Shown: positions 1 to 64,000 of the stretch, one piece after another
Layout: each line of letters opens with the position of its first letter
How positions within the stretch are numbered: the stretch's first letter is position 1
DNA from: Blastopirellula sediminis
GTDB lineage: Bacteria; Planctomycetota; Planctomycetia; Pirellulales; Pirellulaceae
Direction: 5' to 3'
Length of the DNA: 64,000 nt
Assembly: GCF_020966755.1 (NCBI RefSeq)
Contig: NZ_JAJKFT010000004.1
Coordinates: forward strand, 868,001 to 932,000
Translations under genes and position numbers: made by a program
The notes under the pieces: generated by a model
Databases searched by the model: none
The model's input: only the letters and a program-made list of their open reading frames with translations
Told to the model about the DNA's origin: nothing

Positions 1-1
1 C

Positions 2-514
2 GCTCAAATTATGGCGATCGAACATCCCGAGCGCGTGTTGACGCTTACCTCGATGATGTCGACCACCGGCGAACCAGATGTCGGCCAATCCTCTCCCGAA
101 GCGATGCGTGCCCTCTTTACTCCCTCGCCGAGCGATCGAGAAGGCTTCATCCAAGCGTCTATCAAGTCGGCTGTGTGGAGGTCGAAAAAGTATTACGATC
201 CCGACGAAGTGAGGAAAAACGCGGCGGCAAGTTACGACCGCTCGTACTATCCCGAGGGCGCCGCTCGCCAAATCGCCGCGCTGATCACCAACGGCTCACG
301 CGCCGCTCGATTGAAGACGATGCTCGCTCCGACTCTCGTGATTCACGGATTGGAAGACACGCTGATCGCCCCGAGCGGAGGAGAGCGGACGGCTGAACTC
401 GCTCCGAACGCTCGTTTGCTGTTGTTGGAAGACATGGGCCACGATCGGCCGGAGCCCCTCTGGCCGCAGATCTGCGGTGCGATCATCGAGCATACGGCGA
501 GCGAAACTGACTAG
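2..514 (+). CDS. alpha/beta hydrolase, C-terminal part (5' end outside window)
   Basis: This reading frame is open from the first bases of the window (AQI precedes the first Met at base 11), so the start lies upstream. The visible 170 residues look like the cap and C-terminal half of an alpha/beta-fold hydrolase: the opening MAIEHPERVLTL is the segment after the nucleophile elbow, HGLEDTLI carries the catalytic-acid Asp, and MGHD near the end supplies the catalytic His. The nucleophile Ser motif is off the edge. Substrate cannot be told; esterase, haloperoxidase-like and lactonase-like members share these motifs. The gene ends just before a nested-palindrome repeat and converges with the helicase gene. 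Confidence 0.8.
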   Translation, partial: AQIMAIEHPERVLTLTSMMSTTGEPDVGQSSPEAMRALFTPSPSDREGFIQASIKSAVWRSKKYYDPDEVRKNAAASYDRSYYPEGAARQIAALITNGSRAARLKTMLAPTLVIHGLEDTLIAPSGGERTAELAPNARLLLLEDMGHDRPEPLWPQICGAIIEHTASETD

Positions 515-518
515 CGCT

Positions 519-624
519 GGCGCCATGCTCGTATCGCGTCTTCGCGAGAAGAGCATGTCTTCAAAGCGTCGGCAGATTCAAAAGGCATGCTCATCCGGCG
601 AAGACGCCGCAAGAGCATGGCACC
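519..624. repeat. nested-palindrome intergenic repeat, family A
   Basis: Arms at 519-557 and 586-624 are imperfect inverted copies of a 39-base unit beginning GGCGCCATGCTC and ending GAGCATG, separated by 28 bases. Each arm is itself partly palindromic (GCATG/CATGC ends, GCGTCTTCGC core). A single further copy of the unit lies at 33947-33985. It sits between two convergent genes and could act as a bidirectional terminator or be a MITE-like element. Confidence 0.75.
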
Positions 625-638
625 CAAGAGTTGCTGCT

Positions 639-2633
<1,995 letters not shown>

Positions 2634-3071
2634 GGAGTCCGTACTTCCTTGCACCGAGAGAGCCAAAGAAACATTGCAATCGCCGCCGCGCGATTTGGAT
2701 CGATCGTAATTCGGGACTGGGCGGTCTTGCAACCGGGCGGAGAAAAGTTGCGTATAGCCGATTATTTTCCACTCTTTCGGAGTCGGCAACGCCAGCGTGA
2801 GAAAAGATGCCGCAAACGTACGGGAGCGTCCTCTTCCTCTCGAATACGACGTTTTCGCCCTGGTTTGAATCGCGACGACTGCGTCGTGTGTAAAAGCAGG
2901 AAGACTGCGAGTTTCAGGTGAAAGGGTTAGAGGGTGTCGCCAGCGTCACTCGGTCTTGACGCCCCTTGCGCAGCGCTTCTATATTCACGGTTTGGACTCT
3001 AAATCTATGCGTCGGTTACTGTTAAGTAGCCTTCCGCAAACAAATACCTTCTACCCCCTCTTACGCCAGTC
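2634..3071. other. intergenic region between divergent genes
   Basis: This stretch separates the helicase (leftward) from the TPR protein (rightward). Apart from the promoter-like sequence at 2956-2985, I see no supported gene. The part next to the helicase may encode an N-terminal extension if translation starts at 2789. Confidence 0.5.
2956..2985 (+). promoter_or_regulatory. sigma70-like promoter for the TPR protein/rluA-type operon
   Basis: TTGACG at 2956-2961 and TATATT at 2980-2985 are separated by 18 bases, close to housekeeping sigma consensus. The predicted transcript would start about 80 bases before the ATG at 3072. Confidence 0.55.
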
Positions 3072-4094
3072 ATGAAAAGCGAACGCCGCCACGAACTGCA
3101 GAAAAACGACCTGGAGCAAGCTCTCGAAAAGGGGATGGAGCAGATGGGTCCCCAGGCCAAGATCGTCGCGGGGGTGATCATTGCGATCGTCGTCGCCACG
3201 ATTACGGTTACCTGGTTGCAGTACCAGAACAAAGTCGCTCGAGCTAGCGGTTGGGGCGAACTGTTCACCGCGTCGGCGCTGATGGGTCAGCAAGACGCCA
3301 AGATGACTCCGGCATTGGAAGCGGTCAGCAGCGCCTATCAAGGTCGTCCGTCGGGCGCTTGGGCCGAGCTGTTCCTCGGTTACGATTTGTATCGCCAAGG
3401 TTTGGAAAAGTACTTCTCGCAGCCGGACGACGCGAAGCTCGATCTCGAACGTTCGATCAAAGCGTTCGACAACGCTCAGAAAGCGGCGGACGTACCGGAA
3501 CTGAAGCAACGCGCCATGTGGGGCATCGGTCAGTCGAGCGAAGTGCTGGCGACCAAAGAAAGCATCCAAACGGCGATCACGACCTACGAAAAGCTGTCGA
3601 CGCAATTCCCGGAATCGCCGTTCGGCAAATGGGCCGGCGAACGTTTGACGCTACTGAAGAGCAAAGACACCGAAGAGTTCTACACTTGGTATCACGATCA
3701 GGATTTCGCTCCGAAGGCTTCGCCGACCAGCGGCATCCTGAATCAAGATCTGCCGAGCGATCCGAACCTCACCTTGCCGTCGCGAGACGCGCTGACCCGT
3801 CCTGGCGATGGCGCCGGCATGCTGAACACGCCGATTAACCTGATGCCGGACAACGCGGGATTGCCGCAGCCGGGCGAAGGGGATCTGATGCCGAAGCCGG
3901 AATCGCCGGCCGCTGAAACCCCGGCCGATTCGGCGGCGCCGTCCGCTCCTCCGACCGCGGAAGAAAAGTCGGCGGAGGCGAAGCCTGCCGAAGAAAAGCC
4001 GGCCGCGGAAGCGCCGAAGTCGGAAGCGGCCGCCGAAACTCCGGCCCCGGCGGAAGAAAAGCCGGCGACCGAAGAAAAGCCGGCCGCCGAGTAA
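3072..4094 (+). CDS. membrane-anchored TPR-like protein with Ala/Pro/Glu-rich tail
   Basis: The 340-residue product has a charged cytoplasmic N terminus (about 28 residues), one membrane helix at roughly 29-50 (AKIVAGVIIAIVVATITV), then a helical region with tetratricopeptide-like spacing (residues about 60-210). From about 270 to the end it is low complexity, made of repeated EEKPA/AEKSAE-type runs. The topology resembles YfgM/CpoB-like proteins that assist secretion or envelope division machinery; that is a fold-level analogy only. The next gene starts 12 bases downstream, so the two are probably co-transcribed from the promoter at 2956-2985. The tail is expected to be disordered and extracytoplasmic. 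Confidence 0.8.
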   Translation: MKSERRHELQKNDLEQALEKGMEQMGPQAKIVAGVIIAIVVATITVTWLQYQNKVARASGWGELFTASALMGQQDAKMTPALEAVSSAYQGRPSGAWAELFLGYDLYRQGLEKYFSQPDDAKLDLERSIKAFDNAQKAADVPELKQRAMWGIGQSSEVLATKESIQTAITTYEKLSTQFPESPFGKWAGERLTLLKSKDTEEFYTWYHDQDFAPKASPTSGILNQDLPSDPNLTLPSRDALTRPGDGAGMLNTPINLMPDNAGLPQPGEGDLMPKPESPAAETPADSAAPSAPPTAEEKSAEAKPAEEKPAAEAPKSEAAAETPAPAEEKPATEEKPAAE

Positions 4095-4106
4095 TCGCAG
4101 AGCCGA

Positions 4107-5096
4107 ATGCCCGATTCTGATTCACCGCTGCACGAGATCGTCATCACCGCTGAACAAGCGGGAGGGCGCGTCGACCATTATCTGGCGTCGCAGTTCGAAG
4201 GCGCCGGCGTTAGCCGCGGACAAATCCGCAAGGCGATGGACGCCGGTCGCGTGACGATCGACGGAATCGCCTGCAAGCCGGCTCACAAGTTGAGCGTCGG
4301 CGAGCGTCTGGTCTATCCGACGATCGAACCTCGGAGCGACGAGCAGGTTGGCAGCAAGGTCGCTCTCGACATTCTTTTTCAGGATGACCGAATCGCGGTC
4401 ATCAACAAGCCCGCCGGTATGATCACCCATCCGGCGAAAGGGCAGTGGAAGGGAACGCTGACCGAAGCGCTGCGGGGAAACTTCGCGCAGCTCAGTTCTT
4501 CCGGCGGTCCGACGCGGCCCGGCATCGTCCATCGTCTCGACCGTGATACGAGCGGCGTGATTTTGATCGCCAAAGATGACGAGGCGCACGAGTTCCTGAA
4601 AAAGCAGTTCCAGGATCGTTCGACCGAGAAAGAATACTTTGCCATCGTGATCGGCGTTCCGGACCGCGACCGGGACATGATCAACGAACCGATCGGTCCT
4701 CATCCCAGGATCCGCGAGCGCATGGCGATTCGCCGCGGCGACGACGAGGGAAAAGAAGCGCAGACCTTCTACGAAGTGCTCGAACGCTACAACGGCTTCG
4801 CCGCCATCAAGGCGCTGCCGAAAACAGGCCGCACGCATCAAATCCGCGTTCACCTGGCTCATGCCGGACACGCCGTCCTATGCGATCCGCTTTACGGCGG
4901 CCGCCGCGTGTTGACGCTGGGAGAGCTGAAGCACAACGACGACCCGACGGTGCTACTGGGACGCACGGCGCTGCATGCACGCCGGTTGGCGATCGCGCAT
5001 CCGGATGACGGCCAAGTCCGCGAGTTCATCGCGCCATTGCCGCAGGATATTCTGCAGACGCAGGCGAAGTTGCAAGAGCTTCGGCCGGCTCGCTAA
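4107..5096 (+). CDS. RluA/RluD-family rRNA pseudouridine synthase
   Basis: This enzyme isomerises uridine to pseudouridine in RNA, most likely large-subunit rRNA. An S4-like RNA-binding domain covers residues about 15-75 (GGRVDHYLAS, SRGQIRKAMDAGRVTIDG). The catalytic domain follows, with HRLDRDTSGVILIAK holding the catalytic Asp and the family signature RTHQIRVHLAHAGH. Length (329) fits RluD. It lies 12 bases after the TPR membrane protein gene and converges with fbp across a perfect inverted repeat. Family assignment is firm; which uridines are modified cannot be read from sequence. Confidence 0.93.
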   Translation: MPDSDSPLHEIVITAEQAGGRVDHYLASQFEGAGVSRGQIRKAMDAGRVTIDGIACKPAHKLSVGERLVYPTIEPRSDEQVGSKVALDILFQDDRIAVINKPAGMITHPAKGQWKGTLTEALRGNFAQLSSSGGPTRPGIVHRLDRDTSGVILIAKDDEAHEFLKKQFQDRSTEKEYFAIVIGVPDRDRDMINEPIGPHPRIRERMAIRRGDDEGKEAQTFYEVLERYNGFAAIKALPKTGRTHQIRVHLAHAGHAVLCDPLYGGRRVLTLGELKHNDDPTVLLGRTALHARRLAIAHPDDGQVREFIAPLPQDILQTQAKLQELRPAR

Positions 5097-5118
5097 GACT
5101 GAGCGATCCGAATAAAAC

Positions 5119-5192
5119 GGGTGCCACGGCTCTGTGAGCCGTGTCTTCTAAGGCGATTCCCGAAGAGCACGGCTCACAGAGCCGTGGCACCC
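5119..5192. repeat. perfect inverted repeat, family B, between convergent genes
   Basis: Two 25-base arms, 5119-5143 and 5168-5192, are exact inverted copies (unit starts GGGTGCCACGGCTCTG). Each arm also contains the internal palindrome CACGGCTC/GAGCCGTG. The 24-base spacer gives a long hairpin. There is no poly-T tail, so it may terminate transcription weakly or be a MITE-like repeat. Confidence 0.8.
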
Positions 5193-5202
5193 CGATTCCT
5201 GC

Positions 5203-6210
5203 TTACGCCAAAGACGCAATCTCCCCGCTGGCGACCATCTTCTCGAACAACTCCATCTCCACCTGGCTGCCGACCACCATCGGGGTGCGTTGGTGGATGC
5301 TGGTTGGTTGCATGTCGAGCAGACGGTTTGCGCCGTCCGACGCTTTGCCGCCTGCTTGTTCGCAGAGGAACGCGATGGGGAACGCTTCGTAGAGGACGCG
5401 GAGTTTGCCTTCTGGATTGTCCGACGTCGGCGGGTAGAGGAAGATCCCCCCCTTCAAAATCGTCCGGTGGAAGTCGGAGACCATCGAGCCGATATATCGC
5501 GAGCTGTAGGGATGTCCCAACTGGCCGTCGCGGAGCATCTGCAAGTAATCGGAATAGCCCGGCGGGAACGACGGCGCGTACGCTTCGTTGACCGAATAAT
5601 ACTTTCCCTGCTTCGGCATCTTGATGTTCGGATGGCTTAAAACGAAGGCGCCAATCGACGGATCAAGCGTGAAGCCGTGGGCGCCGAGACCGACGCTGTA
5701 GACCAGCATCGTCGAAGATCCATAGACGACGTAGCCCGCCGCGACTTGCTTCGTACCGGGCTGCAGCAGCCATTTTTCGGGCTCGTCGCAACTGGCGCCT
5801 TCCGGACGACGCATGATCGAGAAGGTGGTGCCGACGCTGACGTTGACGTCGATGTTCGAAGACCCGTCGAGGGGATCGAACACCACCGCGTACTTGGCGT
5901 CGTCGGTGGCATGGCCGACGATTTTCGGATGCTCATTTTCTTCCGAGGCGAGCACCCCGACGCTGGCGCGCGTGCTGAGACAGTGGAGCAGCACTTCATT
6001 CGCGTAAACGTCGAGCTTCTGCTGCACTTCTCCTTGGACGTTGACGTCGCCGGCGGCGCCAACGATGTCGGTTAGACCGGCCGAACGGACCTTGGCGCCA
6101 ATCATCTTGGTCGCCAGCGTGATGGCCGAAAGGAGCCAGGAGAATTCGCCGGAGGCGTGAGGGAAACGACGTTGCTCTTGAAGGATGTGCTGCTGCACCG
6201 TTGTGATCAT
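5203..6210 (-). CDS. fbp: fructose-1,6-bisphosphatase, class I
   Basis: It hydrolyses fructose-1,6-bisphosphate to fructose-6-phosphate in gluconeogenesis or the Calvin cycle. The class I active-site signature DPLDGSSNIDVNVSVGTTF is present, as are metal ligands in LASEENE and the substrate region YIGSMVSDFHRTILKGGIF. The frame could be extended to 6288, but ATG at 6210 is preferred: it has AGGAAG about six bases upstream and gives MITTVQQHILQEQRR, the usual N terminus. That makes about 335 residues, normal for the family. It is a single gene, converging with the pseudouridine synthase. Confidence 0.95.
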   Translation of the reverse strand: MITTVQQHILQEQRRFPHASGEFSWLLSAITLATKMIGAKVRSAGLTDIVGAAGDVNVQGEVQQKLDVYANEVLLHCLSTRASVGVLASEENEHPKIVGHATDDAKYAVVFDPLDGSSNIDVNVSVGTTFSIMRRPEGASCDEPEKWLLQPGTKQVAAGYVVYGSSTMLVYSVGLGAHGFTLDPSIGAFVLSHPNIKMPKQGKYYSVNEAYAPSFPPGYSDYLQMLRDGQLGHPYSSRYIGSMVSDFHRTILKGGIFLYPPTSDNPEGKLRVLYEAFPIAFLCEQAGGKASDGANRLLDMQPTSIHQRTPMVVGSQVEMELFEKMVASGEIASLA

Positions 6211-6562
6211 CGAACTTCCTTGAACATGCGCGAGTGCCCAATTTTTGGGCGAAAATGAGCCAATTTGGCTTATTTCAACATAACGCAATCAGGATGCCAA
6301 ACCTAGCTTTGTGGCGGAAAACTTCACGTTTTGCTTGGCGTCAGGGAAGAGAATGGAACACGGAGGACACGGCAGGAGACACGGACAAGCACGGTAAGAG
6401 ATGAGCTTGGGGGAACGCAATGAAACGTCGAGTGCCAAAAACGACAACTACAATTTGCGATAGAGCAACGACTATACGTCGAGCTCCTTCCTTACCGTGT
6501 TCGTCCGTGATTTATTCGTGGCCTCCGCGTTCTATTTCTTCTCTCATTCCGTCGGGTTGGCG
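6211..6562. other. intergenic region containing an imperfect inverted repeat
   Basis: This stretch lies between fbp and the acetyltransferase, both on the minus strand. The only structure I see is the family C inverted repeat (6380-6509) and flanking GGAGGACACGG-type tracts. The promoter for fbp should lie near 6220-6300, but no clear -35/-10 pair stands out. Confidence 0.5.
6380..6509. repeat. imperfect inverted repeat, family C
   Basis: Arms at 6380-6398 and 6491-6509 match at 16 of 19 positions when inverted (CACGGACnnnCACGGTAAG). The left arm is preceded by similar short CACGGAGGACACGG tracts, giving a locally repetitive composition. Confidence 0.55.
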
Positions 6563-7084
6563 CTATCCGTCGCAAGGCGAGTCCGGCGTCGGCAGCATTA
6601 GTTGATAGAAGCCGGCGTCGAGCCAGCGGCCGAATTTGAAGCCTGCTTCGCGCATGACGCCGCTGAGGACGAAGCCATGTTTCTGATGCAGCGCGACGCT
6701 GGCCAGGTTCGCTTGATCGATTACGCCGATCAGCGAGTGGAGATCTCGGGCAATCGCCTGGGCGATGATTTCCTGTAGCAGGATTCCTCCCAGTCCGCGG
6801 CCGCGAAAGTTCTTGGCGATGTAGATCGAATGCTCGGCGGTGTACTTGTAGCCGGGCTGCGGACGAAACGGCCCCATCGTCGTGAAGCCCATCAGCGTCC
6901 CATCCTCCTCTTCGGCGCCGATCACCGGCCATGCGCCGGCCGCTTTCGTGGCGAACCACGTTTCGATCGTCTCGGTGGAACGAGGGACATACTCGTACAG
7001 CGCCGAGGAATGGGCGATCTCATGATTGAAGATCGCCTGAATCGCGGCGCCATGTTTCTCGAAAGAGCAGGGGACGAGTCGCAT
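6563..7084 (-). CDS. GNAT-family N-acetyltransferase, phosphinothricin-acetyltransferase-like
   Basis: This is a 173-residue acetyl-CoA-dependent N-acetyltransferase. The layout matches the Pat/Bar/YncA subgroup: N-terminal AIFNHEIAHSSALYEY, central YTAEHSIYIAKNFRGRGLGGILL (the RGRGLG pyrophosphate loop of motif A), and ASVALHQKHGFVLSGVM near the C terminus. Relatives acetylate small amines such as phosphinothricin, methionine sulfoximine or amino acids; the native substrate here is unknown. Its start is 16 bases from the stop of the next gene on the same strand in coordinate terms, but that gene lies upstream and transcription would be in tandem. Confidence 0.87.
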   Translation of the reverse strand: MRLVPCSFEKHGAAIQAIFNHEIAHSSALYEYVPRSTETIETWFATKAAGAWPVIGAEEEDGTLMGFTTMGPFRPQPGYKYTAEHSIYIAKNFRGRGLGGILLQEIIAQAIARDLHSLIGVIDQANLASVALHQKHGFVLSGVMREAGFKFGRWLDAGFYQLMLPTPDSPCDG

Positions 7085-7099
7085 ACGGAGCGATGCCTA

Positions 7100-8743
7100 C
7101 TAACCTTTCCGCTGCGGCGGAGCCGGCTTGGTCAGATCGAAGTGATTCGGCACTTCCAGGCCCGCCGCCCAGTAGATGCTGTTGAGCAGGAGGCGCTGAA
7201 ACGACTTGTTCTGGAAATCCTCTTTGTGGCCGAGCGACGTATAGAACGACCAGCCGCTATCCGCGCGGCGGAAGGTCCACGCGACCGGCTCGGCCGGCTT
7301 TCCTTCGACCGTTCCGGTCAGCAGCATCGTCGTACCGGCCGCCAGCGGCGCGGTTTGATAGAGAGAACCAACTTGCGGGAACGGCTCGCGCGAAACGCCG
7401 CGCAAGATCGGATGCTTGGCGTTGGCTTCCACCGTTTCGATCATCGACTTCATGCCGTTGGGGTAATGGTTGGTGTAGTTGCCTCCCCAAACTTCGGCGT
7501 CGAACTCTTCCCACGTCTCGGTCCCTTCCGGCGGCTCTTTGCCGCGCAGACCAAACGCGTGGCTCGCCGTCCGAATGCCGACCATCGGCTTGCCGGCGGC
7601 GACATACTTGCGGAGCGCTTCCAATTGTTCCGGCGGAAGTGCGCGACGACGGACGCTGATCAGCAGCACGTCGGCGGTGGCGAGCGCCTTTTCAAGTCCC
7701 GGGATGCTGTTGCGATCGGTCTCGCTTCCGTAGACGTAGGAGACGCGGAAGTCGCGTCCCAGAAAGTCGCCGCCAAACTGCGGCAAGGTTTGCGCCGTTT
7801 CGTATTCGTCTTCGGCCATTACCATGACGACGTGCGGACGCTTGTCGTCCGCGAAGGCGAATTCTTCGCCGCCGACAATCTGATCGCTGGTGACCGTCGG
7901 GCAGACGAACTTCTCGATGTGAGAGACGATCAGGTCGGTGCCGGTGAAGTGATTGACGAAGGGCCACGCGCCGGGGTTGTACATCGTGTCGGTCAAGTCG
8001 CGCATCAAGACGACGTTCTTGCCGTTCCTCGACAACTGACGCAGGCCAAACGGACGACCGAGGACGCACATGTTGGTGTGGACGCCGGTGAGGATGACGT
8101 TGTCGATATTCTTCTGGGCGAGGATGCTCCAGACTTCGTCCCCTTTGTCGCTGATGTAATCACGCTCGGGATCGATCGTCAGCATATCGGTCTGCTTCGA
8201 CCAGGGAATCTTGGAGTTGAGCCCTTGCGCCGTTAGTTCAGCCGCCCAGGCGGCATGCTGTTTCGGATCGTCGTCGCTGCCGCCGTCCGATTGATCGACC
8301 GGGTAAATTCCGTCTTCTTCGGAGGGGATCTGATAACACCAGGTGTTGATGTCAGTCGGAATGTCGGCCGCTTTCGGCGTTTGTTCAGCCCGTTTGCGGG
8401 ATGGGTGGTCAGCGTACTTTTCCATACAACCGCTGGGCGCGTGGATGATGATCACCCCTGCGTCCCGCGCCTGCTTCAGCACGGCGTTTAGCCGCGGAGC
8501 GAACTGCTGCTCACGCAGCACCGCGTTGCGGCAGTGGTGCAGATCCCACATGTCGCAGACGATGATCGCCGTCTTTTCCGGCTTCCAAGCTTCGTCCCGC
8601 GTCAGCTGATGAAAGTGTCCGCTATCGGGCGCCGTTTCCTGTTGAAAACGGAGTTTCATCTGCAGGTCGCCGGCCGCCAGCGGAGCGATCAACAGCGCCA
8701 GCGCACAGAACGAACCGAGCAAGCGTCGGATTGGCAAGATCAT
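7100..8743 (-). CDS. secreted isochorismatase-like and ThuA-like two-domain protein
   Basis: The product (about 547 residues) starts with a signal peptide (MILPIRRLLGSFCALALLIAPLAA). Residues about 50-300 form an isochorismatase-like cysteine hydrolase domain: AIIVCDMWDLHHC has the catalytic Asp and LTGVHTNMCVLGR the nucleophile Cys. Residues about 310-545 resemble ThuA/trehalose-utilisation domains (VVMVMAEDEYETAQTLPQF, VGIRTASHAFG, WGGNYTNHYPNG, WTFRRADSGWSFYTSLGHKEDF), which have a glutamine-amidotransferase-like fold. The ATG at 8743 was chosen because the signal peptide begins there; the frame runs on to 8929 but the extra residues overlap the neighbouring gene. ThuA modules are frequent in planctomycete sugar catabolism; the combined role is unknown. 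Confidence 0.82.
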   Translation of the reverse strand: MILPIRRLLGSFCALALLIAPLAAGDLQMKLRFQQETAPDSGHFHQLTRDEAWKPEKTAIIVCDMWDLHHCRNAVLREQQFAPRLNAVLKQARDAGVIIIHAPSGCMEKYADHPSRKRAEQTPKAADIPTDINTWCYQIPSEEDGIYPVDQSDGGSDDDPKQHAAWAAELTAQGLNSKIPWSKQTDMLTIDPERDYISDKGDEVWSILAQKNIDNVILTGVHTNMCVLGRPFGLRQLSRNGKNVVLMRDLTDTMYNPGAWPFVNHFTGTDLIVSHIEKFVCPTVTSDQIVGGEEFAFADDKRPHVVMVMAEDEYETAQTLPQFGGDFLGRDFRVSYVYGSETDRNSIPGLEKALATADVLLISVRRRALPPEQLEALRKYVAAGKPMVGIRTASHAFGLRGKEPPEGTETWEEFDAEVWGGNYTNHYPNGMKSMIETVEANAKHPILRGVSREPFPQVGSLYQTAPLAAGTTMLLTGTVEGKPAEPVAWTFRRADSGWSFYTSLGHKEDFQNKSFQRLLLNSIYWAAGLEVPNHFDLTKPAPPQRKG

Positions 8744-8888
8744 TCGTGATATCCAATGAGGGAGAGGGATTGGCGGGACGAGTTTTAATGTAGCCGAAGA
8801 AGGGCTGGAGGGGAAATTTTTCGTGGAAGCGGCGGCTGAAGTCGATGCCGCGGTTGATGGCCAGATTCTCTCGACTTGCGCCCCAGGA

Positions 8889-9376
8889 CTAATTGGGAGC
8901 GTCGAAATCACTCGGCTGCCTGCCTGCAACGAAGTGCTCGCAGACGATCAGGCGAATCGGCGACCCATCCGCCGCATCCCGAAGCAGTTGCTTCACCTTG
9001 TCGGCCGGAAGTCCTCCCAAGCCCGCTCCAATCAGCGGCAGGGCTATTCTCGTTGAGCCCAACTCTTCTGCGGCGATCAGCAAGTTTTCAACGGCGGCTT
9101 GGACCGCGGCCAGGGTCGCTTTCGTACGCCAAGTGCGTTGCGTTCCTAGTTGTAGATGACTCGCGGCGACGCGGGATCTTTCCAAGGAAAGACGTCTCCC
9201 AAGCCGAACGTTTCGTCCTGACAGCGTTTTTTGTAGATCGCGTACATCGCGGGCCAGCGTCGTTTGAACTCGACGGCGATTCCCTTCCCCATGGCGCCGG
9301 CGCAGTTGCAGCCATGGGACAATGCGACATCGGTTGGCGTTTCGAAGATATCTCCCGAGCAAAAGATCACCGACAT
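8889..9376 (-). pseudogene. macro-domain (ADP-ribose-binding) gene with a single-base frameshift
   Basis: The first 76 codons (9376 down to 9149) encode a macro-domain N terminus: MSVIFCSGDIF, SHGCNCAGAMGKGIA (ADP-ribose loop), then KRRWPAMYAIYKKRC and PRVIYN, followed at once by TAG (9146-9148). The other half continues in another frame with LGTQRTWRTKATL, PLIGAGLGGLPADKVKQLL (second ADP-ribose loop) and RLIVCEHF, ending at 8889. Inserting one base at 9146-9151 restores a 162-residue protein, so one base is missing. The start lies 6 bases after the BshB1-like stop, suggesting an operon. It resembles DarG/Poa1-type macro domains, which remove ADP-ribose. It may be a true pseudogene or a sequencing error. 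Confidence 0.85.
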
Positions 9377-9382
9377 GATCGA

Positions 9383-10120
9383 CTACTCCGGAAACATAAA
9401 CTTCATCATGTCGGTCGTGCCGATCGCTCGCGTGGTGTGGAAGAGTTCGCCGCATTGGAAGCCGGCGAGCGAGCCGATGTGATACGACGCGCCTCGAACG
9501 CGATCGAAGACGTAGTCTTTTTCCGGCGGGAACTGCGTCTCGTAGCAGCGGACGCTGCGGATCTTCGTTTCGAGCGTGTCGCTGATGTCGACGACGAACG
9601 AGCCGGGCGCTTCGGGGTGTTCCATCGGCTCAAAGACGAGCCGAAAGTACAAGTGCTTGCTGATCGTATGGACCGGCAAGCCGTCGAAGTATTCGTCCCA
9701 CTTGGTCAGACGGGAATAAAAAATCGCCGCGTCGGTGATCAGCATCGCTTGCCAATGGTCCGGCGAAGCGAGCGGCGTCTTGCCGCCAAAGCCGATTACC
9801 AGCTTGGGGCGATACTTGCGAAACTCTTTCGCCAGCGCGACCCGCGATTCAAAGTTGTCGAAGAGCCGGCGATTCGGCAGGTCGAGCGTCACGCGGGTAT
9901 GAACGCCGAGCGTCTCCGCCGCCGCTTTCGCTTCGGCTATGCGCACTTCCGGGCCCGGCGAACGAGGCGTCGGTTCGCCGTCGGTCAGGTCAATGATCCC
10001 GACCTTGTACCCTTGGTGGGATAACTTCGCGAGAGTTCCGCCGCAGGCGATTTCGACGTCGTCCGGGTGAGCGCCGACGGCGATCACGTCCAATTGGGGA
10101 TAGTCGTCTAATTTGCTCAC
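9383..10120 (-). CDS. bshB1: PIG-L/BshB1-type N-acetyl sugar deacetylase
   Basis: This is a zinc-dependent deacetylase of the PIG-L (LmbE) fold. [15 protein letters not shown] carries the metal-binding His-Pro-Asp-Asp, and SPDHWQAM supplies the further His. The tract [17 protein letters not shown] resembles BshB1, which deacetylates GlcNAc-malate in bacillithiol synthesis; some BshB1-like enzymes act on other N-acetylglucosamine compounds. The frame can be extended to a TTG at 10144, but GTG at 10120 has a GGGAG ribosome site and gives [16 protein letters not shown]. It lies between cobL (55 bases upstream) and the macro-domain gene (6 bases downstream). Neither bshA nor bshC is in the window. 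Confidence 0.82.
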
Positions 10121-10175
10121 GCGGCTGCGGCTCCCGGCTTTCAATCTGGTGGCGCGAAGGTCAGTCGAATCGCTG

Positions 10176-11429
10176 TTACGACTTGACCGGTTTGACGGCG
10201 GTGATCAGGAAGGTCGGATTGAGCGACTCAAAACGATGCCGTTCCAGTTGGTAGGTGCTGTGGGCGATGTTGATCATCGTCGCCCGAGCTTCGCCCGCCA
10301 AACGCTGCAGCAGGTCGTGAACTTCGTGCAGGTTTTCGATACTGCCGATGTTGATCACGATGCGACCGCCCGGTTTCAGACGAGCGAAGGCCGCTTCGGC
10401 GATGCCGTGCACCTGGCGACCGGCGCCGCCGATGAAGACGCTGTCCGGATCGGGCAGATCTTCCCACGCTTCGGGCGCTTTCCCCAAAATCGGCGTCAGG
10501 TTGGTCACGCCAAACGACTCGGCGTTGATCTTGATCACGCCGTGGTCTTCCGGATCCATTTCGATCGCGTAGACGGCGCCTTCCGCGGCGATCATCGCCG
10601 CTTCGATCGAAACCGAACCGCTACCGGCGCCAACGTCCCAAACGATGCTGTTCGGGCCGAGGTCCATTTGCGAGAGGGCGATCGAGCGGGTTTCGGCCGA
10701 AGTGAGCAGACCGCGCTTCGGCTTCGATTGCAGGAAGACTTCGTCCGGGTTGCCGAACAGACGCTTGCCGACCAGCGCGATCGGTCGATCGGGAACGCCT
10801 GGCTTGCGAACGAGGATCATGACGTTGAGGGGACCGAATTGTTGTTCGGCGATTTCGGCCAGTTCTCCCTGCGTAACGCGCTCGTTCGGCGAGCCAAGGT
10901 GCTCGCAGACGTAGGCGGAGAAATAGTCGAGCTTCTGGGCGAGCAGCGCCTTGGCGATCACCGCCGGCGTCAGTTCGTCGGTGGTGAACAGGCCAACCTT
11001 TTCGGCCAACCGGGCGTTTTGCACGACGCGTTCCAGCGACTGCGTCGCCAGGTTGGCGAGATAGGCTTCGTCCCAGCTTTCTTTCACGCGGGCGAAGGCC
11101 AACTGCATGCTGCTGACGTGCGGCAGCACTTCAAAGCGATCTTTGCCGATCACATCGCACAGGTAACGCGCGACGCCGTAGAAGAGAGGATCGCCGCTGG
11201 TCAAAATGACGATCTGCTTGCCGGTGGCCGCTTTGACTCGTTCGACGAGCGCGTTCAAGTCGGCGCCGACCGGAAGCTTTTCGGCTTTGACCGAGTCGAC
11301 GTAGGCCAGCACCTGAGGGCTGCCGATGATCAGGTCGGCCGCGCCGATGCGCTGCGTCGCCTGAGCGGTGAGTCCGTCAAAACCATCGTCGCCGATGCCG
11401 ATAATCTGAATCTTGGCCGCTGAATTCAC
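10176..11429 (-). CDS. cobL: precorrin-6Y C5,15-methyltransferase (decarboxylating), CbiE-CbiT fusion
   Basis: CobL performs two SAM-dependent methylations and a decarboxylation in corrin-ring (vitamin B12) synthesis. Residues 1-205 are the CbiE tetrapyrrole methylase ([30 protein letters not shown]); residues about 230-417 are the CbiT Rossmann methylase ([23 protein letters not shown]). GTG at 11429 follows GAGGGCGG and is a good start. Length (417) is typical of CobL. No other corrin genes are visible here, so the rest of the pathway must lie elsewhere. Confidence 0.93.
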
Positions 11430-11586
11430 GCCGCCCTCGCGTCGATTGTGGTTGCTGGAGAATCCACCTATTTTAAGAGATCCGGTCGGTTCCGGAAAGC
11501 TGGCGCAGCGGATTGATCGGGGGATCGTTTGGCGTTAGAACGTGGGTTTTGCGGATTTTTTCTCCTTACCGCTGAGCCCGCCCCGC

Positions 11587-12564
11587 ATGCCCACCGTCGC
11601 CGTCACGCTGCCCCATTTCCAGGTGACTTCCTGGCCTTACTACGACGTTTTGACCAACGCCGGCTTTCAGGTCGACTTTCCCGACTTGTCCCGTTCGATC
11701 TGGGACAATGATCGACTGGTGGAGGTGCTGGCCAACGCCGACGCGGTGATTTGCGGAACCGAGCCTTACACGCCGAGCGTATTGAACCGGATCAAAGCGC
11801 GGGTTCTATCACGAACCGGGGTTGGTTATGACTCGGTCGACGTGCCGGCCGCGACCGAGCGGAACATCGCCGTTTGTCGTACTCCCGGCGCCGTCCATGA
11901 ATCGGTCGTCGAGCATGCGATCGGGATGATCTTCGCCATGTATCGCGACGTAGTGAAGCGGAACGAAATGGTCCGGTCCGGAAAGTGGGAGCGAAAGTTC
12001 GGCCCACGGATCACCGGCAAGACGCTGGGGATCATCGGTTACGGCGTCATCGGCAAAGAGATCGCGGCGAAGGCGCAGCTGCTGGGGATGACGGCCATCG
12101 CTTACGATCCCTTTGCGGCAAGCGGCGGACCGGCTGGAGTCGAACTTGTTCCACTCGAAGAGATCTGGCGCCGCAGCGATGTGGTGAGTCTGCATGCTCC
12201 TTGCACGCCGGAGACGGCGCAGATCATCAACGCCGATTCGTTGGCGAAGATGAAAGATGACGCGCTGTTGATCAACACGGCCCGCGGCGGTTTGATCAAC
12301 GAAGCCGATCTCGCATCGGCGATGAAGGCAGGTAAGTTGCGGGGCGCCGCACTGGACGTCTTGGAACAAGAGCCGGCCGGCCAAGATCACCCCCTCTTTG
12401 AAGTCGAAAACATCTACTTCTCTCCGCATATGGGCGGACTCGACGAAGAGTCGATGCTCGCCATGTCGAACATGGCCGCACAAAACATCATCGACTTGCA
12501 CGCAGGCCGCTGGCCGGCGGAGTGCATCGTCAACGGCAATGACTTGAATGGTTGGAAGTGGTAG
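11587..12564 (+). CDS. D-2-hydroxyacid / phosphoglycerate dehydrogenase family
   Basis: This NAD-dependent dehydrogenase oxidises a D-2-hydroxyacid; 3-phosphoglycerate (serine synthesis) is one candidate. The NAD fold is GIIGYGVIGKEIA; the catalytic Arg is in NTARGGLINE, Glu in DVLEQEP and His in FSPHMGG. ATG at 11587 (MPTVAVTLPHF) is preferred over an in-frame ATG at 11542 whose extra residues look non-homologous. About 325 residues matches short-form enzymes lacking an ACT domain. The neighbours are unrelated, so the substrate stays open; a phosphonate- or glyoxylate-type reductase is equally possible. Confidence 0.88.
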   Translation: MPTVAVTLPHFQVTSWPYYDVLTNAGFQVDFPDLSRSIWDNDRLVEVLANADAVICGTEPYTPSVLNRIKARVLSRTGVGYDSVDVPAATERNIAVCRTPGAVHESVVEHAIGMIFAMYRDVVKRNEMVRSGKWERKFGPRITGKTLGIIGYGVIGKEIAAKAQLLGMTAIAYDPFAASGGPAGVELVPLEEIWRRSDVVSLHAPCTPETAQIINADSLAKMKDDALLINTARGGLINEADLASAMKAGKLRGAALDVLEQEPAGQDHPLFEVENIYFSPHMGGLDEESMLAMSNMAAQNIIDLHAGRWPAECIVNGNDLNGWKW

Positions 12565-12895
12565 CCGGCTTGGGCGACCAGAGACCATTCGTCCGTTCGC
12601 ACGCTTTCCGGCTCCGGTCATGGCGGAGATTGCGCTCCGCCGTATTCCGCGCAGATCTGCCTGGAAGTGGGGCGGTTTTCCTGGGGGTCGTCACGTTTTT
12701 TTGGGAAAAAGGTCAAATCCCCGATAGCAGGGGAATAAATGCCTAATCCCTTTCCTTCGATATTGTCGAAAGATTCTTCCGTACCGGATTAATCGGTACA
12801 GCATGAATTAACGGCGTTATCGCACCATTCCCCCACGCACTTGCGATGACTGACTTGGTTTTTCGACAGCCTGCCAGAGGGGGAATTGCTAGGCC
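12565..12895. other. intergenic leader of the flagellin gene
   Basis: This 331-base stretch has no gene that I can support. It holds the sigma28-like promoter at 12736-12763 and, right before the flagellin ATG, the ribosome-binding sequence AGAGGGGG. The first half (12565-12720) is featureless to me. Confidence 0.5.
12736..12763 (+). promoter_or_regulatory. sigma28 (FliA)-like flagellar promoter
   Basis: TAAA at 12736-12739 and TTCGATAT at 12756-12763 are 16 bases apart. The FliA consensus is TAAA-N15-GCCGATAA, so the core CGATA is kept with one extra spacer base. It lies about 130 bases before the flagellin start, consistent with late-class flagellar control. Confidence 0.45.
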
Positions 12896-15800
12896 ATGAC
12901 TCGCATTAATACGAACGTAAGTTCGCTTGTCGCACAGAAGAACTTGGGTCGCTCCAACGCCGACCTCAACGTCACTCTTACCCGTCTGAGCACCGGTCTC
13001 CGCATCAACAGCGGTAAAGACGATCCGGCCGGTTTGATCGCCAGCGAATCGCTCCGTAGCGATATCACCAGCGTGGAGAAAGCGATCACCAACAGCGAGC
13101 GGGCGAACCAGCTGATCGCAACGGCCGATAGCGCTCTCGGGCAGGTGAGCTCGCTGCTCAACGACATTCGCGGCCTGATCTCGGAAGCGGCCAATACCGG
13201 CGCTCTCAGCGATGATCAGATCGCGGCGAACCAATTGCAGATCGACTCGTCGCTGGAAGCGATCGACCGGATCGCGCAGGTCACTTCGTTCCAAGGGAAA
13301 CGCCTCTTGGACGGTAACCTCGACTTCATCACGCAGAACGTGAACAGTTCGGGCATCGAAGGGCTCCGCATCGATCAAGCGAACTTCGGAACATTGAGTG
13401 AGATCGGCGTCTCGGTCAATGTCGTCAAACAAGCGACTCGCGCAACCCTCAACTATGGCTTCGGCGCGGTAGCCGACGACCTGGTCTTGGAAATTGGCGG
13501 CGCCAACGGCACCGAAGCGTTCAACTTCGCCAAAGGTTCGACGATTGAAGAAATCGCGTCCGCGGTGAACCTGGTCTCGGACGCCACCGGCGTCGAAGCG
13601 GTCGTCCAATCCGCCGCCACGAAGGGGACGCTGACCGTCAGCAGCTTTGGCGCCAACAACGACATCACGTTGACCGCGAATGAAGCCGGCTTTGATGCAG
13701 GCGACGTTCGCATCAAATACGCCACGGGGACGACCACCACGACTTCGGCGACCTATACCGCTCCGAGCGGCGACGACCCGGCGAAGTTGGAAGTGACCCT
13801 TGGCGTTTCCGCCTACGTTGCAGCCTCCGTCACGGTCGACACCGCGGGCAACGACAACGCGTTCTCGATCACCGCAAATCAGCTAGGCGCCGACGTCAAC
13901 GGCGTTCAGGTTATTTTGGATAACACCGGCGCCAAAGGCGCCGAAACGGTCGATTACGACGCCGACGCCGGCACGCTGACGATCCACAAGGCGGCCACTT
14001 CGACCGGCGCGGAAATTGTCGCCGCCATCAATAACGCCGCCATCAACACCCAGGTCGCTTCGCTGTTCACGGCCGCATTGGTGGAACAGTCTGGACCTGG
14101 CGCCGGCGCCGGCCCTGTGGCCGCCACGGGCGCCGCGGGAACCTTCGCGGGCGGTGTGGACGGAGGCGACATCATCGCCACCGCGAACGACGTCATCGCT
14201 GCGATCAATGCCGCTACCGGCAACGACAAAGTGACCGCTTCGATCGCCGCCGACAACGACGGCTATAGCACGGTCACGGAGTTCTCGAACTACGCTTACA
14301 ACGGCGTCGCCGAAGAGAACAACTATTTGCAGTTCCTGGCGCCCGATGACGCTCCGAATATCCGCTTCGTTTCCAGCGCCGGCAGTTCGCTTGGTATCGA
14401 CACCGGTACCGATCCGCGCGTCGAAGGTCGGTCGCAAGCGACGATTCAGAACGATGACGCCAACGGCACCTTCACGATCCTGGCGACGCAGAAGGGAACC
14501 GAGTACGACGGTTACTCGATCAGCTTCGTGGATGACGCCAATCTAACGGGCGGCGGCGACGAATTCGTCGTGCTCGACAAAGAAAACAAGACGATCGTCA
14601 TTCATGCCGTCGATGGCGTTTCGACTGCGCAGAACGTCGTTGATGCGGTCAACAACGACAACTACGTCAGCGACTATTTTGAAGCCGACAACTTTGGCTC
14701 CAGCGACGGTTCGGACGTGTTGGACTATTCCGAACTGACGATTCCTGCCGAGACGACCGGCGGTCTGGTCAGCAAAGGGACGTTGATCATCAACCTGGAA
14801 ACGGACGAAGACGGCAATATCAAGACGACCGCCAACGACTTGATCGCCTTCTTTGACGATCCCAGCCTGTTTATCGAGGACGCCGGCGCTGCGGCCTCGG
14901 CGCTTTCGTACCTGCAGGCTCGCGGCATCAGCGTGACCAATGTCGGCGGCAGCGACGGCAGCGGCGTGCTGGCTCCCACCGAAACGGATATCTCATTCGC
15001 GACCAGCGGCGCCGATTTGGAAGACGCACAGGCTGCCGGCACTACCTTTGCCGTTAACGGCGCAACCGCTCAGTTGAGCTTTACGGCGGTCAACTCCGGC
15101 GCTGAGTTTGACGGCGTCAAAGTTCAATTCGTCAACGACGCGACGGTTACTGGCGGCGTTGACGAGCGTGGAGAATATGACGCCGCGTCAAAGACGCTTA
15201 CCTTCTACATCGATGCTGGGGCCACCACGGCGGACGATATCAAAGCGGCGCTCGACGGCGATGCGGACCTGAGCCTGCTGTTTAGCGTCGTTTCCGGCGG
15301 TACTGGGCTGATCACTTCCGACGATTCCGCGACGCTGACCGGAGGCGTGATCGACAACGGTTCGGTCGACGGCGCGGCGCTGCTCGACAACTCGGACGAG
15401 CAGGACCTGGGGCTGACGTTCCGCGCTACGAAGTTTGGTTCGGATTCATTCGTCAGCGTGAAGGCCCTGAGCGGCGTCGTTAGTCTGACCGACCAGAATG
15501 GAACGACTGGGGTCGATCGTGCGACTGGCACCGACGTGGACGTCCGCATCAACGGCATTCAAGCGATCGGCGACGGCTTGAAAGCCTCGATCAATACCTC
15601 GGCGCTCGACCTCAGTTTTTCGGTCGATGAGAACGTGGAAGATGGCGATACGTTCGACTTCCAGATTGTCGGCGGCGGCGCCTTGTTCCAACTGGGGCCG
15701 GACGTCGTCAGCAACCAGCAGGCTCGCCTTGGCATTCAAAGCGTCAGCACCGCCACCTTGGGCGGCGTCAGCGGCCGCTTGTTCGAGCTTCGCTCGGGCG

Positions 15801-16105
15801 GTAACAAGAGCCTGACTGCCGACGTCGGCGGCGCGGCGAAGGTGGTCGACGAAGTGATCAATGTTGTGACGTCGCTTCGCGGTCGATTGGGCGCCTTCCA
15901 GAAGACGACCCTCGACTCGAACATCTACTCGCTCAACGATACGCTGGCCAATCTGACCGAAGCGGAAAGCTCGATCCGCGACGCCGACTTCGCCGTCGAA
16001 TCGGCCAGACTGACGCGAGCCCAGATTCTGGTCCAGTCGGGCACCTCGGTGTTGGGTATCGCCAACCAGAATCCGCAAAACGTCCTCAGCCTGCTGCAGC
16101 AATAG
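12896..16105 (+). CDS. fliC: giant flagellin with repetitive hypervariable domain
   Basis: This is the filament subunit, exported by the flagellar type III system. The conserved N-terminal D0/D1 helices span residues 1-150 (MTRINTNVSSLVAQKNLGRS, RLSTGLRINSGKDDPAG, SFQGKRLLDG) and the C-terminal D1/D0 helices the last ~130 residues, ending ANQNPQNVLSLLQQ. At 1069 residues it is about twice a usual flagellin. The centre contains flagellin-IN-like beta modules recurring about every 200 residues (near 315, 524 and 724). Each has the pattern F-x-A-x(3)-G-x(2)-D/V-x-G, then a DD/ND-A-TGG tract and a T-x-TI/TF strand. The gene stands alone, between a sigma28-like promoter and a strong terminator. 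Confidence 0.95.
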   Translation: MTRINTNVSSLVAQKNLGRSNADLNVTLTRLSTGLRINSGKDDPAGLIASESLRSDITSVEKAITNSERANQLIATADSALGQVSSLLNDIRGLISEAANTGALSDDQIAANQLQIDSSLEAIDRIAQVTSFQGKRLLDGNLDFITQNVNSSGIEGLRIDQANFGTLSEIGVSVNVVKQATRATLNYGFGAVADDLVLEIGGANGTEAFNFAKGSTIEEIASAVNLVSDATGVEAVVQSAATKGTLTVSSFGANNDITLTANEAGFDAGDVRIKYATGTTTTTSATYTAPSGDDPAKLEVTLGVSAYVAASVTVDTAGNDNAFSITANQLGADVNGVQVILDNTGAKGAETVDYDADAGTLTIHKAATSTGAEIVAAINNAAINTQVASLFTAALVEQSGPGAGAGPVAATGAAGTFAGGVDGGDIIATANDVIAAINAATGNDKVTASIAADNDGYSTVTEFSNYAYNGVAEENNYLQFLAPDDAPNIRFVSSAGSSLGIDTGTDPRVEGRSQATIQNDDANGTFTILATQKGTEYDGYSISFVDDANLTGGGDEFVVLDKENKTIVIHAVDGVSTAQNVVDAVNNDNYVSDYFEADNFGSSDGSDVLDYSELTIPAETTGGLVSKGTLIINLETDEDGNIKTTANDLIAFFDDPSLFIEDAGAAASALSYLQARGISVTNVGGSDGSGVLAPTETDISFATSGADLEDAQAAGTTFAVNGATAQLSFTAVNSGAEFDGVKVQFVNDATVTGGVDERGEYDAASKTLTFYIDAGATTADDIKAALDGDADLSLLFSVVSGGTGLITSDDSATLTGGVIDNGSVDGAALLDNSDEQDLGLTFRATKFGSDSFVSVKALSGVVSLTDQNGTTGVDRATGTDVDVRINGIQAIGDGLKASINTSALDLSFSVDENVEDGDTFDFQIVGGGALFQLGPDVVSNQQARLGIQSVSTATLGGVSGRLFELRSGGNKSLTADVGGAAKVVDEVINVVTSLRGRLGAFQKTTLDSNIYSLNDTLANLTEAESSIRDADFAVESARLTRAQILVQSGTSVLGIANQNPQNVLSLLQQ

Positions 16106-16134
16106 TTTGCAGCTTCGTAGTCGATGACAAAACG

Positions 16135-16169
16135 AAAAAAGCCGCGACATTGCGTCGCGGCTTTTTTTT
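16135..16169. terminator. bidirectional Rho-independent terminator
   Basis: A run of six A precedes the stem GCCGCGAC/GTCGCGGC (4-base loop) and eight T follow. It ends the flagellin transcript on the plus strand and the IscA-type gene transcript on the minus strand. Confidence 0.92.
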
Positions 16170-16191
16170 GATTCGGATTGTCGCCAGACGA

Positions 16192-16524
16192 CTACGCCTG
16201 GAACGAGCTGCCGCAACCGCAGGTCTTCACAGCGTTCGGGTTGTTGAACGTGAAGCCGTGGCGATCCAGACCCTTGTAGAAGTCGACCGTGGTGCCGTCC
16301 AAATAGAGGAGGCTCTTCTTGTCGACGACGACCGGCAGGCCGTGGAATTCGTACTTGCTGTCTTTTTCTTCGTCGAAATCTTGCGACAGCGTGATGCTAT
16401 ACGAAAACCCGCTGCAACCGCCGCCGGTGATGCCCAAGCGCAGCATGGTATCCGGGTCATGCTTGCCATCGGTGATGATACGACGAACTTCTTCTGCCGC
16501 AGTTTCGGTAACTACAACTGCCAT
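16192..16524 (-). CDS. HesB/IscA-type iron-sulfur cluster carrier
   Basis: This A-type carrier accepts an Fe-S cluster and passes it to apoproteins. The three cluster-binding cysteines are in GGGCSGFSY and near the C terminus in TCGCGSSF. At 110 residues it is the normal size. ATG at 16524 (MAVVVTETAAEEV) has GAGGAG about ten bases upstream; an upstream in-frame TTG at 16542 lacks that. It lies just downstream of the cysteine desulfurase on the same strand, a functional pairing, though 134 bases separate the two. Confidence 0.93.
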   Translation of the reverse strand: MAVVVTETAAEEVRRIITDGKHDPDTMLRLGITGGGCSGFSYSITLSQDFDEEKDSKYEFHGLPVVVDKKSLLYLDGTTVDFYKGLDRHGFTFNNPNAVKTCGCGSSFQA

Positions 16525-16658
16525 CGCTATTTCGCTCCTCAAACTGTTTTGGGGAAAAGACTTTTCACATATTGTGATGTCTAAATTATACGAACCAGGG
16601 TCAAAAGGAAAGTCCGGCGACCGGCTTTCCCGCTACCCAAGGCTCGTTTTACGGCAAA

Positions 16659-17849
16659 TCAGGTCGGTTTTACCAGCTTCCGCAGCCGGCTGACCGCCGC
16701 CGCGACGTGCGTCACGGCAAATTCAATATGCTCCGCGGTAGTGAATCGGCCAAGTCCAAATCGGAGGCTGCTCCGGGTGGCATCCTCGGACAGACCGATC
16801 GCCTGTAGCACATGGCTTGGTTCCGGATTGGCCGAAGTACAGGCGCTGCCCGAAGATACGGCGATCTCGCGGACGTTCATCATCAGCGCCTCGCCGTCGA
16901 CGCCGGCGAAAGAAACGTTCAAATTGCCGGCAAGTCGCAGCTGCGGCGTGCACTCGGGCCCGTTCAGCGTCACCCCGTCGATCGCCGACTGGAGCCCCGC
17001 GAGCAACTGATCGCGCAGCTGCGCCTGACGCGGCATTTCGGTCGCCATCTCGTCGAGACAGAGCCGCAGCGCCGCCGCCAGGCCGATGATGCCGGGGACA
17101 TTTAGGGTTCCGCTGCGGACCCCTTTTTCCTGCCCGCCCCCGTCGATTTGCGGTTCGAGCCGAATCCGCTTACCACGCTTGCGAACGTAGAGGGCGCCGC
17201 ATCCTTTGGGGCCGTAGATCTTGTGCGCGGTAAAGCTCGCCAGGTCGACTCCCAGAGCATGAAAATCGAGCGGCGTTTTGCCGACCGCCTGCGTCGCGTC
17301 GCAATGAAACGGTACGCCGCGCTCCTGACAGATCCGGCCGATCTCGGCGATCGGATGGAGGACGCCGATCTCGTTGTTCGCCGCCATGATGCTGACCAGC
17401 GCGGTGTCGTCACGCAGCGCGTCGGCGACTTGCTGTGGATCGATCTGCCCGGCGTTGGCGGCGCCTTGTTGCTGCGGCGAAAGGAGCGTCACTTCAAAGC
17501 CGCTCCGGCCAAGTTTGGCGAGCGGATCGAGGACCGCCTTGTGTTCGGTGGTGACGCTGATCACATGATCGCCGCGACGACGACGCTGCCCGAGGATGCC
17601 GCGGATCGCCAGGTTGTTGCTCTCGGTCGCGCCGCTGGTGAAGACGATTTCGCTGGCTTCGGCGCCAAGTCCGGCTGCAATCGACTCGCGAGCTTTCTCG
17701 ACCGCTTCGCGAGCCGCTTCGCCGAACAGATGCCCAACGCTTCCCGGGTTGCCGTACTCTTCCAGAAAGTAGGGGGTCATCGCCGCCAAGACGCGCTCGT
17801 CGACGCGCGTCGTGGCGTGGTTATCGAGATAGATCGGTCGAGCGGTCAA
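16659..17849 (-). CDS. cysteine desulfurase, NifS/IscS family
   Basis: This pyridoxal-phosphate enzyme removes sulfur from cysteine for Fe-S clusters and tRNA thiolation. The N-terminal signature PIYLDNHATT is present, SFTAHKIYGPKG contains the PLP-binding Lys, and SSGSACTSANPEPSHVL holds the catalytic Cys. Length 396 fits the group I (IscS/NifS) class. The start codon is TTG at 17849. A NUDIX-like gene ends 41 bases upstream and an IscA-type carrier follows, so a small Fe-S/sulfur transfer operon is likely; no IscU or IscR is visible here. Confidence 0.93.
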   Translation of the reverse strand: MTARPIYLDNHATTRVDERVLAAMTPYFLEEYGNPGSVGHLFGEAAREAVEKARESIAAGLGAEASEIVFTSGATESNNLAIRGILGQRRRRGDHVISVTTEHKAVLDPLAKLGRSGFEVTLLSPQQQGAANAGQIDPQQVADALRDDTALVSIMAANNEIGVLHPIAEIGRICQERGVPFHCDATQAVGKTPLDFHALGVDLASFTAHKIYGPKGCGALYVRKRGKRIRLEPQIDGGGQEKGVRSGTLNVPGIIGLAAALRLCLDEMATEMPRQAQLRDQLLAGLQSAIDGVTLNGPECTPQLRLAGNLNVSFAGVDGEALMMNVREIAVSSGSACTSANPEPSHVLQAIGLSEDATRSSLRFGLGRFTTAEHIEFAVTHVAAAVSRLRKLVKPT

Positions 17850-17890
17850 AGGATGATTCGCACAGGAAGCGGAAAGGGATCCGCTCTATG

Positions 17891-18511
17891 CTAACCGTAG
17901 AGCGCCTGGAGGCAAATGCTCGACCAGGTTTCGCAGCGATCGAGCTCTTCGAGCAGTTGGGAGACCGGCACGAAGCCTGCTTCGATGATTTCGCTTTCCC
18001 GCGGGCGAACCGCCGGCTGAGCGACGCGGCAACGATGGACCACGCCCAGATGGACCTGGCCGACCGGGTTTTGGTCGTCGTTGATCAGGCCGACGCAGTC
18101 GATTTCGTATTCGCAGTCGATTTCGACTTCTTCATCCAGCTCACGGCGCATCCCTTCTTCGTACGGATTGCCCGAGAGATGCTCGGCGGCGTCTTCGCTG
18201 GAGATATGACCGCCGACTCCGACGCTCCGCTTGCTGTGCAGACGACTTTCCCCTTGTCCTTTGCCGCGGACGTATTGGAAAACCCAAGCTTCGCCATCGG
18301 CGTCGACGTACTCAAAAATGACGTACGGGATCAGCTGCTTGAAGCTGGGATCCTCCTCCATCTCAGGACGAGGGCGGAAGCTGATCAGCTCGGGCTGGAG
18401 CAGATGTTCCAGGTACCGCGGGGCGTCCGGAGAGAAGCCCTGAAAATAGCCCAAATTACGGAATTCAGCGGTCGGGACGACCAGAATATGTTCGACCTGG
18501 GCGATGCTCAT
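17891..18511 (-). CDS. NUDIX-like phosphoesterase
   Basis: The 206-residue product has a NUDIX-box-like segment: GVGGHIS, then after an insertion YEEGMRRELDEEVEI, with the REL-EE metal ligands intact. The insertion between Gly and Arg is longer than the standard 23-residue box, so it is a diverged member. The first ~60 residues (EHILVVPTAEFRNLGYFQGF) are not typical of NUDIX and resemble a phosphoesterase subgroup found in planctomycetes and other bacteria. Substrate unknown. It lies between queA (84 bases upstream) and the cysteine desulfurase gene on the same strand. Confidence 0.75.
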   Translation of the reverse strand: MSIAQVEHILVVPTAEFRNLGYFQGFSPDAPRYLEHLLQPELISFRPRPEMEEDPSFKQLIPYVIFEYVDADGEAWVFQYVRGKGQGESRLHSKRSVGVGGHISSEDAAEHLSGNPYEEGMRRELDEEVEIDCEYEIDCVGLINDDQNPVGQVHLGVVHRCRVAQPAVRPRESEIIEAGFVPVSQLLEELDRCETWSSICLQALYG

Positions 18512-18595
18512 GGCGACTCCTTTCGTTTCTCGCGGACACGGGCTCTGACTGCTAGCAGATTGTACGGCTTTTCGGCCGCCGCTTCGACTGGGGAC

Positions 18596-19642
18596 CTACA
18601 GGATCAGCATCGCGTCGCCGTAGCTGTAAAAACGGTACTCTTCGCGGATCGCTTCGGCGTAGGCTTCGCGAATCAGCTCATCCCCCCCGAACGTCCGCAC
18701 CAGAACCAGCAGCGTCGATTTGGGGAGGTGGAAGTTGGTCAAAAGTGCGTCGACCGCGTGGAACTCAAACGGCGGGCGGATGAACAGATCGGTCTGACCG
18801 CGCCACGGTTGCAGTTCGCCTGAGCGAGCCGCCGTTTCCAGCACGCGGGCGACCGTGGTGCCAACCGCAACAGCGCGTCCGCCGGCTTCCTTCGTTTCCA
18901 GAATGCGCTCGACCGCCGATTCGCGGATTTCGCCCCATTCCTTGTGCATCACGTGTTCTTCGAGCTGGTCGACCGAGACCGGGCGGAACGTCCCGATGCC
19001 GACGTGCAGCGTCACGTAGTCGATCATGCGATCGCCGGCGGTCAGCTTTTTCATCAACTCGGTCGTGAAGTGAAGACCGGCGGTCGGCGCGGCGACGGCG
19101 CCCGGCTGTTCGGCGAAGACGGTCTGATACCGCTTCCAGTCCTCCGGCATCATTTCCCCTTCGCGAATGTAGTGGGGAAGGGGAACGCGGCCGACGCGAT
19201 CGAGGATTTCCAGCGTCGATTCGCTCGACTCTGGTTCAACCGCCCACATCCCCGCGCCAAGACTGGCGATCAGGCGGAGCGAGATATCTTCCTTCGTTTC
19301 GCGATCTTCGAGCGTTACCAATTCGCCGGGGGCGATTTTGCCGCGGGTTTTGGCGAGAACCAGCCAGTGACCGTTGACGTCTGATTCGAGATAGAGTCCT
19401 TGCCAACGTCCGCCGGTCAGCGCGCGGCGACCAACCAGGCGAGCCGGGACGACTTTGGTGTTGTTGAGGACGAGATGATCGGACGGAAGTAAAATTTCGG
19501 GAAGATCGCGAATATGGCGATGCTCAAGCTGTCCGGACTTGCGATCTACCACCAAAAGGCGGGCGTCCGCTCTTTTTTCGAGCGGCTCTTGCGCAATCAA
19601 CTCTTTCGGTAGTTTATAGTCGTATTGTTCGATGCTGGTCAT
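18596..19642 (-). CDS. queA: S-adenosylmethionine:tRNA ribosyltransferase-isomerase
   Basis: QueA transfers the ribosyl part of SAM onto preQ1 in tRNA to make epoxyqueuosine. Diagnostic tracts are YDYKLPKELIAQEPLEKRADARLL near the start (given here only as a region, residues 6-29), HYIREGEM, GAVAAPTAGLHFT, TLHVGIGTFRPV and NFHLPKSTLLVLV; the product ends YSYGDAMLIL. Length 348 is standard and the gene appears intact. Other queuosine genes are not in the window. It heads a minus-strand run with the NUDIX-like and cysteine desulfurase genes. Confidence 0.96.
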   Translation of the reverse strand: MTSIEQYDYKLPKELIAQEPLEKRADARLLVVDRKSGQLEHRHIRDLPEILLPSDHLVLNNTKVVPARLVGRRALTGGRWQGLYLESDVNGHWLVLAKTRGKIAPGELVTLEDRETKEDISLRLIASLGAGMWAVEPESSESTLEILDRVGRVPLPHYIREGEMMPEDWKRYQTVFAEQPGAVAAPTAGLHFTTELMKKLTAGDRMIDYVTLHVGIGTFRPVSVDQLEEHVMHKEWGEIRESAVERILETKEAGGRAVAVGTTVARVLETAARSGELQPWRGQTDLFIRPPFEFHAVDALLTNFHLPKSTLLVLVRTFGGDELIREAYAEAIREEYRFYSYGDAMLIL

Positions 19643-19748
19643 AAGGCGGGGGGCTTTAAGGGCGTGGGCGTCGAAAGGTTAGCATGCGACGCATTTTTGT
19701 AATATAGATGGCAATCGCTCTTTTTTTCTACCCGAGGCCGCCAGAAGA

Positions 19749-20927
19749 GTGACCGTGACGCCTGCAAAATCTTCACCCCACGCATCAACGCGGATCCGCG
19801 TAGCGCTGGTAATCACCGAATTGGAAGTCGGCGGGGCCGAGCGATGCCTGGCCAATTTGGCGACGCGGCTAGATCGGACTCGGTTCGACGTGGCGGTGAT
19901 TTCGCTGGCCTCGCGACCGGCGCCGGGACGGGACGTCCTGGTTCGACAGTTGGAAGAGGAGGGGATCGGCGTCACCTTTTTAAACTGCGACTCGAAGTGG
20001 CGATTGCCGATTGCCGTTCGCCGATTGTCTCGCCTGCTCAGCGCCGCGAGTCCTCACGTCGTCCATAGTTTTTTGTTTCATGCCAACGTTGCGTCCAGTA
20101 TGGCGATGGGGCGACGACGGAAGAGTAAACTGATTCACGGATTGCGGGTTGCCGAACAAGGCTCATGGCGGCGATGGCTGCAAAGTCACTATGCGAAAAA
20201 AGCGGATCTGACGCTGGTCGTCAGTCGCAAGCTGAAGCAGTTCGCACGCGACGTGTTGCAGGTCCGATCGCTCGTCACTCCCAACGGAATCGACCTGGTC
20301 GAGTTCGACGAGCAGACGACCCAAGACATCGGCATGAAACAAGTCGACGGACGAAAACGAATGATCGCCGTCGGTCGATTGGATCCGCAAAAGGGGTTCG
20401 ACTGGCTGCTCGACACGCTCCGCGATTTTCTCTTGGGAAGCGACGATTGGGAGCTGCAAATTGTCGGCGCCGGACCGCAAGAGAATGCGCTGAAGGACCA
20501 AGCGAGGAAGCTGCATCTGATCGATCGCGTGCAGTTTTTGGGGCGTCGCGCGGACGTGCCGCAGCTGCTATCGGACGCTGATCTTTTCCTGCTCTCGTCG
20601 CGCTGGGAGGGAATGCCCAACGCGCTGATCGAAGCGATGGCGGCTCGCTTGCCGGTCGTCGCAACCGATGTGGAAGGAGTCGCTCAGCTGCTGGGACCGC
20701 TGCACGCGGCGCAGCTATCGCCGGCCGGAGACGCGGAAGAGTTCGTCAATCGCGTCAGCGTGCTAGCAGCGGACGCCACTTTGCGCGTCGAGTTGGGTGA
20801 AGCGAATCGTGCACGGGTCGAGTCGCATTTTACGCTCGACAAGATGGTGAAGCGGCATGCGAAAGTCTATCGCTGCGCAGCGCGATCGCTTGATAGCGTG
20901 CTAGCGTCGCCGCCTGAAAACCGCTGA
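19749..20927 (+). CDS. family 4 glycosyltransferase
   Basis: This is a retaining GT-B glycosyltransferase of 392 residues. The N-terminal half opens with VALVITELEVGGAERCLANL, typical of family 4, and the C-terminal half has VGRLDPQKGFDWLL, VQFLGRRADVPQLL and the E-x7-E donor-binding motif in SRWEGMPNALIEAM. It probably adds a sugar to a lipid or polysaccharide intermediate. The start is GTG at 19749, with a second GTG six bases on as an alternative. No other polysaccharide genes adjoin it. No membrane helix is seen. Confidence 0.87.
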   Translation: MTVTPAKSSPHASTRIRVALVITELEVGGAERCLANLATRLDRTRFDVAVISLASRPAPGRDVLVRQLEEEGIGVTFLNCDSKWRLPIAVRRLSRLLSAASPHVVHSFLFHANVASSMAMGRRRKSKLIHGLRVAEQGSWRRWLQSHYAKKADLTLVVSRKLKQFARDVLQVRSLVTPNGIDLVEFDEQTTQDIGMKQVDGRKRMIAVGRLDPQKGFDWLLDTLRDFLLGSDDWELQIVGAGPQENALKDQARKLHLIDRVQFLGRRADVPQLLSDADLFLLSSRWEGMPNALIEAMAARLPVVATDVEGVAQLLGPLHAAQLSPAGDAEEFVNRVSVLAADATLRVELGEANRARVESHFTLDKMVKRHAKVYRCAARSLDSVLASPPENR

Positions 20928-21063
20928 AAAATTCTCCAAGAAATCTTTTCCGACGTAGCGCGTAGCGGCGTCATTCTTTAGGCGTGCTAGCGATAAATGC
21001 TAGCGGCCATGCTTGGCGAAAACGAAGGTTGACCCGTTCGTAACGATTCTTACCTTTAGGCAA

Positions 21064-21226
21064 ATCGTCATTGAACGATCTCGATTACGACGTCCGTCCG
21101 TTCGTCATGTTGGGGGGAAGGAATCTCCCGGTGCGGCGAACTGTGGGCGAAGCGGCAAGTGCAGCGGCCGACTTCGCCAACCTCGCCGATGCCGGGCGCA
21201 TGGATGCGCCTGCGGCGAGGTTTTTT
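21064..21226 (+). ncRNA. candidate structured small RNA or leader
   Basis: A weak promoter-like TTGACC lies at 21029-21034. Downstream is a stem formed by GGCGAAG and CTTCGCC in the 21146-21178 region, and then the intrinsic terminator at 21181-21226. No convincing protein frame covers it. It does not match the cores of 4.5S RNA, RNase P RNA, tmRNA or 6S RNA that I know. It could be an independent sRNA or a leader that attenuates rsmH. Confidence 0.35.
21181..21226 (+). terminator. Rho-independent terminator
   Basis: CCTCGCCG pairs with CGGCGAGG around an inner GGCGCA/TGCGCC stem, followed by six T. It lies 260 bases before rsmH and is not downstream of a recognised gene; the glycosyltransferase ends 253 bases earlier. 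Confidence 0.8.
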
Positions 21227-21254
21227 CTTTTCGAAGCGACGTCCCATTTCCAGG

Positions 21255-21395
21255 GTAGGCTGGGTCAAGACCCAGCACAAAGGATCTGGAATCCAAGGCG
21301 AACGACGATATTCGTTGTGGGTTGGGAAGTGATTCTTTCGTGCGGGCGAAACTCTTGCCGCCGACTTAAATTTGCTGGGTCGCGACCCAGCCTAC
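21255..21395. repeat. nested-palindrome repeat, family D
   Basis: The left arm 21255-21281 and right arm 21371-21395 are inverted copies of a unit GTAGGCTGGGTCnnGACCCAGC. Each arm is itself a palindrome (CTGGGTC/GACCCAG). The 89-base interior shows no gene. Confidence 0.75.
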
Positions 21396-21485
21396 GCCTG
21401 CTAACCACTGTTCACCAGACGGCGATCAGGTAAGCTGGAAGGACGAAATTCTCCCTGTTTTTCCGCACTTTTTCGCACTTGGCAC

Positions 21486-22364
21486 ATGACTTCGACCGTT
21501 CACGTTTCCGTCCTCCCGCAAGAGGTGATCGAATATCTCGATCCGCAACCGGGGCAGATCTTTGCTGACGGAACGCTAGGTGGCGGCGGGCATACGCGGC
21601 AACTGGCCGAACGCGTTGGGGACACCGGTTTGGTGATTGCCTGCGATCGCGACCTGGCGGCCATTGAGAGAGCCGAGCAGTCGCTGCGCGGCCTGCCGAT
21701 CAAAGTGACGCAGCGCAACTTCAGCGAGCTTCCTAGCGTCCTTAAAGAGCTCGAGATCGACCAGATCGACGGGCTGCTGTTGGACCTCGGACTTTCGAGC
21801 GATCAGTTGGCCGATCGTAATCGCGGTTTCAGCTTCGACTCCGATGGCCCGCTCGATTTGCGGTTTGACGACACGGAGGGAGATACCGCCGCTGACCTGG
21901 TGAATCTGTTGTCGGAGAAGGACCTGGCCGACGTCATTTATCAGAACGGCGAAGAGCGATTGAGCCGCCGGATCGCCAAGAAGATCTGTCTGCGGCGGAA
22001 GGAAAAGCCGTTTCTGCTAGCAAACGATTTGGCCGAGTTGTGTGCTAGCTGCTATCCGGCTCGTGGGGCGAAAGAACGGATCCATCCGGCGACGCGCACG
22101 TTTCAAGCGCTGCGCATTGCCGTGAACCGAGAGCTCAGTTCGCTTGAAAGCATTCTGAAGACGGCGCCCGATTTCGTCCGCGTAGGCGGCAAAATCGCCA
22201 TCATCAGCTTCCACTCCCTGGAAGATCGGCGAGTAAAAGAAGCGTTTCGCGAAGATCCACGCCTCGAACCGGTGACCAAGAAGCCGATAATCCCTAGTGA
22301 GGAGGAGATTTTACGGAACCCTCGCAGTCGCAGCGCCAAGTTGAGAGTGGCGCGGCGTACGTAG
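21486..22364 (+). CDS. rsmH: 16S rRNA (cytosine1402-N4)-methyltransferase
   Basis: RsmH (formerly MraW) methylates C1402 of 16S rRNA using SAM. The N terminus HVSVLPQEVIEYL, the SAM-binding loop DGTLGGGGHTRQL, the RGFSFDSDGPLDLRFD tract, and HPATRTFQALRIAVNREL and FHSLEDRRVK near the end are all diagnostic. Length 292 is normal. In most bacteria rsmH opens the division/cell-wall cluster. Here it is followed by a LysM protein, with no ftsI or mur genes, in keeping with planctomycetes that lack much of the canonical peptidoglycan and division set. Confidence 0.96.
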   Translation: MTSTVHVSVLPQEVIEYLDPQPGQIFADGTLGGGGHTRQLAERVGDTGLVIACDRDLAAIERAEQSLRGLPIKVTQRNFSELPSVLKELEIDQIDGLLLDLGLSSDQLADRNRGFSFDSDGPLDLRFDDTEGDTAADLVNLLSEKDLADVIYQNGEERLSRRIAKKICLRRKEKPFLLANDLAELCASCYPARGAKERIHPATRTFQALRIAVNRELSSLESILKTAPDFVRVGGKIAIISFHSLEDRRVKEAFREDPRLEPVTKKPIIPSEEEILRNPRSRSAKLRVARRT

Positions 22365-22446
22365 GCATGCGGGGAATTGGGCTTGAGTCAAACCTCGACT
22401 CCAGCTAGCGTCGACTGCCGACCGAAGAAGGAGGCGGTCGCAAGGA

Positions 22447-24006
22447 GTGAATATCGTGCGCAGGGAAGCTCGAATTGGATTTGCGATCGTCGGCTGTCTG
22501 GCCGCGATCCTCATGTACGCTGCCGTCAAGCGTATGTGGCTTCTTGCGCAGGTCGCCCGCGACGACTCGCCGGCGCCAACCATTCCTGTCGCTTCCATCT
22601 CCGCCAAGAGCGCCCTAGAGCCGGTCATTACTCTCCCCGAACAGCCGACCTCGACCGCCGTCTATCAAGAGCCAAGCGTCGCAGACGCCGACCCCAATAA
22701 ATCAGCCGTTCCATTCCCGTCGCGGTTCGCCATTCCGATGAACGGAAACGAAGAGGCGGAACAAGTCGCCGCGGCTGCCACGGAACATCCGCCAGCGGAC
22801 GAACTACCAAAGTCGCCGGTCGCCGTCGATACGACGCCGATCGAAGCCGCTCCTCCGCTCGGACGATTCTCGAGTCGCTTCTCCGCTGCACCTGTAGCGG
22901 AGCCTGCATTGCCTGCTCCGGCGCAAGAAACGGAGACGCCGCAGCCAGAAGCGATGGCGTCGCTCGCCGCCGATTCGGTCGCCGCGATCAAGTCTCGCTT
23001 CTCGACCACTCCCGCGCCGGCGCCGAAAGCTACAGAAGAGAAATCGAACGCCAACAACCCGATGCCGATCATGTCGAGCGCCGGATCGCTCTTGGGTTCG
23101 CTCGCGTCGCGACTGGCCAGCAACATGACGTCGTCGCAGTCGGCGGAGCCGGAAACGACGGAATCGCTCGCGCCGACCGTTACGTTGCCGTCGCAGCCAA
23201 CGGCCGCGCCGCAGCCGACCGCCGTCGCCGAAGCGCCGCAGCCAGAAACAGGCTCGCAGGCTTCGCTCCGCATCGTCGGCGAAAAGCCGAGCGAGCCGCA
23301 GCCGGAAACGCCGCCGGAAGCGAAGCTGATCAAGCCGGCGCCGATCGTCGAAGCGCAGCCGCTTCCTTCACGCCCGGTCGTCACCGCTGCGCCGCGCGAC
23401 ATGCCGACGACGACTCGGCCAACCTGGCAGGCCGGCGAAACGAAGATCGAACCAGTCGCCACCCCGGTCGCGACGACGCCGCAGCCGCAACCGCGACTGA
23501 ATCGCGCGTTCGCATCGACCGCCGCGTCCGCGTCGATTCCGACAACGAACTACGTGCCGGCGCAAAACGCCAGCTCGACGAAGGTGGTCACGACCGACGA
23601 CGCGATGCCGCACCGCTTGCCGCCGACGATCGAAGTTTCGAGCGACACTGACAAAGGCGTTACCAAAGAAGCTGACCCGGCATGGGTTCAGCAGATGATC
23701 CAAAGCGGCAGTTTTATTCCTGGCCAGCGATTCGTCCCGACGCAGACGCCGCAGCCGCTGCCGATCGGTCAGCAATCGGCGCAGCCACTCGCCAATCCTG
23801 CCCAGCCGCCGGCCACCGCGATTACGCCGACGCAAACGCAACCGACGACCTACGTCGTCCAGCCAGGGGACGACTTGGCGACGATCGCTCGTCGCACCTT
23901 AGGCGACGCCGCACGCTGGGGCGAACTGTTTCGCTTGAACCGCAATGTGATCGGCGATTATCCCGATCAGATGAAGCCGGGGATGACGTTGCGGTTGCCG
24001 CAGTAA
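22447..24006 (+). CDS. membrane-anchored LysM-domain protein with long Pro/Ala-rich linker
   Basis: The 519-residue product has an N-terminal membrane helix (residues about 10-30, IGFAIVGCLAAILMYAAV) and a disordered Pro/Ala/Thr-rich region of about 400 residues. Inside it SRFSTTPA/SRFSAAPV-type stretches recur. The C terminus is a LysM module (YVVQPGDDLATIARRTLGD, ending TLRLPQ), which binds N-acetylglucosamine-containing glycans such as peptidoglycan. The start is GTG at 22447, with AAGGAGG upstream; GTG at 22456 is an alternative. It lies 82 bases after rsmH and is probably co-transcribed, so it may take the place of the small FtsL-like protein found after rsmH elsewhere. Confidence 0.82.
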   Translation: MNIVRREARIGFAIVGCLAAILMYAAVKRMWLLAQVARDDSPAPTIPVASISAKSALEPVITLPEQPTSTAVYQEPSVADADPNKSAVPFPSRFAIPMNGNEEAEQVAAAATEHPPADELPKSPVAVDTTPIEAAPPLGRFSSRFSAAPVAEPALPAPAQETETPQPEAMASLAADSVAAIKSRFSTTPAPAPKATEEKSNANNPMPIMSSAGSLLGSLASRLASNMTSSQSAEPETTESLAPTVTLPSQPTAAPQPTAVAEAPQPETGSQASLRIVGEKPSEPQPETPPEAKLIKPAPIVEAQPLPSRPVVTAAPRDMPTTTRPTWQAGETKIEPVATPVATTPQPQPRLNRAFASTAASASIPTTNYVPAQNASSTKVVTTDDAMPHRLPPTIEVSSDTDKGVTKEADPAWVQQMIQSGSFIPGQRFVPTQTPQPLPIGQQSAQPLANPAQPPATAITPTQTQPTTYVVQPGDDLATIARRTLGDAARWGELFRLNRNVIGDYPDQMKPGMTLRLPQ

Positions 24007-24024
24007 CGCTGCGTCGTCGATCTA

Positions 24025-24813
24025 TTACAACCGATCGAGCAGATCGATCGAGTTCCATTCCTCCTCCGTTAACCATCGTTGGTCGTAGGCAATCCTCGTA
24101 GTCGCCCCTTCGGAGTCGAGAATGTAGATGTGCGAGCCCTTTTTGCGTTGGTAGTAATTCAGAAGCTCCGACCCTCGTAGGACGATCGCTTTGGCCTTTC
24201 CTGGGATGACGATTGGCTTGGTAACCGCCTGCCCTAGCTGAATCTCGCCTTGGGGAAATTGGACGTTCAAACCCGGTACGCTCTCTCCATCTCGCCAATC
24301 GTCCTCGACTGCCGCGGCGGCGTCGATGAAGCAACAGAGTCGGGCATGCGAAGTGAACTTGAAGCACTCGCTACGCCAATTCTCGTTGTAGCGGAGGGCG
24401 ATTCGGTAGTCGTCCAGATCAAAGTCATCGCGATAGAAGAAGAGGTGGAGGCCGTTCGTCTCTTCCGTGACGCGCGTGCCATCGTCGCGGCGGATTTCGC
24501 GAATCTCTTTGGCGTTGTATCGCCGGACGTCGTCATAGACCTTTCGCAGGTTCGCCAGAAACTGCTTGTCGGCGATTTCGACGGTCGCTTTCTCGTAACC
24601 GGCGTAGCCGCAGAACGCCATCTCAAAGGTATCGCGAAGGGAATAGTCCCAGACGTACGGCGGCTGTCGTTTCTCCAGTGAGTCGAGCAACTCTTCGGTC
24701 ACCGTCACATGAAAGAAGGCGTCGCCGGGCATGAAGTAGTTGTTGCTGGCGCGGCTGTAACTGGCGGCGAATAGCAGCAGAGCAAGAGGTGTGAGAAGTT
24801 GCAGGATACGCAT
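24025..24813 (-). CDS. exported protein of unknown function
   Basis: I do not recognise this 262-residue protein. ATG at 24813 gives a clear signal peptide (MRILQLLTPLALLLFAASYS, cut near SRAS) and has GGAG upstream; an earlier in-frame ATG at 24837 is possible. The mature part is mixed alpha/beta and rich in charged and aromatic residues, with two close cysteines in SHARLCCFID and no known catalytic motif. It converges with the LysM gene, 18 bases away, so a shared termination zone is likely though no hairpin is obvious. Confidence 0.65.
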   Translation of the reverse strand: MRILQLLTPLALLLFAASYSRASNNYFMPGDAFFHVTVTEELLDSLEKRQPPYVWDYSLRDTFEMAFCGYAGYEKATVEIADKQFLANLRKVYDDVRRYNAKEIREIRRDDGTRVTEETNGLHLFFYRDDFDLDDYRIALRYNENWRSECFKFTSHARLCCFIDAAAAVEDDWRDGESVPGLNVQFPQGEIQLGQAVTKPIVIPGKAKAIVLRGSELLNYYQRKKGSHIYILDSEGATTRIAYDQRWLTEEEWNSIDLLDRL

Positions 24814-24919
24814 GTTGGGGCTCCCGGAGATGAGCATTGAGTGCCAGGAGTATCGTACTACGCGGCGGGAAGAGCCGCCATGAATTGGCGCAAAGCGGCC
24901 CAGTTATGTGGCGCGCACG

Positions 24920-24950
24920 AAAAAGGGGATCTCATCAGAGATCCCCTTTT
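24920..24950 (-). terminator. Rho-independent terminator of the DUF1571 gene
   Basis: The stem GGGGATCTC/GAGATCCCC is flanked by five A on the left and four T on the right. Read on the minus strand it ends in a T-run 27 bases after the DUF1571 stop codon. Confidence 0.88.
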
Positions 24951-24976
24951 CGATGTTCGATCTACAACCGCTTCGA

Positions 24977-25867
24977 CTAGAACGCGTAGTTCGGGTTCTT
25001 CGTGTCGAAGTCGGTGTCGGTGAAGCCGTTGTTCAGCTTCAGGTTGCTGTAGGTGTATTCTTCAAACAGCATCGGCTGATCGCCGGCCTTTTTGGGCCAA
25101 TCCCAAGCGGCGTAGCGAATCGGCAGTTGCAGTTCGTCGTCGATAAAGATGTGGGCTTTGTGGAAGCGGAAGTTCGATCGCGGGGTCGGGTGGATCACTT
25201 CGATCGCGGTGCAGACCCGATCGTTGATCTTGGCGCCCTGGTAGAACTTCACTTCGCATTCGCCGTAACGCATGTCTTCTTCGGCCACTTCGATCAAGCG
25301 GACGATCAGGTTGCGGATGCCGATCTCGGTGATCGGATAGCGGTTGTTCCGCATCGCGAGCATGCCGTTCGGATCGAGCGGAACCGTGACCAACTTCAAG
25401 AGGTTGCCCCCTTCGTGCGCGATCAGGTTGCCGTTGTTGTGACCTTTGACGTAGACCACTTCACGGCCCTTGATGTTGGCCGGTGCGACGAATCGCATGT
25501 AAACGCTGAACGGCGTGACGACGGAGCCATTGCCGTCGACCTGTTCGTTGCGGATCTTGGTGTACATGTACTCGGGATCGAGCACTTTGCCGCTGATCTG
25601 TTCGCGCTTGACCAGCGTGCATTCGTAGTCGCGGACCGATTGATCGATCCGGTCGAGGGCTCGCTTGGCCAATTCGACCGCCGGGGTCAGCGGATGCTGG
25701 GCGGCGACCTGTTGAGTCGCGTTGGGGTTGTTGGAAACGCGGTAAACCGGTTCCTTCATGTTGCTGCGGCCTTCTTCGCCACGAAGCAAAGAGGCGGCGC
25801 CCAGCGTCAGCGCCGGGGCGGCCAACAGTAGTCGGCGTCGCGATAGAGTAGGCTCGGCCATCTTCAT
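24977..25867 (-). CDS. DUF1571-family exported protein with Tat-like signal
   Basis: The N terminus SRRRLLLAAPALTLGAASLL is a twin-arginine-type signal, implying export in a folded state. The mature region carries the features of DUF1571 proteins common in planctomycetes: a helical lead (ALDRIDQSVRDYECTLVKRE), VYMRFVAPANIKGREVVYV, MRNNRYPITEIGIRNLI and the closing LFEEYTYSNLKLNNGFTD. That fold is related to lipoprotein-carrier-like (LolA/LolB) beta barrels, but function is unproven. The start may be either of two adjacent in-frame ATGs (25867 or 25861). It is monocistronic with its own terminator. Confidence 0.82.
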   Translation of the reverse strand: MKMAEPTLSRRRLLLAAPALTLGAASLLRGEEGRSNMKEPVYRVSNNPNATQQVAAQHPLTPAVELAKRALDRIDQSVRDYECTLVKREQISGKVLDPEYMYTKIRNEQVDGNGSVVTPFSVYMRFVAPANIKGREVVYVKGHNNGNLIAHEGGNLLKLVTVPLDPNGMLAMRNNRYPITEIGIRNLIVRLIEVAEEDMRYGECEVKFYQGAKINDRVCTAIEVIHPTPRSNFRFHKAHIFIDDELQLPIRYAAWDWPKKAGDQPMLFEEYTYSNLKLNNGFTDTDFDTKNPNYAF

Positions 25868-26121
25868 TCTCCCTGATATTCTTGCGTCACGCGGCTTCCA
25901 TGCGTCGCGTTGGGACTCGTGTACGTTTGATTCGTAACGACCGGGGCGTCGGTTCGCCGGGACCAGCCGAAATTTCGTCGGCTTTTCGGTCTTATCGCCC
26001 TACCGCAGCGGAAAAATTACAATAACTGCGCGGACCGGCAAGGATTGCCTAAACCCACGTTTAACCGATCCAGTCGCTAGAGTCTACCGAAACCATCCAA
26101 AATTGTGGAGAGAGAAACTCG

Positions 26122-26775
26122 GTGTTAGAAATCGACGCTGTCATCAGTATGCCCTTTGACGAGAACACTTACATCGTCCGCAACGAGGGCGCAAGCGACT
26201 GTCTGGTGGTCGATCCAGGCTTGGAGCCGGGCAAGATTCTCGACTTTTTGAAGCAGCATCAGCTGACGCCGGTCGCGATTCTGAATACGCACGGCCACAG
26301 CGATCACATCGGCGGAAATGCCGCTCTCAAAAGGACTTACCCCGACGCGCCCCTGATTATTGGCCGCGGCGACGCCGAAAAACTGACCGATCCGCAGAAG
26401 AATCTCTCGGCCGCGTTCGGCGTGGCGCTGATCAGCCCCCCGGCCGATCAGCTGGTCGACGAAGGGGACGTCCTTGACCTGGCCGGGATCAAGCTGGAAG
26501 TTCGCGAAGCTCCTGGCCACTCCGTTGGACACGTCGTATTCATCATCCATGATGCGAAAGCGATTTTAGGGGGGGACGTCCTTTTTGCCGGCAGCATCGG
26601 GCGAACCGACTTCTTCGACGGCGACTTCGGCGCCCTCCGTGATGCGATCCACGACAAACTATTTACCTTGCCGGGGGATTTCGTCGTCTATCCCGGACAT
26701 GGGCCGGAAACGACCATCGCCGAAGAAATCGCCGAGAACCCGTTTGTCGGCAAGCCGGCGGGGTATCGAGGTTAA
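26122..26775 (+). CDS. MBL-fold metallo-hydrolase, glyoxalase II-like
   Basis: This is a metallo-beta-lactamase-fold hydrolase of 217 residues. NTHGHSDHIGGNAAL is the HxHxDH metal motif, EAPGHSVGHVVF supplies the next His, LGGDVLFAGSIGRTDF the bridging Asp, and VYPGHGPETTI the last His. This short form, lacking the C-terminal helical domain of true glyoxalase II, matches YcbL-type enzymes, which hydrolyse thioesters such as S-lactoylglutathione. The start is GTG at 26122 after GGAGAG. It is a single gene, followed by a MITE-like palindrome. Confidence 0.9.
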   Translation: MLEIDAVISMPFDENTYIVRNEGASDCLVVDPGLEPGKILDFLKQHQLTPVAILNTHGHSDHIGGNAALKRTYPDAPLIIGRGDAEKLTDPQKNLSAAFGVALISPPADQLVDEGDVLDLAGIKLEVREAPGHSVGHVVFIIHDAKAILGGDVLFAGSIGRTDFFDGDFGALRDAIHDKLFTLPGDFVVYPGHGPETTIAEEIAENPFVGKPAGYRG

Positions 26776-26783
26776 TACCGAAT

Positions 26784-26968
26784 GGTTAGCCCAGATAGCT
26801 CTCGCTATCTGGGCCGACATCGTCGGCAGGAAGCATTAGTCCGAGCCGAACCAAGCATCGGCACTTCCCACGTCATTTGAAATGGAAGCTGCAGGTCTCG
26901 TTTTCGACCGCTGTCTGATGCTTCCTGCGGCTACGCCGCCCAGATAGCCAGAGCTATCTGGGCTAACC
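26784..26968. repeat. MITE-like nested palindrome, family E (185 bp)
   Basis: The ends 26784-26814 and 26938-26968 are inverted copies (unit GGTTAGCCCAGATAGC...), each of which is itself a palindrome (GCCCAGATAGC/GCTATCTGGGC). Just inside, CGGCAGGAAGCAT is mirrored by ATGCTTCCTGCGG, so the terminal inverted repeats effectively reach about 45-50 bases. The roughly 85-base centre has no open frame of note. Confidence 0.78.
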
Positions 26969-26981
26969 GCTAGTTACACGG

Positions 26982-28691
26982 TTATTCGAGTTGCGTGGGG
27001 CGATCCAGTATCGGCGGCGGCGTCGCCACGGCGACGTGCGCGGGGAAGTAGAGCGTAAAGCGGCTGCCGGCTCCGGGTTGGCTTTCGACGACGATGTCCC
27101 CGCCATGTTCGCGGAGGATCTTTTGGCTGACCGGCAGGCCAAGCCCCGTTCCGCGGTTTCCCTTGGACGACTCGAACGCGGTGAAGATCGCTTCCATCTT
27201 CTCCGGAGGAATGCCGCAGCCGTTGTCGACGACATCGATATTCAGCCGCTGCGCCTGTTCGTCGAGCGAGACCGAAACGTCGACCTTGGCGCCATCGACC
27301 GATTGCGTCGCATCGATCGCGTTGGAGACGACGTTCAGTACGGCGCGGTGAAGCCCCTCGACGTCGAACATCAGCTGAATGTCTTGAGGAAGGGGCGAAT
27401 AGTGGAGCTCGACGCCGAATTCGGCCGCGCGGGCCTGCATCAGTTCGACGACGTCCCCCACGGTATCGTTGATGTTGGCGGCCGAGAGATCCGGCTCACG
27501 CTCTTTGCTGTAAGAGAGCATGTCCATCACCAGGGTCGAGATCCGCTCCTGGTTTCGCTCGACGATTCCCCAACCTTTTTCGATCAAGCCGACGTCGGCG
27601 CCTTTGATCCCTTCTTCGACCAGGTAGCTGCCGCCCCGGATCCCTTGCAGGATGTTCTTCACATGGTGCGAAATCGCGGCGACCGCCTGACCGACGGCGG
27701 CGAGTCGCTCGGACTGAACGACCGCGGAGTAGTAATTGGTGTCTTCGACGGCGAGGGCCGCCTGATGGGCGACCGCGACCATCAGCTTCAGGTGATCGTC
27801 ATTGAAACGTCGCTTTTTCTGCATCGCGACGTCGCCAGGCGCCGTGAACGTATCGAGGTAAATCGCGCCGACGATGCCGTAGCGTCCCTGCATTGGGACG
27901 CAAATCGCCTCGCGAACTCCCTGCGTGATGATGCTGCCGGCCGGGTCCCAGCGGTCATCGTCGCTGGCGTTGGTCGTCAGCACCCCTTCGCGCTTTTCGA
28001 GGACGAAGTCGAGGATCGTCCGGCTGATCACGATCGCCTCGTCGGCGCCTTTGCGGCCAGGGCGGAAGCGGCGGGCTTTCGGCGTGAAGTGCAGCGATTC
28101 TTCGTCGAGCAGCATCACGCAGCCACGGTCGGCGTCGATCCAGTCGAAGACCAACCCCATGATGTAGTCGAGCAGTTGATCGATATCGAGCGTGCGGCTG
28201 ACGGCGAGGGCCGTGTGATACATCAACTGGAGGTTGGCTCGTGCGGCGTTGAACCACTCTCCGGTCGCTCCTCCGGCGCTGGGAAGCATAAAAATCTGGC
28301 TTCCCTCGCTGTGATGGACGGTCCGAATGATCCGCGAGCCGTCGCTGACCATATCTTGCCGAACCAGCGGGTCGCGCTGCGCCTCACGAACTTCGCTCGC
28401 GGTCTCGGCATGGGTGAAGATCATCAACGTCCGTCCGAGTTGGACCCGATCGCCGCTGGTCAGATAACTGCGGGTGATCATTTCGTTGTTGATGTAGCAG
28501 CCGTTTGAGCTTTCGAGGTCGACCAGTTCGTACCGCGGGCCATCCATACGAATTTCCGCATGACGCCGCGAAATCTCGGTATCATGCAGTTGGATCGTAT
28601 TGGTCCGGTCACGACCGATCGTGACGACCGCGTCGTTCAGCTCGAAACGTCTTCCTTGATCGTTGCCCTGAATGACGAATAGGGACGGCAC
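26982..28691 (-). CDS. FHA-GAF sensor histidine kinase
   Basis: The 569-residue cytoplasmic protein has three modules. Residues 1-95 are an FHA phosphothreonine-binding domain (VTIGRDRTNTIQL, EISRRHAEI, LESSNGCYINNE). Residues about 145-320 are a GAF domain, and residues about 330-560 a histidine kinase core. The presumed phospho-His lies in AISHHVKNILQGIRGG. The ATPase boxes are intact: NVVSNAIDA (N), DNGCGIPPEKM (G1) and GTGLGLPVSQ (G2). An FHA domain on a His kinase suggests input from Ser/Thr kinases, which planctomycetes have in number; one is encoded at 46427. No response regulator is adjacent. No membrane segment is seen. Confidence 0.9.
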   Translation of the reverse strand: MPSLFVIQGNDQGRRFELNDAVVTIGRDRTNTIQLHDTEISRRHAEIRMDGPRYELVDLESSNGCYINNEMITRSYLTSGDRVQLGRTLMIFTHAETASEVREAQRDPLVRQDMVSDGSRIIRTVHHSEGSQIFMLPSAGGATGEWFNAARANLQLMYHTALAVSRTLDIDQLLDYIMGLVFDWIDADRGCVMLLDEESLHFTPKARRFRPGRKGADEAIVISRTILDFVLEKREGVLTTNASDDDRWDPAGSIITQGVREAICVPMQGRYGIVGAIYLDTFTAPGDVAMQKKRRFNDDHLKLMVAVAHQAALAVEDTNYYSAVVQSERLAAVGQAVAAISHHVKNILQGIRGGSYLVEEGIKGADVGLIEKGWGIVERNQERISTLVMDMLSYSKEREPDLSAANINDTVGDVVELMQARAAEFGVELHYSPLPQDIQLMFDVEGLHRAVLNVVSNAIDATQSVDGAKVDVSVSLDEQAQRLNIDVVDNGCGIPPEKMEAIFTAFESSKGNRGTGLGLPVSQKILREHGGDIVVESQPGAGSRFTLYFPAHVAVATPPPILDRPTQLE

Positions 28692-28865
28692 GTTTTGCTC
28701 CCATGCTGGCGAATCGAAGAAGGCTTCATTTTATCGGTTAAGCGAGGGGGGGAGCAATGATGCTTGACGAGCGATGGTTGACCGGCGGTCCCTACTGGAG
28801 AAGAATCGGTTCTATTGCCAAATACTCCCCCACCTCCCTCCGCTAACTCTCGGATAGCGCTAAAC

Positions 28866-30887
28866 ATGCGAATCAAAAATACGCTGCTGGCCGCGTTGGT
28901 CGCTTGCCCGGTCTTGGTTTCCCCTCTGATGGCGGAGAACGAGGCGGCCATCAAAGCTGCCGAGTCGCGGATTCGGGATCACGTCGGCTTTTTGGCCTCC
29001 GACGAGCTGGAAGGGCGGGGCGTTGGCACCACCGGGCTGAATAAAGCGTCGCAATTCATGGCCGGTCAGCTGACGGCTCTTGGGCTCGACATGACCGCCG
29101 TCGGCGGCAAGCCGTTCCAAACGTTTGAGGTCGTTACCGAAGCGAAGCTTGGCCCCGACGACAAGAACACGCTGAAACTGGTTGGCCCCGAAGCGAAAGA
29201 AGCGGCGCCGCTGGAGCTGGGAAAGCAGTTTAATCCGCTCGCCGCCGGCGGGAGCGGCAAGTTTGATCTCCCGATCGTCTTCGTCGGCTACGGCATCACC
29301 GCGCCTGACTTGATGTATGACGACTACGCCGACATCGACGTTAAGGGAAAAGCGGTTCTGATGTTGCGAAAAGAGCCGCAAGGAGATCCCCACAATCCCC
29401 ATAGCCCGTTCGGCGGTCCTCATCCGTCGCGGCATGCGACCTTCAGCCGCAAGATCTCGAACGCCTATCAACAAGGCGCCGCCGCTGTGATCATGGTCAA
29501 TAATCTCGACGAGATCGAAACTCGCGTCGAAGATCAGCAAAACGTCTGGAACACCGCGGTCGCCGATATGGCCAAAGTGCAGGCCGAATATGACGCGCTC
29601 GCCGACGATGCGCCGGAAGAGAAAAAGATCGAACTGCGCGACAAGCTGACCGACCTGGCGAAAACGATCTCCGAAAGCGGCGCCAAGCTGAAAGAAGGAA
29701 CCGACGAGGTTCTGCCGTTCATGGGCGCCGGCAGCGACGAGAGTCACCCGAACTTGCCGGTTTACTTCGCGCTGCGAAGTGCGATCGATCCGGTGGTGAA
29801 GAAGGCCCTCAACAATTCGCTGGCCGACTTGGAAGCGAAAATCAACGAAGCGAAAAAGCCGCACAGCGCCGTGCTGGCCGACTGGAAGGCGGTGGGCGAG
29901 ACCGACGTCATTCGTGAAAAAGCGGAGATCAGCAACGTCATCGGCGTTCTGCATGGCGAAGGTCCGCTGGCGGACGAGATCATCCTGATCGGCGCTCACT
30001 ACGATCACATCGGATACGGCGGCGAAGGCAGCCTGGCGCCTTGGACGCATGAGATTCATAACGGCGCCGACGACAACGCATCGGGCGCCGTCGCTCTGTT
30101 GGAAACGGCTCGCAAGATCGTCGGCCGCGACGGGAAGCCGAAGCGGACGATCGTCTTTATTGGGTTCACCGGCGAAGAACGCGGTCTCCTCGGCAGCGCC
30201 TATTATGTGAAGCATCCGGTGTTTGATCTCGAAAAGACGGTCGCGATGCTCAACATGGATATGGTTGGGCGTTTGACCGACGACAAGCTGATCATCAGCG
30301 GCAGCGGCACGGCGAAAGAGTTTGAGTCGCTCATCGATAAGCTGAACGAAGAGTACAAGTTCGCCGTCACCAAAGATCCCGGCGGTTTCGGTCCCAGCGA
30401 TCACGCTTCGTTCTATGCGAAGGAGATCCCGGTGATGCACTTCTTTACTGGTACGCATGACGACTATCACCGCCCCAGCGACGACGTCGAGAAGCTTGAT
30501 ATCGCCGGCATTCGTCGCATCGCCAGCATGCTGGCGGACGCTGCGATAGCGGTGGATGCAATGCCGGCGCCGCCGGAATACGTCGCGATCGCGCCGGAAT
30601 CGACCGAACGACGCACCGGATCGCGTCCTTACTTTGGCAGCATTCCCGACTTTAGCGTGGTTGGCCAAGGTTATGCGCTCCAAGGCGTTTCGCCGGACAG
30701 TCCCGCCGCAAAAGCGGGCATGAAAGCGGGCGATATCATCGTCAAACTAGGGGATAACAAGATCGCAGGTCTCGAAGACTTCGACGGCGCTCTGCGCGGC
30801 TACAAAGCAGGCGACAAAGCGAAGGTGACGATTATGCGGTCTGGAATGGAAATTACGCTTACGGTAACCTTAGCTGCGCCCCGATAA
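28866..30887 (+). CDS. secreted M28-family metallopeptidase with PA and PDZ domains
   Basis: This zinc aminopeptidase-like enzyme begins with a signal peptide (MRIKNTLLAALVACPVLVSPLMA) at ATG 28866; the frame opens at 28815 but the extra residues are not signal-like. Residues about 100-190 form a PA-type insert (PIVFVGYGITAPDLMYDDY). The di-zinc M28 core follows: AHYDHIGYGG, HNGADDNASGAVALLE, GFTGEERGLLGS, MLNMDMVGRL, and the last His in YHRPSDDVEKLD. The C-terminal ~80 residues are a PDZ domain (QGVSPDSPAAKAGMKAGDII). At 673 residues it resembles planctomycete exported peptidases of this architecture. It probably degrades peptides in the periplasm or outside the cell. Confidence 0.92.
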   Translation: MRIKNTLLAALVACPVLVSPLMAENEAAIKAAESRIRDHVGFLASDELEGRGVGTTGLNKASQFMAGQLTALGLDMTAVGGKPFQTFEVVTEAKLGPDDKNTLKLVGPEAKEAAPLELGKQFNPLAAGGSGKFDLPIVFVGYGITAPDLMYDDYADIDVKGKAVLMLRKEPQGDPHNPHSPFGGPHPSRHATFSRKISNAYQQGAAAVIMVNNLDEIETRVEDQQNVWNTAVADMAKVQAEYDALADDAPEEKKIELRDKLTDLAKTISESGAKLKEGTDEVLPFMGAGSDESHPNLPVYFALRSAIDPVVKKALNNSLADLEAKINEAKKPHSAVLADWKAVGETDVIREKAEISNVIGVLHGEGPLADEIILIGAHYDHIGYGGEGSLAPWTHEIHNGADDNASGAVALLETARKIVGRDGKPKRTIVFIGFTGEERGLLGSAYYVKHPVFDLEKTVAMLNMDMVGRLTDDKLIISGSGTAKEFESLIDKLNEEYKFAVTKDPGGFGPSDHASFYAKEIPVMHFFTGTHDDYHRPSDDVEKLDIAGIRRIASMLADAAIAVDAMPAPPEYVAIAPESTERRTGSRPYFGSIPDFSVVGQGYALQGVSPDSPAAKAGMKAGDIIVKLGDNKIAGLEDFDGALRGYKAGDKAKVTIMRSGMEITLTVTLAAPR

Positions 30888-31142
30888 GTACTAGGTGACG
30901 GCCAAAATTTATTCTCGATTGGGGTGAACCAAATCGAGGAGGTTGTCGTACCGGTTCGGGTCTTTCCGCGGTATTACGGAAGTGCGGAATATTGGACTTT
31001 ACCCGTTTGCAGTTTCCAGGCAGAATGCCGCTCGTTTGACAGCATCCGCATACGTCGAGCTGCCCGTAAAGCCGACGATTTACGGCGACATTCGCCCGCG
31101 GGGTCAGGACGACCAATTCAAACACAGCAAGGAGTGCTGAAA

Positions 31143-31763
31143 GTGAAGCGACTGTTTTCTTTGACCGCGATTTTGGTTTCCGCGATTTTCGTTAACTTTC
31201 TCGCGGAAGCGGCGAACGCCCAACAGGGCACCAATGTCGCCGTCATCGACATCCCCATGGTCTTCAAGGGGCATGCCCTCTTCAAGCGACAGATGGAAGA
31301 CTTCAAGGTCGAAGTCGAAGCTGCTGAAAAGTCGATCGGCGCCGAACGCGACCGCATCACCAAGCTGATCCAGGAACTGAGCCAGCAGTACAAGCCGGGC
31401 TCGCCCGACTACAAAGTCAAAGAAGAGGAAATCGCTCGTCAGCAGTCGGAACTGCAAGTGAAAATGACGTTGCAGAAGAAGGACTTCATGGAAAAGGAAG
31501 CCCGCATCTACTTCAACGTTTATGACCAGGTCAAACGGACCGTCGCCTCGTTCGCCGAACGTAACAACATCGCGCTGGTCTTGCGTTACAACAGCACCGA
31601 AATCGAAGCTGACAACCGTCAGTCGGTTCTCGAAGGAATCAATCGCCCGGTTATCTATCAAAACCGGATCGACATCACCCAGGACGTCCTGTCGATGTTG
31701 AACGCCGGCGTTCCGCCGCAAACCCAAACGGCTCGCCCGCAAAGCGGCCTGATTCCTCGCTAG
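31143..31763 (+). CDS. OmpH/Skp-family periplasmic chaperone
   Basis: GTG at 31143 (after AAGGAG) begins a signal peptide (MKRLFSLTAILVSAIFVNFLAEA, cut near ANA-QQ). The mature part opens with the Skp-like strand NVAVIDIPMVFKGH, followed by a long charged coiled-coil hairpin (residues about 45-130) and a closing strand region IALVLRYNSTEIE. Skp/OmpH chaperones shield outer-membrane proteins in the periplasm. The frame reaches back to 30924, but that part is not protein-like. It heads a plus-strand run with lpxC (94 bases on) and a Gfo/Idh oxidoreductase, consistent with outer-membrane biogenesis. Confidence 0.88.
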   Translation: MKRLFSLTAILVSAIFVNFLAEAANAQQGTNVAVIDIPMVFKGHALFKRQMEDFKVEVEAAEKSIGAERDRITKLIQELSQQYKPGSPDYKVKEEEIARQQSELQVKMTLQKKDFMEKEARIYFNVYDQVKRTVASFAERNNIALVLRYNSTEIEADNRQSVLEGINRPVIYQNRIDITQDVLSMLNAGVPPQTQTARPQSGLIPR

Positions 31764-31856
31764 TCATCTCTCGCTTGACGTAACCCGCGGCGGAGGCTTG
31801 TTACGCCTTCCGCCGCTCGGTTCTCGCAGCACACCTATTTGCGCAATCCAGCATCC

Positions 31857-32756
31857 ATGAAGAAACAGCTGCTGCGTTACGACGGCGAATATCGTTATCA
31901 ACGAACCCTCGCCTCGTCGGCCTCCGTCGAAGGTATCGGTTACTGGTCGGGCAAGTCGAATCGCGTTGAGTTTCGACCCGCTCCGATCGACTCCGGCGTC
32001 ACCTTCATCCGTGAGGATCTTCCGAACAAACCCCGCGTTGCGGCCCTGGTCGGCAACCGGATCGAAGTGCCGCGTCGCACCAATCTGACGGTCGGCGGCG
32101 TTACGGTCGAAATGGTCGAACATGTTTTGGCCGCTCTCTCCGGCATGCAAGTCGATAACTGCGAAGTTGCGGTTACCGCTCCGGAAATGCCCGGTCTCGA
32201 CGGTTCTTCCGCCGCCTATGTCGAAGCGATTCGCTCGGCCGGCGTCGTTCAGCAAGACGCCACGCGTCGTTTGCTGGTTATCTCCGACGTCGTTCGCGTC
32301 GGTGATGACGAAGCGTGGGTCGAAGCTCGCCCGAATCACAAATTGCAGCTCGATTTCAAATATCGACTCGACTACGGCTTCAACAGCCCGATCGGTCGCG
32401 AAACGATGACCGGCTCGCTGACGCCGAAGTTTTTTGAAAAAGAACTCGCGCCGGCTCGCACGTTTATCCTTGAGAGCGAAGCGAATTGGCTCCGTTCGCA
32501 AGGACTTTGCCAGCAAGTCGGTTTTCAGGATCTGATCGTCTTTGGCGACGAAGGTCCAATCGAAAACGAACTTCGCTTTGAAGACGAATGCGTCCGTCAC
32601 AAGACGCTCGATCTGATCGGCGACTTCGCCCTGGCCGGCTGCGATATCGCCGGTTCAATCATCGCCTACCGCAGCGGTCATCGCTTGAACGCCGAATTGG
32701 TCAAGCAACTGCTGCTCGAAAACGAAGTGCAGCTGAGCCTCCGCCGCTCAGCCTAA
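31857..32756 (+). CDS. lpxC: UDP-3-O-acyl-N-acetylglucosamine deacetylase
   Basis: LpxC catalyses the committed step of lipid A synthesis. The zinc site is present: MVEHVLAALSGMQVDN has the first His, HKTLDLIGDFALAG the second His and the Asp. DGSSAAYVEAI and the C-terminal GHRLNAELVKQLL are also standard. At 300 residues from ATG 31857 it is the normal length. Its neighbours OmpH and a Gfo/Idh oxidoreductase suggest an envelope operon. Its presence is sequence evidence that this organism makes lipid A-type lipopolysaccharide and so is a true diderm. Confidence 0.94.
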   Translation: MKKQLLRYDGEYRYQRTLASSASVEGIGYWSGKSNRVEFRPAPIDSGVTFIREDLPNKPRVAALVGNRIEVPRRTNLTVGGVTVEMVEHVLAALSGMQVDNCEVAVTAPEMPGLDGSSAAYVEAIRSAGVVQQDATRRLLVISDVVRVGDDEAWVEARPNHKLQLDFKYRLDYGFNSPIGRETMTGSLTPKFFEKELAPARTFILESEANWLRSQGLCQQVGFQDLIVFGDEGPIENELRFEDECVRHKTLDLIGDFALAGCDIAGSIIAYRSGHRLNAELVKQLLLENEVQLSLRRSA

Positions 32757-32829
32757 GTTATTTACTACCGCTAGAAGCGCCGCAGCAATGACGCGGCGGC
32801 GTGACACGAGGCTGGGAAAGGATTCCACC

Positions 32830-33909
32830 ATGGCTTCACGTCGTCTCGCCGTCATCGGCGCTGGTCACCTCGGTAAAATTCATGCTCGCCTGGCCAAGCA
32901 AACGGCCGGGCTCGAGCTGGTCGCGATCGTCGATCCGATCGCCGCCGCCCGCGAAGCGGCCGCCGCCGAAAATGGCGTTCCGGCTTACGCTTCGCATCGC
33001 GAAATCTCCGGCGAATTTGACGCCGCGATCATCGCCACGCCGACGCAGTATCACTTTGGCGTCGCCGCCGAACTGCTTGCCGACGGCGTCGACCTGTTGG
33101 TCGAAAAACCGATCACCCTCTCGATTACTGACGCCGATCAACTGTTGGCTCTCGCCAAAGTGCATGGTCGCGTCCTGCAAGTCGGACACGTCGAACGGTT
33201 CAACCCGGCCTTCGTCGCCGCCGCTGAGTTGATCGATCGTCCCCGCTATATCGAAGCGGCTCGCACCAGCGGTTATTCGTTCCGCTCGGTCGACATCGGC
33301 GTGACGCTCGACCTGATGATTCACGATATCGACCTCGTCTTGTCGCTGGTCGGCAGTAGCGTCGTCAATGTCGATGCGATTGGCGCTTCGGTCTTTGGTC
33401 CGCACGAAGATATGGTCCAGGCCCGGCTGACGTTTGAAAACGGCTGCGTCGCCAACCTGACCGCCTCGCGCAGCAGCTTTCAGCCGCGCCGCGAAATGAA
33501 GGTCTTCCATGCCGGCGGCTTCGTCCAGATCGACATGGGAAGCCGCAAGTTGCAGTCGATCCAGCCTGATCCGCGCCTCGCGGCCGGCGAACTTGACGTC
33601 CATACGCTTCCGCAAGCCGAAAAAGACCACATCCGTCAGCATCTGTTCGAGTCGCTGTTGCCGCTCGAAGAAGTCGAACTGCCGCCGACCAACGCGATCG
33701 CCGACGAACAAGCCGACTTTGTCCGCGCCATCGAAACCGGCAGCAAACCACGCGTCGACGGCTTTGCCGGCCGTGACGCGGTGATCGTCGCCGAAATGGT
33801 CGCCAAATGCGTCGAGCGCCACGTCTGGCACGAAGCCGGCCGCAGCCTCCGCGGCCCCCACTTCACCGCGATGCCGCAACTGGCCCCGCAAACCCGCGAA
33901 GCCGCGTAG
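32830..33909 (+). CDS. Gfo/Idh/MocA-family NAD(P)-dependent oxidoreductase
   Basis: The 359-residue product has the Rossmann start LAVIGAGHLGKIHARLAKQ and the family signature VEKPITLSITDADQLL (the EKP motif). The helix-strand tract with VDIGVTLDLMIHDIDLVLSL follows, containing the substrate-site His-Asp. ATG at 32830 is preferred; the frame opens at 32788. Members oxidise or reduce sugars at NAD(P). Its place 73 bases after lpxC suggests work on a UDP-sugar or a lipid A/core sugar. GnnA, which oxidises UDP-GlcNAc for modified lipid A, belongs to this superfamily, but this link is only inferred from position. Confidence 0.85.
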   Translation: MASRRLAVIGAGHLGKIHARLAKQTAGLELVAIVDPIAAAREAAAAENGVPAYASHREISGEFDAAIIATPTQYHFGVAAELLADGVDLLVEKPITLSITDADQLLALAKVHGRVLQVGHVERFNPAFVAAAELIDRPRYIEAARTSGYSFRSVDIGVTLDLMIHDIDLVLSLVGSSVVNVDAIGASVFGPHEDMVQARLTFENGCVANLTASRSSFQPRREMKVFHAGGFVQIDMGSRKLQSIQPDPRLAAGELDVHTLPQAEKDHIRQHLFESLLPLEEVELPPTNAIADEQADFVRAIETGSKPRVDGFAGRDAVIVAEMVAKCVERHVWHEAGRSLRGPHFTAMPQLAPQTREAA

Positions 33910-33946
33910 GGAAAAAGCGGAGAGTTGAGAGCGATAGGGACGAGCT

Positions 33947-33985
33947 GGCGCCATGCTCTTGCGGCGTCTTCGCCGGATGAGCATG
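33947..33985. repeat. solo copy of repeat family A
   Basis: This 39-base unit (GGCGCCATGCTCTTGCGGCG... ending GATGAGCATG) matches the right arm of the 519-624 element in inverted orientation with one difference, 33 kb away. Confidence 0.75.
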
Positions 33986-34020
33986 TCTTCGCTCTGCCAA
34001 ATAGCACCATCAAACACTAA

Positions 34021-34040
34021 CCCGAGGCGCAAGCCGAGGG
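34021..34040. repeat. solo copy of repeat family G
   Basis: CCCGAGGCGCAAGCCGAGGG occurs here as a single 20-base unit. It differs at one base from the unit at 39014-39033. Confidence 0.7.
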
Positions 34041-34110
34041 AATATGCGCGCAAGCAGACGTTTGGGCCCGCTGTCTCTCAGCCACAAACCGGTCTCCAAA
34101 AAATGGGACC

Positions 34111-34559
34111 GGACCGCAGCCCATTTTTTTTCAAACCGGGTGGCCCGTCCAGCAAACGTAGGGCAGGCCATGCCTGCCGTCGCTTGGCGCCGAATCACCT
34201 CGGTAGGCACGGCCTGCCCTACGACTGGGCTGGACCGCTCGTGCGATTTTTTTTGCGGCCCATCTGCAATCGTAGAGCCACAGTCGCCGCAGCTTGCCAG
34301 GTCTGCGCATCATGTGGACCGCGTCGCGCATTTTTTTTAAATGGACCGGTCGCAAACTCCAACGATGACCACGATCGTCCCGTTGGTTGCACCGCATCTT
34401 CGCTAGTTCGCCTATCATGTGGACCGCTGCGGCCATTTTTTTCATCCCGAGTGGACTGGACTGCGCGCAATTTTTTTTGAACGACCATCCACCGAATCGA
34501 TCCGTCCCATTCATATCAAGCGAAGCCGATGAGTGGACTGGACCGCGATGAGTTTTTTT
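34111..34559. repeat. array of six TGGACCGC-N(5-8)-poly-T repeats
   Basis: Six copies of a motif GGAC(C/T)GC, then 5-8 variable bases, then seven or eight T occur at 34111-34131, 34231-34254, 34315-34338, 34420-34442, 34457-34478 and 34539-34559. Start-to-start spacing is 120, 84, 105, 37 and 82 bases. Most copies have extra upstream identity (TGTGGACCGC or GTGGACTGGAC). Read on the minus strand, all six fall in one reading frame and give peptides such as KKMAAAVHM, KKMRDAVHM and KKIARAVQ. The stretch between the copies is not conserved. Confidence 0.75.
34157..34223. repeat. inverted repeat, family F
   Basis: Arms 34157-34179 and 34201-34223 match at 21 of 23 inverted positions (unit CGTAGGGCAGGCCnTGCC), with an inner GGCAGGC/GCCTGCC palindrome and a 21-base spacer. 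It sits between the first two copies of the poly-T array. Confidence 0.72.
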
Positions 34560-34758
34560 CGCCAGGCGAAGCCTCCGCCGCTCGACCGCCAGAGGGGACA
34601 AGCTCGCTTCGGCCTGCCTAATTTCCAAAGAGCGGCACCGGCAAACCAATTCCGCCCCATCGCCGCCAGCCAGATCGCCGGCGAAAACTACCTGCCGGCA
34701 CCCCGAAATCGACCACGAATGCGTGCGCTTTGTCAATGGACAATGTTGTTAGGAGGAC

Positions 34759-35169
34759 ATGGAGCCGACGGCCGACCAGGTCGACCTGGATGAATCGCTA
34801 ATTCAAAATGGAGGATTGGCGTTTGCAAGCCTACAAAGTTTATGATTGGATAGTTGCCCCGATGAGAATTCCGAAGGAGTTGGTCGAACTCGTCAGCAAC
34901 GCGCAGATAAACGAGGTCTTCCCGTCCAGTTTGAATTTGAAGACAAAGCGTTCATTGTCGATGTCACGCTCTTTCTCGATCTCAATGACCCAGCGAATTT
35001 CGACCATGAAAACAACCGAAGTCGCGTTGCGAGAAACGGGGATGGTTTCTTTCTGTTTGTCGACCTTAAGGATGAAAAGCTAGGAATCCTGCAAGAAGAA
35101 TTCGGCGACGTCGACTTCCCAAGCGTAACCTTGTTTGACCTCCTCAAGGCACGCTGGACGCCAATTTAG
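34759..35169 (+). pseudogene. small gene interrupted by an in-frame TGA, unknown function
   Basis: One frame runs from ATG 34759 (MEPTADQVDLDESL) to the stop at 35169, broken only by TGA at 34843-34845. The part after the TGA reads like a normal acidic protein: LPVQFEFEDKAFIVDVTLF, FLFVDLKDEKLGILQEEFG, and SVTLFDLLKARWTPI at the end. I do not recognise the family. If intact it would be about 136 residues. Translation could instead restart at TTG 34846 directly after the TGA, giving 107 residues. AGGAGG lies at 34751-34756, unusually close (2 bases) to the ATG, so the real start is uncertain. Confidence 0.5.
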
Positions 35170-35264
35170 AAATGGCGTTGGCGGCGCTGAATAGCACGGC
35201 TGGAAATCGCAGTAGATTTAAGGCGTTTCCCATAGCTTTTCACCATCAAGCGACCCACAAGATC

Positions 35265-35690
35265 ATGCTTCGCACTTTAGTAATCGCGTTTCTACTCTTC
35301 ATCACCGGATGTGCGAACGAAGAGCCGGAGATTGAGATTCGAACACCACGAGGGGAACCGTTTGAGATGCCCATCGATGAAGCCGGCAGTAGCGCCCCGA
35401 TCCGGATCAACGTCATGATCCCGCAGCCGCTACAGCCGTTGGAGCGTGGCGAACGTTTTGAGCTGCCGTTGTGCGATCTCTTTGATGAGACGGACGGGGG
35501 CGATGTTGTCGGCGGGGGGACGATGCTCGAGCAGGGAAAAATCACTTCCGCGAATATCGAAATCGAAATCAACGACGAGTCGCTGCTGCCGAAGGTGATC
35601 GAGACTCTGCGGGCCGGAAAGGCGCCGGACGATACGGAGATCTCGATCGGGGAACCAATCAATCAGACGAAGTTGTTGCGCGATTTTTGA
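35265..35690 (+). CDS. small putative lipoprotein, unknown function
   Basis: ATG at 35265 gives a lipoprotein signal (MLRTLVIAFLLFITGCANEE), with FITGC as lipobox. The mature 125 residues are acidic, with PLCDLFDETDGGDVVGGGT and a C-terminal tract NDESLLPKVIETLRAGKAPDD resembling a small alpha/beta unit. No family is recognised. The frame opens further upstream at 35172 but without signal features. The next gene, also a putative lipoprotein, starts about 65 bases downstream on the same strand, so the two may form an operon. Confidence 0.65.
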   Translation: MLRTLVIAFLLFITGCANEEPEIEIRTPRGEPFEMPIDEAGSSAPIRINVMIPQPLQPLERGERFELPLCDLFDETDGGDVVGGGTMLEQGKITSANIEIEINDESLLPKVIETLRAGKAPDDTEISIGEPINQTKLLRDF

Positions 35691-35754
35691 TGAATCCGCT
35701 GGTGAAATCATGGCTATGGCGGCCGCGTTCCGTTTTCTCGCGAGAGGCTATCGG

Positions 35755-36462
35755 ATGGTGAATGTCGGGCGAATTGCTTACGTGTCGATGTTTCTCTTAC
35801 TTGTTTCGCTGGGAAAGGGATGCGCGTGTTCCCTCGATCGGTCCGCCAACACAAAGCTTGTCGGGAACACGCTTGTCGTTTCTGCGGAAGGACGGGATTA
35901 CACGTTTCCCAAATACATCGACTTCGACGGTCAGCAGTGGACGAGAAGCGATTGGCGTGAATCGCGTCATTTTGAGGGGGGCGTATGCGTTTACTTGGGG
36001 CAAGACGCCAATCAAAGGCTTACGTACCACCAAGATTCGCAATTGAAGGTGGGGTGGTCGCTGCAAATCGAAAGGCGAACTCGGCCTGGCGAGCCTTTTG
36101 TGCCGAAGGGGAAGAAGCGGCTGTTCGATAGCGAGAGCGAATGTATGTTTGATATGACTGTTGGAGAGAGCGGTTTTTTTGATGGCGCCGCTCGAAATTA
36201 TTATTCCAATGGCGTCGTCAAGCTCGATTGTATCTACGCGCCGGCGGCTGAATTGCAGGGGCCGGCGACAGGCTACTATCCCACGGGCTCGGTTTGGTGG
36301 ACCGGAGAGTTTCAACGCGATCGATTTGACTATGAGAACGCAAAGTTCTACGACGAAAGCGGGGGCGAGATTAAAGGCTTAAGTCTGGAGGAAAAAGAGA
36401 AACTCAAGCGGTCATGGAGCGATACGACGAGTAGTAGCTGGAAAGACTGTCGGCCGCAGTAG
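35755..36462 (+). CDS. putative exported or lipoprotein with MORN-like strands
   Basis: From ATG 35755 (AGAGG eight bases upstream) the product begins MVNVGRIAYVSMFLLLVSLG and a Cys-rich KGCACS, a probable lipoprotein or Sec signal; ATG at 35710 is an alternative start. The C-terminal half has NYYSNGVVKLDCIYA and GYYPTGSVWWTGEFQ, resembling the Y-x(2)-G-x-hydrophobic repeats of MORN/YwqK-like proteins. No catalytic motif is evident. Function unknown. It follows another small lipoprotein gene. Confidence 0.62.
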   Translation: MVNVGRIAYVSMFLLLVSLGKGCACSLDRSANTKLVGNTLVVSAEGRDYTFPKYIDFDGQQWTRSDWRESRHFEGGVCVYLGQDANQRLTYHQDSQLKVGWSLQIERRTRPGEPFVPKGKKRLFDSESECMFDMTVGESGFFDGAARNYYSNGVVKLDCIYAPAAELQGPATGYYPTGSVWWTGEFQRDRFDYENAKFYDESGGEIKGLSLEEKEKLKRSWSDTTSSSWKDCRPQ

Positions 36463-36626
36463 GACTGGGCGCCACATCGCCCGAGTCCCTCGTTCCACTT
36501 TCTTGCTGTGATCTCCGTCCGTTTTTGCCACCGCTTCTCTTTGTCATTTCTAGCGAGCGCATTTCCCTCGCTTGCGCTTCGGGCTACTATTGGACGCGCC
36601 CGCAAAGGAGCTCCCGTTCTCCTTGC

Positions 36627-37031
36627 CTACTTCGACTTCAGCTCAAACGAGAACTCGTTGTCTCCGCTTGGCGTGACGTCGGCCTTCAAATCCGATTTGC
36701 TGTTGTACTTGGCGGGGATGTACATTTCGCCGATTGGTTCCGGCGTGCCGTTCGAGTTGTCGAACTTGCCGGGGATTAGTCGCGACGCGGTCACTTCGAC
36801 TTTGGCCGCTCCTTCTTCGGCGTCCACTTTGTATTTGCCGTTGATGATGTCGCCGGCGAAGGCCTTGCCGCCTCCTTCGAGTTGACGGAGCAAGATTCTT
36901 CCCGTTTCGACGGGCTGGCCGTCAAACGTGACGCTGCCGGTCACGGCGTAAGTCTTCGGGCCGCTGGAGCCGCCGCCGCAGCCAATGGTTCCAATCAGGA
37001 GGCCGCACAGCAGGAATAGGGAAAGTCGCAT
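36627..37031 (-). CDS. small carboxypeptidase-regulatory-like lipoprotein
   Basis: The 134-residue product opens with a lipoprotein signal (MRLSLFLLCGLLIGTIGCGG, lipobox IGC). The mature part is an Ig-like beta sandwich of the kind seen in planctomycete surface proteins: YAVTGSVTFDGQPVETGRI, AFAGDIINGKYKV, YIPAKYNSKSDL and NEFSFELKSK. ATG at 37031 was chosen for the signal; the frame extends to 37082. It lies downstream of the DUF1559 gene on the same strand, a pairing repeated many times in Pirellulaceae genomes, which suggests a joint surface role. Confidence 0.8.
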   Translation of the reverse strand: MRLSLFLLCGLLIGTIGCGGGSSGPKTYAVTGSVTFDGQPVETGRILLRQLEGGGKAFAGDIINGKYKVDAEEGAAKVEVTASRLIPGKFDNSNGTPEPIGEMYIPAKYNSKSDLKADVTPSGDNEFSFELKSK

Positions 37032-37148
37032 CGGGTTATCCCAAGAGTTTGGAAGGGTAGAAAAGGAATTGCTGCTCATCAAAGGCCGGGCGTCTGGGGA
37101 CGCGCGGCCTGTAGGCCGATAGATTTTGCTTACGCGACGACGAGCGGT

Positions 37149-38126
37149 TTAGAACTCGCCGATGACCTGACCGTCGTTACGAATGCCCAGCCGCAGCCAG
37201 GTTTGCCGATCGATCGTGTCGGGGAAGAAGCGAACCGAACCGTCGGTGAGGCAACCGTTCACGCCGCCGGGATGGTAGCTGCGAGCGTAGTTCCAACGTC
37301 CGGCCAGGCCGCCGGAGTTGCCGTTTTCGCAGGGAGCCATATTGGGCGCACCCGGAGTCGAGGTCGCTTTGCAGCTGTAGTTGCGATCGGCGACGCTGGT
37401 GTTGGGAGTTTCGCCGACCGAGAAGCCGAACGAGCCATGCGGCGCTCCGCCCCAATATCCGCCTGAGTTGCCCCAAGCCCCGGTGCCGTTCGCACGGACG
37501 ATTCCTTCGGCGGCGAGCAGCGTGTTGGTCGATCCGTCGGTGCAATCGCGGAAGGTGGTGTGCGATTCGCGGAAGAGCATGCCGCCGGGGTTGGACCCGG
37601 TAATGTCGCCGGCCGTCACGTTGATCGTCGAGGGAGAAGTGCTGCTGAAAGACCAGGTGCCTGGTCCTGCCGAGACGACATAGTTCCCTTGAAACGCGGT
37701 GGTGCCGCCGTTGGCCCCTTTGCCGGGAGAGTTGGGATCGGAAGGGCAAGTGAGCGAAAAGATCGACGTGGTCGAGATCACGTTGTTGATCTGATGAACG
37801 TATTCGGTAGTGTCCGCTTCGTACTGATCCGACAGCCCCTTTTGTTCGAGGAACGGCAGGATGCGCTGGTACCAGCAATCGCGACGATGCGTGTTGCCCG
37901 AGACTTCGGTCTGGTGCCCGTACGGGAACAAGCGGAAGGTGCTTTCATAGTTGTGCATCGCCAACCCAAGCTGCTTGAGATGGTTGGTGCATTGCATCCG
38001 GCGAGCGGCCTCGCGGGCTTGCTGAACGGCAGGCAGCAGAAGCGCGATGAGCACTCCAATGATGGCGATAACGACTAACAGCTCGACGAGCGTAAAGGCT
38101 CGTTGCGCACGAATCGGTCGAAGCAT
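37149..38126 (-). CDS. DUF1559-family pseudopilin-like surface protein
   Basis: The N terminus is a type IV prepilin-like cleavage/methylation signal (RAFTLVELLVVIAIIGVLIA), followed by the family's LLPAVQQAREAARRMQC. The remaining ~290 residues are the DUF1559 beta-rich domain, and the C terminus carries HPGGVNGCLTDGSVRFF, the H-x9-DG motif of this family. Such proteins are massively amplified in planctomycetes and are thought to form surface or pilus-like structures; direct function is unknown. Length 325 is typical. It is co-oriented with the small lipoprotein downstream. Confidence 0.93.
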   Translation of the reverse strand: MLRPIRAQRAFTLVELLVVIAIIGVLIALLLPAVQQAREAARRMQCTNHLKQLGLAMHNYESTFRLFPYGHQTEVSGNTHRRDCWYQRILPFLEQKGLSDQYEADTTEYVHQINNVISTTSIFSLTCPSDPNSPGKGANGGTTAFQGNYVVSAGPGTWSFSSTSPSTINVTAGDITGSNPGGMLFRESHTTFRDCTDGSTNTLLAAEGIVRANGTGAWGNSGGYWGGAPHGSFGFSVGETPNTSVADRNYSCKATSTPGAPNMAPCENGNSGGLAGRWNYARSYHPGGVNGCLTDGSVRFFPDTIDRQTWLRLGIRNDGQVIGEF

Positions 38127-38753
38127 GATTAGACCTTTGTCAGAAATGTGAGAAAGAAAAGATGAATCACGTTTACTGAAGGCTTCCCCAGAAGGGGGGA
38201 AAAGGCTCTAGGATGTCACGAGAGATCAAGCAGGTTTTGTGCCATATTTTGAAATTTTGTTTAGGCGGCGAAGTCGTCCATGCGGGAAGAGAGAGCAGTT
38301 CGCTGAAAACGGCGTTAATCGCAGCGGTTCTGCGAATTTGATTTCGGCTGCGAAAAGTTTTTGGTTGATGTCCGAAAGGCGTATGTGAATGCTGCGCGAC
38401 TCAGCATGCTCGCCAAAAGTTGCGGCGATGCACGATTCCAGCTCGTTCTTTTGGGTGGAGATAAGTTGCCGAGCGATAGCTCGGATCTCGATGACGAAAG
38501 TATCAAGGCGCGAATTGAGAAGTACTCACCAAGATAGAGCAGTCTTCGCGCAAACGCTTCTCGCTTATTGCTGTCTTCTTCTCATTCTGTGATTCCGAGA
38601 AATTTTTTCTGACGTGAAGCGAACGTGCTCGCGTCGCACACGATCGGCGCCACTAATCATCGTAGCGCAGGTTTTGGTTACTTGTTGCACGCGCGTCGGC
38701 GTCGCATGCCGCGGGCGGCCATCACGCGCAGGTCCCGGGCGGAGTTGCAATAA

Positions 38754-39002
38754 TACGACAGGTCGCCTCTCATGCGGCTACGCGAAGGAGACGACATTCG
38801 CGTGGAGTCGCTCACCGACAAGCAGCGGAGTTGCGACGCGCTGGTTCAGCCAGATGGAGCCGTGACGCTGATTTTGCTCGGTCGGGTCTAAGCGGCGGGG
38901 CTGACGCTGCCGGAGCTGCCGAGCAACGTGGAGAAGGCGTATCGGGCCTGCTATCGCGTCCCGGCGATAACGATCTGTGCGACGAAGCTGGCCGACAGGT
39001 AA
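38754..39002 (+). pseudogene. remnant of a Wza-like polysaccharide export protein
   Basis: In one frame the sequence reads MRLREGDDIRVESLTDK, VQPDGAVTLILLGRV, a TAA stop (38889-38891), then AAGLTLPELPSNVEKAYRA and YRVPAITICATKLADR, and another TAA. This matches the start of the polysaccharide biosynthesis/export domain of Wza-type outer-membrane proteins, where LLGxVxAAGLT is the usual wording. The first stop sits where a Gln codon is expected (C-to-T change). There is no signal peptide in frame (TAA at 38751) and no SLBB domain after it, so it is a truncated, dead fragment. Confidence 0.65.
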
Positions 39003-39013
39003 GCCGATACTAG

Positions 39014-39140
39014 CCCGAGGCGCGAGCCGAGGGAAGGCGGTCAGCACTAGCAATGAAGACGCTAGTCCTTTGCATCCCGAAACAACCGTCCGACTCTTGC
39101 GCGACAGTTCCATGCACAGTCGCTCGGCTCGCGCCTCGGG
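39014..39140. repeat. inverted pair of repeat family G
   Basis: CCCGAGGCGCGAGCCGAGGG at 39014-39033 is mirrored at 39123-39140 (18 bases exact), about 90 bases apart. The unit is itself palindromic-like (CTCGGCTCGCGCCTCGGG). A solo copy lies at 34021-34040. Confidence 0.72.
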
Positions 39141-39156
39141 GGAGTGGTGGATCATG

Positions 39157-39189
39157 AAAAAAGGACGCTGCGACTGCAGCGTCCTTTTT
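39157..39189 (-). terminator. Rho-independent terminator of the ABC-2 permease gene
   Basis: The stem GGACGCTGC/GCAGCGTCC has a 4-base loop, six A on the left and five T on the right. Read on the minus strand it lies just after the permease stop codon. Confidence 0.9.
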
Positions 39190-39213
39190 GAGTTTACGTT
39201 TCGCGGGTTCGGC

Positions 39214-40773
39214 TTACGCCAGGTCGCGATCTTCAAACAGGATCAGCGCCAGGAACATCGCCATCAAGCTGTAGAGGATGGCGAACAGGGCCGAGAGGCC
39301 GATGTACTCCATTGGGACTTCACGGCCTGCGGAGATGGCGCCGTAGATTTCAAAGTTTTCTAGCACCGGCAAGATGGTCGCGAGTAAGCCGGCGACGAAC
39401 TTCACCGGTTCAAACCCTTGTGCCGAGACCTGCATGATGGCCGGCGTGAGGTGACCCATCGCGTAGACGCCGAAGGTGATCAGGAAGTTGGCGATCATCG
39501 GCAAGCGAGTCGAGATCGCGACGCTGACCGACGCGAGGACGACCGTTTCGAGGAAGACGAGGACGACGCCGGGGACGACGTCAACCGTTTCTTCGTGCAG
39601 CAGCTGCCAGCTGATCCCCTTTTCGCCGAAACGTTCGTACTCGAAGGTGGCGCCTTCGCGGGAGTCGAACATCGGCTTGCTGGCCACGGCCGGCAAGAAG
39701 AAGAGGGTGATCATCACGAACAGGACCGCGACGACGCCGACGATCCCGAGGAACTTCCCAATAATGAACTGGCGACGGCTGACCGGCTTCGAGAGCAAGG
39801 TCAACGCGGTCTTCCCTTCAATTTCATCCGAGATCGACGTGCTGGAGGCCCAGATCGCCACGACCATCCCCAGGATCAACATCACCTGCAGGCCGGTGTG
39901 CTTGAGCACCTTGATGTCTTCGCCGAAGGTCTGATAGGGCAAGTAAATCGCCACGACCATGAACAAGCAGCCGATCACGGCGCAGAGCATGAAGAGCAAC
40001 TGCGAGATTTCGGAAGTGGCCGTCGCTTCGGAAATCGCGGCGGTCTTCGGGAAGAACATCGAGTAAGCGAAGTAGATGAAGTAGAGCGAAGCGACGATCA
40101 GCGCGGTCTGGAAAATCGAAACCGCTTCGACATGCTCCGGTTCGATCGTGACCGTCATGATCGCTTCGATCGGCTGGTCGGTATCGTTGCGAGCGTAGAA
40201 CTCAACCATCTGTCCCGGCGGCAGCTTGCGGGAGAGGAACGCCTTGTCGCCGCGCGACCATTGCCAGGCCGAGCCTTCGCGAATCGTGTAGGCCGCGACG
40301 TCTTCCGGTTCGCCGACGATGCGCGCGACCAGGTCAAAACGTTCGGTCGAGCTGATTTCGAGCTTCGACAGTTCGTCGGAGTCGACCGTGATGTTGAGCG
40401 GAACAGCCGGCACGGTGCCGTCGTCGTTCAGCTTGGTCAGGGCGGGAACTTCAATTTTGTGTTCGGTGGAGCCGGCGTACGGGAGTCGCCGCAGCGAGTT
40501 GAGAATCGACATCGGCTCTTGCACGGCGAAGGTTCCCAAAATGCCGATGGCCGCCCAGATGAGCATCACCATCGTGATCGGGAAGAGAATCGAGCCGCGG
40601 AGCGCTTCGGTGCAGCGATCGGCGTACTTCGGTGCGATCGCCTTCAAAATCGACCAGGCGACGAAGACGACCAGGCCGCCCAAGATGACGCCGATCCCAA
40701 AAAGCCAAAGCGAGGTAACCCAGTGGCCGAAGTTCTTCGACGACATGTGGAAAAATGCGAGAAGTGGCGTCAT
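39214..40773 (-). CDS. ABC-2-type transporter permease
   Basis: The 519-residue membrane protein has two N-terminal helices (residues about 20-95) and then a ~130-residue soluble extracytoplasmic domain (about 105-215). Four to five further helices follow. The cytoplasmic loop EIEGKTALTLLSKPVSRRQFIIGKFLG is the hallmark of ABC-2/NosY-type permeases (region near residue 315). It ends EDRDLA. Such permeases export lipids, polysaccharides or drugs, or act with cofactor insertion systems. No ATPase gene adjoins, so the partner is elsewhere. A terminator follows at once, so it is probably monocistronic or the last gene of its operon. Confidence 0.85.
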   Translation of the reverse strand: MTPLLAFFHMSSKNFGHWVTSLWLFGIGVILGGLVVFVAWSILKAIAPKYADRCTEALRGSILFPITMVMLIWAAIGILGTFAVQEPMSILNSLRRLPYAGSTEHKIEVPALTKLNDDGTVPAVPLNITVDSDELSKLEISSTERFDLVARIVGEPEDVAAYTIREGSAWQWSRGDKAFLSRKLPPGQMVEFYARNDTDQPIEAIMTVTIEPEHVEAVSIFQTALIVASLYFIYFAYSMFFPKTAAISEATATSEISQLLFMLCAVIGCLFMVVAIYLPYQTFGEDIKVLKHTGLQVMLILGMVVAIWASSTSISDEIEGKTALTLLSKPVSRRQFIIGKFLGIVGVVAVLFVMITLFFLPAVASKPMFDSREGATFEYERFGEKGISWQLLHEETVDVVPGVVLVFLETVVLASVSVAISTRLPMIANFLITFGVYAMGHLTPAIMQVSAQGFEPVKFVAGLLATILPVLENFEIYGAISAGREVPMEYIGLSALFAILYSLMAMFLALILFEDRDLA

Positions 40774-40840
40774 AACGCGTCGTATCGTCCTGAGCTTGAG
40801 AGAAGATAACGGGGGATGAGAAGCGATTCAGTCTCGGGAT

Positions 40841-41122
40841 TTATTCTCGGATGTCGAATGAGGCGAACTCGCCGGTGGCTTCGCTCGTCTCGATCGTTCG
40901 TTCAGCGATAAAGTCTTCCATCTGGTCGGAGATGTGATACGCCAACTGGCGGCACGTCTCCGGATCCCCTTCGACCAGCAAACGGACCGAGCCGTCCGGG
41001 CGATTCTCGACGAATCCGACGACGGGATAGCGGCGGGCGATATTTAACGCCGTCGCGCGAAAACCGACTCCCTGTACGCGACCCACGAAAATCGTCTCGT
41101 GTCGCACCCAGTTGCCATTCAT
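40841..41122 (-). CDS. acyP: acylphosphatase
   Basis: This 93-residue enzyme hydrolyses acyl phosphates such as acetyl or carbamoyl phosphate. The signature VGRVQGVGFRATA contains the catalytic Arg, and FVENRPDGSVRLLVEG contains the catalytic Asn and the family strand. ATG at 41122 gives the standard length; the frame can be extended to 41224 without sense. It is a lone gene, 67 bases upstream of the ABC-2 permease on the same strand in the direction of transcription, so co-transcription is possible. Confidence 0.9.
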   Translation of the reverse strand: MNGNWVRHETIFVGRVQGVGFRATALNIARRYPVVGFVENRPDGSVRLLVEGDPETCRQLAYHISDQMEDFIAERTIETSEATGEFASFDIRE

Positions 41123-41329
41123 TTCGCAGCACTCGTGCCAGCTTGAAGCGTGGAAAGCCTCAATATAATTGCGACGCGTCTGGATTGCTAGTAGCCGAAC
41201 CAAGCCGGAAGTTGTTGTCATCAAACGGGTTGTGCGGATTTTAGTGAAATTCTCTTCACAATTGCCCGTTCACCGGGGGGGCAAACTGCAATTGACGCGC
41301 AGGGGGCAGGTCGATAGCCTCCGACCCCC

Positions 41330-42427
41330 ATGAAACGCATACTCTTCATCTTGTTGTTGTCGGTGGCCTTCACTTCCCCCGCTGTTAGCCAGGAGGGGTG
41401 GATCGGACCGACGCGCGGCGTCTTATTGCTGCAAAACGGCAATACGATTTCGGGCGCGATTACGGTTTCCGGCGACTCGTATGTCGTTGCGATCAACGAG
41501 GATGCGGTGATTCGCGTCCCTACCAAGTCGGTGCAGCATCGCTGCTCCTCCTTGGCCGAGGCGCACCGGTACCGCTGCGGACAAGTATCGTTGGATACGA
41601 TCGCCGGGCGGCTAGAGATCGCGCAGTGGTGCATTCGGGCCGAACTTTTTTCGGAAGCGGACGAACACTTGCAGTGGGTCGAGCGATCGGAGCCTGATAA
41701 TCAGCTCGCGCAACTGTCGCGGCGGCGACTCGATTCGTTGACCAAACGCCCCGAAATCGCGATGGCTTCGGCGGTGGAAACGGTTCCGGCCGAGAACCTG
41801 CCGGACGTGATTAGCGACAAGCAGCTCGAAGATTTCGCCAAGCAGTTTCACCCGCAAGCGGCGGGGCAATTCGCGACGATCGTGCAGCCGGTTTTGCTGA
41901 ACGCCTGCTCGGCGTCGGCGTGCCATGGTCCGGCGTCGCCCTCCGATTACAAGCTGATCCAAAGCGGCGGCCAGGGGGTGATGCCCCGCCGTTTAACGCT
42001 CCGCAACATGATGGCGACCTACGAAGTCGCCCAGGTCAAGAACGGCTCGATCCCCCTGCTGGAAGTCCTGTACGACACCCACGGCGGCCGGATCAATACG
42101 AAGACGAACGCGTGGCCCCGTCAGTTGGCCGCGCTGCGAGCTTGGGCCCAGTCGGTTCAGCCGCGCGGCAACATGCGTCCGCTGCAGAACGACTTCAAGC
42201 AGGTCGGCTATCAAGACGTGCTGACGCCAATTCCTTCGGCGGCCCCGCCGCAGAATACGCTGCCGGTTCCGATGCAGCTTCCGGTTCGTTTGCAGCAGGC
42301 CCCCGCTCAGACTCCGGTCGCGGCGCCGGCGCAATCCGCTCCGCAATCTAGCGGAGGATATCAACCGCGGGATCCGTTCGATCCAGAGGTCTTCAACCGT
42401 CGGCAAGCGGGACAAATGGGTCGCTAA
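41330..42427 (+). CDS. exported protein with CxxxxCH motif, unknown function
   Basis: The 365-residue product starts with a signal peptide (MKRILFILLLSVAFTSPAVS). Residues about 25-80 have a beta-strand start, LLLQNGNTISGAITVSGD, resembling small SH3-like barrels. Near residue 190 lies NACSASACHGPA, a Cys-x4-Cys-His arrangement that recalls the CxxCH heme site of planctomycete cytochrome-like proteins with extra spacing. Whether heme binds is unknown. The C-terminal ~80 residues are Pro/Gln-rich. Its last 35 bases overlap the end of the convergent NUDIX gene. Confidence 0.7.
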   Translation: MKRILFILLLSVAFTSPAVSQEGWIGPTRGVLLLQNGNTISGAITVSGDSYVVAINEDAVIRVPTKSVQHRCSSLAEAHRYRCGQVSLDTIAGRLEIAQWCIRAELFSEADEHLQWVERSEPDNQLAQLSRRRLDSLTKRPEIAMASAVETVPAENLPDVISDKQLEDFAKQFHPQAAGQFATIVQPVLLNACSASACHGPASPSDYKLIQSGGQGVMPRRLTLRNMMATYEVAQVKNGSIPLLEVLYDTHGGRINTKTNAWPRQLAALRAWAQSVQPRGNMRPLQNDFKQVGYQDVLTPIPSAAPPQNTLPVPMQLPVRLQQAPAQTPVAAPAQSAPQSSGGYQPRDPFDPEVFNRRQAGQMGR

Positions 42428-42875
42428 ATCCAGCGATCGTGAACTTCGCCAATTTCCAGGCGGTCAGAAACTCGTGGTTGCTCGGCAACAGGTCGGCATG
42501 CGCGTGCAGCTGGGTCGGATGCAGCCAAAAAAATTCGGCCACTTCCTCTTCGTTGATTTGGAGCTGAGCGTCAGCGGCAATGTCGGCGGACCACCAGGCG
42601 ACTTCGGTTCCCCAAGATGTCTGGCTGTGCCAGATTTTTTGCTGCGGGAAACACATGACTCCCATTTCTTCGGCAATCTCGCGGACGACGGCGTCATGTT
42701 CGGTCTCGTCGGGGAGAATGCCGCCGCCGGGAAAGCATAGTTTGCCGGGCGCAGCCACTTTCTGAGAGCGGCGAATCACCAGAAGTCGCTGCTGGCGAAC
42801 GATCACGGCGACAGCCGCTTTGCGGCGAACAGGCGTAGTTTGCGGATTATATGGCGGCGAACTCATGTTGTTCAT
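42393..42875 (-). CDS. NUDIX hydrolase
   Basis: This is a compact NUDIX pyrophosphohydrolase. GGGILPDETEHDAVVREIAEEMGV (region residues about 50-73) is a complete G-x5-E-x7-REU-x-EE-x-GU box. The substrate may be an oxidised or damaged nucleotide, or a nucleoside diphosphate derivative. The start is uncertain: in-frame ATGs lie at 42896, 42875 and 42866, and the frame runs to a TTG at 42935; none has a good ribosome site. The stop overlaps the end of the convergent exported-protein gene by 35 bases. Confidence 0.87.
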   Translation of the reverse strand: MNNMSSPPYNPQTTPVRRKAAVAVIVRQQRLLVIRRSQKVAAPGKLCFPGGGILPDETEHDAVVREIAEEMGVMCFPQQKIWHSQTSWGTEVAWWSADIAADAQLQINEEEVAEFFWLHPTQLHAHADLLPSNHEFLTAWKLAKFTIAGFSDPFVPLADG

Positions 42876-43006
42876 AGTCTTGGGGGTGGGCAACATGATA
42901 TGCAAAAGGTAAGAATACTGATGGTTTTGCGGCAATTCGCGCCGTATCCTGCACGTCAGTCCTACCGCGTTTCATTACATTCCTTGGTCCCCGTAAGGGA
43001 AAACGG

Positions 43007-45052
43007 ATGGCGGAACAGCCAAACGATCCAAATCAAGAGAACCCGAAGAACGAGCCCTCGCAAGGAGGATTCCGCCCTCAGTTCAGCATCTTTGTCGTGA
43101 TGTTGGTCCTGGCGGTGCTGGTCGTCATGCTTTTGGCGTCCCCCGGCGGCTCGAATCGCGGGCTGATTTCCTATTCGCAATTCGAGGAGCAAGTCAAAGA
43201 TCATAACGTGAAAGACGTTTTGATCGACGAGGCGCAAATCACCGGCGAATTTGTGAAGACCGTGCATGCCCGTGAACAACAGGCTAACGGCAAGTGGATC
43301 GAGAAGAAAGATAAAGAAGGAAACCCGATCGAGCTTCCGTCGAAGTTTCGGGTCAATATCCGCGCCGGCGACGCCGTCGTCGACAACACGGCCAAGTTGT
43401 TAACCGACAACAGCATTGAGTTCGCCTACAAAGAGCAGAACCACAGCATGGTCATCCTCGGGGTGATCTTTGCGCTGTTGCCGCTGGTGGTGCTGCTGTT
43501 AATTTGGAACAGCTTCCGTCGCAGCCGTGATCAGATCATGGGGGGCGGTTTCCTCTCGGGTTTCAGCAAGAGCCCGGCCAAGAAGTACGAAGCGAATCGC
43601 CGCGCCGTCACGTTTAACGACGTCGCCGGACTGGAAGGGGTCAAAAGCGATCTGCAAGAGATCGTCGACTTCTTGCGCAAGCCCGAAAAGTTCCAGCGTC
43701 TCGGCGGCCAGGTGCCGAAAGGGGTGCTGCTGGTCGGTCCTCCCGGTACCGGCAAGACATTGCTCGCCCGCGCAATCGCCGGCGAAGCAGGCGTGCCGTT
43801 CTATTCGGTGAGCGGCTCTGAATTCATCCAGATGTTCGTCGGCGTCGGCGCCAGCCGCGTTCGCGATTTGTTCAAGACCGCCAAAGACAATTCGCCGTCG
43901 ATCGTCTTCATTGACGAAATCGACGCCGTCGGTCGTCAGCGCGGCGCCGGTCTCGGCGGCGGACATGACGAACGGGAACAAACCCTCAACCAGATCCTGA
44001 GCGAGATGGACGGCTTCTCGCAAGGCGAGACGGTGATCGTGATCGCCGCGACCAACCGTCCTGACGTGCTCGATCCGGCCCTCTTGCGTCCGGGCCGTTT
44101 CGATCGTCACATCACGGTCGATCGTCCGAGCCTCAAAGGTCGCTTGGAGATCTTCAAGGTCCACGTCCGCAACGTTCCGCTGGCCGATGACGTTTCGATG
44201 GAACGTTTGGCGGCAGGCTCCGTTGGTTTGACCGGCGCTGACATTCGCAATCTGATTAACGAAGCGGCCCTCTGGGCGACCCGTCAAGACAAGACGGAAG
44301 TCCACATGACCGACTTTGAATACGCCCGCGACAAAATCTTGATGGGGGCTCGCCGTGAAGAGGCGCTGGTCGCTCGCGAGAAAGAAAAGACCGCCTATCA
44401 CGAAGCGGGACATGCGCTGCTCGCGTGGCTGCTCCCCGGCGTCGATCGTTTGCACAAGGTGACGGTGATTCCGCGCGGCCGGGCTCTCGGCGTGACGCAG
44501 ACGTTGCCCGAAGAAGAGCGAATGAATGTCAGCGAAAGCGAACTGCGCGATAAGCTCGCATTTATTCTGGGTGGCCGCGCCGCCGAGAAGATCGCCTACG
44601 AAGAACTGAGCGCCGGCGCCGAGAACGACCTGGAACGGGCGACCAAAATGGTCCGCCGCATGGTGACCCAGTGGGGCATGAGCGAACGGATCGGTCCGGT
44701 TAGCTACAAGATGTCGGGCGAAGATCCGTTCCTGGGACGCGAAATGCATGAGTCGCGTCAGTTCAGCGAACATACGATGCAAGTGATCGACGAAGAAATC
44801 GCCCGCATCCTGCACGACGCCGCGCAACGCGCCTATGACATCTTGCACAAGAACAGGGACAAGCTCGAAGCCTTGACCAAAGAACTGTGCGAGAAGGAAG
44901 AGTTGTCGGACGTCGAGATCACCGAGCTGATCGGCCCGTCGGTCCATGCGTTGCGCAAAAAGGATCAGGACGGAATTCCACTCGAATCGAGCAACGGCAT
45001 GCCCGGCGTCGAAGCGCCGCCGCGCGCCCAAGCCGAAGCCGAAGAGGCGTAA
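43007..45052 (+). CDS. ftsH: ATP-dependent membrane zinc metalloprotease FtsH
   Basis: FtsH is a membrane-bound AAA+ protease that degrades misfolded membrane and regulatory proteins as a hexamer. Two membrane helices lie at residues about 25-46 and 147-170, bracketing a ~100-residue periplasmic domain. The AAA module has Walker A GPPGTGKT (near residue 245), the pore-loop region [17 protein letters not shown], Walker [12 protein letters not shown] and the [11 protein letters not shown]. The zinc protease site HEAGH is near residue 465. At 681 residues it is slightly long. It starts at ATG 43007 and rsgA follows after 12 bases, an uncommon but plausible operon. Confidence 0.97.
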
Positions 45053-45064
45053 TCGCAGGTTCTT

Positions 45065-46192
45065 ATGGCGAAGCGCGGCTCCAAAAAGTTTCGCACTGAA
45101 TTTCGTAAGAATCGATCGACGCGCGTCCGCGACTCCGACCTGACGCGCCAGTTCGCCAAAGACGAACTGAACCATGACAAGCTCGCCTCGGCCGAGCGTT
45201 TGTCGGGTAAGGGAGATCTGACGCGTAAGCGGACGATTCATGGCGCGACCGAAGGAGACGACGGCGAGCTGCAAATCGACTTCGACCCGGCCGAATGTCT
45301 GCAAGGGCGCGTGTTGCGCGTTCGCGGTCTGAATAGCGAAGTCGAAGTCGAAAGCGGTCAGATCTATCAGTGCGCCACGCGGCGACTGTTAAAAACCCTC
45401 TCGACCGATCAGCGGCATGTGGTCGCCGCAGGGGATCGCGTCTGGATTCGTCCGGCCGACAATCACGAAGGGATTATCGAAAGCATCGAGGCCCGTTACG
45501 GCATTCTCTGTCGCGCGAGTAAGGGGCGACAACATGTGATCGTCGCCAACGTCGATCAACTGCTGATCGTCGCCAGCGCCGCCGAGCCTTACCTGAAGCC
45601 GAACCTGATCGACCGCTATCTGATCACCGCCGAGAAGGCCGGGATCACTCCGATTATCTGCATCAATAAAGTCGACCTGATTGAGCCGGCCGACCTGCAG
45701 CCGCTGGTCGGCGTGTACGGTCAGATGGGATACCAGGTGATCTTGCTCTCGGCGACTCAGGGAATCGGCGTCGAGCGACTGCGGGCCGTGGTGCGCAACC
45801 GGGCGAGCGTCCTCTCGGGACAAAGTGGCGTCGGCAAGTCGACGATTTTGAACGCCATCGAGCCGGGGCTGAACTTGCGGGTTGGTCACGTCAGCGAAAC
45901 GACTGACAAAGGGCGGCATACGACGACGACGGCCAGCCTTGTTCCGTTGGCGGCCGGGGGCCATGTGGTCGACACTCCGGGGATTCGCCAGTTCCAGCTT
46001 TGGGACGTGATTCCGGAGGAGGTCGCCGGTTTTTTCCGCGACGTGCGTCCCTTTATTACGGGTTGTCGCTTCCCCGATTGCTCGCATACGCACGAAGAGG
46101 GGTGCGGCGTCAAAGGGGCCGTTGCGGACGGTTTTCTCGACGTTCGCCGGTACGAAAGCTATTGCCAGATCCACGCCGGCGACCTGGTTTAA
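45065..46192 (+). CDS. rsgA: ribosome small subunit-dependent GTPase A
   Basis: RsgA is a circularly permuted GTPase that helps 30S subunit maturation. The N-terminal ~80 residues are a basic extension not present in most RsgA. An OB-fold follows (residues about 80-150). Then come the permuted G motifs: G4 ICINKVDL near residue 200, G1 SGQSGVGKSTILN near 250 and G3 DTPGIRQF near 302. The C-terminal zinc knuckle is GCRFPDCSHTHEEGCGV. It starts 12 bases after ftsH and is probably translated from the same message. Confidence 0.95.
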   Translation: MAKRGSKKFRTEFRKNRSTRVRDSDLTRQFAKDELNHDKLASAERLSGKGDLTRKRTIHGATEGDDGELQIDFDPAECLQGRVLRVRGLNSEVEVESGQIYQCATRRLLKTLSTDQRHVVAAGDRVWIRPADNHEGIIESIEARYGILCRASKGRQHVIVANVDQLLIVASAAEPYLKPNLIDRYLITAEKAGITPIICINKVDLIEPADLQPLVGVYGQMGYQVILLSATQGIGVERLRAVVRNRASVLSGQSGVGKSTILNAIEPGLNLRVGHVSETTDKGRHTTTTASLVPLAAGGHVVDTPGIRQFQLWDVIPEEVAGFFRDVRPFITGCRFPDCSHTHEEGCGVKGAVADGFLDVRRYESYCQIHAGDLV

Positions 46193-46426
46193 CGCGTCTT
46201 GGGCGATCAGCGGCCGAATGAGCGGCATGATCCGCGCAATTGGCATCGTCGTTTTTTGGGCGCAAGGTTTTTTCGTAAGTCATTAGTAGACGAGACATTC
46301 GGTTGACGATTAGGGCCGTCTGTCTAGAATCAGCTAAGGATGCATGTCGCTTCAGTCTCGTCGTGTGCGGCATGATTTCGCTTTTCCTGAATAACAGCCT
46401 CACTTATCTCGAGGTAAGTAGCGGTC

Positions 46427-49090
46427 GTGGACTCCAAGTCGTCCGACGCCAATCTGTCGCAAGACCTGACTTCATCGAGCACGCCTGTGCCGAGCGAGAT
46501 GAAGCCGTCGACTGCGCGCGAAATGCCGTCGACCACGGCGCCTGAGATGTTGATGATGACGGAGGAGCAAGCGACCGTCATCTCGGCCCGCGATCGCGCC
46601 GAGCGAAACGGCGGTTCGACGATTCGCCCGATCAACAGCGCCTGGCTCCGCAACGATCTGGTCGGCCAGACGCTGGGGCACTTCGAGCTGCGCGAGTTTA
46701 TCGGCGCCGGCGGCATGGGCGCCGTCTTCCGCGGTTTCGATACGCTGCTGGGACGCGAAGTCGCAATCAAGGTGCTCTCACGCGAGAACAACGGCAGCGA
46801 AGAGACGGTTCGCCGTTTCCGTAACGAAGCCCAAAGCGCCGCGCGTCTCGATCACCCGAATATTGCCCGGGTCTATTTCGTCGGTACCGACAACGATTGG
46901 AACTACATCGTTTTCGAGTACATCGAAGGGCACAACATCCGCGATCTGGTCGATCGGGATGGACCGCTGCCGGTCGAACAGGCGCTTGATTACGCCTTGC
47001 AAATCGCCGAGGCGCTGCATCACGCATCGCAGCGTGACATCGTTCATCGCGACATCAAGCCGTCGAACATCCTGATCAATTCCGCTGGCACGGCGAAGCT
47101 GGTCGACATGGGGCTCGCCCGGTTGCACCAGGTCGACGATGAAGATGGCGACTTGACCGCCAGCGGCGTAACGCTCGGCACGTTCGACTACATCTCGCCG
47201 GAACAGGCCCGCGATCCCCGCCTGGCGGACGTTCGTAGCGACCTTTATTCACTCGGCTGTACCCTCTATTACATGTTGACCGGTCGTCCGCCGTTTCCGG
47301 AAGGGACGGTGCTGCAAAAGCTGCTCAGCCATAGCAGCGATGAGCCGCTCGATCCGCGCGAACTGCGCGACGACTTGCCCGACGAAATCATGGTGCTGCT
47401 GGGCGGACTGACGGCGAAGAATCCGCAAGATCGCTATCAGACTCCGGCCGAGTTCATCGCCGAGATGCTTCTCTTCTGCGAAGACTTGGGGATGCGTCTG
47501 CAGCATGGGGGCGGAATGACGATCGCTGCGGACGTCCAGCCGCCGACCATCGTCGAGCGTCATTTCCCCTGGGTGGCGCCGATTCTGGCTTTCGTCGCGA
47601 TATTTTTTGTGATGGACGCCGTCTGGTCGGCTCGCAGCAGCAACAACCTGTTGCCGCCGCTCAGCTTTCAGGATCAAAGCGGATACCGAACGGCCTCCAG
47701 TCCGAACGGCGCCGCGGCGGTCGCTCCGCTTCGTAACGATCGCGAGATTGCGGCGATTCCGGATCGTCCCGATCCGATGAGTCCCTCGCCAAGTCCGATG
47801 ACGTCGCCGCCGCCCAGCGAAGCCAATCCGCTGGAGGATCCGCTCTCGCCGTTGCCGATGATCATGCCGCCGGCCGCGGTTGATATGCCGAACGTGAAGG
47901 TGGTCAGCGTCGCCAGCGCGGCGCAGATTTACGACGCGGTCACCAAGGCGAAGCTCGACCCGCGGATCGATACGATCGAGTTGCGGTTTAACGGCCCGGT
48001 CAAAATCGACTCGCCGCTCCTCTTGGAAGGGGACGCCGAGACCGAAAAGATCACAATGCGAGCCGCGATCGGCTTTGCGCCGGAACTGACCCTCTCGATC
48101 CATGCGATGTCGATGTATCGCAACATGATTCGAGTCGGTCGCGTGCAGGCGTTGTTCGAGGGGCTGGCCTTCCGTTTGGAGACGACCGACGCATCGGTCG
48201 ATCCGGGCTGCTTGTTCTTGCTTGAAACCGGCGGCTCGATCAAAACCACTCGCTGCACATTTACCGTCGCGGCCCCGGCCAACATGGCGGTGCTGCCGGC
48301 CGTCTTCCGACGTCCGTTGGCGATCGCGATGACTCCGGCGACCAGCACCGAGGTGATGATGTACCGCCCCCCGTCGATCACCCTGGTCGATACGACGATC
48401 CGCGGGGAGACGGATGTCGTCCATATCGATCAGGCGTCGCAGTTGAAATTCGATTGGCAGAACGGTTTGCTGGCGATCTCCGGCGTGCTGCTCGACTCCC
48501 AGGGTTCGACCAAGGCGTCGACCGACTTGATCGACGTCCGTTTGAATCGGGTGACCGCCGCCGCGGCGAAGGGGCTGTTCCGGCTGGAAAGTTCGACCGA
48601 GTTTCCGGAGCAGCGCGACGTGGAAGCGACTCTGACCGACTGCATCGTCCGCTGGTCGCCGAGCGAAGCGATGGTGCTGCAATACGATCGAGCCCCGAGT
48701 GCGAAGCTGACCGACCTGAATTCGGTCCGCTTCAAAGGGGACAACAACTTCTACGATTTGACGAGCAGCCTTCGCCAGATCTTCTGGGAAAAGAAGACCC
48801 GTTTGGAGATCGAGGCGCTGAACGCCGAGAAGTGGGGCGCCGCGGTCGAAGGGGACAAGTTCGCCAAGCGGGATCCGATCACGTGGGCGAAGTCGCTGGA
48901 GAGTTTGCCCCCCTATTCGCAGCGTCTGCTGAGCGACTATCGTCTGGATGCGGAAGCGGAAGGGAATTACGCTTACGACAAAAAGGTCGGCGGCGAAATC
49001 GCCGGCGCCGACTTTGCGAAACTGCCGAAATTTCCTGCTGACGCGGCGGCGGCAAGTAGCGCCGGAACTTCTACCAGCGAACTCCCGTAA
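46427..49090 (+). CDS. transmembrane serine/threonine protein kinase with beta-rich extracytoplasmic domain
   Basis: This Hanks-type kinase starts at GTG 46427. Residues about 85-350 are the kinase: GAGGMGAVFRGFDTLLGREVAIKVL spans the Gly loop and Lys, VHRDIKPSNILIN the catalytic loop, DMGLARL in place of DFG (DMG is a common variant) and GTFDYISPEQARD the activation end. One membrane helix lies at about 378-400 (WVAPILAFVAIFFVMDAVW). The outer ~480 residues have a Pro/Ser-rich linker and repeated strand patterns (TIELRFNGPVKIDSPLLLEG) that suggest a beta-helix sensor. The outer ligand is unknown. Confidence 0.92.
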   Translation: MDSKSSDANLSQDLTSSSTPVPSEMKPSTAREMPSTTAPEMLMMTEEQATVISARDRAERNGGSTIRPINSAWLRNDLVGQTLGHFELREFIGAGGMGAVFRGFDTLLGREVAIKVLSRENNGSEETVRRFRNEAQSAARLDHPNIARVYFVGTDNDWNYIVFEYIEGHNIRDLVDRDGPLPVEQALDYALQIAEALHHASQRDIVHRDIKPSNILINSAGTAKLVDMGLARLHQVDDEDGDLTASGVTLGTFDYISPEQARDPRLADVRSDLYSLGCTLYYMLTGRPPFPEGTVLQKLLSHSSDEPLDPRELRDDLPDEIMVLLGGLTAKNPQDRYQTPAEFIAEMLLFCEDLGMRLQHGGGMTIAADVQPPTIVERHFPWVAPILAFVAIFFVMDAVWSARSSNNLLPPLSFQDQSGYRTASSPNGAAAVAPLRNDREIAAIPDRPDPMSPSPSPMTSPPPSEANPLEDPLSPLPMIMPPAAVDMPNVKVVSVASAAQIYDAVTKAKLDPRIDTIELRFNGPVKIDSPLLLEGDAETEKITMRAAIGFAPELTLSIHAMSMYRNMIRVGRVQALFEGLAFRLETTDASVDPGCLFLLETGGSIKTTRCTFTVAAPANMAVLPAVFRRPLAIAMTPATSTEVMMYRPPSITLVDTTIRGETDVVHIDQASQLKFDWQNGLLAISGVLLDSQGSTKASTDLIDVRLNRVTAAAAKGLFRLESSTEFPEQRDVEATLTDCIVRWSPSEAMVLQYDRAPSAKLTDLNSVRFKGDNNFYDLTSSLRQIFWEKKTRLEIEALNAEKWGAAVEGDKFAKRDPITWAKSLESLPPYSQRLLSDYRLDAEAEGNYAYDKKVGGEIAGADFAKLPKFPADAAAASSAGTSTSELP

Positions 49091-49175
49091 TTCTCCTCGG
49101 CGCGGGGTGTGACCGCGGCGCAAATCGCGCTAGAATACGTTCCCCAGCCCCGAACGCAGTTAATCGAAAGAACGT

Positions 49176-50735
49176 ATGCGCTCGCTTCTTCTTTGTTTGA
49201 TTCTGTCGACGCTCGTTGGATGCGGCGGACCGGCCGCTCCGAGCAACATCTTGATCTATGGCCGTGGCGACGACGCTGATCGTTTGGACCCGATCCAGAC
49301 CGATATCGGCGAGTCGGTCAAAGTGATGTGCAACCTGTACGACACGCTGGTGACGTACGATGATGAGACGCTTGATATCGTCCCGAGCCTGGCCGAGTCG
49401 TGGACGACTAGCGACGACGGGCTCGAGTGGACGTTTCACCTGCGCGATGGGGTGACGTTTCATGACGGGACTCCGTTTGACGCCGACGCCGTCGTCTTTT
49501 CGCTGGAGCGATTGACCAAGCCGGACCATCCGTTCGTCTTTGATCCGGTGATCCCGTACGCTCAGAGCTTTGAAGCGATCGAGTCGGTCACGGCGGTTGA
49601 TCCGCGCACGGTCAAGATTCGCCTAAAGCGTCCCACCGCCCCCTTTTTGACGACGATGGCGATGTTCCCGGCCAGCATCGTCAGTCCGACGGCGGTCAAA
49701 AAATACGAGGCCGATTTCTGGAAGCATCCGGTCGGGACCGGTCCGTTCAAGTTCGACTCGTGGAACGTCAATCAGCAGTTGACCCTGCTGTCGTTTGACG
49801 ACCATTGGCGCGGGCGGCCGGAGATCGACGGCGTCATCTTTTTGCCGGTCGGCGAAAGTGCGGTGCGGGTCAAACAACTGCTCCGCGGCGAAATCGACAT
49901 CGCCGACAACTTGCCCCCGGCCGAGATCGATGCGCTCGCCACGAACCCGGACGTCGTCGTGCAGGAAAAGGAAGGGATGAACACCGCCTACCTGACGATG
50001 AACAACGACAAGGCGCCGCTCGATGACTTGCGAATTCGGGAGGCGATCTGGTACGCGATCGATCGCGATCAGCTGATCAAGTCGGCCTACGCCGGGCACG
50101 CGGCCAAAGCGGTGACGCTGGTCCCGCCATCGCTGTGGGGAAGCCATGCCGACCTGGCCGATCGGAAGTACGATCCCGAAAAAGCGAAGCAGCTGCTGGC
50201 CGAAGCGGCGGCCGACGGCGTGAAGATGCCGATCAAGTTGCAACTGTTTGTGATGACCGACCCGCGTCCTTACATGCAGCAGCCGCGACAGACGGCGATC
50301 TTTATCAAGGACGCGCTCGCCAAGGTCGGCATCGAGACCGAAATCGTCACCAACGAGAACTCGCAGCATTTCCGTCGCATGACCCGCGGCGAGCATCAGT
50401 TGGGATTGGCCGGCTGGACCGCCGACATGCCGGATCCCGACAACTTTCTCTACACGCTGCTCGATCCCGACAACATCAACGACGTCGGCGGCAACAACAT
50501 GAGTCGTTACCGCAGCCAGAAGGTGCATGACCTGCTGGCCCAAGCGAAGACCGAGATGGACCAGGAGAAACGGATCGAGCTGTATCGTCAGGCGCAGGAG
50601 CAAATCTTCGCCGACGTGCCGCTGTTGCCGCTCGTTCATACCTCGGTGCGCAGCGTGCAGGGAAAAGCGGTCTCCGGCTTTCTGCTCCATCCTTCGTCGC
50701 TGACTCGTTTGCGACTAACGAAGTTGAACCGCTAG
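49176..50735 (+). CDS. peptide ABC transporter substrate-binding lipoprotein (family 5)
   Basis: This periplasmic binding protein begins with a lipoprotein signal (MRSLLLCLILSTLVGCGG, lipobox VGC). The family 5 (DppA/OppA) features are clear: DPIQTDIGESVKVMCNLYDTLV, PSLAESWTTSDDGLEWTFHLRDG (residues about 70-92) and GTGPFKFDSW. At 519 residues it is the usual size. It is followed after 19 bases by a DppB-type permease and then a DppC-type permease, forming an importer for di- or oligopeptides, or possibly nickel. The ATPase genes are absent from this locus. Confidence 0.93.
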   Translation: MRSLLLCLILSTLVGCGGPAAPSNILIYGRGDDADRLDPIQTDIGESVKVMCNLYDTLVTYDDETLDIVPSLAESWTTSDDGLEWTFHLRDGVTFHDGTPFDADAVVFSLERLTKPDHPFVFDPVIPYAQSFEAIESVTAVDPRTVKIRLKRPTAPFLTTMAMFPASIVSPTAVKKYEADFWKHPVGTGPFKFDSWNVNQQLTLLSFDDHWRGRPEIDGVIFLPVGESAVRVKQLLRGEIDIADNLPPAEIDALATNPDVVVQEKEGMNTAYLTMNNDKAPLDDLRIREAIWYAIDRDQLIKSAYAGHAAKAVTLVPPSLWGSHADLADRKYDPEKAKQLLAEAAADGVKMPIKLQLFVMTDPRPYMQQPRQTAIFIKDALAKVGIETEIVTNENSQHFRRMTRGEHQLGLAGWTADMPDPDNFLYTLLDPDNINDVGGNNMSRYRSQKVHDLLAQAKTEMDQEKRIELYRQAQEQIFADVPLLPLVHTSVRSVQGKAVSGFLLHPSSLTRLRLTKLNR

Positions 50736-50754
50736 ACGAAGGTCCGCTGCCGCT

Positions 50755-51750
50755 GTGGGAAGATTCCTCTTCGTTCGAATCATGCAATCGCTCGCGACCG
50801 TGATGGTCGCGGTGGTGCTGATCTTTATTTCGATCCGGCTGTTGCCCGGCAATCCGGCGCTGGCCCGCTTTGGTCAACACGCGGTGCCGGAGCGGGTGAC
50901 CGACGCGATGGCGGGTCAAGGTTGGGATCGTCCGATCTTGGTGCAGCTGATGGATCTGCCCGGCGAACTGCTACGCGGCGATCTGGGCGTCTCGTTCTTT
51001 CACGGCGATTCGGTCGCCGAGCGGCTGATGGAAACGATTCCGGCGACGCTGGAACTTTCCTTGGCGGCGATCGTGGTGGCGATTCCGCTTGGCATTTTCG
51101 CGGGGGTCGCCTCGGCGCTGTGGCGCGGCGGTTGGCCTGACTATGTGGCGATGACGCTGGCGCTGGTCGGGGTGAGCGTGCCGGTCTTCTTTTTGGGGAT
51201 CTGTCTGATGACGATCTTCACCCACATGCCGACCAGCGGGCGAGTCGCGCCGACGATGATCTCGCAATTTCGGACTGACTTCTTCTTGTTTGAGGCGATC
51301 TTCACCGGACGGTTTGCGCTGGCGATGGATGCGCTGCGGCATCTGCTCTTGCCGGCGACGGCGCTGGCGACGATTCCGGCGGCGGTCATTTCTCGCATCA
51401 CGCGGAGCAGCATGCTGGAGGTCCTTTCCTCCGACTATTTGCGGACGGCGAAAGCAAAAGGGGCGAGTCTGTGGCGGATCGTCTGGCGACATGCGCTGCC
51501 GAACGCTTCGGTACCAATTGTGAACATCGCCGGCTTTCAGGTCGGGATGTTGCTCTCCGGCGCCGTGCTGACCGAAACGGTTTTCAACTGGCCGGGCCTG
51601 GGACGGTACCTGGTGACCGCGGTGCGCGAGCAAGACTATGCGGTGGTGCAGGGGGGAGCGCTGGTGATCGCGGTGATGTTTGTGACCGCCAACTTACTGC
51701 TCGACCTGACGTATCTCTGGCTTGATCCGCGCATTCGGACGGAGGCGTAG
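50755..51750 (+). CDS. DppB-type ABC transporter permease
   Basis: This is the first inner-membrane permease of the peptide importer. The N terminus IMQSLATVMVAVVLIFISIRLLPGNPA is typical of DppB/OppB (helix 1 plus a periplasmic loop). Five further helices follow. The conserved EAA-like cytoplasmic loop is in YLRTAKAKGASLWRIVWRHALPNA. The start is GTG at 50755. It lies 19 bases after the binding protein and 3 bases before the DppC-type gene, so all three are translated from one message. Confidence 0.93.
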   Translation: MGRFLFVRIMQSLATVMVAVVLIFISIRLLPGNPALARFGQHAVPERVTDAMAGQGWDRPILVQLMDLPGELLRGDLGVSFFHGDSVAERLMETIPATLELSLAAIVVAIPLGIFAGVASALWRGGWPDYVAMTLALVGVSVPVFFLGICLMTIFTHMPTSGRVAPTMISQFRTDFFLFEAIFTGRFALAMDALRHLLLPATALATIPAAVISRITRSSMLEVLSSDYLRTAKAKGASLWRIVWRHALPNASVPIVNIAGFQVGMLLSGAVLTETVFNWPGLGRYLVTAVREQDYAVVQGGALVIAVMFVTANLLLDLTYLWLDPRIRTEA

Positions 51751-51753
51751 CCG

Positions 51754-52584
51754 ATGGATCGATCCTGGAAACGTTTTCTCTCGAATCGCGGCGCAATCCT
51801 GGGCGGCGTCGTGGTCGCGATCGTCTGTCTGGTCGCCCTCTCCGCCAATCTGATCGCTCCCTATCCGATCGACGAGCGAAGCGAAAAGTTGGCGGCGCCC
51901 AGCGCCGCGCATTGGCTCGGAACCGACACGAACGAGAAAGATGTGCTGACCTGGGTGATCTATGGATCGCGGCTGTCGCTGACGGCCGGCGGGTTGTCGA
52001 TCGTGCTGGCGATTTTGCTTGGCGTTCCGCTGGGCGCCGCCGCTGGATATTTTCCAGGCGTCGTCGATCAAGTGATTATGCGGTCGATCGACGTCGTGCT
52101 GGCCTTTCCGGCAATTCTGATTGCGCTGCTAGTGATGGCGGCGCTGGCGCCAGGTTGGCCGGCGGTGATTATCGCTGTGGGTCTGATCAACATTCCGATC
52201 TTCGCGCGGCAGATTCGCGCCACGACCCTCACGTTGCGTTCGCACGAGTATGTGACTGCCGCCGTCGCCGCCGGGGCGACAACGCGTCATATCTTCTTCT
52301 GGTCGCTTCTGCCGGGTCTGGTTGGCCCGCTGGTGGTCTTGGCGACGCTGGGGCTAGGAAGCGCCATCCTGGAAGTGGCGGGGCTGTCGTTCCTGGGGAT
52401 CAGCGGCGATCCGACGATTCCGGAATGGGGGGGAATGCTGGCGGAAGCGAAGAACGACCTCTCGACCAGCATCTGGCCGGCGATCGCCCCGGGAATGGCG
52501 ATTTCGGTCACCATTCTGGGTTTCAATCTGCTGGGAGACGGACTCCGGGACGCCCTGGATCCCCGCTTAGACCACGGGAAATGA
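51754..52584 (+). CDS. DppC-type ABC transporter permease
   Basis: This is the second permease of the peptide importer. It opens with the DppC-like RFLSNRGAILGGVVVAIVCLVALSAN and has the family tract LGTDTNEKDVLTWVIYGSRLSL. The EAA loop is in HEYVTAAVAAGATTRHIFFWSLLPGL. It has about six helices in 276 residues. It ends the operon; no DppD or DppF ATPase follows, so the ATPases must be encoded elsewhere. Confidence 0.93.
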   Translation: MDRSWKRFLSNRGAILGGVVVAIVCLVALSANLIAPYPIDERSEKLAAPSAAHWLGTDTNEKDVLTWVIYGSRLSLTAGGLSIVLAILLGVPLGAAAGYFPGVVDQVIMRSIDVVLAFPAILIALLVMAALAPGWPAVIIAVGLINIPIFARQIRATTLTLRSHEYVTAAVAAGATTRHIFFWSLLPGLVGPLVVLATLGLGSAILEVAGLSFLGISGDPTIPEWGGMLAEAKNDLSTSIWPAIAPGMAISVTILGFNLLGDGLRDALDPRLDHGK

Positions 52585-52668
52585 ACTTCTGGTGAAAAAA
52601 AAGCCCACTAGTGGTTTTTCGGGGTAAACTAGGGCGTAGAAGTTGGGGAAAACAGCCAAGAGAGTAGC

Positions 52669-52697
52669 TTGACACGGAAATTCCGGCCAGTTTGAAT
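52669..52697 (+). promoter_or_regulatory. sigma70-like promoter for the small cytochrome gene
   Basis: A perfect TTGACA at 52669-52674 is 17 bases from TTGAAT at 52692-52697. Transcription would start about 115 bases before the ATG at 52819. Confidence 0.5.
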
Positions 52698-52818
52698 AGA
52701 ATGGCAACGGCATTTCCACACGCGCCCTCCCTGCCCAAATCCCACCCTAACACCGACCGTTTGCCGTACAACCTGGAGCTGCTAGGCAGGTCTCGCGTAA
52801 ACCCCTTGGAGGATAAGG

Positions 52819-53220
52819 ATGAAGAAAGTTCTGTTCTGTCTGATTTTGGGCGCAATCGCCGTGGTCTCGACTGCTGATCAGGCCTACGCGATCAAGCCGT
52901 TTATGGACGTCTTCGTTGTGAAGTACAACGTCAAAGAGCCGTCGACTGACGCCGACAAAGCCCTGGCCGCTGCGGTTGCCGAAGTGAAGTGCAACCTGTG
53001 CCACGAAGGCAAGTCGAAGAAAGATCGCAACGCTTACGGCGTCGCCATGGACAAGCTGGTCGACAAGAAAGAAATCACCGAACTGCTGAAGGCCGACAAA
53101 GACAAGGGCGAAAAGACGATCGAAGAAGTCTTCGTGAAGCTGGAAGCCGAAAAGTCGCCGTCGGGCGAAACCTACGGCGAACTGCTGAAGGCTGGCAAGC
53201 TGCCGGTTTCGGCCGAGTAA
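52819..53220 (+). CDS. small secreted protein with c-type heme motif
   Basis: The 133-residue product has a signal peptide (MKKVLFCLILGAIAVVSTADQAYA) and a single CNLCHEG, the CxxCH site for covalent heme c, near residue 56. The rest is lysine/glutamate-rich and helical, and no obvious distal Met ligand follows in the usual place. A strong ribosome site (GGAGG), a good -35 and a tight terminator suggest high expression. It may be a small periplasmic electron carrier or a planctomycete-specific monoheme protein; the family is not recognised further. Confidence 0.78.
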   Translation: MKKVLFCLILGAIAVVSTADQAYAIKPFMDVFVVKYNVKEPSTDADKALAAAVAEVKCNLCHEGKSKKDRNAYGVAMDKLVDKKEITELLKADKDKGEKTIEEVFVKLEAEKSPSGETYGELLKAGKLPVSAE

Positions 53221-53280
53221 GCTCGCTCACTCCCCGAGCGAATTTCAGCTGCAGACGATCAGAACTCAGCGTGTAAAACA

Positions 53281-53312
53281 AAAAGACCGTGGCCAACGCC
53301 ACGGTCTTTTTT
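53281..53312. terminator. bidirectional Rho-independent terminator
   Basis: The stem GACCGTGGC/GCCACGGTC has a short loop, an A-run on the left and six T on the right. It separates the plus-strand cytochrome gene from the minus-strand epimerase gene. Confidence 0.92.
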
Positions 53313-53332
53313 CATGCGCTGGTTGCTCGCGA

Positions 53333-54271
53333 CTACTTCGTCAGCGCGACGGCGATGTCGACCTTCGCGGTGAACGACTCGCCGGGCTGCAGCACGCGCA
53401 GCCCGGCGTCGATTCCTTTCGCCGTAACCTGAAACGCGTCGGGAATTAGCGTGTACGGCTCGATGCAAAACGCTTCGCGATGGGCCGGGTTGTAGAGGAC
53501 GACGCCGATGAACTCGTCGGAGAAGGTCTGCGTGATCTTCACGCCACTCTCTGGATCTTCGATCGAGGTCAAACACTTGCCGCCGGTCCAATCCAAATCG
53601 CCGAACGCGTTGTCGAACGACGTGGCCGCGAAGGGAGCGTCGAGCGGCTCTGCCGGAGTCTTCTCGCCGGTCGCCATCTTGTCGGCGAATTCCCATTGGC
53701 TGTGGTAAGGGACTTGGATGTGGCACGCGTCGGCGGAACTGCCGCCCAGCGGTACGCGGAAGTAGGGATGCGTACCGAGCCCGCACGGAAGCGAAGCGTC
53801 GCCGCAATTGGTCGCCTCAAAAACGGCGGAGAGGGTCGTGCCGGTCAAGGAGTAGGTGACTTTGATCCGAAAGTCGGAGGGCCACATCTCCAGGATACTC
53901 GCGTCGTCGATCGACGCGGTGAACTCGGCGGTGACGCTGTTTTCGCTTTGAGCGACCGTTCGCCAGGGGCGCGTGTGGACGAAGCCATGAATCGCGTTGC
54001 CGGCACGATCGCTTTCGGGGACGTGGTACTCTTTTCCTTCCCAACCGAGCAGGCCCCCTTTGAGCCGCCCTGGAAATGGGAAGAGGACCGGAATGCCGCT
54101 ACTAGAGGCTCGCAATTTGCCCGACTCGAATCCTGCTTCGGCCCAGAGAATCTCAAGCGACTGCTCGCCGCTGGGGACCGTAAAGGAAAAGCAGTTGCAG
54201 CCGTAGCCGACGGCGATCTTTGCGGAAGCGCCGGACTCGGCGTCGCGAATGGCGGCGATTTCAATCGACAT
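53333..54271 (-). CDS. aldose 1-epimerase family protein
   Basis: This galactose-mutarotase-fold protein interconverts alpha and beta anomers of a sugar. Features are GLGTHPYFRVPLGG with the catalytic His region, SVTAEFTASIDDASILEMWPSDF strands, and the late FCIEPYTLIPDAF with the catalytic Glu. At 312 residues it is close to the YeaD/LacX-like subgroup, some of which act on sugar phosphates. It is a lone gene, 78 bases from the next minus-strand gene. Confidence 0.85.
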   Translation of the reverse strand: MSIEIAAIRDAESGASAKIAVGYGCNCFSFTVPSGEQSLEILWAEAGFESGKLRASSSGIPVLFPFPGRLKGGLLGWEGKEYHVPESDRAGNAIHGFVHTRPWRTVAQSENSVTAEFTASIDDASILEMWPSDFRIKVTYSLTGTTLSAVFEATNCGDASLPCGLGTHPYFRVPLGGSSADACHIQVPYHSQWEFADKMATGEKTPAEPLDAPFAATSFDNAFGDLDWTGGKCLTSIEDPESGVKITQTFSDEFIGVVLYNPAHREAFCIEPYTLIPDAFQVTAKGIDAGLRVLQPGESFTAKVDIAVALTK

Positions 54272-54349
54272 GATTTTTCTCTCTAACGGTGCGGCGTCGA
54301 AATAGGCGGGGCGCTTCTCTGCTTTAGAGGGTAAAGGACTGCCGGCGCA

Positions 54350-55267
54350 TTACAAGCGGCTGACCAGCATCGCCGCCGTCATCAGCACGATTACGCCGAA
54401 AACGGTCGCGAGCGCCTGATTGACCTGCCGCGCGGTCCGCTGAAAAAAAGTGGTGATCGCCAAGACGTGCATCAGCCAGAAGGCGGAAATGAGGGCCACG
54501 GCGAAGAGCGTCGTCGCGATCATGTCGCTCCCCATCAGGTTGCGCAGTTCGACGATCGGCAGCGAGAGGGTAAACGCGGCGCCGATCGGAACCTGCGCGA
54601 GGGTCGCGATCAGCGCGGCCATCGCGCCGCGCGAGACGACCAGTTCCGCTTCCGCCTCTTCTAGTTGCTGCAGCGCCAGCCGTGCCGTCATCAAGCCGGT
54701 TACGGCGATCGACGCTAAGAGAAAGTGGACGCTGAGCCAGATCACATGGGGCGTCGCCATCAACGAGCGGAATTGGCTCGAGTCGATCGTCGGCCCTTCG
54801 GCGCCGTTCTCGCGAGCCAACATCTGAATCACCGCGAACAGCGGCGGAAAGTGATAGAGCAAATTGGTGCCGGCCAGCAGCAGCAGGAATCGGGAGAGGT
54901 ACCGTTCCCACTTGGTCGCCGTGGGACGGAGCGATCTCCAGAACAGATAACCGCCGACGCATGCGATGTAAAAGGCGAGTTCCCACCAGCCGAAGAAGAC
55001 CTTGGTATCCCAAAATCGGGCGAGCGCCGAAAAAAACTGCCGCTCGCCGCTGGCCCAAATTACCAGCCCGTTGATGGCGCCTAGCAGCATCGCCAAAACG
55101 AACGCCGCCAGCGACCACCAGGTTACCGATTTCGCGAGGGAAAAGAGGGGTTGGTTCCCTGCCTTGCCGCCGCGGGCGTCGATCCAAATTGCCGCTAAAG
55201 GCCCGGCCGCGGCGAAATTCATCCCCGCCAGATGGGTCGCCAACAGAAGAATTCGTAGGAGAATCAA
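54350..55267 (-). CDS. polytopic membrane protein, unknown function
   Basis: The 305-residue product has about eight hydrophobic helices, the first as MILLRILLLATHLAGMNFAA. Histidines sit within or near helices (LLATHLAGM, NLLYHFPPLF, WLSVHFLLA, WLMHVLAIT), a pattern seen in b-type cytochrome and bd-oxidase-like membrane proteins, but no diagnostic motif is present. The function is unknown. It lies upstream of the epimerase gene on the same strand and starts about 147 bases from the divergent tRNA-Val. Confidence 0.68.
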   Translation of the reverse strand: MILLRILLLATHLAGMNFAAAGPLAAIWIDARGGKAGNQPLFSLAKSVTWWSLAAFVLAMLLGAINGLVIWASGERQFFSALARFWDTKVFFGWWELAFYIACVGGYLFWRSLRPTATKWERYLSRFLLLLAGTNLLYHFPPLFAVIQMLARENGAEGPTIDSSQFRSLMATPHVIWLSVHFLLASIAVTGLMTARLALQQLEEAEAELVVSRGAMAALIATLAQVPIGAAFTLSLPIVELRNLMGSDMIATTLFAVALISAFWLMHVLAITTFFQRTARQVNQALATVFGVIVLMTAAMLVSRL

Positions 55268-55413
55268 GGTGATGGTAAGTGTTGGAGAGGCTGGGAGTTG
55301 CGAATTATTTCCAGATTATAGCGAGCCTTGGCCGAGAAAGGTTCCTCCCTCATGAAGCGGAAGGCGCCCGATTGACGATCTTTCTTGAGGTACGGTATTA
55401 TTTCGGGTTTTCC

Positions 55414-55489
<76 letters not shown>

Positions 55490-55607
55490 TTCTGTAAATC
55501 AGGCCGAGGCTTTAACTTAGCCCCCTGCCATTTTCGGCGGTGCGGCCCACGAAGAGTTGCGAAAGCAACTTTGTACGGTTTTGCGAAACCGGGGAGTGGA
55601 CGCACAG

Positions 55608-56282
55608 GTGCCAAAGCTACGTCATGTCGTGCCGAAATACTGTCGGCACAAGGCCCGAAATCTGGCCTACGTTCGGATTGCCGGCCAGGATATCTACCTG
55701 GGCAAATGGCGATCCGAGGAAAGCCGGCGACTCTACGAGTTGATAGTCGCCGAGTATCTCAAGAGCGGCCGAACTCTCGATCTGCGAGAGATCAATTCTT
55801 CCCACGATTCGGCCGCACTCGCCAAGGCTGAAGAGGTTTTGCCGTCGATCACCGTCTCGGAATTGATCGATCAGTATCTCGAAGCAGCAAAAACGCACTA
55901 TGTGAAAAATGGCCGGCCAACGAGCGAACTGACGAATACTCGTATCGCGCTCGAGCTCGCGCGAAAAGAGTTTGCCGATCTGCCCGTCGATCAGTTCGGA
56001 GCACGTTGTCTCGAAAAGATTCGGGACGCGATGTTATCACGGAAGAAGAAGTGGATGCGTAAGACGATCAATGGACACTGTCAGCGCATCAAACGAGCGT
56101 TTAAGTGGGGGCTCGAGCGAGAGCTATTCGTCGCGACGTCGAAATACCAATCACTAGTCGCCGTCCGCGGCCTAGCTGCCGGCCGGAGCATAGCGAAAGA
56201 GTCGAAACTGGTCGCCGCGGTTTCCGACGATGTTGTCGAGAAGACGCTCGCCAAGCTCCCTGCGGTTGTCGCAGATATGTAG
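55608..56282 (+). pseudogene. truncated tyrosine recombinase (phage-type integrase), N-terminal half
   Basis: The frame opens at TTG 55557, but GTG 55608 (after GGGGAG) gives MPKLRHVVPKYCRHKARN, like planctomycete integrases. An arm-binding start (YVRIAGQDIYLGKWRSEESRRLY) and a SAM-like core-binding domain (TVSELIDQYLEAAKTHYVKN, FADLPVDQFGARCLEKIRD) are present. The protein stops after KLPAVVADM, exactly where relatives go on into the catalytic domain (R-H-R-Y). With no catalytic domain it cannot recombine DNA. Together with tRNA-Val it marks the left end of an old integrated element. Confidence 0.8.
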
Positions 56283-56393
56283 AATTCCCGCGTAGCAGGT
56301 CTGCTTACTCTTGTTTCACAACTCACATCCGTCGAAGCCCATCGTGGGATTGATGGTGCTGTCGCACCATTGAATTTCGGTCTTCTTTGCCAT
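56283..56393 (-). pseudogene. remnant of a phage Gp37/Gp68 (DUF5131) gene, N terminus only
   Basis: On the minus strand ATG 56393 (after GGAAG) starts MAKKTEIQWCDSTINPTMG, followed by FDGCEL, a TGA at 56316-56318, then NKSKQTCYAG. This is the start of DUF5131 proteins, where wording such as NPTMGCDGCELW-NKS-CYAG is expected. A Cys has become Phe and the Trp after CEL has become TGA. Similarity ends at about 56283, where the convergent integrase fragment begins. So this is a dead N-terminal stub fused by deletion. Confidence 0.6.
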
Positions 56394-56868
56394 CTCATCT
56401 TCCACTCTTGTGTCAATTGAAATTGATCAGGGCAAACGCTTCGCACCTGAAACGAAAAAAGCCGCCTGACTTGCATCAGGCGGCTTTGCCGGTATTTCGC
56501 ATGAGGTCCACCATGAACGACCCAACAAGCGAAGGGCTGTGGCTAACTGACAAAAAAACGTTGCGAGGAATGAGTAAGCTACACCCACTCCCGGCAACGC
56601 CAATGAAATATCGTAGGGCCCCGGCGTAACCAAGGCCAATTGAGTGCCAACGGTCAAATGACCGAAGATGCGAACACAAGTCCTTCCTGCTCCGTGGCAT
56701 CATCCACGGCGGTCAGGAAAGGAAAGGCGATGGGCCGCTCGCCCGACACTGTTTCACTGTCGAAGATGAAATCGCAATTCCGGTCGGCAAAGCCGCCGAA
56801 ACGAAGCCATTCCTTTCGACATTCGAGTACACGAACAGGTTACTGTTCCATTGATTTGCCACAGTCGA
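56394..56868. other. intergenic region with terminator and possible coding remnant
   Basis: This stretch contains the terminator at 56455-56487. On the minus strand it also holds an uninterrupted tract at 56654-56839 that reads like protein (LRFGGFADRNCDF, IAFPFLTAVDDATEQEG) but has no start codon. No complete gene is supported. Confidence 0.45.
56455..56487 (-). terminator. Rho-independent terminator of the zinc-finger cluster
   Basis: The stem GCCGCCTGA/TCAGGCGGC has a 6-base loop. Read on the minus strand it is followed by six T, so it ends transcripts coming leftward from the cluster. Confidence 0.88.
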
Positions 56869-57018
56869 CTACTTTCCGGGGATATACTGACCGTTGCTGG
56901 GATTGTAGGGCTGCGGCAGTCCACCACCGCCAGGCTTCATCGGCGGTGCGTTCCCATCACATCCGCTCGCCAAGGCGAGCGTACACACGACACAAAACGC
57001 AAGCAGTAGACTTTTCAT
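56869..57018 (-). CDS. very small lipoprotein
   Basis: This 49-residue product starts MKSLLLAFCVVCTLALASGC, a complete lipoprotein signal with lipobox ASGC. The mature part is only 30 residues (DGNAPPMKPGGGGLPQPYNP, ending NGQYIPGK), rich in Gly and Pro. It starts 30 bases after the stop of a small membrane protein gene on the same strand and probably belongs to the same operon. Function unknown; a short tethered lipoprotein could act as an anchor or an entry-exclusion-type partner. Confidence 0.62.
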   Translation of the reverse strand: MKSLLLAFCVVCTLALASGCDGNAPPMKPGGGGLPQPYNPSNGQYIPGK

Positions 57019-57048
57019 TTACTTACCCTATTTTTCGGTGCGGTTTGT

Positions 57049-57204
57049 TCAGCCGCAACCACGCGTGAAAAGAACGAAAAGTACGATGAGAACAATCACC
57101 GTACCACATCCACCGCCAGCGGGAATCCACTCCGTTTCGATCCGTTTGTTTCCAAAAATGTCTTTGGAGACTGTCGTAACCTTCTTGTAGCGTTTTCGAG
57201 ACAT
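57049..57204 (-). CDS. small single-helix membrane protein
   Basis: The 51-residue product has a basic N terminus (MSRKRYKKVTTVSKDIFGNK), a short GGGCG turn and a C-terminal membrane helix (TVIVLIVLFVLFTRGCG). The family is not recognised. It begins 9 bases after the stop of the DnaJ-like Cys-rich gene and precedes the small lipoprotein gene by 30 bases. Tight spacing and like strand support a real operon member, though short frames always carry risk. Confidence 0.55.
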   Translation of the reverse strand: MSRKRYKKVTTVSKDIFGNKRIETEWIPAGGGCGTVIVLIVLFVLFTRGCG

Positions 57205-57213
57205 GCCTGGTGT

Positions 57214-57666
57214 TCACCCCTTGAACTTGTGCCATCCTGAACCGCCGCACTTCTTACAGGTGACAGTAAACGACCCACGGCCACTGCACTTGCGGCAAGT
57301 TGCCGAGAATCCACCAGTGCCGTTGCACTTCTTGCAGGTCTGAGAAACGGCGGGCTTGAAGTTCCCGGTTCCTCCACACTTGCGGCACGGATTTCCGAAC
57401 TTTTGGCCCGTTCCCTCGCAGGTAAAACACGGCTTGGCCGACAATTCAAATTGGCCAGTCCCATGGCACCCGCGGCACTGCCCGGAATGGGTTCCCGTAC
57501 CGTGGCAAGCTCTGCATTCCAGCGTCTTCGATCCACTTCCCTCGCAAGAGAAGCACGTCCCGTAATCGTTGATTGGGCTGATGAAGTTCTTGCCAATCGT
57601 GGAAGGCCGGTACTGATCTCGTTGGGCCTTCGATTTGTTGTCCTGTCCAAAAAGGAACTTGAACAT
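57214..57666 (-). CDS. DnaJ-type CxxCxGxG zinc-finger repeat protein
   Basis: The 150-residue protein opens with a short lead (MFKFLFGQDNKSKAQRDQ), and from residue about 36 consists almost wholly of CxxCxGxG repeats. Examples are CFSCEGSG, CRACHGTG, CRGCHGTG, CFTCEGTG, CRKCGGTG, CKKCNGTG, CRKCSGRG and CKKCGGSG, eight in all. DnaJ has four such repeats binding two zincs; here eight could bind four. There is no J domain. Such domains hold unfolded peptides. It leads a minus-strand operon with a membrane peptide and a lipoprotein. ATG 57666 is used. Confidence 0.82.
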   Translation of the reverse strand: MFKFLFGQDNKSKAQRDQYRPSTIGKNFISPINDYGTCFSCEGSGSKTLECRACHGTGTHSGQCRGCHGTGQFELSAKPCFTCEGTGQKFGNPCRKCGGTGNFKPAVSQTCKKCNGTGGFSATCRKCSGRGSFTVTCKKCGGSGWHKFKG

Positions 57667-57848
57667 GCCCAATAGGCTGTCTCCAACTATAAAGAAAAGG
57701 AAAACCGGAACGACCCAGCATCGTCCCGAACCCTATAAGTCTATCAGGTGGCTTGCAGGGCAAAAAAGGTTTCAGACCGAAAAAATATGAATAAAACCCG
57801 GTGAATCTGGGATCCGGCCACCGCCAATAATGCGACAGCATGCCTTTA

Positions 57849-58088
57849 TTAACCGGCGAAGGGAATCAGCAGCAAGCCGAGCAAACTGAAGTCTGGATCG
57901 GACGACCGCTCAGCGAAGATCAAGGAAATCGTCCACACTTCGCCGAGACACTTTTTGCACGTGCCGTTGGGATGAATCGCAAGCCGATTGAAAAAATGAA
58001 AGAAGCTTTGATCGCCGCGTAAATCGGTTTGCTGCTTTTTGCCGCACTTTTCGCAAGTGAAGAGGACGGCGTTGGGAATCACGAGCAT
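57849..58088 (-). CDS. small zinc-ribbon protein with hydrophobic C terminus
   Basis: The 79-residue product has FTCEKCGKKQQTD and, about 30 residues on, GTCKKCLGE, a four-cysteine zinc ribbon. The C-terminal tail LLGLLLIPFAG is hydrophobic enough to be a weak membrane anchor. The family is not recognised. It lies between two other Cys-rich small genes on the same strand, 29 bases downstream of the zinc-ribbon nucleic-acid-binding-like gene. Confidence 0.6.
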   Translation of the reverse strand: MLVIPNAVLFTCEKCGKKQQTDLRGDQSFFHFFNRLAIHPNGTCKKCLGEVWTISLIFAERSSDPDFSLLGLLLIPFAG

Positions 58089-58117
58089 CGATATTGGTTG
58101 TTCGTCAGGGGTACGTC

Positions 58118-58495
58118 TTAGTCGATGCCAAAGAGAAAGTCGAGAATGCGCCAGCCGTTGGCGTTGCCCCCGACGATGTTCGCATCATACATCTGGACGA
58201 GGCCGCAAAAAGAACAACTTACCACAATGAACTCATTGAATTGGAAGTCGATCATGCGGGAAACGCCGGTTCCAGTGGCGGCAATTTGTTTGACCTGCCC
58301 GCCGTACGATCGGCAATTGGCGCAGCGGTAAGTTCGTCCCAGCTCTTCCGCCTTGGTTTCCTCCATCGTATCGCCGATGTATCGCGGTTTGTGACGACGA
58401 ATTGGCGTTAATCGTGGGGCGATTCCATAGTTGCAGTTGGTGCAGCGATAAGCGGACTGCGGGTTTTCGGTTTTGCAACTGGGACAAATGATCAA
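58118..58495 (-). CDS. double zinc-ribbon, nucleic-acid-binding-like protein
   Basis: Two zinc ribbons are seen. An N-terminal one has CPSCKTENPQSAYRCTNC. A C-terminal one (YRCANCRS...VSCSFCGLVQMY, with TGTGVSRMIDFQFNEF between and RILDFLFG at the end) closely fits the Zn-ribbon nucleic-acid-binding family PF09855. The start is unclear. I use TTG 58495, with GGGAG eight bases upstream, giving MIICPSCKTENPQ; the frame extends to 58672, but the additional part is arginine-rich and not family-like. It is the first gene of the minus-strand Cys-rich cluster. Confidence 0.7.
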   Translation of the reverse strand: MIICPSCKTENPQSAYRCTNCNYGIAPRLTPIRRHKPRYIGDTMEETKAEELGRTYRCANCRSYGGQVKQIAATGTGVSRMIDFQFNEFIVVSCSFCGLVQMYDANIVGGNANGWRILDFLFGID

Positions 58496-58696
58496 AGAAG
58501 AAACTCCCGGCGATGAAGGTTCAACGTCACTGCGTCGCCGTCGATTCGCATCGCAGCGAATTCTGTTTTTATCATCGGTTCGAAGCGGTACAATACGAAA
58601 ACCGTTAATATCATGCGTGCTATTAGATTTCGCCGCGACGGAAGCAGACGCATCTCCGGCAAAACGGCGCATTTCCCACGGTCAAGAGTTTCCCCC

Positions 58697-59032
58697 ATGA
58701 TCGACATCACCACTCTTTTCGCCTGGTTCGTGATGACGCTTCTTTTTTGCGTGATCGTCGTGGCGATCGTCGCGCTCGGCTCTTTGCCGGGGCGAATCGC
58801 CAAGCAGCGGCATCATCCGCATAGCGACGCCGTGAACGCCGCCAGTTGGATTGGACTGGCGCTCGGGGGCGTGTTTTGGCCGCTGGCGCTTGTCTGGGCC
58901 TTTATGTCGTTTGATAAATCGAGCGGGGCGAAAGCGGACGCCGGCAATTCGGCGGCGGAGCTGGCGTCGCTGCGCAAGCAGGTGGAACAGTTGCAAGCGG
59001 AACTGCGGTCGCACCAGGGAAGCGGCGGTTAG
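58697..59032 (+). CDS. YiaW-like DUF3302 inner-membrane protein
   Basis: The 111-residue product has two membrane helices (residues about 5-28 and 47-68) joined by a loop with SLPGRIAKQRHHPHSDAVNAASWIG (region residues about 28-52), the DUF3302 pattern, and ends in a short coiled coil (LASLRKQVEQLQAEL). ATG 58697 is preferred. In enterobacteria YiaW is encoded next to YiaV, an HlyD-type membrane fusion protein; the same order holds here, with 31 bases between. Together they form an unassigned export pair. Confidence 0.82.
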   Translation: MIDITTLFAWFVMTLLFCVIVVAIVALGSLPGRIAKQRHHPHSDAVNAASWIGLALGGVFWPLALVWAFMSFDKSSGAKADAGNSAAELASLRKQVEQLQAELRSHQGSGG

Positions 59033-59063
59033 TCGAACGCATTAGGACTGGGAGCTTCGAACG

Positions 59064-60188
59064 ATGATTGCAGTCTTTACGCTGCTCTATATAGCCGGCA
59101 TCTGGCTCTTCTACGTCAAAATGAAAGTCGCACCAAAGCCGACCAACCTGGCTGTGTGCGCCGTGATCGGCGTGGTCGCGATCGGCGCGATTGTGATTCT
59201 GTGGCGGTTTTCGGCGCCGATGTCGAGCCAGGTGGTCGTGAATCGCCATGCGATTCAGATTGTGCCGCAAGTGCAGGGGCCTATCACCAAAATCGTCGCG
59301 CAGCCAAACGTTCCCTTGAAAAAGGGAGAGGACGTGCTGTTCGAGATCCAGAAGGATACGTACGAGTTCGCGCTGGAGCAATGCCAGGCGGCGCTGGCCG
59401 CTTCGGAGAAATTGGTCGAGCAGCAACAAGCCGCGATCAAAGTGGCCGACGCGACGCTGCAACAGGCGCAGGCCGAGATGGGGGTCGCGAAAGCCGATCT
59501 AACCGCCAAGGAGGCGTCGAACGAAAAGACGCCAGGCGCCGTTAGCCAATTGGAGTTGGCGGAACTCCGTCAGCAACTAGCGGGGGAAGAAGCGGCGGTG
59601 CGGAAAGCGAGTTTCAGCAAAGAGGAAGCGACGTTCGCATTGGACGTCGCCACCGCGCAAGTCGACGGGGCGAAAGCGAAGCTCGCCACCGCCGAGTTCA
59701 ATCTGAGCCAATGCACCGTCTACGCGCCGGCCGATGGTTTCGTCACCAATTGGCAGGTTCGCGAAGGATCGATGGTGGTGCCGTTGCCGCTGGCGCCAAT
59801 GGGAACGTTTATTGATACGTCGGACCTCGACGTCGTCGGCGTCTATAGCCAGAACGTGGTGAAGAACGTCAAGCCGGGGGACAAGGTTGAGATAGCCTTC
59901 AAGAATCATCCGGGACAGATTTTCCAGGGAACGGTCGACGCGGTGATCGCGGCGAGCGGAGAAGGGCAGTTCGTCACGTCTGGCCAACTGGTCGACGTTT
60001 CCGATATTCGTTCCAGCGGCAAGTTTGCGGTCAAAATCAAGCTGGACGACGAGACGATGGTTCATGAGCTGCCGATGGGCACGGCCGGCGTGACCGCCAT
60101 TTATACCGACACCGGCAAGCCGTTTCATGTGATCAGCAAGGTCACGATTCGCATCAAAACGTGGATGTACTATCTGTTGCCGTTTTAG
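59064..60188 (+). CDS. YiaV/HlyD-type membrane fusion protein
   Basis: This periplasmic adaptor has two N-terminal membrane helices (residues about 3-16 and 31-48). A split biotinyl-lipoyl region follows (VVVNRHAIQIVPQVQGPITKIV and later VYAPADGFVTNWQVREGSMV), surrounding a coiled-coil hairpin (residues about 110-200). Beta-barrel elements complete the 374 residues. It has the YiaV/EmrA-like architecture, and it lies downstream of the YiaW-like gene as in other genomes. It could link an inner-membrane exporter to an outer-membrane channel; no transporter or TolC gene is adjacent. Confidence 0.87.
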   Translation: MIAVFTLLYIAGIWLFYVKMKVAPKPTNLAVCAVIGVVAIGAIVILWRFSAPMSSQVVVNRHAIQIVPQVQGPITKIVAQPNVPLKKGEDVLFEIQKDTYEFALEQCQAALAASEKLVEQQQAAIKVADATLQQAQAEMGVAKADLTAKEASNEKTPGAVSQLELAELRQQLAGEEAAVRKASFSKEEATFALDVATAQVDGAKAKLATAEFNLSQCTVYAPADGFVTNWQVREGSMVVPLPLAPMGTFIDTSDLDVVGVYSQNVVKNVKPGDKVEIAFKNHPGQIFQGTVDAVIAASGEGQFVTSGQLVDVSDIRSSGKFAVKIKLDDETMVHELPMGTAGVTAIYTDTGKPFHVISKVTIRIKTWMYYLLPF

Positions 60189-60303
60189 GCCTACGGCTTG
60201 AAAACTCGCGGCATTGGTGTTGCGTCTCCAGTGTTTTTTTCTTCGCCAATTGCTCGACAAGATTGGCGTCGAAAGTTCATTCGCGCAAGGTCGAGATTCT
60301 CGG

Positions 60304-60969
60304 TTACTCGGACCTTTCCGCGGCCGATCGATTGATCGTCGCGATCGCATTTTGCGCTGCGGTTCGTGCCGGTTCATATCGGGACGCTTCCGCGACTTGT
60401 TGCAGCAGTGAGATCGCGGAAGCCGCGTCCGCTCCAATCATTCCCAGGGCGTTGCAGAGCATGATTTGATCGTCATCGAGGAGGACGCCGTCGGCCTGAT
60501 TGTCGAGAAAGCTCTCCAGCGATTTCATCAGCGGCTCGGTAAGCCAAGCGGGATCGACGATCGAGTCGTACTGCGTCATTTCCCAGGGAATTTGCCAACC
60601 GATCGGCTCCCACGGTTCGAGTCCTCGCAGCAGGTCCAGCGTGAGCTCTTCGAGCATATAAATCCAGCGATCAAGCGTTTGCTTATCTTCCGCGGAAATG
60701 AAGTGCCGCCCGTGGAAGTGCGGTTCGTGAGGGGGCTGAGTCAGCAGGCGGGCGCCGCGCGTCATGTCCCAGATCAAGTGAATCGTATCGCGATCGACAT
60801 GCGGTTGATTCAGCAGGGGCGCAGCAAAGTAGATCGCTTTCACGATCTCCGAAAAGTACGCCTTGCGGATGCCGGAATAGGGACGCAAGTTGCCGATGAA
60901 GTTATCCGGTTCATCCGCAAGGTAGTTGTTATGCTTCTGCAGTAGAAGGATCGCGTCGTCTATGTTCAT
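60304..60969 (-). CDS. soluble protein of unknown function
   Basis: This 221-residue protein is not recognised. It is helical and acidic, with no signal peptide or membrane helix. The first half has NIDDAILLLQKHNNYLADEP and HLIWDMTRGARLL, the middle has PHEPHFHGRHFIS with four clustered histidines, and the C-terminal 60 residues are helix-rich (GMIGADAASAISLLQQVAEA). It could be a cytosolic immunity- or HEAT-like protein, but that is speculation. It stands between the YiaV-like gene (convergent) and the iron alcohol dehydrogenase (tandem, 122 bases). Confidence 0.6.
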   Translation of the reverse strand: MNIDDAILLLQKHNNYLADEPDNFIGNLRPYSGIRKAYFSEIVKAIYFAAPLLNQPHVDRDTIHLIWDMTRGARLLTQPPHEPHFHGRHFISAEDKQTLDRWIYMLEELTLDLLRGLEPWEPIGWQIPWEMTQYDSIVDPAWLTEPLMKSLESFLDNQADGVLLDDDQIMLCNALGMIGADAASAISLLQQVAEASRYEPARTAAQNAIATINRSAAERSE

Positions 60970-61091
60970 TGGACTTTCGTTGGCCTTGGGGTGGGAGCAA
61001 ATGAGAAATGCCCCGCCCCATGGGAATCGATAGTCTCGCTTGTCCTGCGAACAATTTCAAGAATCACTCTTCGATGGATCGAAGGTGCAAA

Positions 61092-62246
61092 TTAGCTCGC
61101 CGCTGCGGTGACGCCGCTGGTCAGCAGGTTGAGCAGCGTATCCGACGTGGAACTGCGGGGGTTGTTCGACATCCGTTCGGCGTTCACTTCCTGGACGATC
61201 GCTTCGATCTGCGGGCGAGAGGTAATGCCGGCCGCTTGCAGCGAAGTGGGGCAGCCGAGCTTGGCGATGAAGCTGTCGATTTTTTGACTCGCTTCGTCTA
61301 ACGTACGACTCGCCAACAGATCGACGATTCGATCGATCTGTCGACGTACGAACGAAACGCCGCGCGGGTCGGAGCAGTCTTCCGCTTGGACCGAGCCGTT
61401 GTACTGGAGCATACGGCTGAGCGTCATCGCGACCGCCATGCCGTGCGGATATCCATGTCGCGACGTGATCGCATACGAAATCGCATGCGGCGCCGTGGTG
61501 CGGCTGATGTTGATCGCTTTGCCGGCCAGGTGCGAAGCGTGACTCATTGCGCGCCGCGCTTCGGCGTTTGGAGCATGCACCGCGGTCGGCAGATGTTCCA
61601 GGATCAGCGGCAAAGCTTCACTGGCGTAGGCGATCGATTCTTCGGTGCTGCCGACCGCCCAGAGCGATTCGATCGCCTGGCAAAAGGCGTCGAGTCCGGT
61701 GGCGGCCGTAATCGAGCGGGGGAGACTGCGGGTCAGTTCGCTGTCGACGACGACGAAGCCTGGAAGCAGATTCGGATGAGCGAGCGAGAACTTTTCGTTC
61801 TGGATGTAGACGACGGCGAAATGGGTCGCCTCGCTGCCGGTTCCGGCGGTGGTGGGTACGGCGACGAGCGGAACGTCGAAATCGGCGAGCGGCGCTTCGC
61901 CCCGAATGAGCATCTTCGCCGGTTGCGTTTGCTGCGAGAGCGCGGCGATCAACTTGGCGATATCGATGGCGGTCCCGCCGCCGACGGCGATGATCACGTC
62001 GGACTGCGACTCGCAAAAGAGTTGAACGGCGCGCTCTACGTCCGGCAGTTTCGGATTCAGTTCAAACTTGCTGAACCAGGTTGTCGAGCGCTTCGCGAAA
62101 CTGGGCTGCAGCGCCGCTTCGGCGCCAGAGGAAACGAAGGCGGTCTCGTCAATGACGACGAAGGGACGTTCCGAATTCAGGTTCGCTAGGATCGATTCGA
62201 CTTCGCGGATCGATCCGTCGTACAGATAAGTCGTAGGTTGTCGCAT
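61092..62246 (-). CDS. iron-containing alcohol dehydrogenase
   Basis: This is a family III, metal-dependent NAD(P) alcohol dehydrogenase. The nucleotide site is IIAVGGGTAIDIAKLIAA, and VAVPTTAGTGSEATHFAVV is the family signature. Metal ligands lie in GLDAFCQAIE (Asp/His region), SHASHLAGKAIN and RHGYPHGMAVAM. At 384 residues it is standard. Relatives include 1,3-propanediol and lactaldehyde dehydrogenases and phosphonoacetaldehyde reductases; substrate cannot be fixed here. It lies 55 bases downstream of the PhoD phosphatase gene on the same strand. Confidence 0.92.
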   Translation of the reverse strand: MRQPTTYLYDGSIREVESILANLNSERPFVVIDETAFVSSGAEAALQPSFAKRSTTWFSKFELNPKLPDVERAVQLFCESQSDVIIAVGGGTAIDIAKLIAALSQQTQPAKMLIRGEAPLADFDVPLVAVPTTAGTGSEATHFAVVYIQNEKFSLAHPNLLPGFVVVDSELTRSLPRSITAATGLDAFCQAIESLWAVGSTEESIAYASEALPLILEHLPTAVHAPNAEARRAMSHASHLAGKAINISRTTAPHAISYAITSRHGYPHGMAVAMTLSRMLQYNGSVQAEDCSDPRGVSFVRRQIDRIVDLLASRTLDEASQKIDSFIAKLGCPTSLQAAGITSRPQIEAIVQEVNAERMSNNPRSSTSDTLLNLLTSGVTAAAS

Positions 62247-62301
62247 CGAGCGGTCGTCGTTTTGCAGAGCGAAAAGCGAAAGCGGAAAAGGTACGCGGCG
62301 A

Positions 62302-63597
62302 TTAAGCGGGGCGAAGTTGCGTTTCGTCGAGCTTCAGGTCCCACATTTTGCGATCGTCGCGTTGAACCCACTCGGCATGGAGCGTCGCTGGAGTGCGGGT
62401 CATATCCGCTTCCAGGCGAAGCCACACGTGCGGGATCGCGGCGCCTTTGATGAGATCAGGATGAGCAACGTTCAGGCTGGGGATCGTTCGATCGTGGATC
62501 GGGGAAACGATGAACTGATGGATCGGATAGCCTGCCTGACCTGTCGTTTTATATCGTAACAATCGGCTGCAGTGAATATCTCCGCCGATCAAAACGACGC
62601 CGGTGATTCGCTGCTGGCCGATAAAATCGAACAGGGCGTCCCGCTCGTAGGTGTACGTGCCCCAGTCATCCGACTCGGTGTTTTCCTTGTCGTCCCAGAT
62701 CATGCCGCAGGCGATGACCTTAAATGGCGCCGTCGAGCTGGCTAATCCTTCCTTGAGCCATTCCCACTGCCGTTTGCCAAGGAGCGTCGGCTTTTCCGGA
62801 TCGACCGGCGACGGTTCGGTCCGCGAAAACCAGCGGGTGTCGAGCAGGAAGACTTCCATCCCCCCGTAGCGGAACTTGGTATAGATCCCTTCGTCGTCGT
62901 GACCAAACGCTTCGTTGGCGTGATACTCGACGAACGCGCGACGGGTATTCTCTTTTCCTGGGACGCGGCCATCGGTGTCGTTGCCAGCGAAATCATGATC
63001 GTCCCAGGTCGCCCAGACAGGCGTATGCCGAATCAGCGCGGCTAGCTCCGGCACCTGCAGGAACGTTCGTTGTTTGGTGCGCGCCGTTTCGAGCTTGGTC
63101 GAGTCGATGTAGGGAGTGTCGCCGAGGAGCACCAAGCCTTGGGCGCCGCGTTCTTCCATCTGCGACCACAACGACGACGGTTTCATGTCGGCACACGAGC
63201 CGAACGCCAGACAAGTCTGTTCACGGCGATCGGCAGGGGGCGCGGTAATCAAGTAGCACTCGTCGGGCGATGCGGCGGCGCCTTCGATTGCGTATTGATA
63301 ACGCGTGGCCGGCTTCAGGTTTTCGACCTGCCAAGTCAGGCAGAGATCGTTGTCGAGCGTCGCTTCGGCATCGATCGACTGCGATTTTCCCTCTCCCTGC
63401 GCTTCGCGAATCTGCAGCCGGTATTTGCCGGGTGCCGCCGGGCGATACCAGACTTTAGCGGTCGTCTCGGAGACATGTCCGACCATCGGACCAACCGTAT
63501 CGCCGGAGGTGGGAGCCGCGGCAATGGCCGTAGCGGCGAGCGTGCCGCTGGCCAGCGTGGCGGTGAAGGTACGGCGGTTAAGGAGATGATCGGTCAT
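62302..63597 (-). CDS. PhoD-family alkaline phosphatase (Tat-exported)
   Basis: The N terminus [22 protein letters not shown] is a twin-arginine signal. A short fibronectin-like lead domain follows ([18 protein letters not shown]). The metallophosphatase core has [39 protein letters not shown] and [12 protein letters not shown], with the Asp/His metal ligands of PhoD. Length 431 fits. It releases phosphate from phosphomonoesters or diesters outside the cytoplasm. It could be expressed in phosphate shortage, but I see no clear Pho box. Confidence 0.93.
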
Positions 63598-63906
63598 AGG
63601 AGAGAGACGTTCTGTTTTGGGTAGGTGCGTGCCGGCCAGTCGTGTCGGCGCGCAGGCAATACGTTGGTTTACGGCAGTTGCACGACTTCGTGCCCCAGGT
63701 CCTCGCCAGATCGTGATGTGAAGTTTTGGTGAACAGCTTGACGCGCGACCGTCACGCCAGGGATAAATGGTTTACGAAAGTTGACTTGTAATCAACAAAG
63801 AATAGATTAACCAAGTGTGAAGTTTTCGTCCAGCTTTTCATTTTGCGAAAAGTTGACCTGGGGCCTCGATGTCCCCGAGTCGCCAGCGCGGGGGAGTGAG
63901 AATAAA
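63598..63906. other. intergenic region between divergent genes
   Basis: This 309-base stretch separates the leftward phosphatase from the rightward gene at 63907. It contains a sigma70-like promoter at 63782-63809 and is notably AT-rich near 63760-63850. No gene is supported. Confidence 0.5.
63782..63809 (+). promoter_or_regulatory. sigma70-like promoter
   Basis: TTGACT at 63782-63787 and TAGATT at 63804-63809 are 16 bases apart. GTTGA/TCAAC half-sites overlap the -35 and could be an operator. It would drive the gene starting at 63907. Confidence 0.5.
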
Positions 63907-64000
63907 GTGAAGAGTCGCCCGTCCGATCCCGCTTCGCAGATCTCAGCCGCCGAAGAGACGTTGCTCGACCATCGCCGTAACGATACTGAAATCGCCTCCT
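63907..64000 (+). CDS. start of an unidentified gene, cut by the window end
   Basis: GTG 63907, after GGGGGAG, opens a frame that is still open at 64000 (31 residues: MKSRPSDPASQISAAEETLL...). The sequence is too short to assign. A promoter-like pair lies about 100 bases upstream. Confidence 0.4.
   Translation, partial: MKSRPSDPASQISAAEETLLDHRRNDTEIAS

Follow-up and report, generated by a model that had tools for sequence, protein, structure and literature searches.

Intergenic repeat arrays in Blastopirellula that share a start block and a joint tail with an AAA_25 ATPase gene family

The window, a stretch of 64,000 nucleotides from Blastopirellula sediminis, contains an intergenic array of six GGACCGC-type motifs with T-runs that belongs to a family of directional repeat elements, seen only in the genus Blastopirellula among the genomes searched. 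The family occurs in two forms, one with and one without a gene for an AAA_25 ATPase, and common to both are a start block, here called R, and a tail of repeated joints. From comparison of the sequences, the array in the window is best understood as a non-coding orphan copy of the tail of the ATPase gene. We consider it reasonably probable that this orphan member is transcribed with the aid of boxA and is kept through the action of the AAA_25 ATPase in trans. A coding C-terminal repeat apparently gave rise to free-standing non-coding loci at dozens of places in one genus; their start block is conserved, and some of them also have a ribosomal antitermination box. If transcribed, they would form an unrecognised kind of long non-coding RNA that is linked to a replication-type ATPase, in a phylum about whose RNA biology little is known.

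The array in the window

A search of the whole window with the pattern GGACYGC-N5-8-T7 returned six matches, at 34111, 34232, 34316, 34421, 34458 and 34540, and none outside 34111-34559, in agreement with the six GGAC(C/T)GC-poly-T copies described in an earlier sequence-only reading of this DNA. The chance expectation, taken from the mean of dinucleotide shuffles, is 0.02 per window, and six matches were reached in 0 of 100 shuffles. Successive copies lie 121, 84, 105, 37 and 82 nt apart, and the earlier judgement that such uneven spacing does not fit a CRISPR holds; the even spacing of a CRISPR is absent, and unit types recur between arrays where a CRISPR has unique spacers. The features of the element are as follows, with the boundaries of the whole as we infer them.

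34709-34736, minus strand: R block (TTGACAAAGCGCACGCATTCGTGGTCGA), from the alignment of 51 leaders, with a promoter-like TTGACA at 34736-34731 that is overlapped by the palindrome TTGTCcaTTGACAA
34620-34633, minus strand: boxA-like box GCTCTTTGGAAATT, a 12/14 match 103 nt from the start of R, by comparison with rrn leaders
34540-34559, minus strand: joint 6, nearest to R, A7-N-GCGGTCC followed by AGTCCACTCATCG
34458-34478, minus strand: joint 5 (GCAGTCCAGTCCAC), with a short C-type unit
34421-34442, minus strand: joint 4 (GCGGTCCACATGATAGG), with an A-type unit
34316-34338, minus strand: joint 3 (GCGGTCCACATGATGCG), with an A-type unit
34232-34254, minus strand: joint 2, the unit of which contains an inverted repeat at 34157-34223
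34111-34131, minus strand: joint 1, at the far end of the element, GGACC-GGACC (sense strand GGTCCGGTCC)
34096-34122, minus strand: terminator-like site at the far end, GGGCTGCGGTCCGGTCC then CATTTTTTGG, a weak assignment with three such sites in the region against 2.4 expected
34096-34736, minus strand: inferred whole element, R, boxA, six joints and far end, with a predicted untranslated transcript of about 600 nt

The sequence-only reading had placed every copy in one minus-strand frame, which is true of some features of the copies and not of others. The left ends of the T-runs are in phase in five of six copies, while their right ends, at which the A-runs of the minus strand start, are divided three against three, and the GGACYGC cores between them occupy every one of the three phases. 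The long frame 34131-34736 is indeed open, but the TTG at which it starts belongs to the R block, as the first three letters of its TTGACA. As for the degenerate repeat protein proposed for the reverse frame, the strand and, apparently, the origin stand: KK-x-x-x-A-V-Q/H resembles the EKKxxxSPV(Q/H)S and EKKNPVQSN-type motifs in the C-terminal tail of an amplified AAA_25 ATPase. The locus itself is not an open repeat gene.

A family of directional arrays

In the search that the same reading had proposed, the motif recurs in the genome and in congeners. The genome that contains the window (G000, 7.05 Mb) holds 143 matches, 76 forward and 67 reverse, in which overlapping variants of one copy are counted more than once, against 0 for the reversed-pattern control. 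Three congeners, one of which is Blastopirellula marina DSM 3645 (G002), hold 40, 112 and 36 matches, against 3, 1 and 0 for the reversed control, and each of 56 other relatives searched holds five or fewer. From 100 of the 143 matches, the remainder of contig C10 being left out, 32 loci were studied together with the window. Within each of these 33 loci the copies all lie on one strand (there is only one copy in two of the loci), and between arrays the matches are overwhelmingly in the same orientation, with 1622 on the same strand and 26 on opposite strands. The direction of the arrays is not tied to that of neighbouring genes, called by codon score (+|+ 12, +|- 8, -|+ 7 and -|- 6).

The common core of 132 copies is (A)GTGGACT-GGACCGC-N3..9-T7/8-C, which on the sense strand gives a joint of A7-8, N, GCGGTCC and AGTCC (repeats of A7-8-N-GCGGTCCAGTCC); in the first core of many arrays GGACC-GGACC stands in place of GGACT-GGACC. 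The stretches between cores are recurring unit types (A, C, D and others) that are shared between arrays. Homology between arrays tends to begin and end in joint zones (0.65 of starts and 0.67 of ends, against 0.41 for random placements), a tendency that is uninformative on recombination because the joint itself is conserved. Intergenic palindromes of several repeated types (CGTAGGGCAGGCC, CGTAGGGTCCGC and others) lie between joints, at 34157-34223 in the window and in many other arrays, and are also found outside arrays. Short tandem GGAYN repeats of 20, 39 or 40 nt dominate some orphan arrays of G003 and G002 (L062, L067, L068, L071 and L106), and at two loci of B. marina (L054 and L056) a candidate IS-transposase-like gene interrupts runs of array units of about 260 nt each.

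The R block

R lies beyond the last core in 24 of the 33 loci, always on the strand of the array. When up to two mismatches are allowed, the four species have 37, 29, 30 and 35 copies of it, and 195 other genomes of the family have none; the block in the window (G000:C4:902709-902736, minus strand) differs from the pattern by one mismatch. Among GTDB contigs, where the records of the window's genome were possibly left out, a stricter pattern was found only in B. marina DSM 3645, and the exact R was not found in viral contigs.

Loci fetched by R alone give the same association. Each of 17 new loci from three species carried same-strand GGAYN repeats beside R, and 16 of the 17 had a T-run joint. 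In a further 20, at least one joint pair lay within 900 nt at 14, the start of an AAA_25 gene was found within 900 nt instead of joints at four (L096, L097, L099 and L105), and neither was present at L107, which contains a masked stretch, or at L110. A broader collection of 80 distinct R blocks (at least 20/23) was classed into 69 without a gene, among them 61 with a joint and 25 with a boxA of at least 11/14, and 11 with a gene, none of which had boxA; three of the 69 (L131, L136 and L143) do have a gene by the locus-wise survey of ATPases. Because part of the 80 blocks had been chosen for having joints, the unbiased sets are the 17 and the 20. In two of the gene-bearing loci of G003, R is present in tandem before the ATPase gene, with three blocks in L096 and two in L097, about 240 nt apart and with a CACCCACCCTACG-type repeat between them.

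The AAA_25 ATPase gene and its tail

The ATPase family linked to R and the joints occupies 11-16 loci per genome in the four Blastopirellula genomes (in G000, 21 matches amount to 14 loci). Of 14 other genomes of the family, two gave one distant match each and 12 gave none. AAA_25 scores above the Pfam cut-off in the proteins tested, and the DnaB N-terminal domain is found below the cut-off in some members. No solved relatives were found and no PADLOC defence model matched. There is no family match in the window, the only matches on C4 being at 170860 and 1375658; the joints of the window stand without the gene.

Of about 54 ATPase loci, 50 were examined (12, 14, 13 and 11 in G000, G001, G002 and G003). 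Joints lie downstream of the gene in sense direction within 900 nt at 43 of them and are missing there at seven, and within the same distance no antisense downstream and no sense upstream joint was found; an antisense upstream joint occurs at six loci, all in G000. At 38 of these 43 loci the reading frame of the ATPase stays open into the first joint, and examples of the C-terminal tails are EKKSQSSPL, QKKTTPSPVQS and repeats of EKKNPVQSN or DPVLSN. R lies upstream of the gene at 15 of the 50 loci, 14 of them in G002 and G003, and is missing at 35, including 14/14 in G001 and 11/12 in G000. Within a species, the joints of orphans and of gene tails prefer the same base at some positions (at the first, G in G000 and G001, with A more frequent in G002 and G003) and have different preferences at others; an A as sixth base, for instance, is found in 48 of 134 joints of G003 orphans and in three of 60 in tails.

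BoxA and the sense strand

In 20 of 51 leaders (one of which, L077, follows a weak R match) a boxA-like box (GCTCTTTGACAATT, at least 11/14) lies after R, with none of the 51 having one on the other strand; 18 of the 20 boxes are 77-121 nt from the start of R. The box of the window, on the sense strand of its leader as expected of a boxA transcription unit, matches at 12/14, and family-wide such leaders are a minority, with no boxA of at least 11/14 in 31 of 51. The 15 leaders between R and an ATPase gene have none (best 10/14). BoxA acts in RNA, and the leader boxes thus suggest that the array is transcribed starting from R. The motif was first read on the other strand, and the sense strand of the array is probably the minus strand.

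A comparable arrangement is seen in the rrn leaders of G003 and G002, where a 13/14 boxA (GATCTTTGACAATT) lies at -205 in one of two 16S operons each, about 100 nt after a promoter-like TTGACG-N16-TAGGAT (read by eye). The comparison rests on these two species because no 16S rRNA match was found in the window's own assembly, the completeness of which is given as 99.96. Among these operons (L092-L095) the other 16S operon of each species is without an upstream boxA. Passages of PMC7862264 describe boxA as acting in RNA and as present before both CRISPR arrays and 16S. Where a -10 should follow the TTGACA, R has only a poor match (GTCGAT, against TAGGAT in the rrn promoter, read by eye), so that R may act as a promoter or may be another kind of site.

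No structured RNA emerged from the family: units of types A, C and D, leaders and R are without a conserved structure, and a structured-RNA reading is rejected. Rfam gave only matches below the gathering threshold for positions 33000-36000 of the window and six related loci.

Positional conservation

Seven protein pieces were used as queries, and counterparts were found for all but the two from L010 and L030; four sites from this query and the window make up the five sites compared (the window, L009, L033, L034 and L036). G001 has an array with R beside the same gene and in the same direction at 5/5 sites. G002 has arrays at three, with R at L034, without R at L033, and without R and in the opposite direction at L036, and none at the sites of the window and L009. 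In G003 there is an array with R at L034 and a partial array with an ATPase gene at the site of the window, no array at L009 and L033, and at L036 the genes are not adjacent. The contents of the arrays differ strongly between species. The loci are thus old, with interiors that change fast.

Origin and maintenance of the arrays

In the explanation that we prefer, the full form of the element, present at no more than 15 of the 50 gene loci, consists of R, the AAA_25 ATPase gene and a joint tail that usually starts inside the last codons of the gene, and the orphan form of R and the joint tail without the gene, with boxA in the leader in a minority. RNA polymerase would start at R and read leftwards in the window, and boxA/Nus antitermination would help it to traverse the array, as no ribosome protects an untranslated transcript. 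Recognition in trans by the ATPase of the full form may then be the reason why the array RNA, or the act of transcribing it, is retained. Several observations speak against this explanation: the lack of a conserved RNA structure in units, leaders and R, the poor -10, the leaders without boxA (31/51), the ATPase loci without R (35/50) and without a downstream joint (7/50), the six in G000 with an antisense upstream joint, and the partly different joint preferences of orphans and tails. A bolder version is put forward only tentatively, namely that this is a new RNA-ATPase element in which dozens of orphan loci per genome make array RNAs, some of them protected by boxA, and the ATPases bind, process or spread these in trans. 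Made up of the repeats at the 3' end of the AAA_25 gene, the RNAs would depend on the ATPases in the way that short non-autonomous elements depend on a long autonomous one.

The main rival is a selfish element acting at the level of DNA, in which a mobile element has R and the end joint as its termini, the ATPase form moves autonomously, the orphans arose by internal deletion and are mobilised in trans, and RNA is a by-product. This we judge unlikely, with several observations in its favour: R (15/50 gene loci) and the joint tail (43/50) are common to both forms, ATPase copies at different places in G001 are 90-94% identical, each of the four genomes has more copies of R than ATPase loci, and G002 is without an array at two of the five sites. 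It leaves boxA unexplained, however, and neither a transposase inside the element nor, by eye, the terminal inverted repeats or target duplications of a MITE or other non-autonomous transposon were seen; because all five sites are occupied in G001, there has also been little recent movement.

That the arrays are still coding, with a repeat peptide tail made in pieces and frame changes at the A7-8 runs, is improbable. In the AVQ/AVH frame third codon positions vary most in A units (p 0.026) and D units (p 0.011, or 0.004 from column 17), each tested in a single frame, and an 18-nt period is common in the tails of the ATPase genes (26 of 70 spacings under 60 nt). Corrected for three frames the values become 0.08 for A and 0.03 for D, a longer A stretch gives 0.24, and C and other unit types show no such variation. 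Among the 27 arrays that have three copies or more, 21 are interrupted by stops in every minus frame, and the distances between cores are of mixed phase (24, 41 and 31 with a remainder of 0, 1 and 2 modulo 3; n=96), on which grounds simple minus-strand coding is rejected for the orphan arrays. The third-position variation may be the trace of a coding origin or weak present coding, and together with the ATPase tails it suggests descent from coding DNA; it counts against a purely non-coding role, which does not predict it.

Arrays of protein-binding DNA sites (GGACTGGACC and T-tract) for a nucleoid or partition protein would suit a regular joint found at dozens of intergenic loci in a direction untied to genes, yet are quite improbable, as they leave boxA, R and the presence of joint sequence in the last codons of the ATPase unexplained. 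Intrinsic terminators in series on the plus strand, suggested earlier for the poly-T tails, are very improbable. A G+C-rich stretch does precede the T7-8, and 63 of 129 predicted folds have pairs adjoining the T-run (a count without a control), but folding is on average no better than that of shuffled sequence (mean z -0.27 for 45 nt and 0.10 for 28 nt; n=129), without the stable G+C-rich hairpin of a terminator, the runs are A-runs on the likely sense strand, and the direction is untied to genes. Chance low-complexity sequence has a negligible probability, contradicted as it is by the shuffles, the reversed control, the counts in congeners and the distribution of R, absent from 195 genomes.

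Comparison with known systems

The earlier statement that no named system has this pattern agrees with our searches of Rfam for the region in the window, PADLOC for the linked ATPase and the open-licence literature, in which no paper on such arrays in Planctomycetes was found. Several systems are similar in part. In type III toxin-antitoxin systems RNA repeats lie beside a gene, and the C-type unit of the arrays is close to 36-37 nt; here, in contrast, the repeats follow the gene, the gene encodes an ATPase and the units vary. The leaders of rRNA operons, with promoter, hairpin and boxA, share the boxA sequence and its position, some 100 nt away from a TTGAC element, and differ in that the arrays are without rRNA and have a conserved spacer in R and a different -10. 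BoxA has also been described in the leaders of CRISPR arrays (Stringer et al., as cited in PMC7862264), which like the present arrays have a boxA leader before a long untranslated array of repeats in one direction, whereas the joints in Blastopirellula are unevenly spaced (35-358 nt), modules are shared between loci and the sequence is that of an ATPase gene tail.

REP/REPIN sequences with RAYT resemble the arrays in having many intergenic copies related to a multicopy gene; the part of PMC3733652 that treats palindromic repeats mentions Planctomycetes and does not name Blastopirellula. In contrast to the palindromic units of REP/BIME, the A, C and D units have no conserved hairpin or consensus structure, and the linked gene is an AAA_25 ATPase. 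A link to Y1 transposases would not be specific: Y1_Tnp is found in all four Blastopirellula genomes and also in G009, G013, G014 and G015, of which G009 and G014 have 0 and 1 motif matches. Finally, the DnaB-like and AAA_25 replication proteins of phages and plasmids (Pfam PF13481 and PF00772; PHROGs of primase/helicase type) share with the linked ATPase an AAA_25 domain above the cut-off, and differ from it in that the Blastopirellula genes are solitary and chromosomal, are amplified in one genus and carry a repeat tail.
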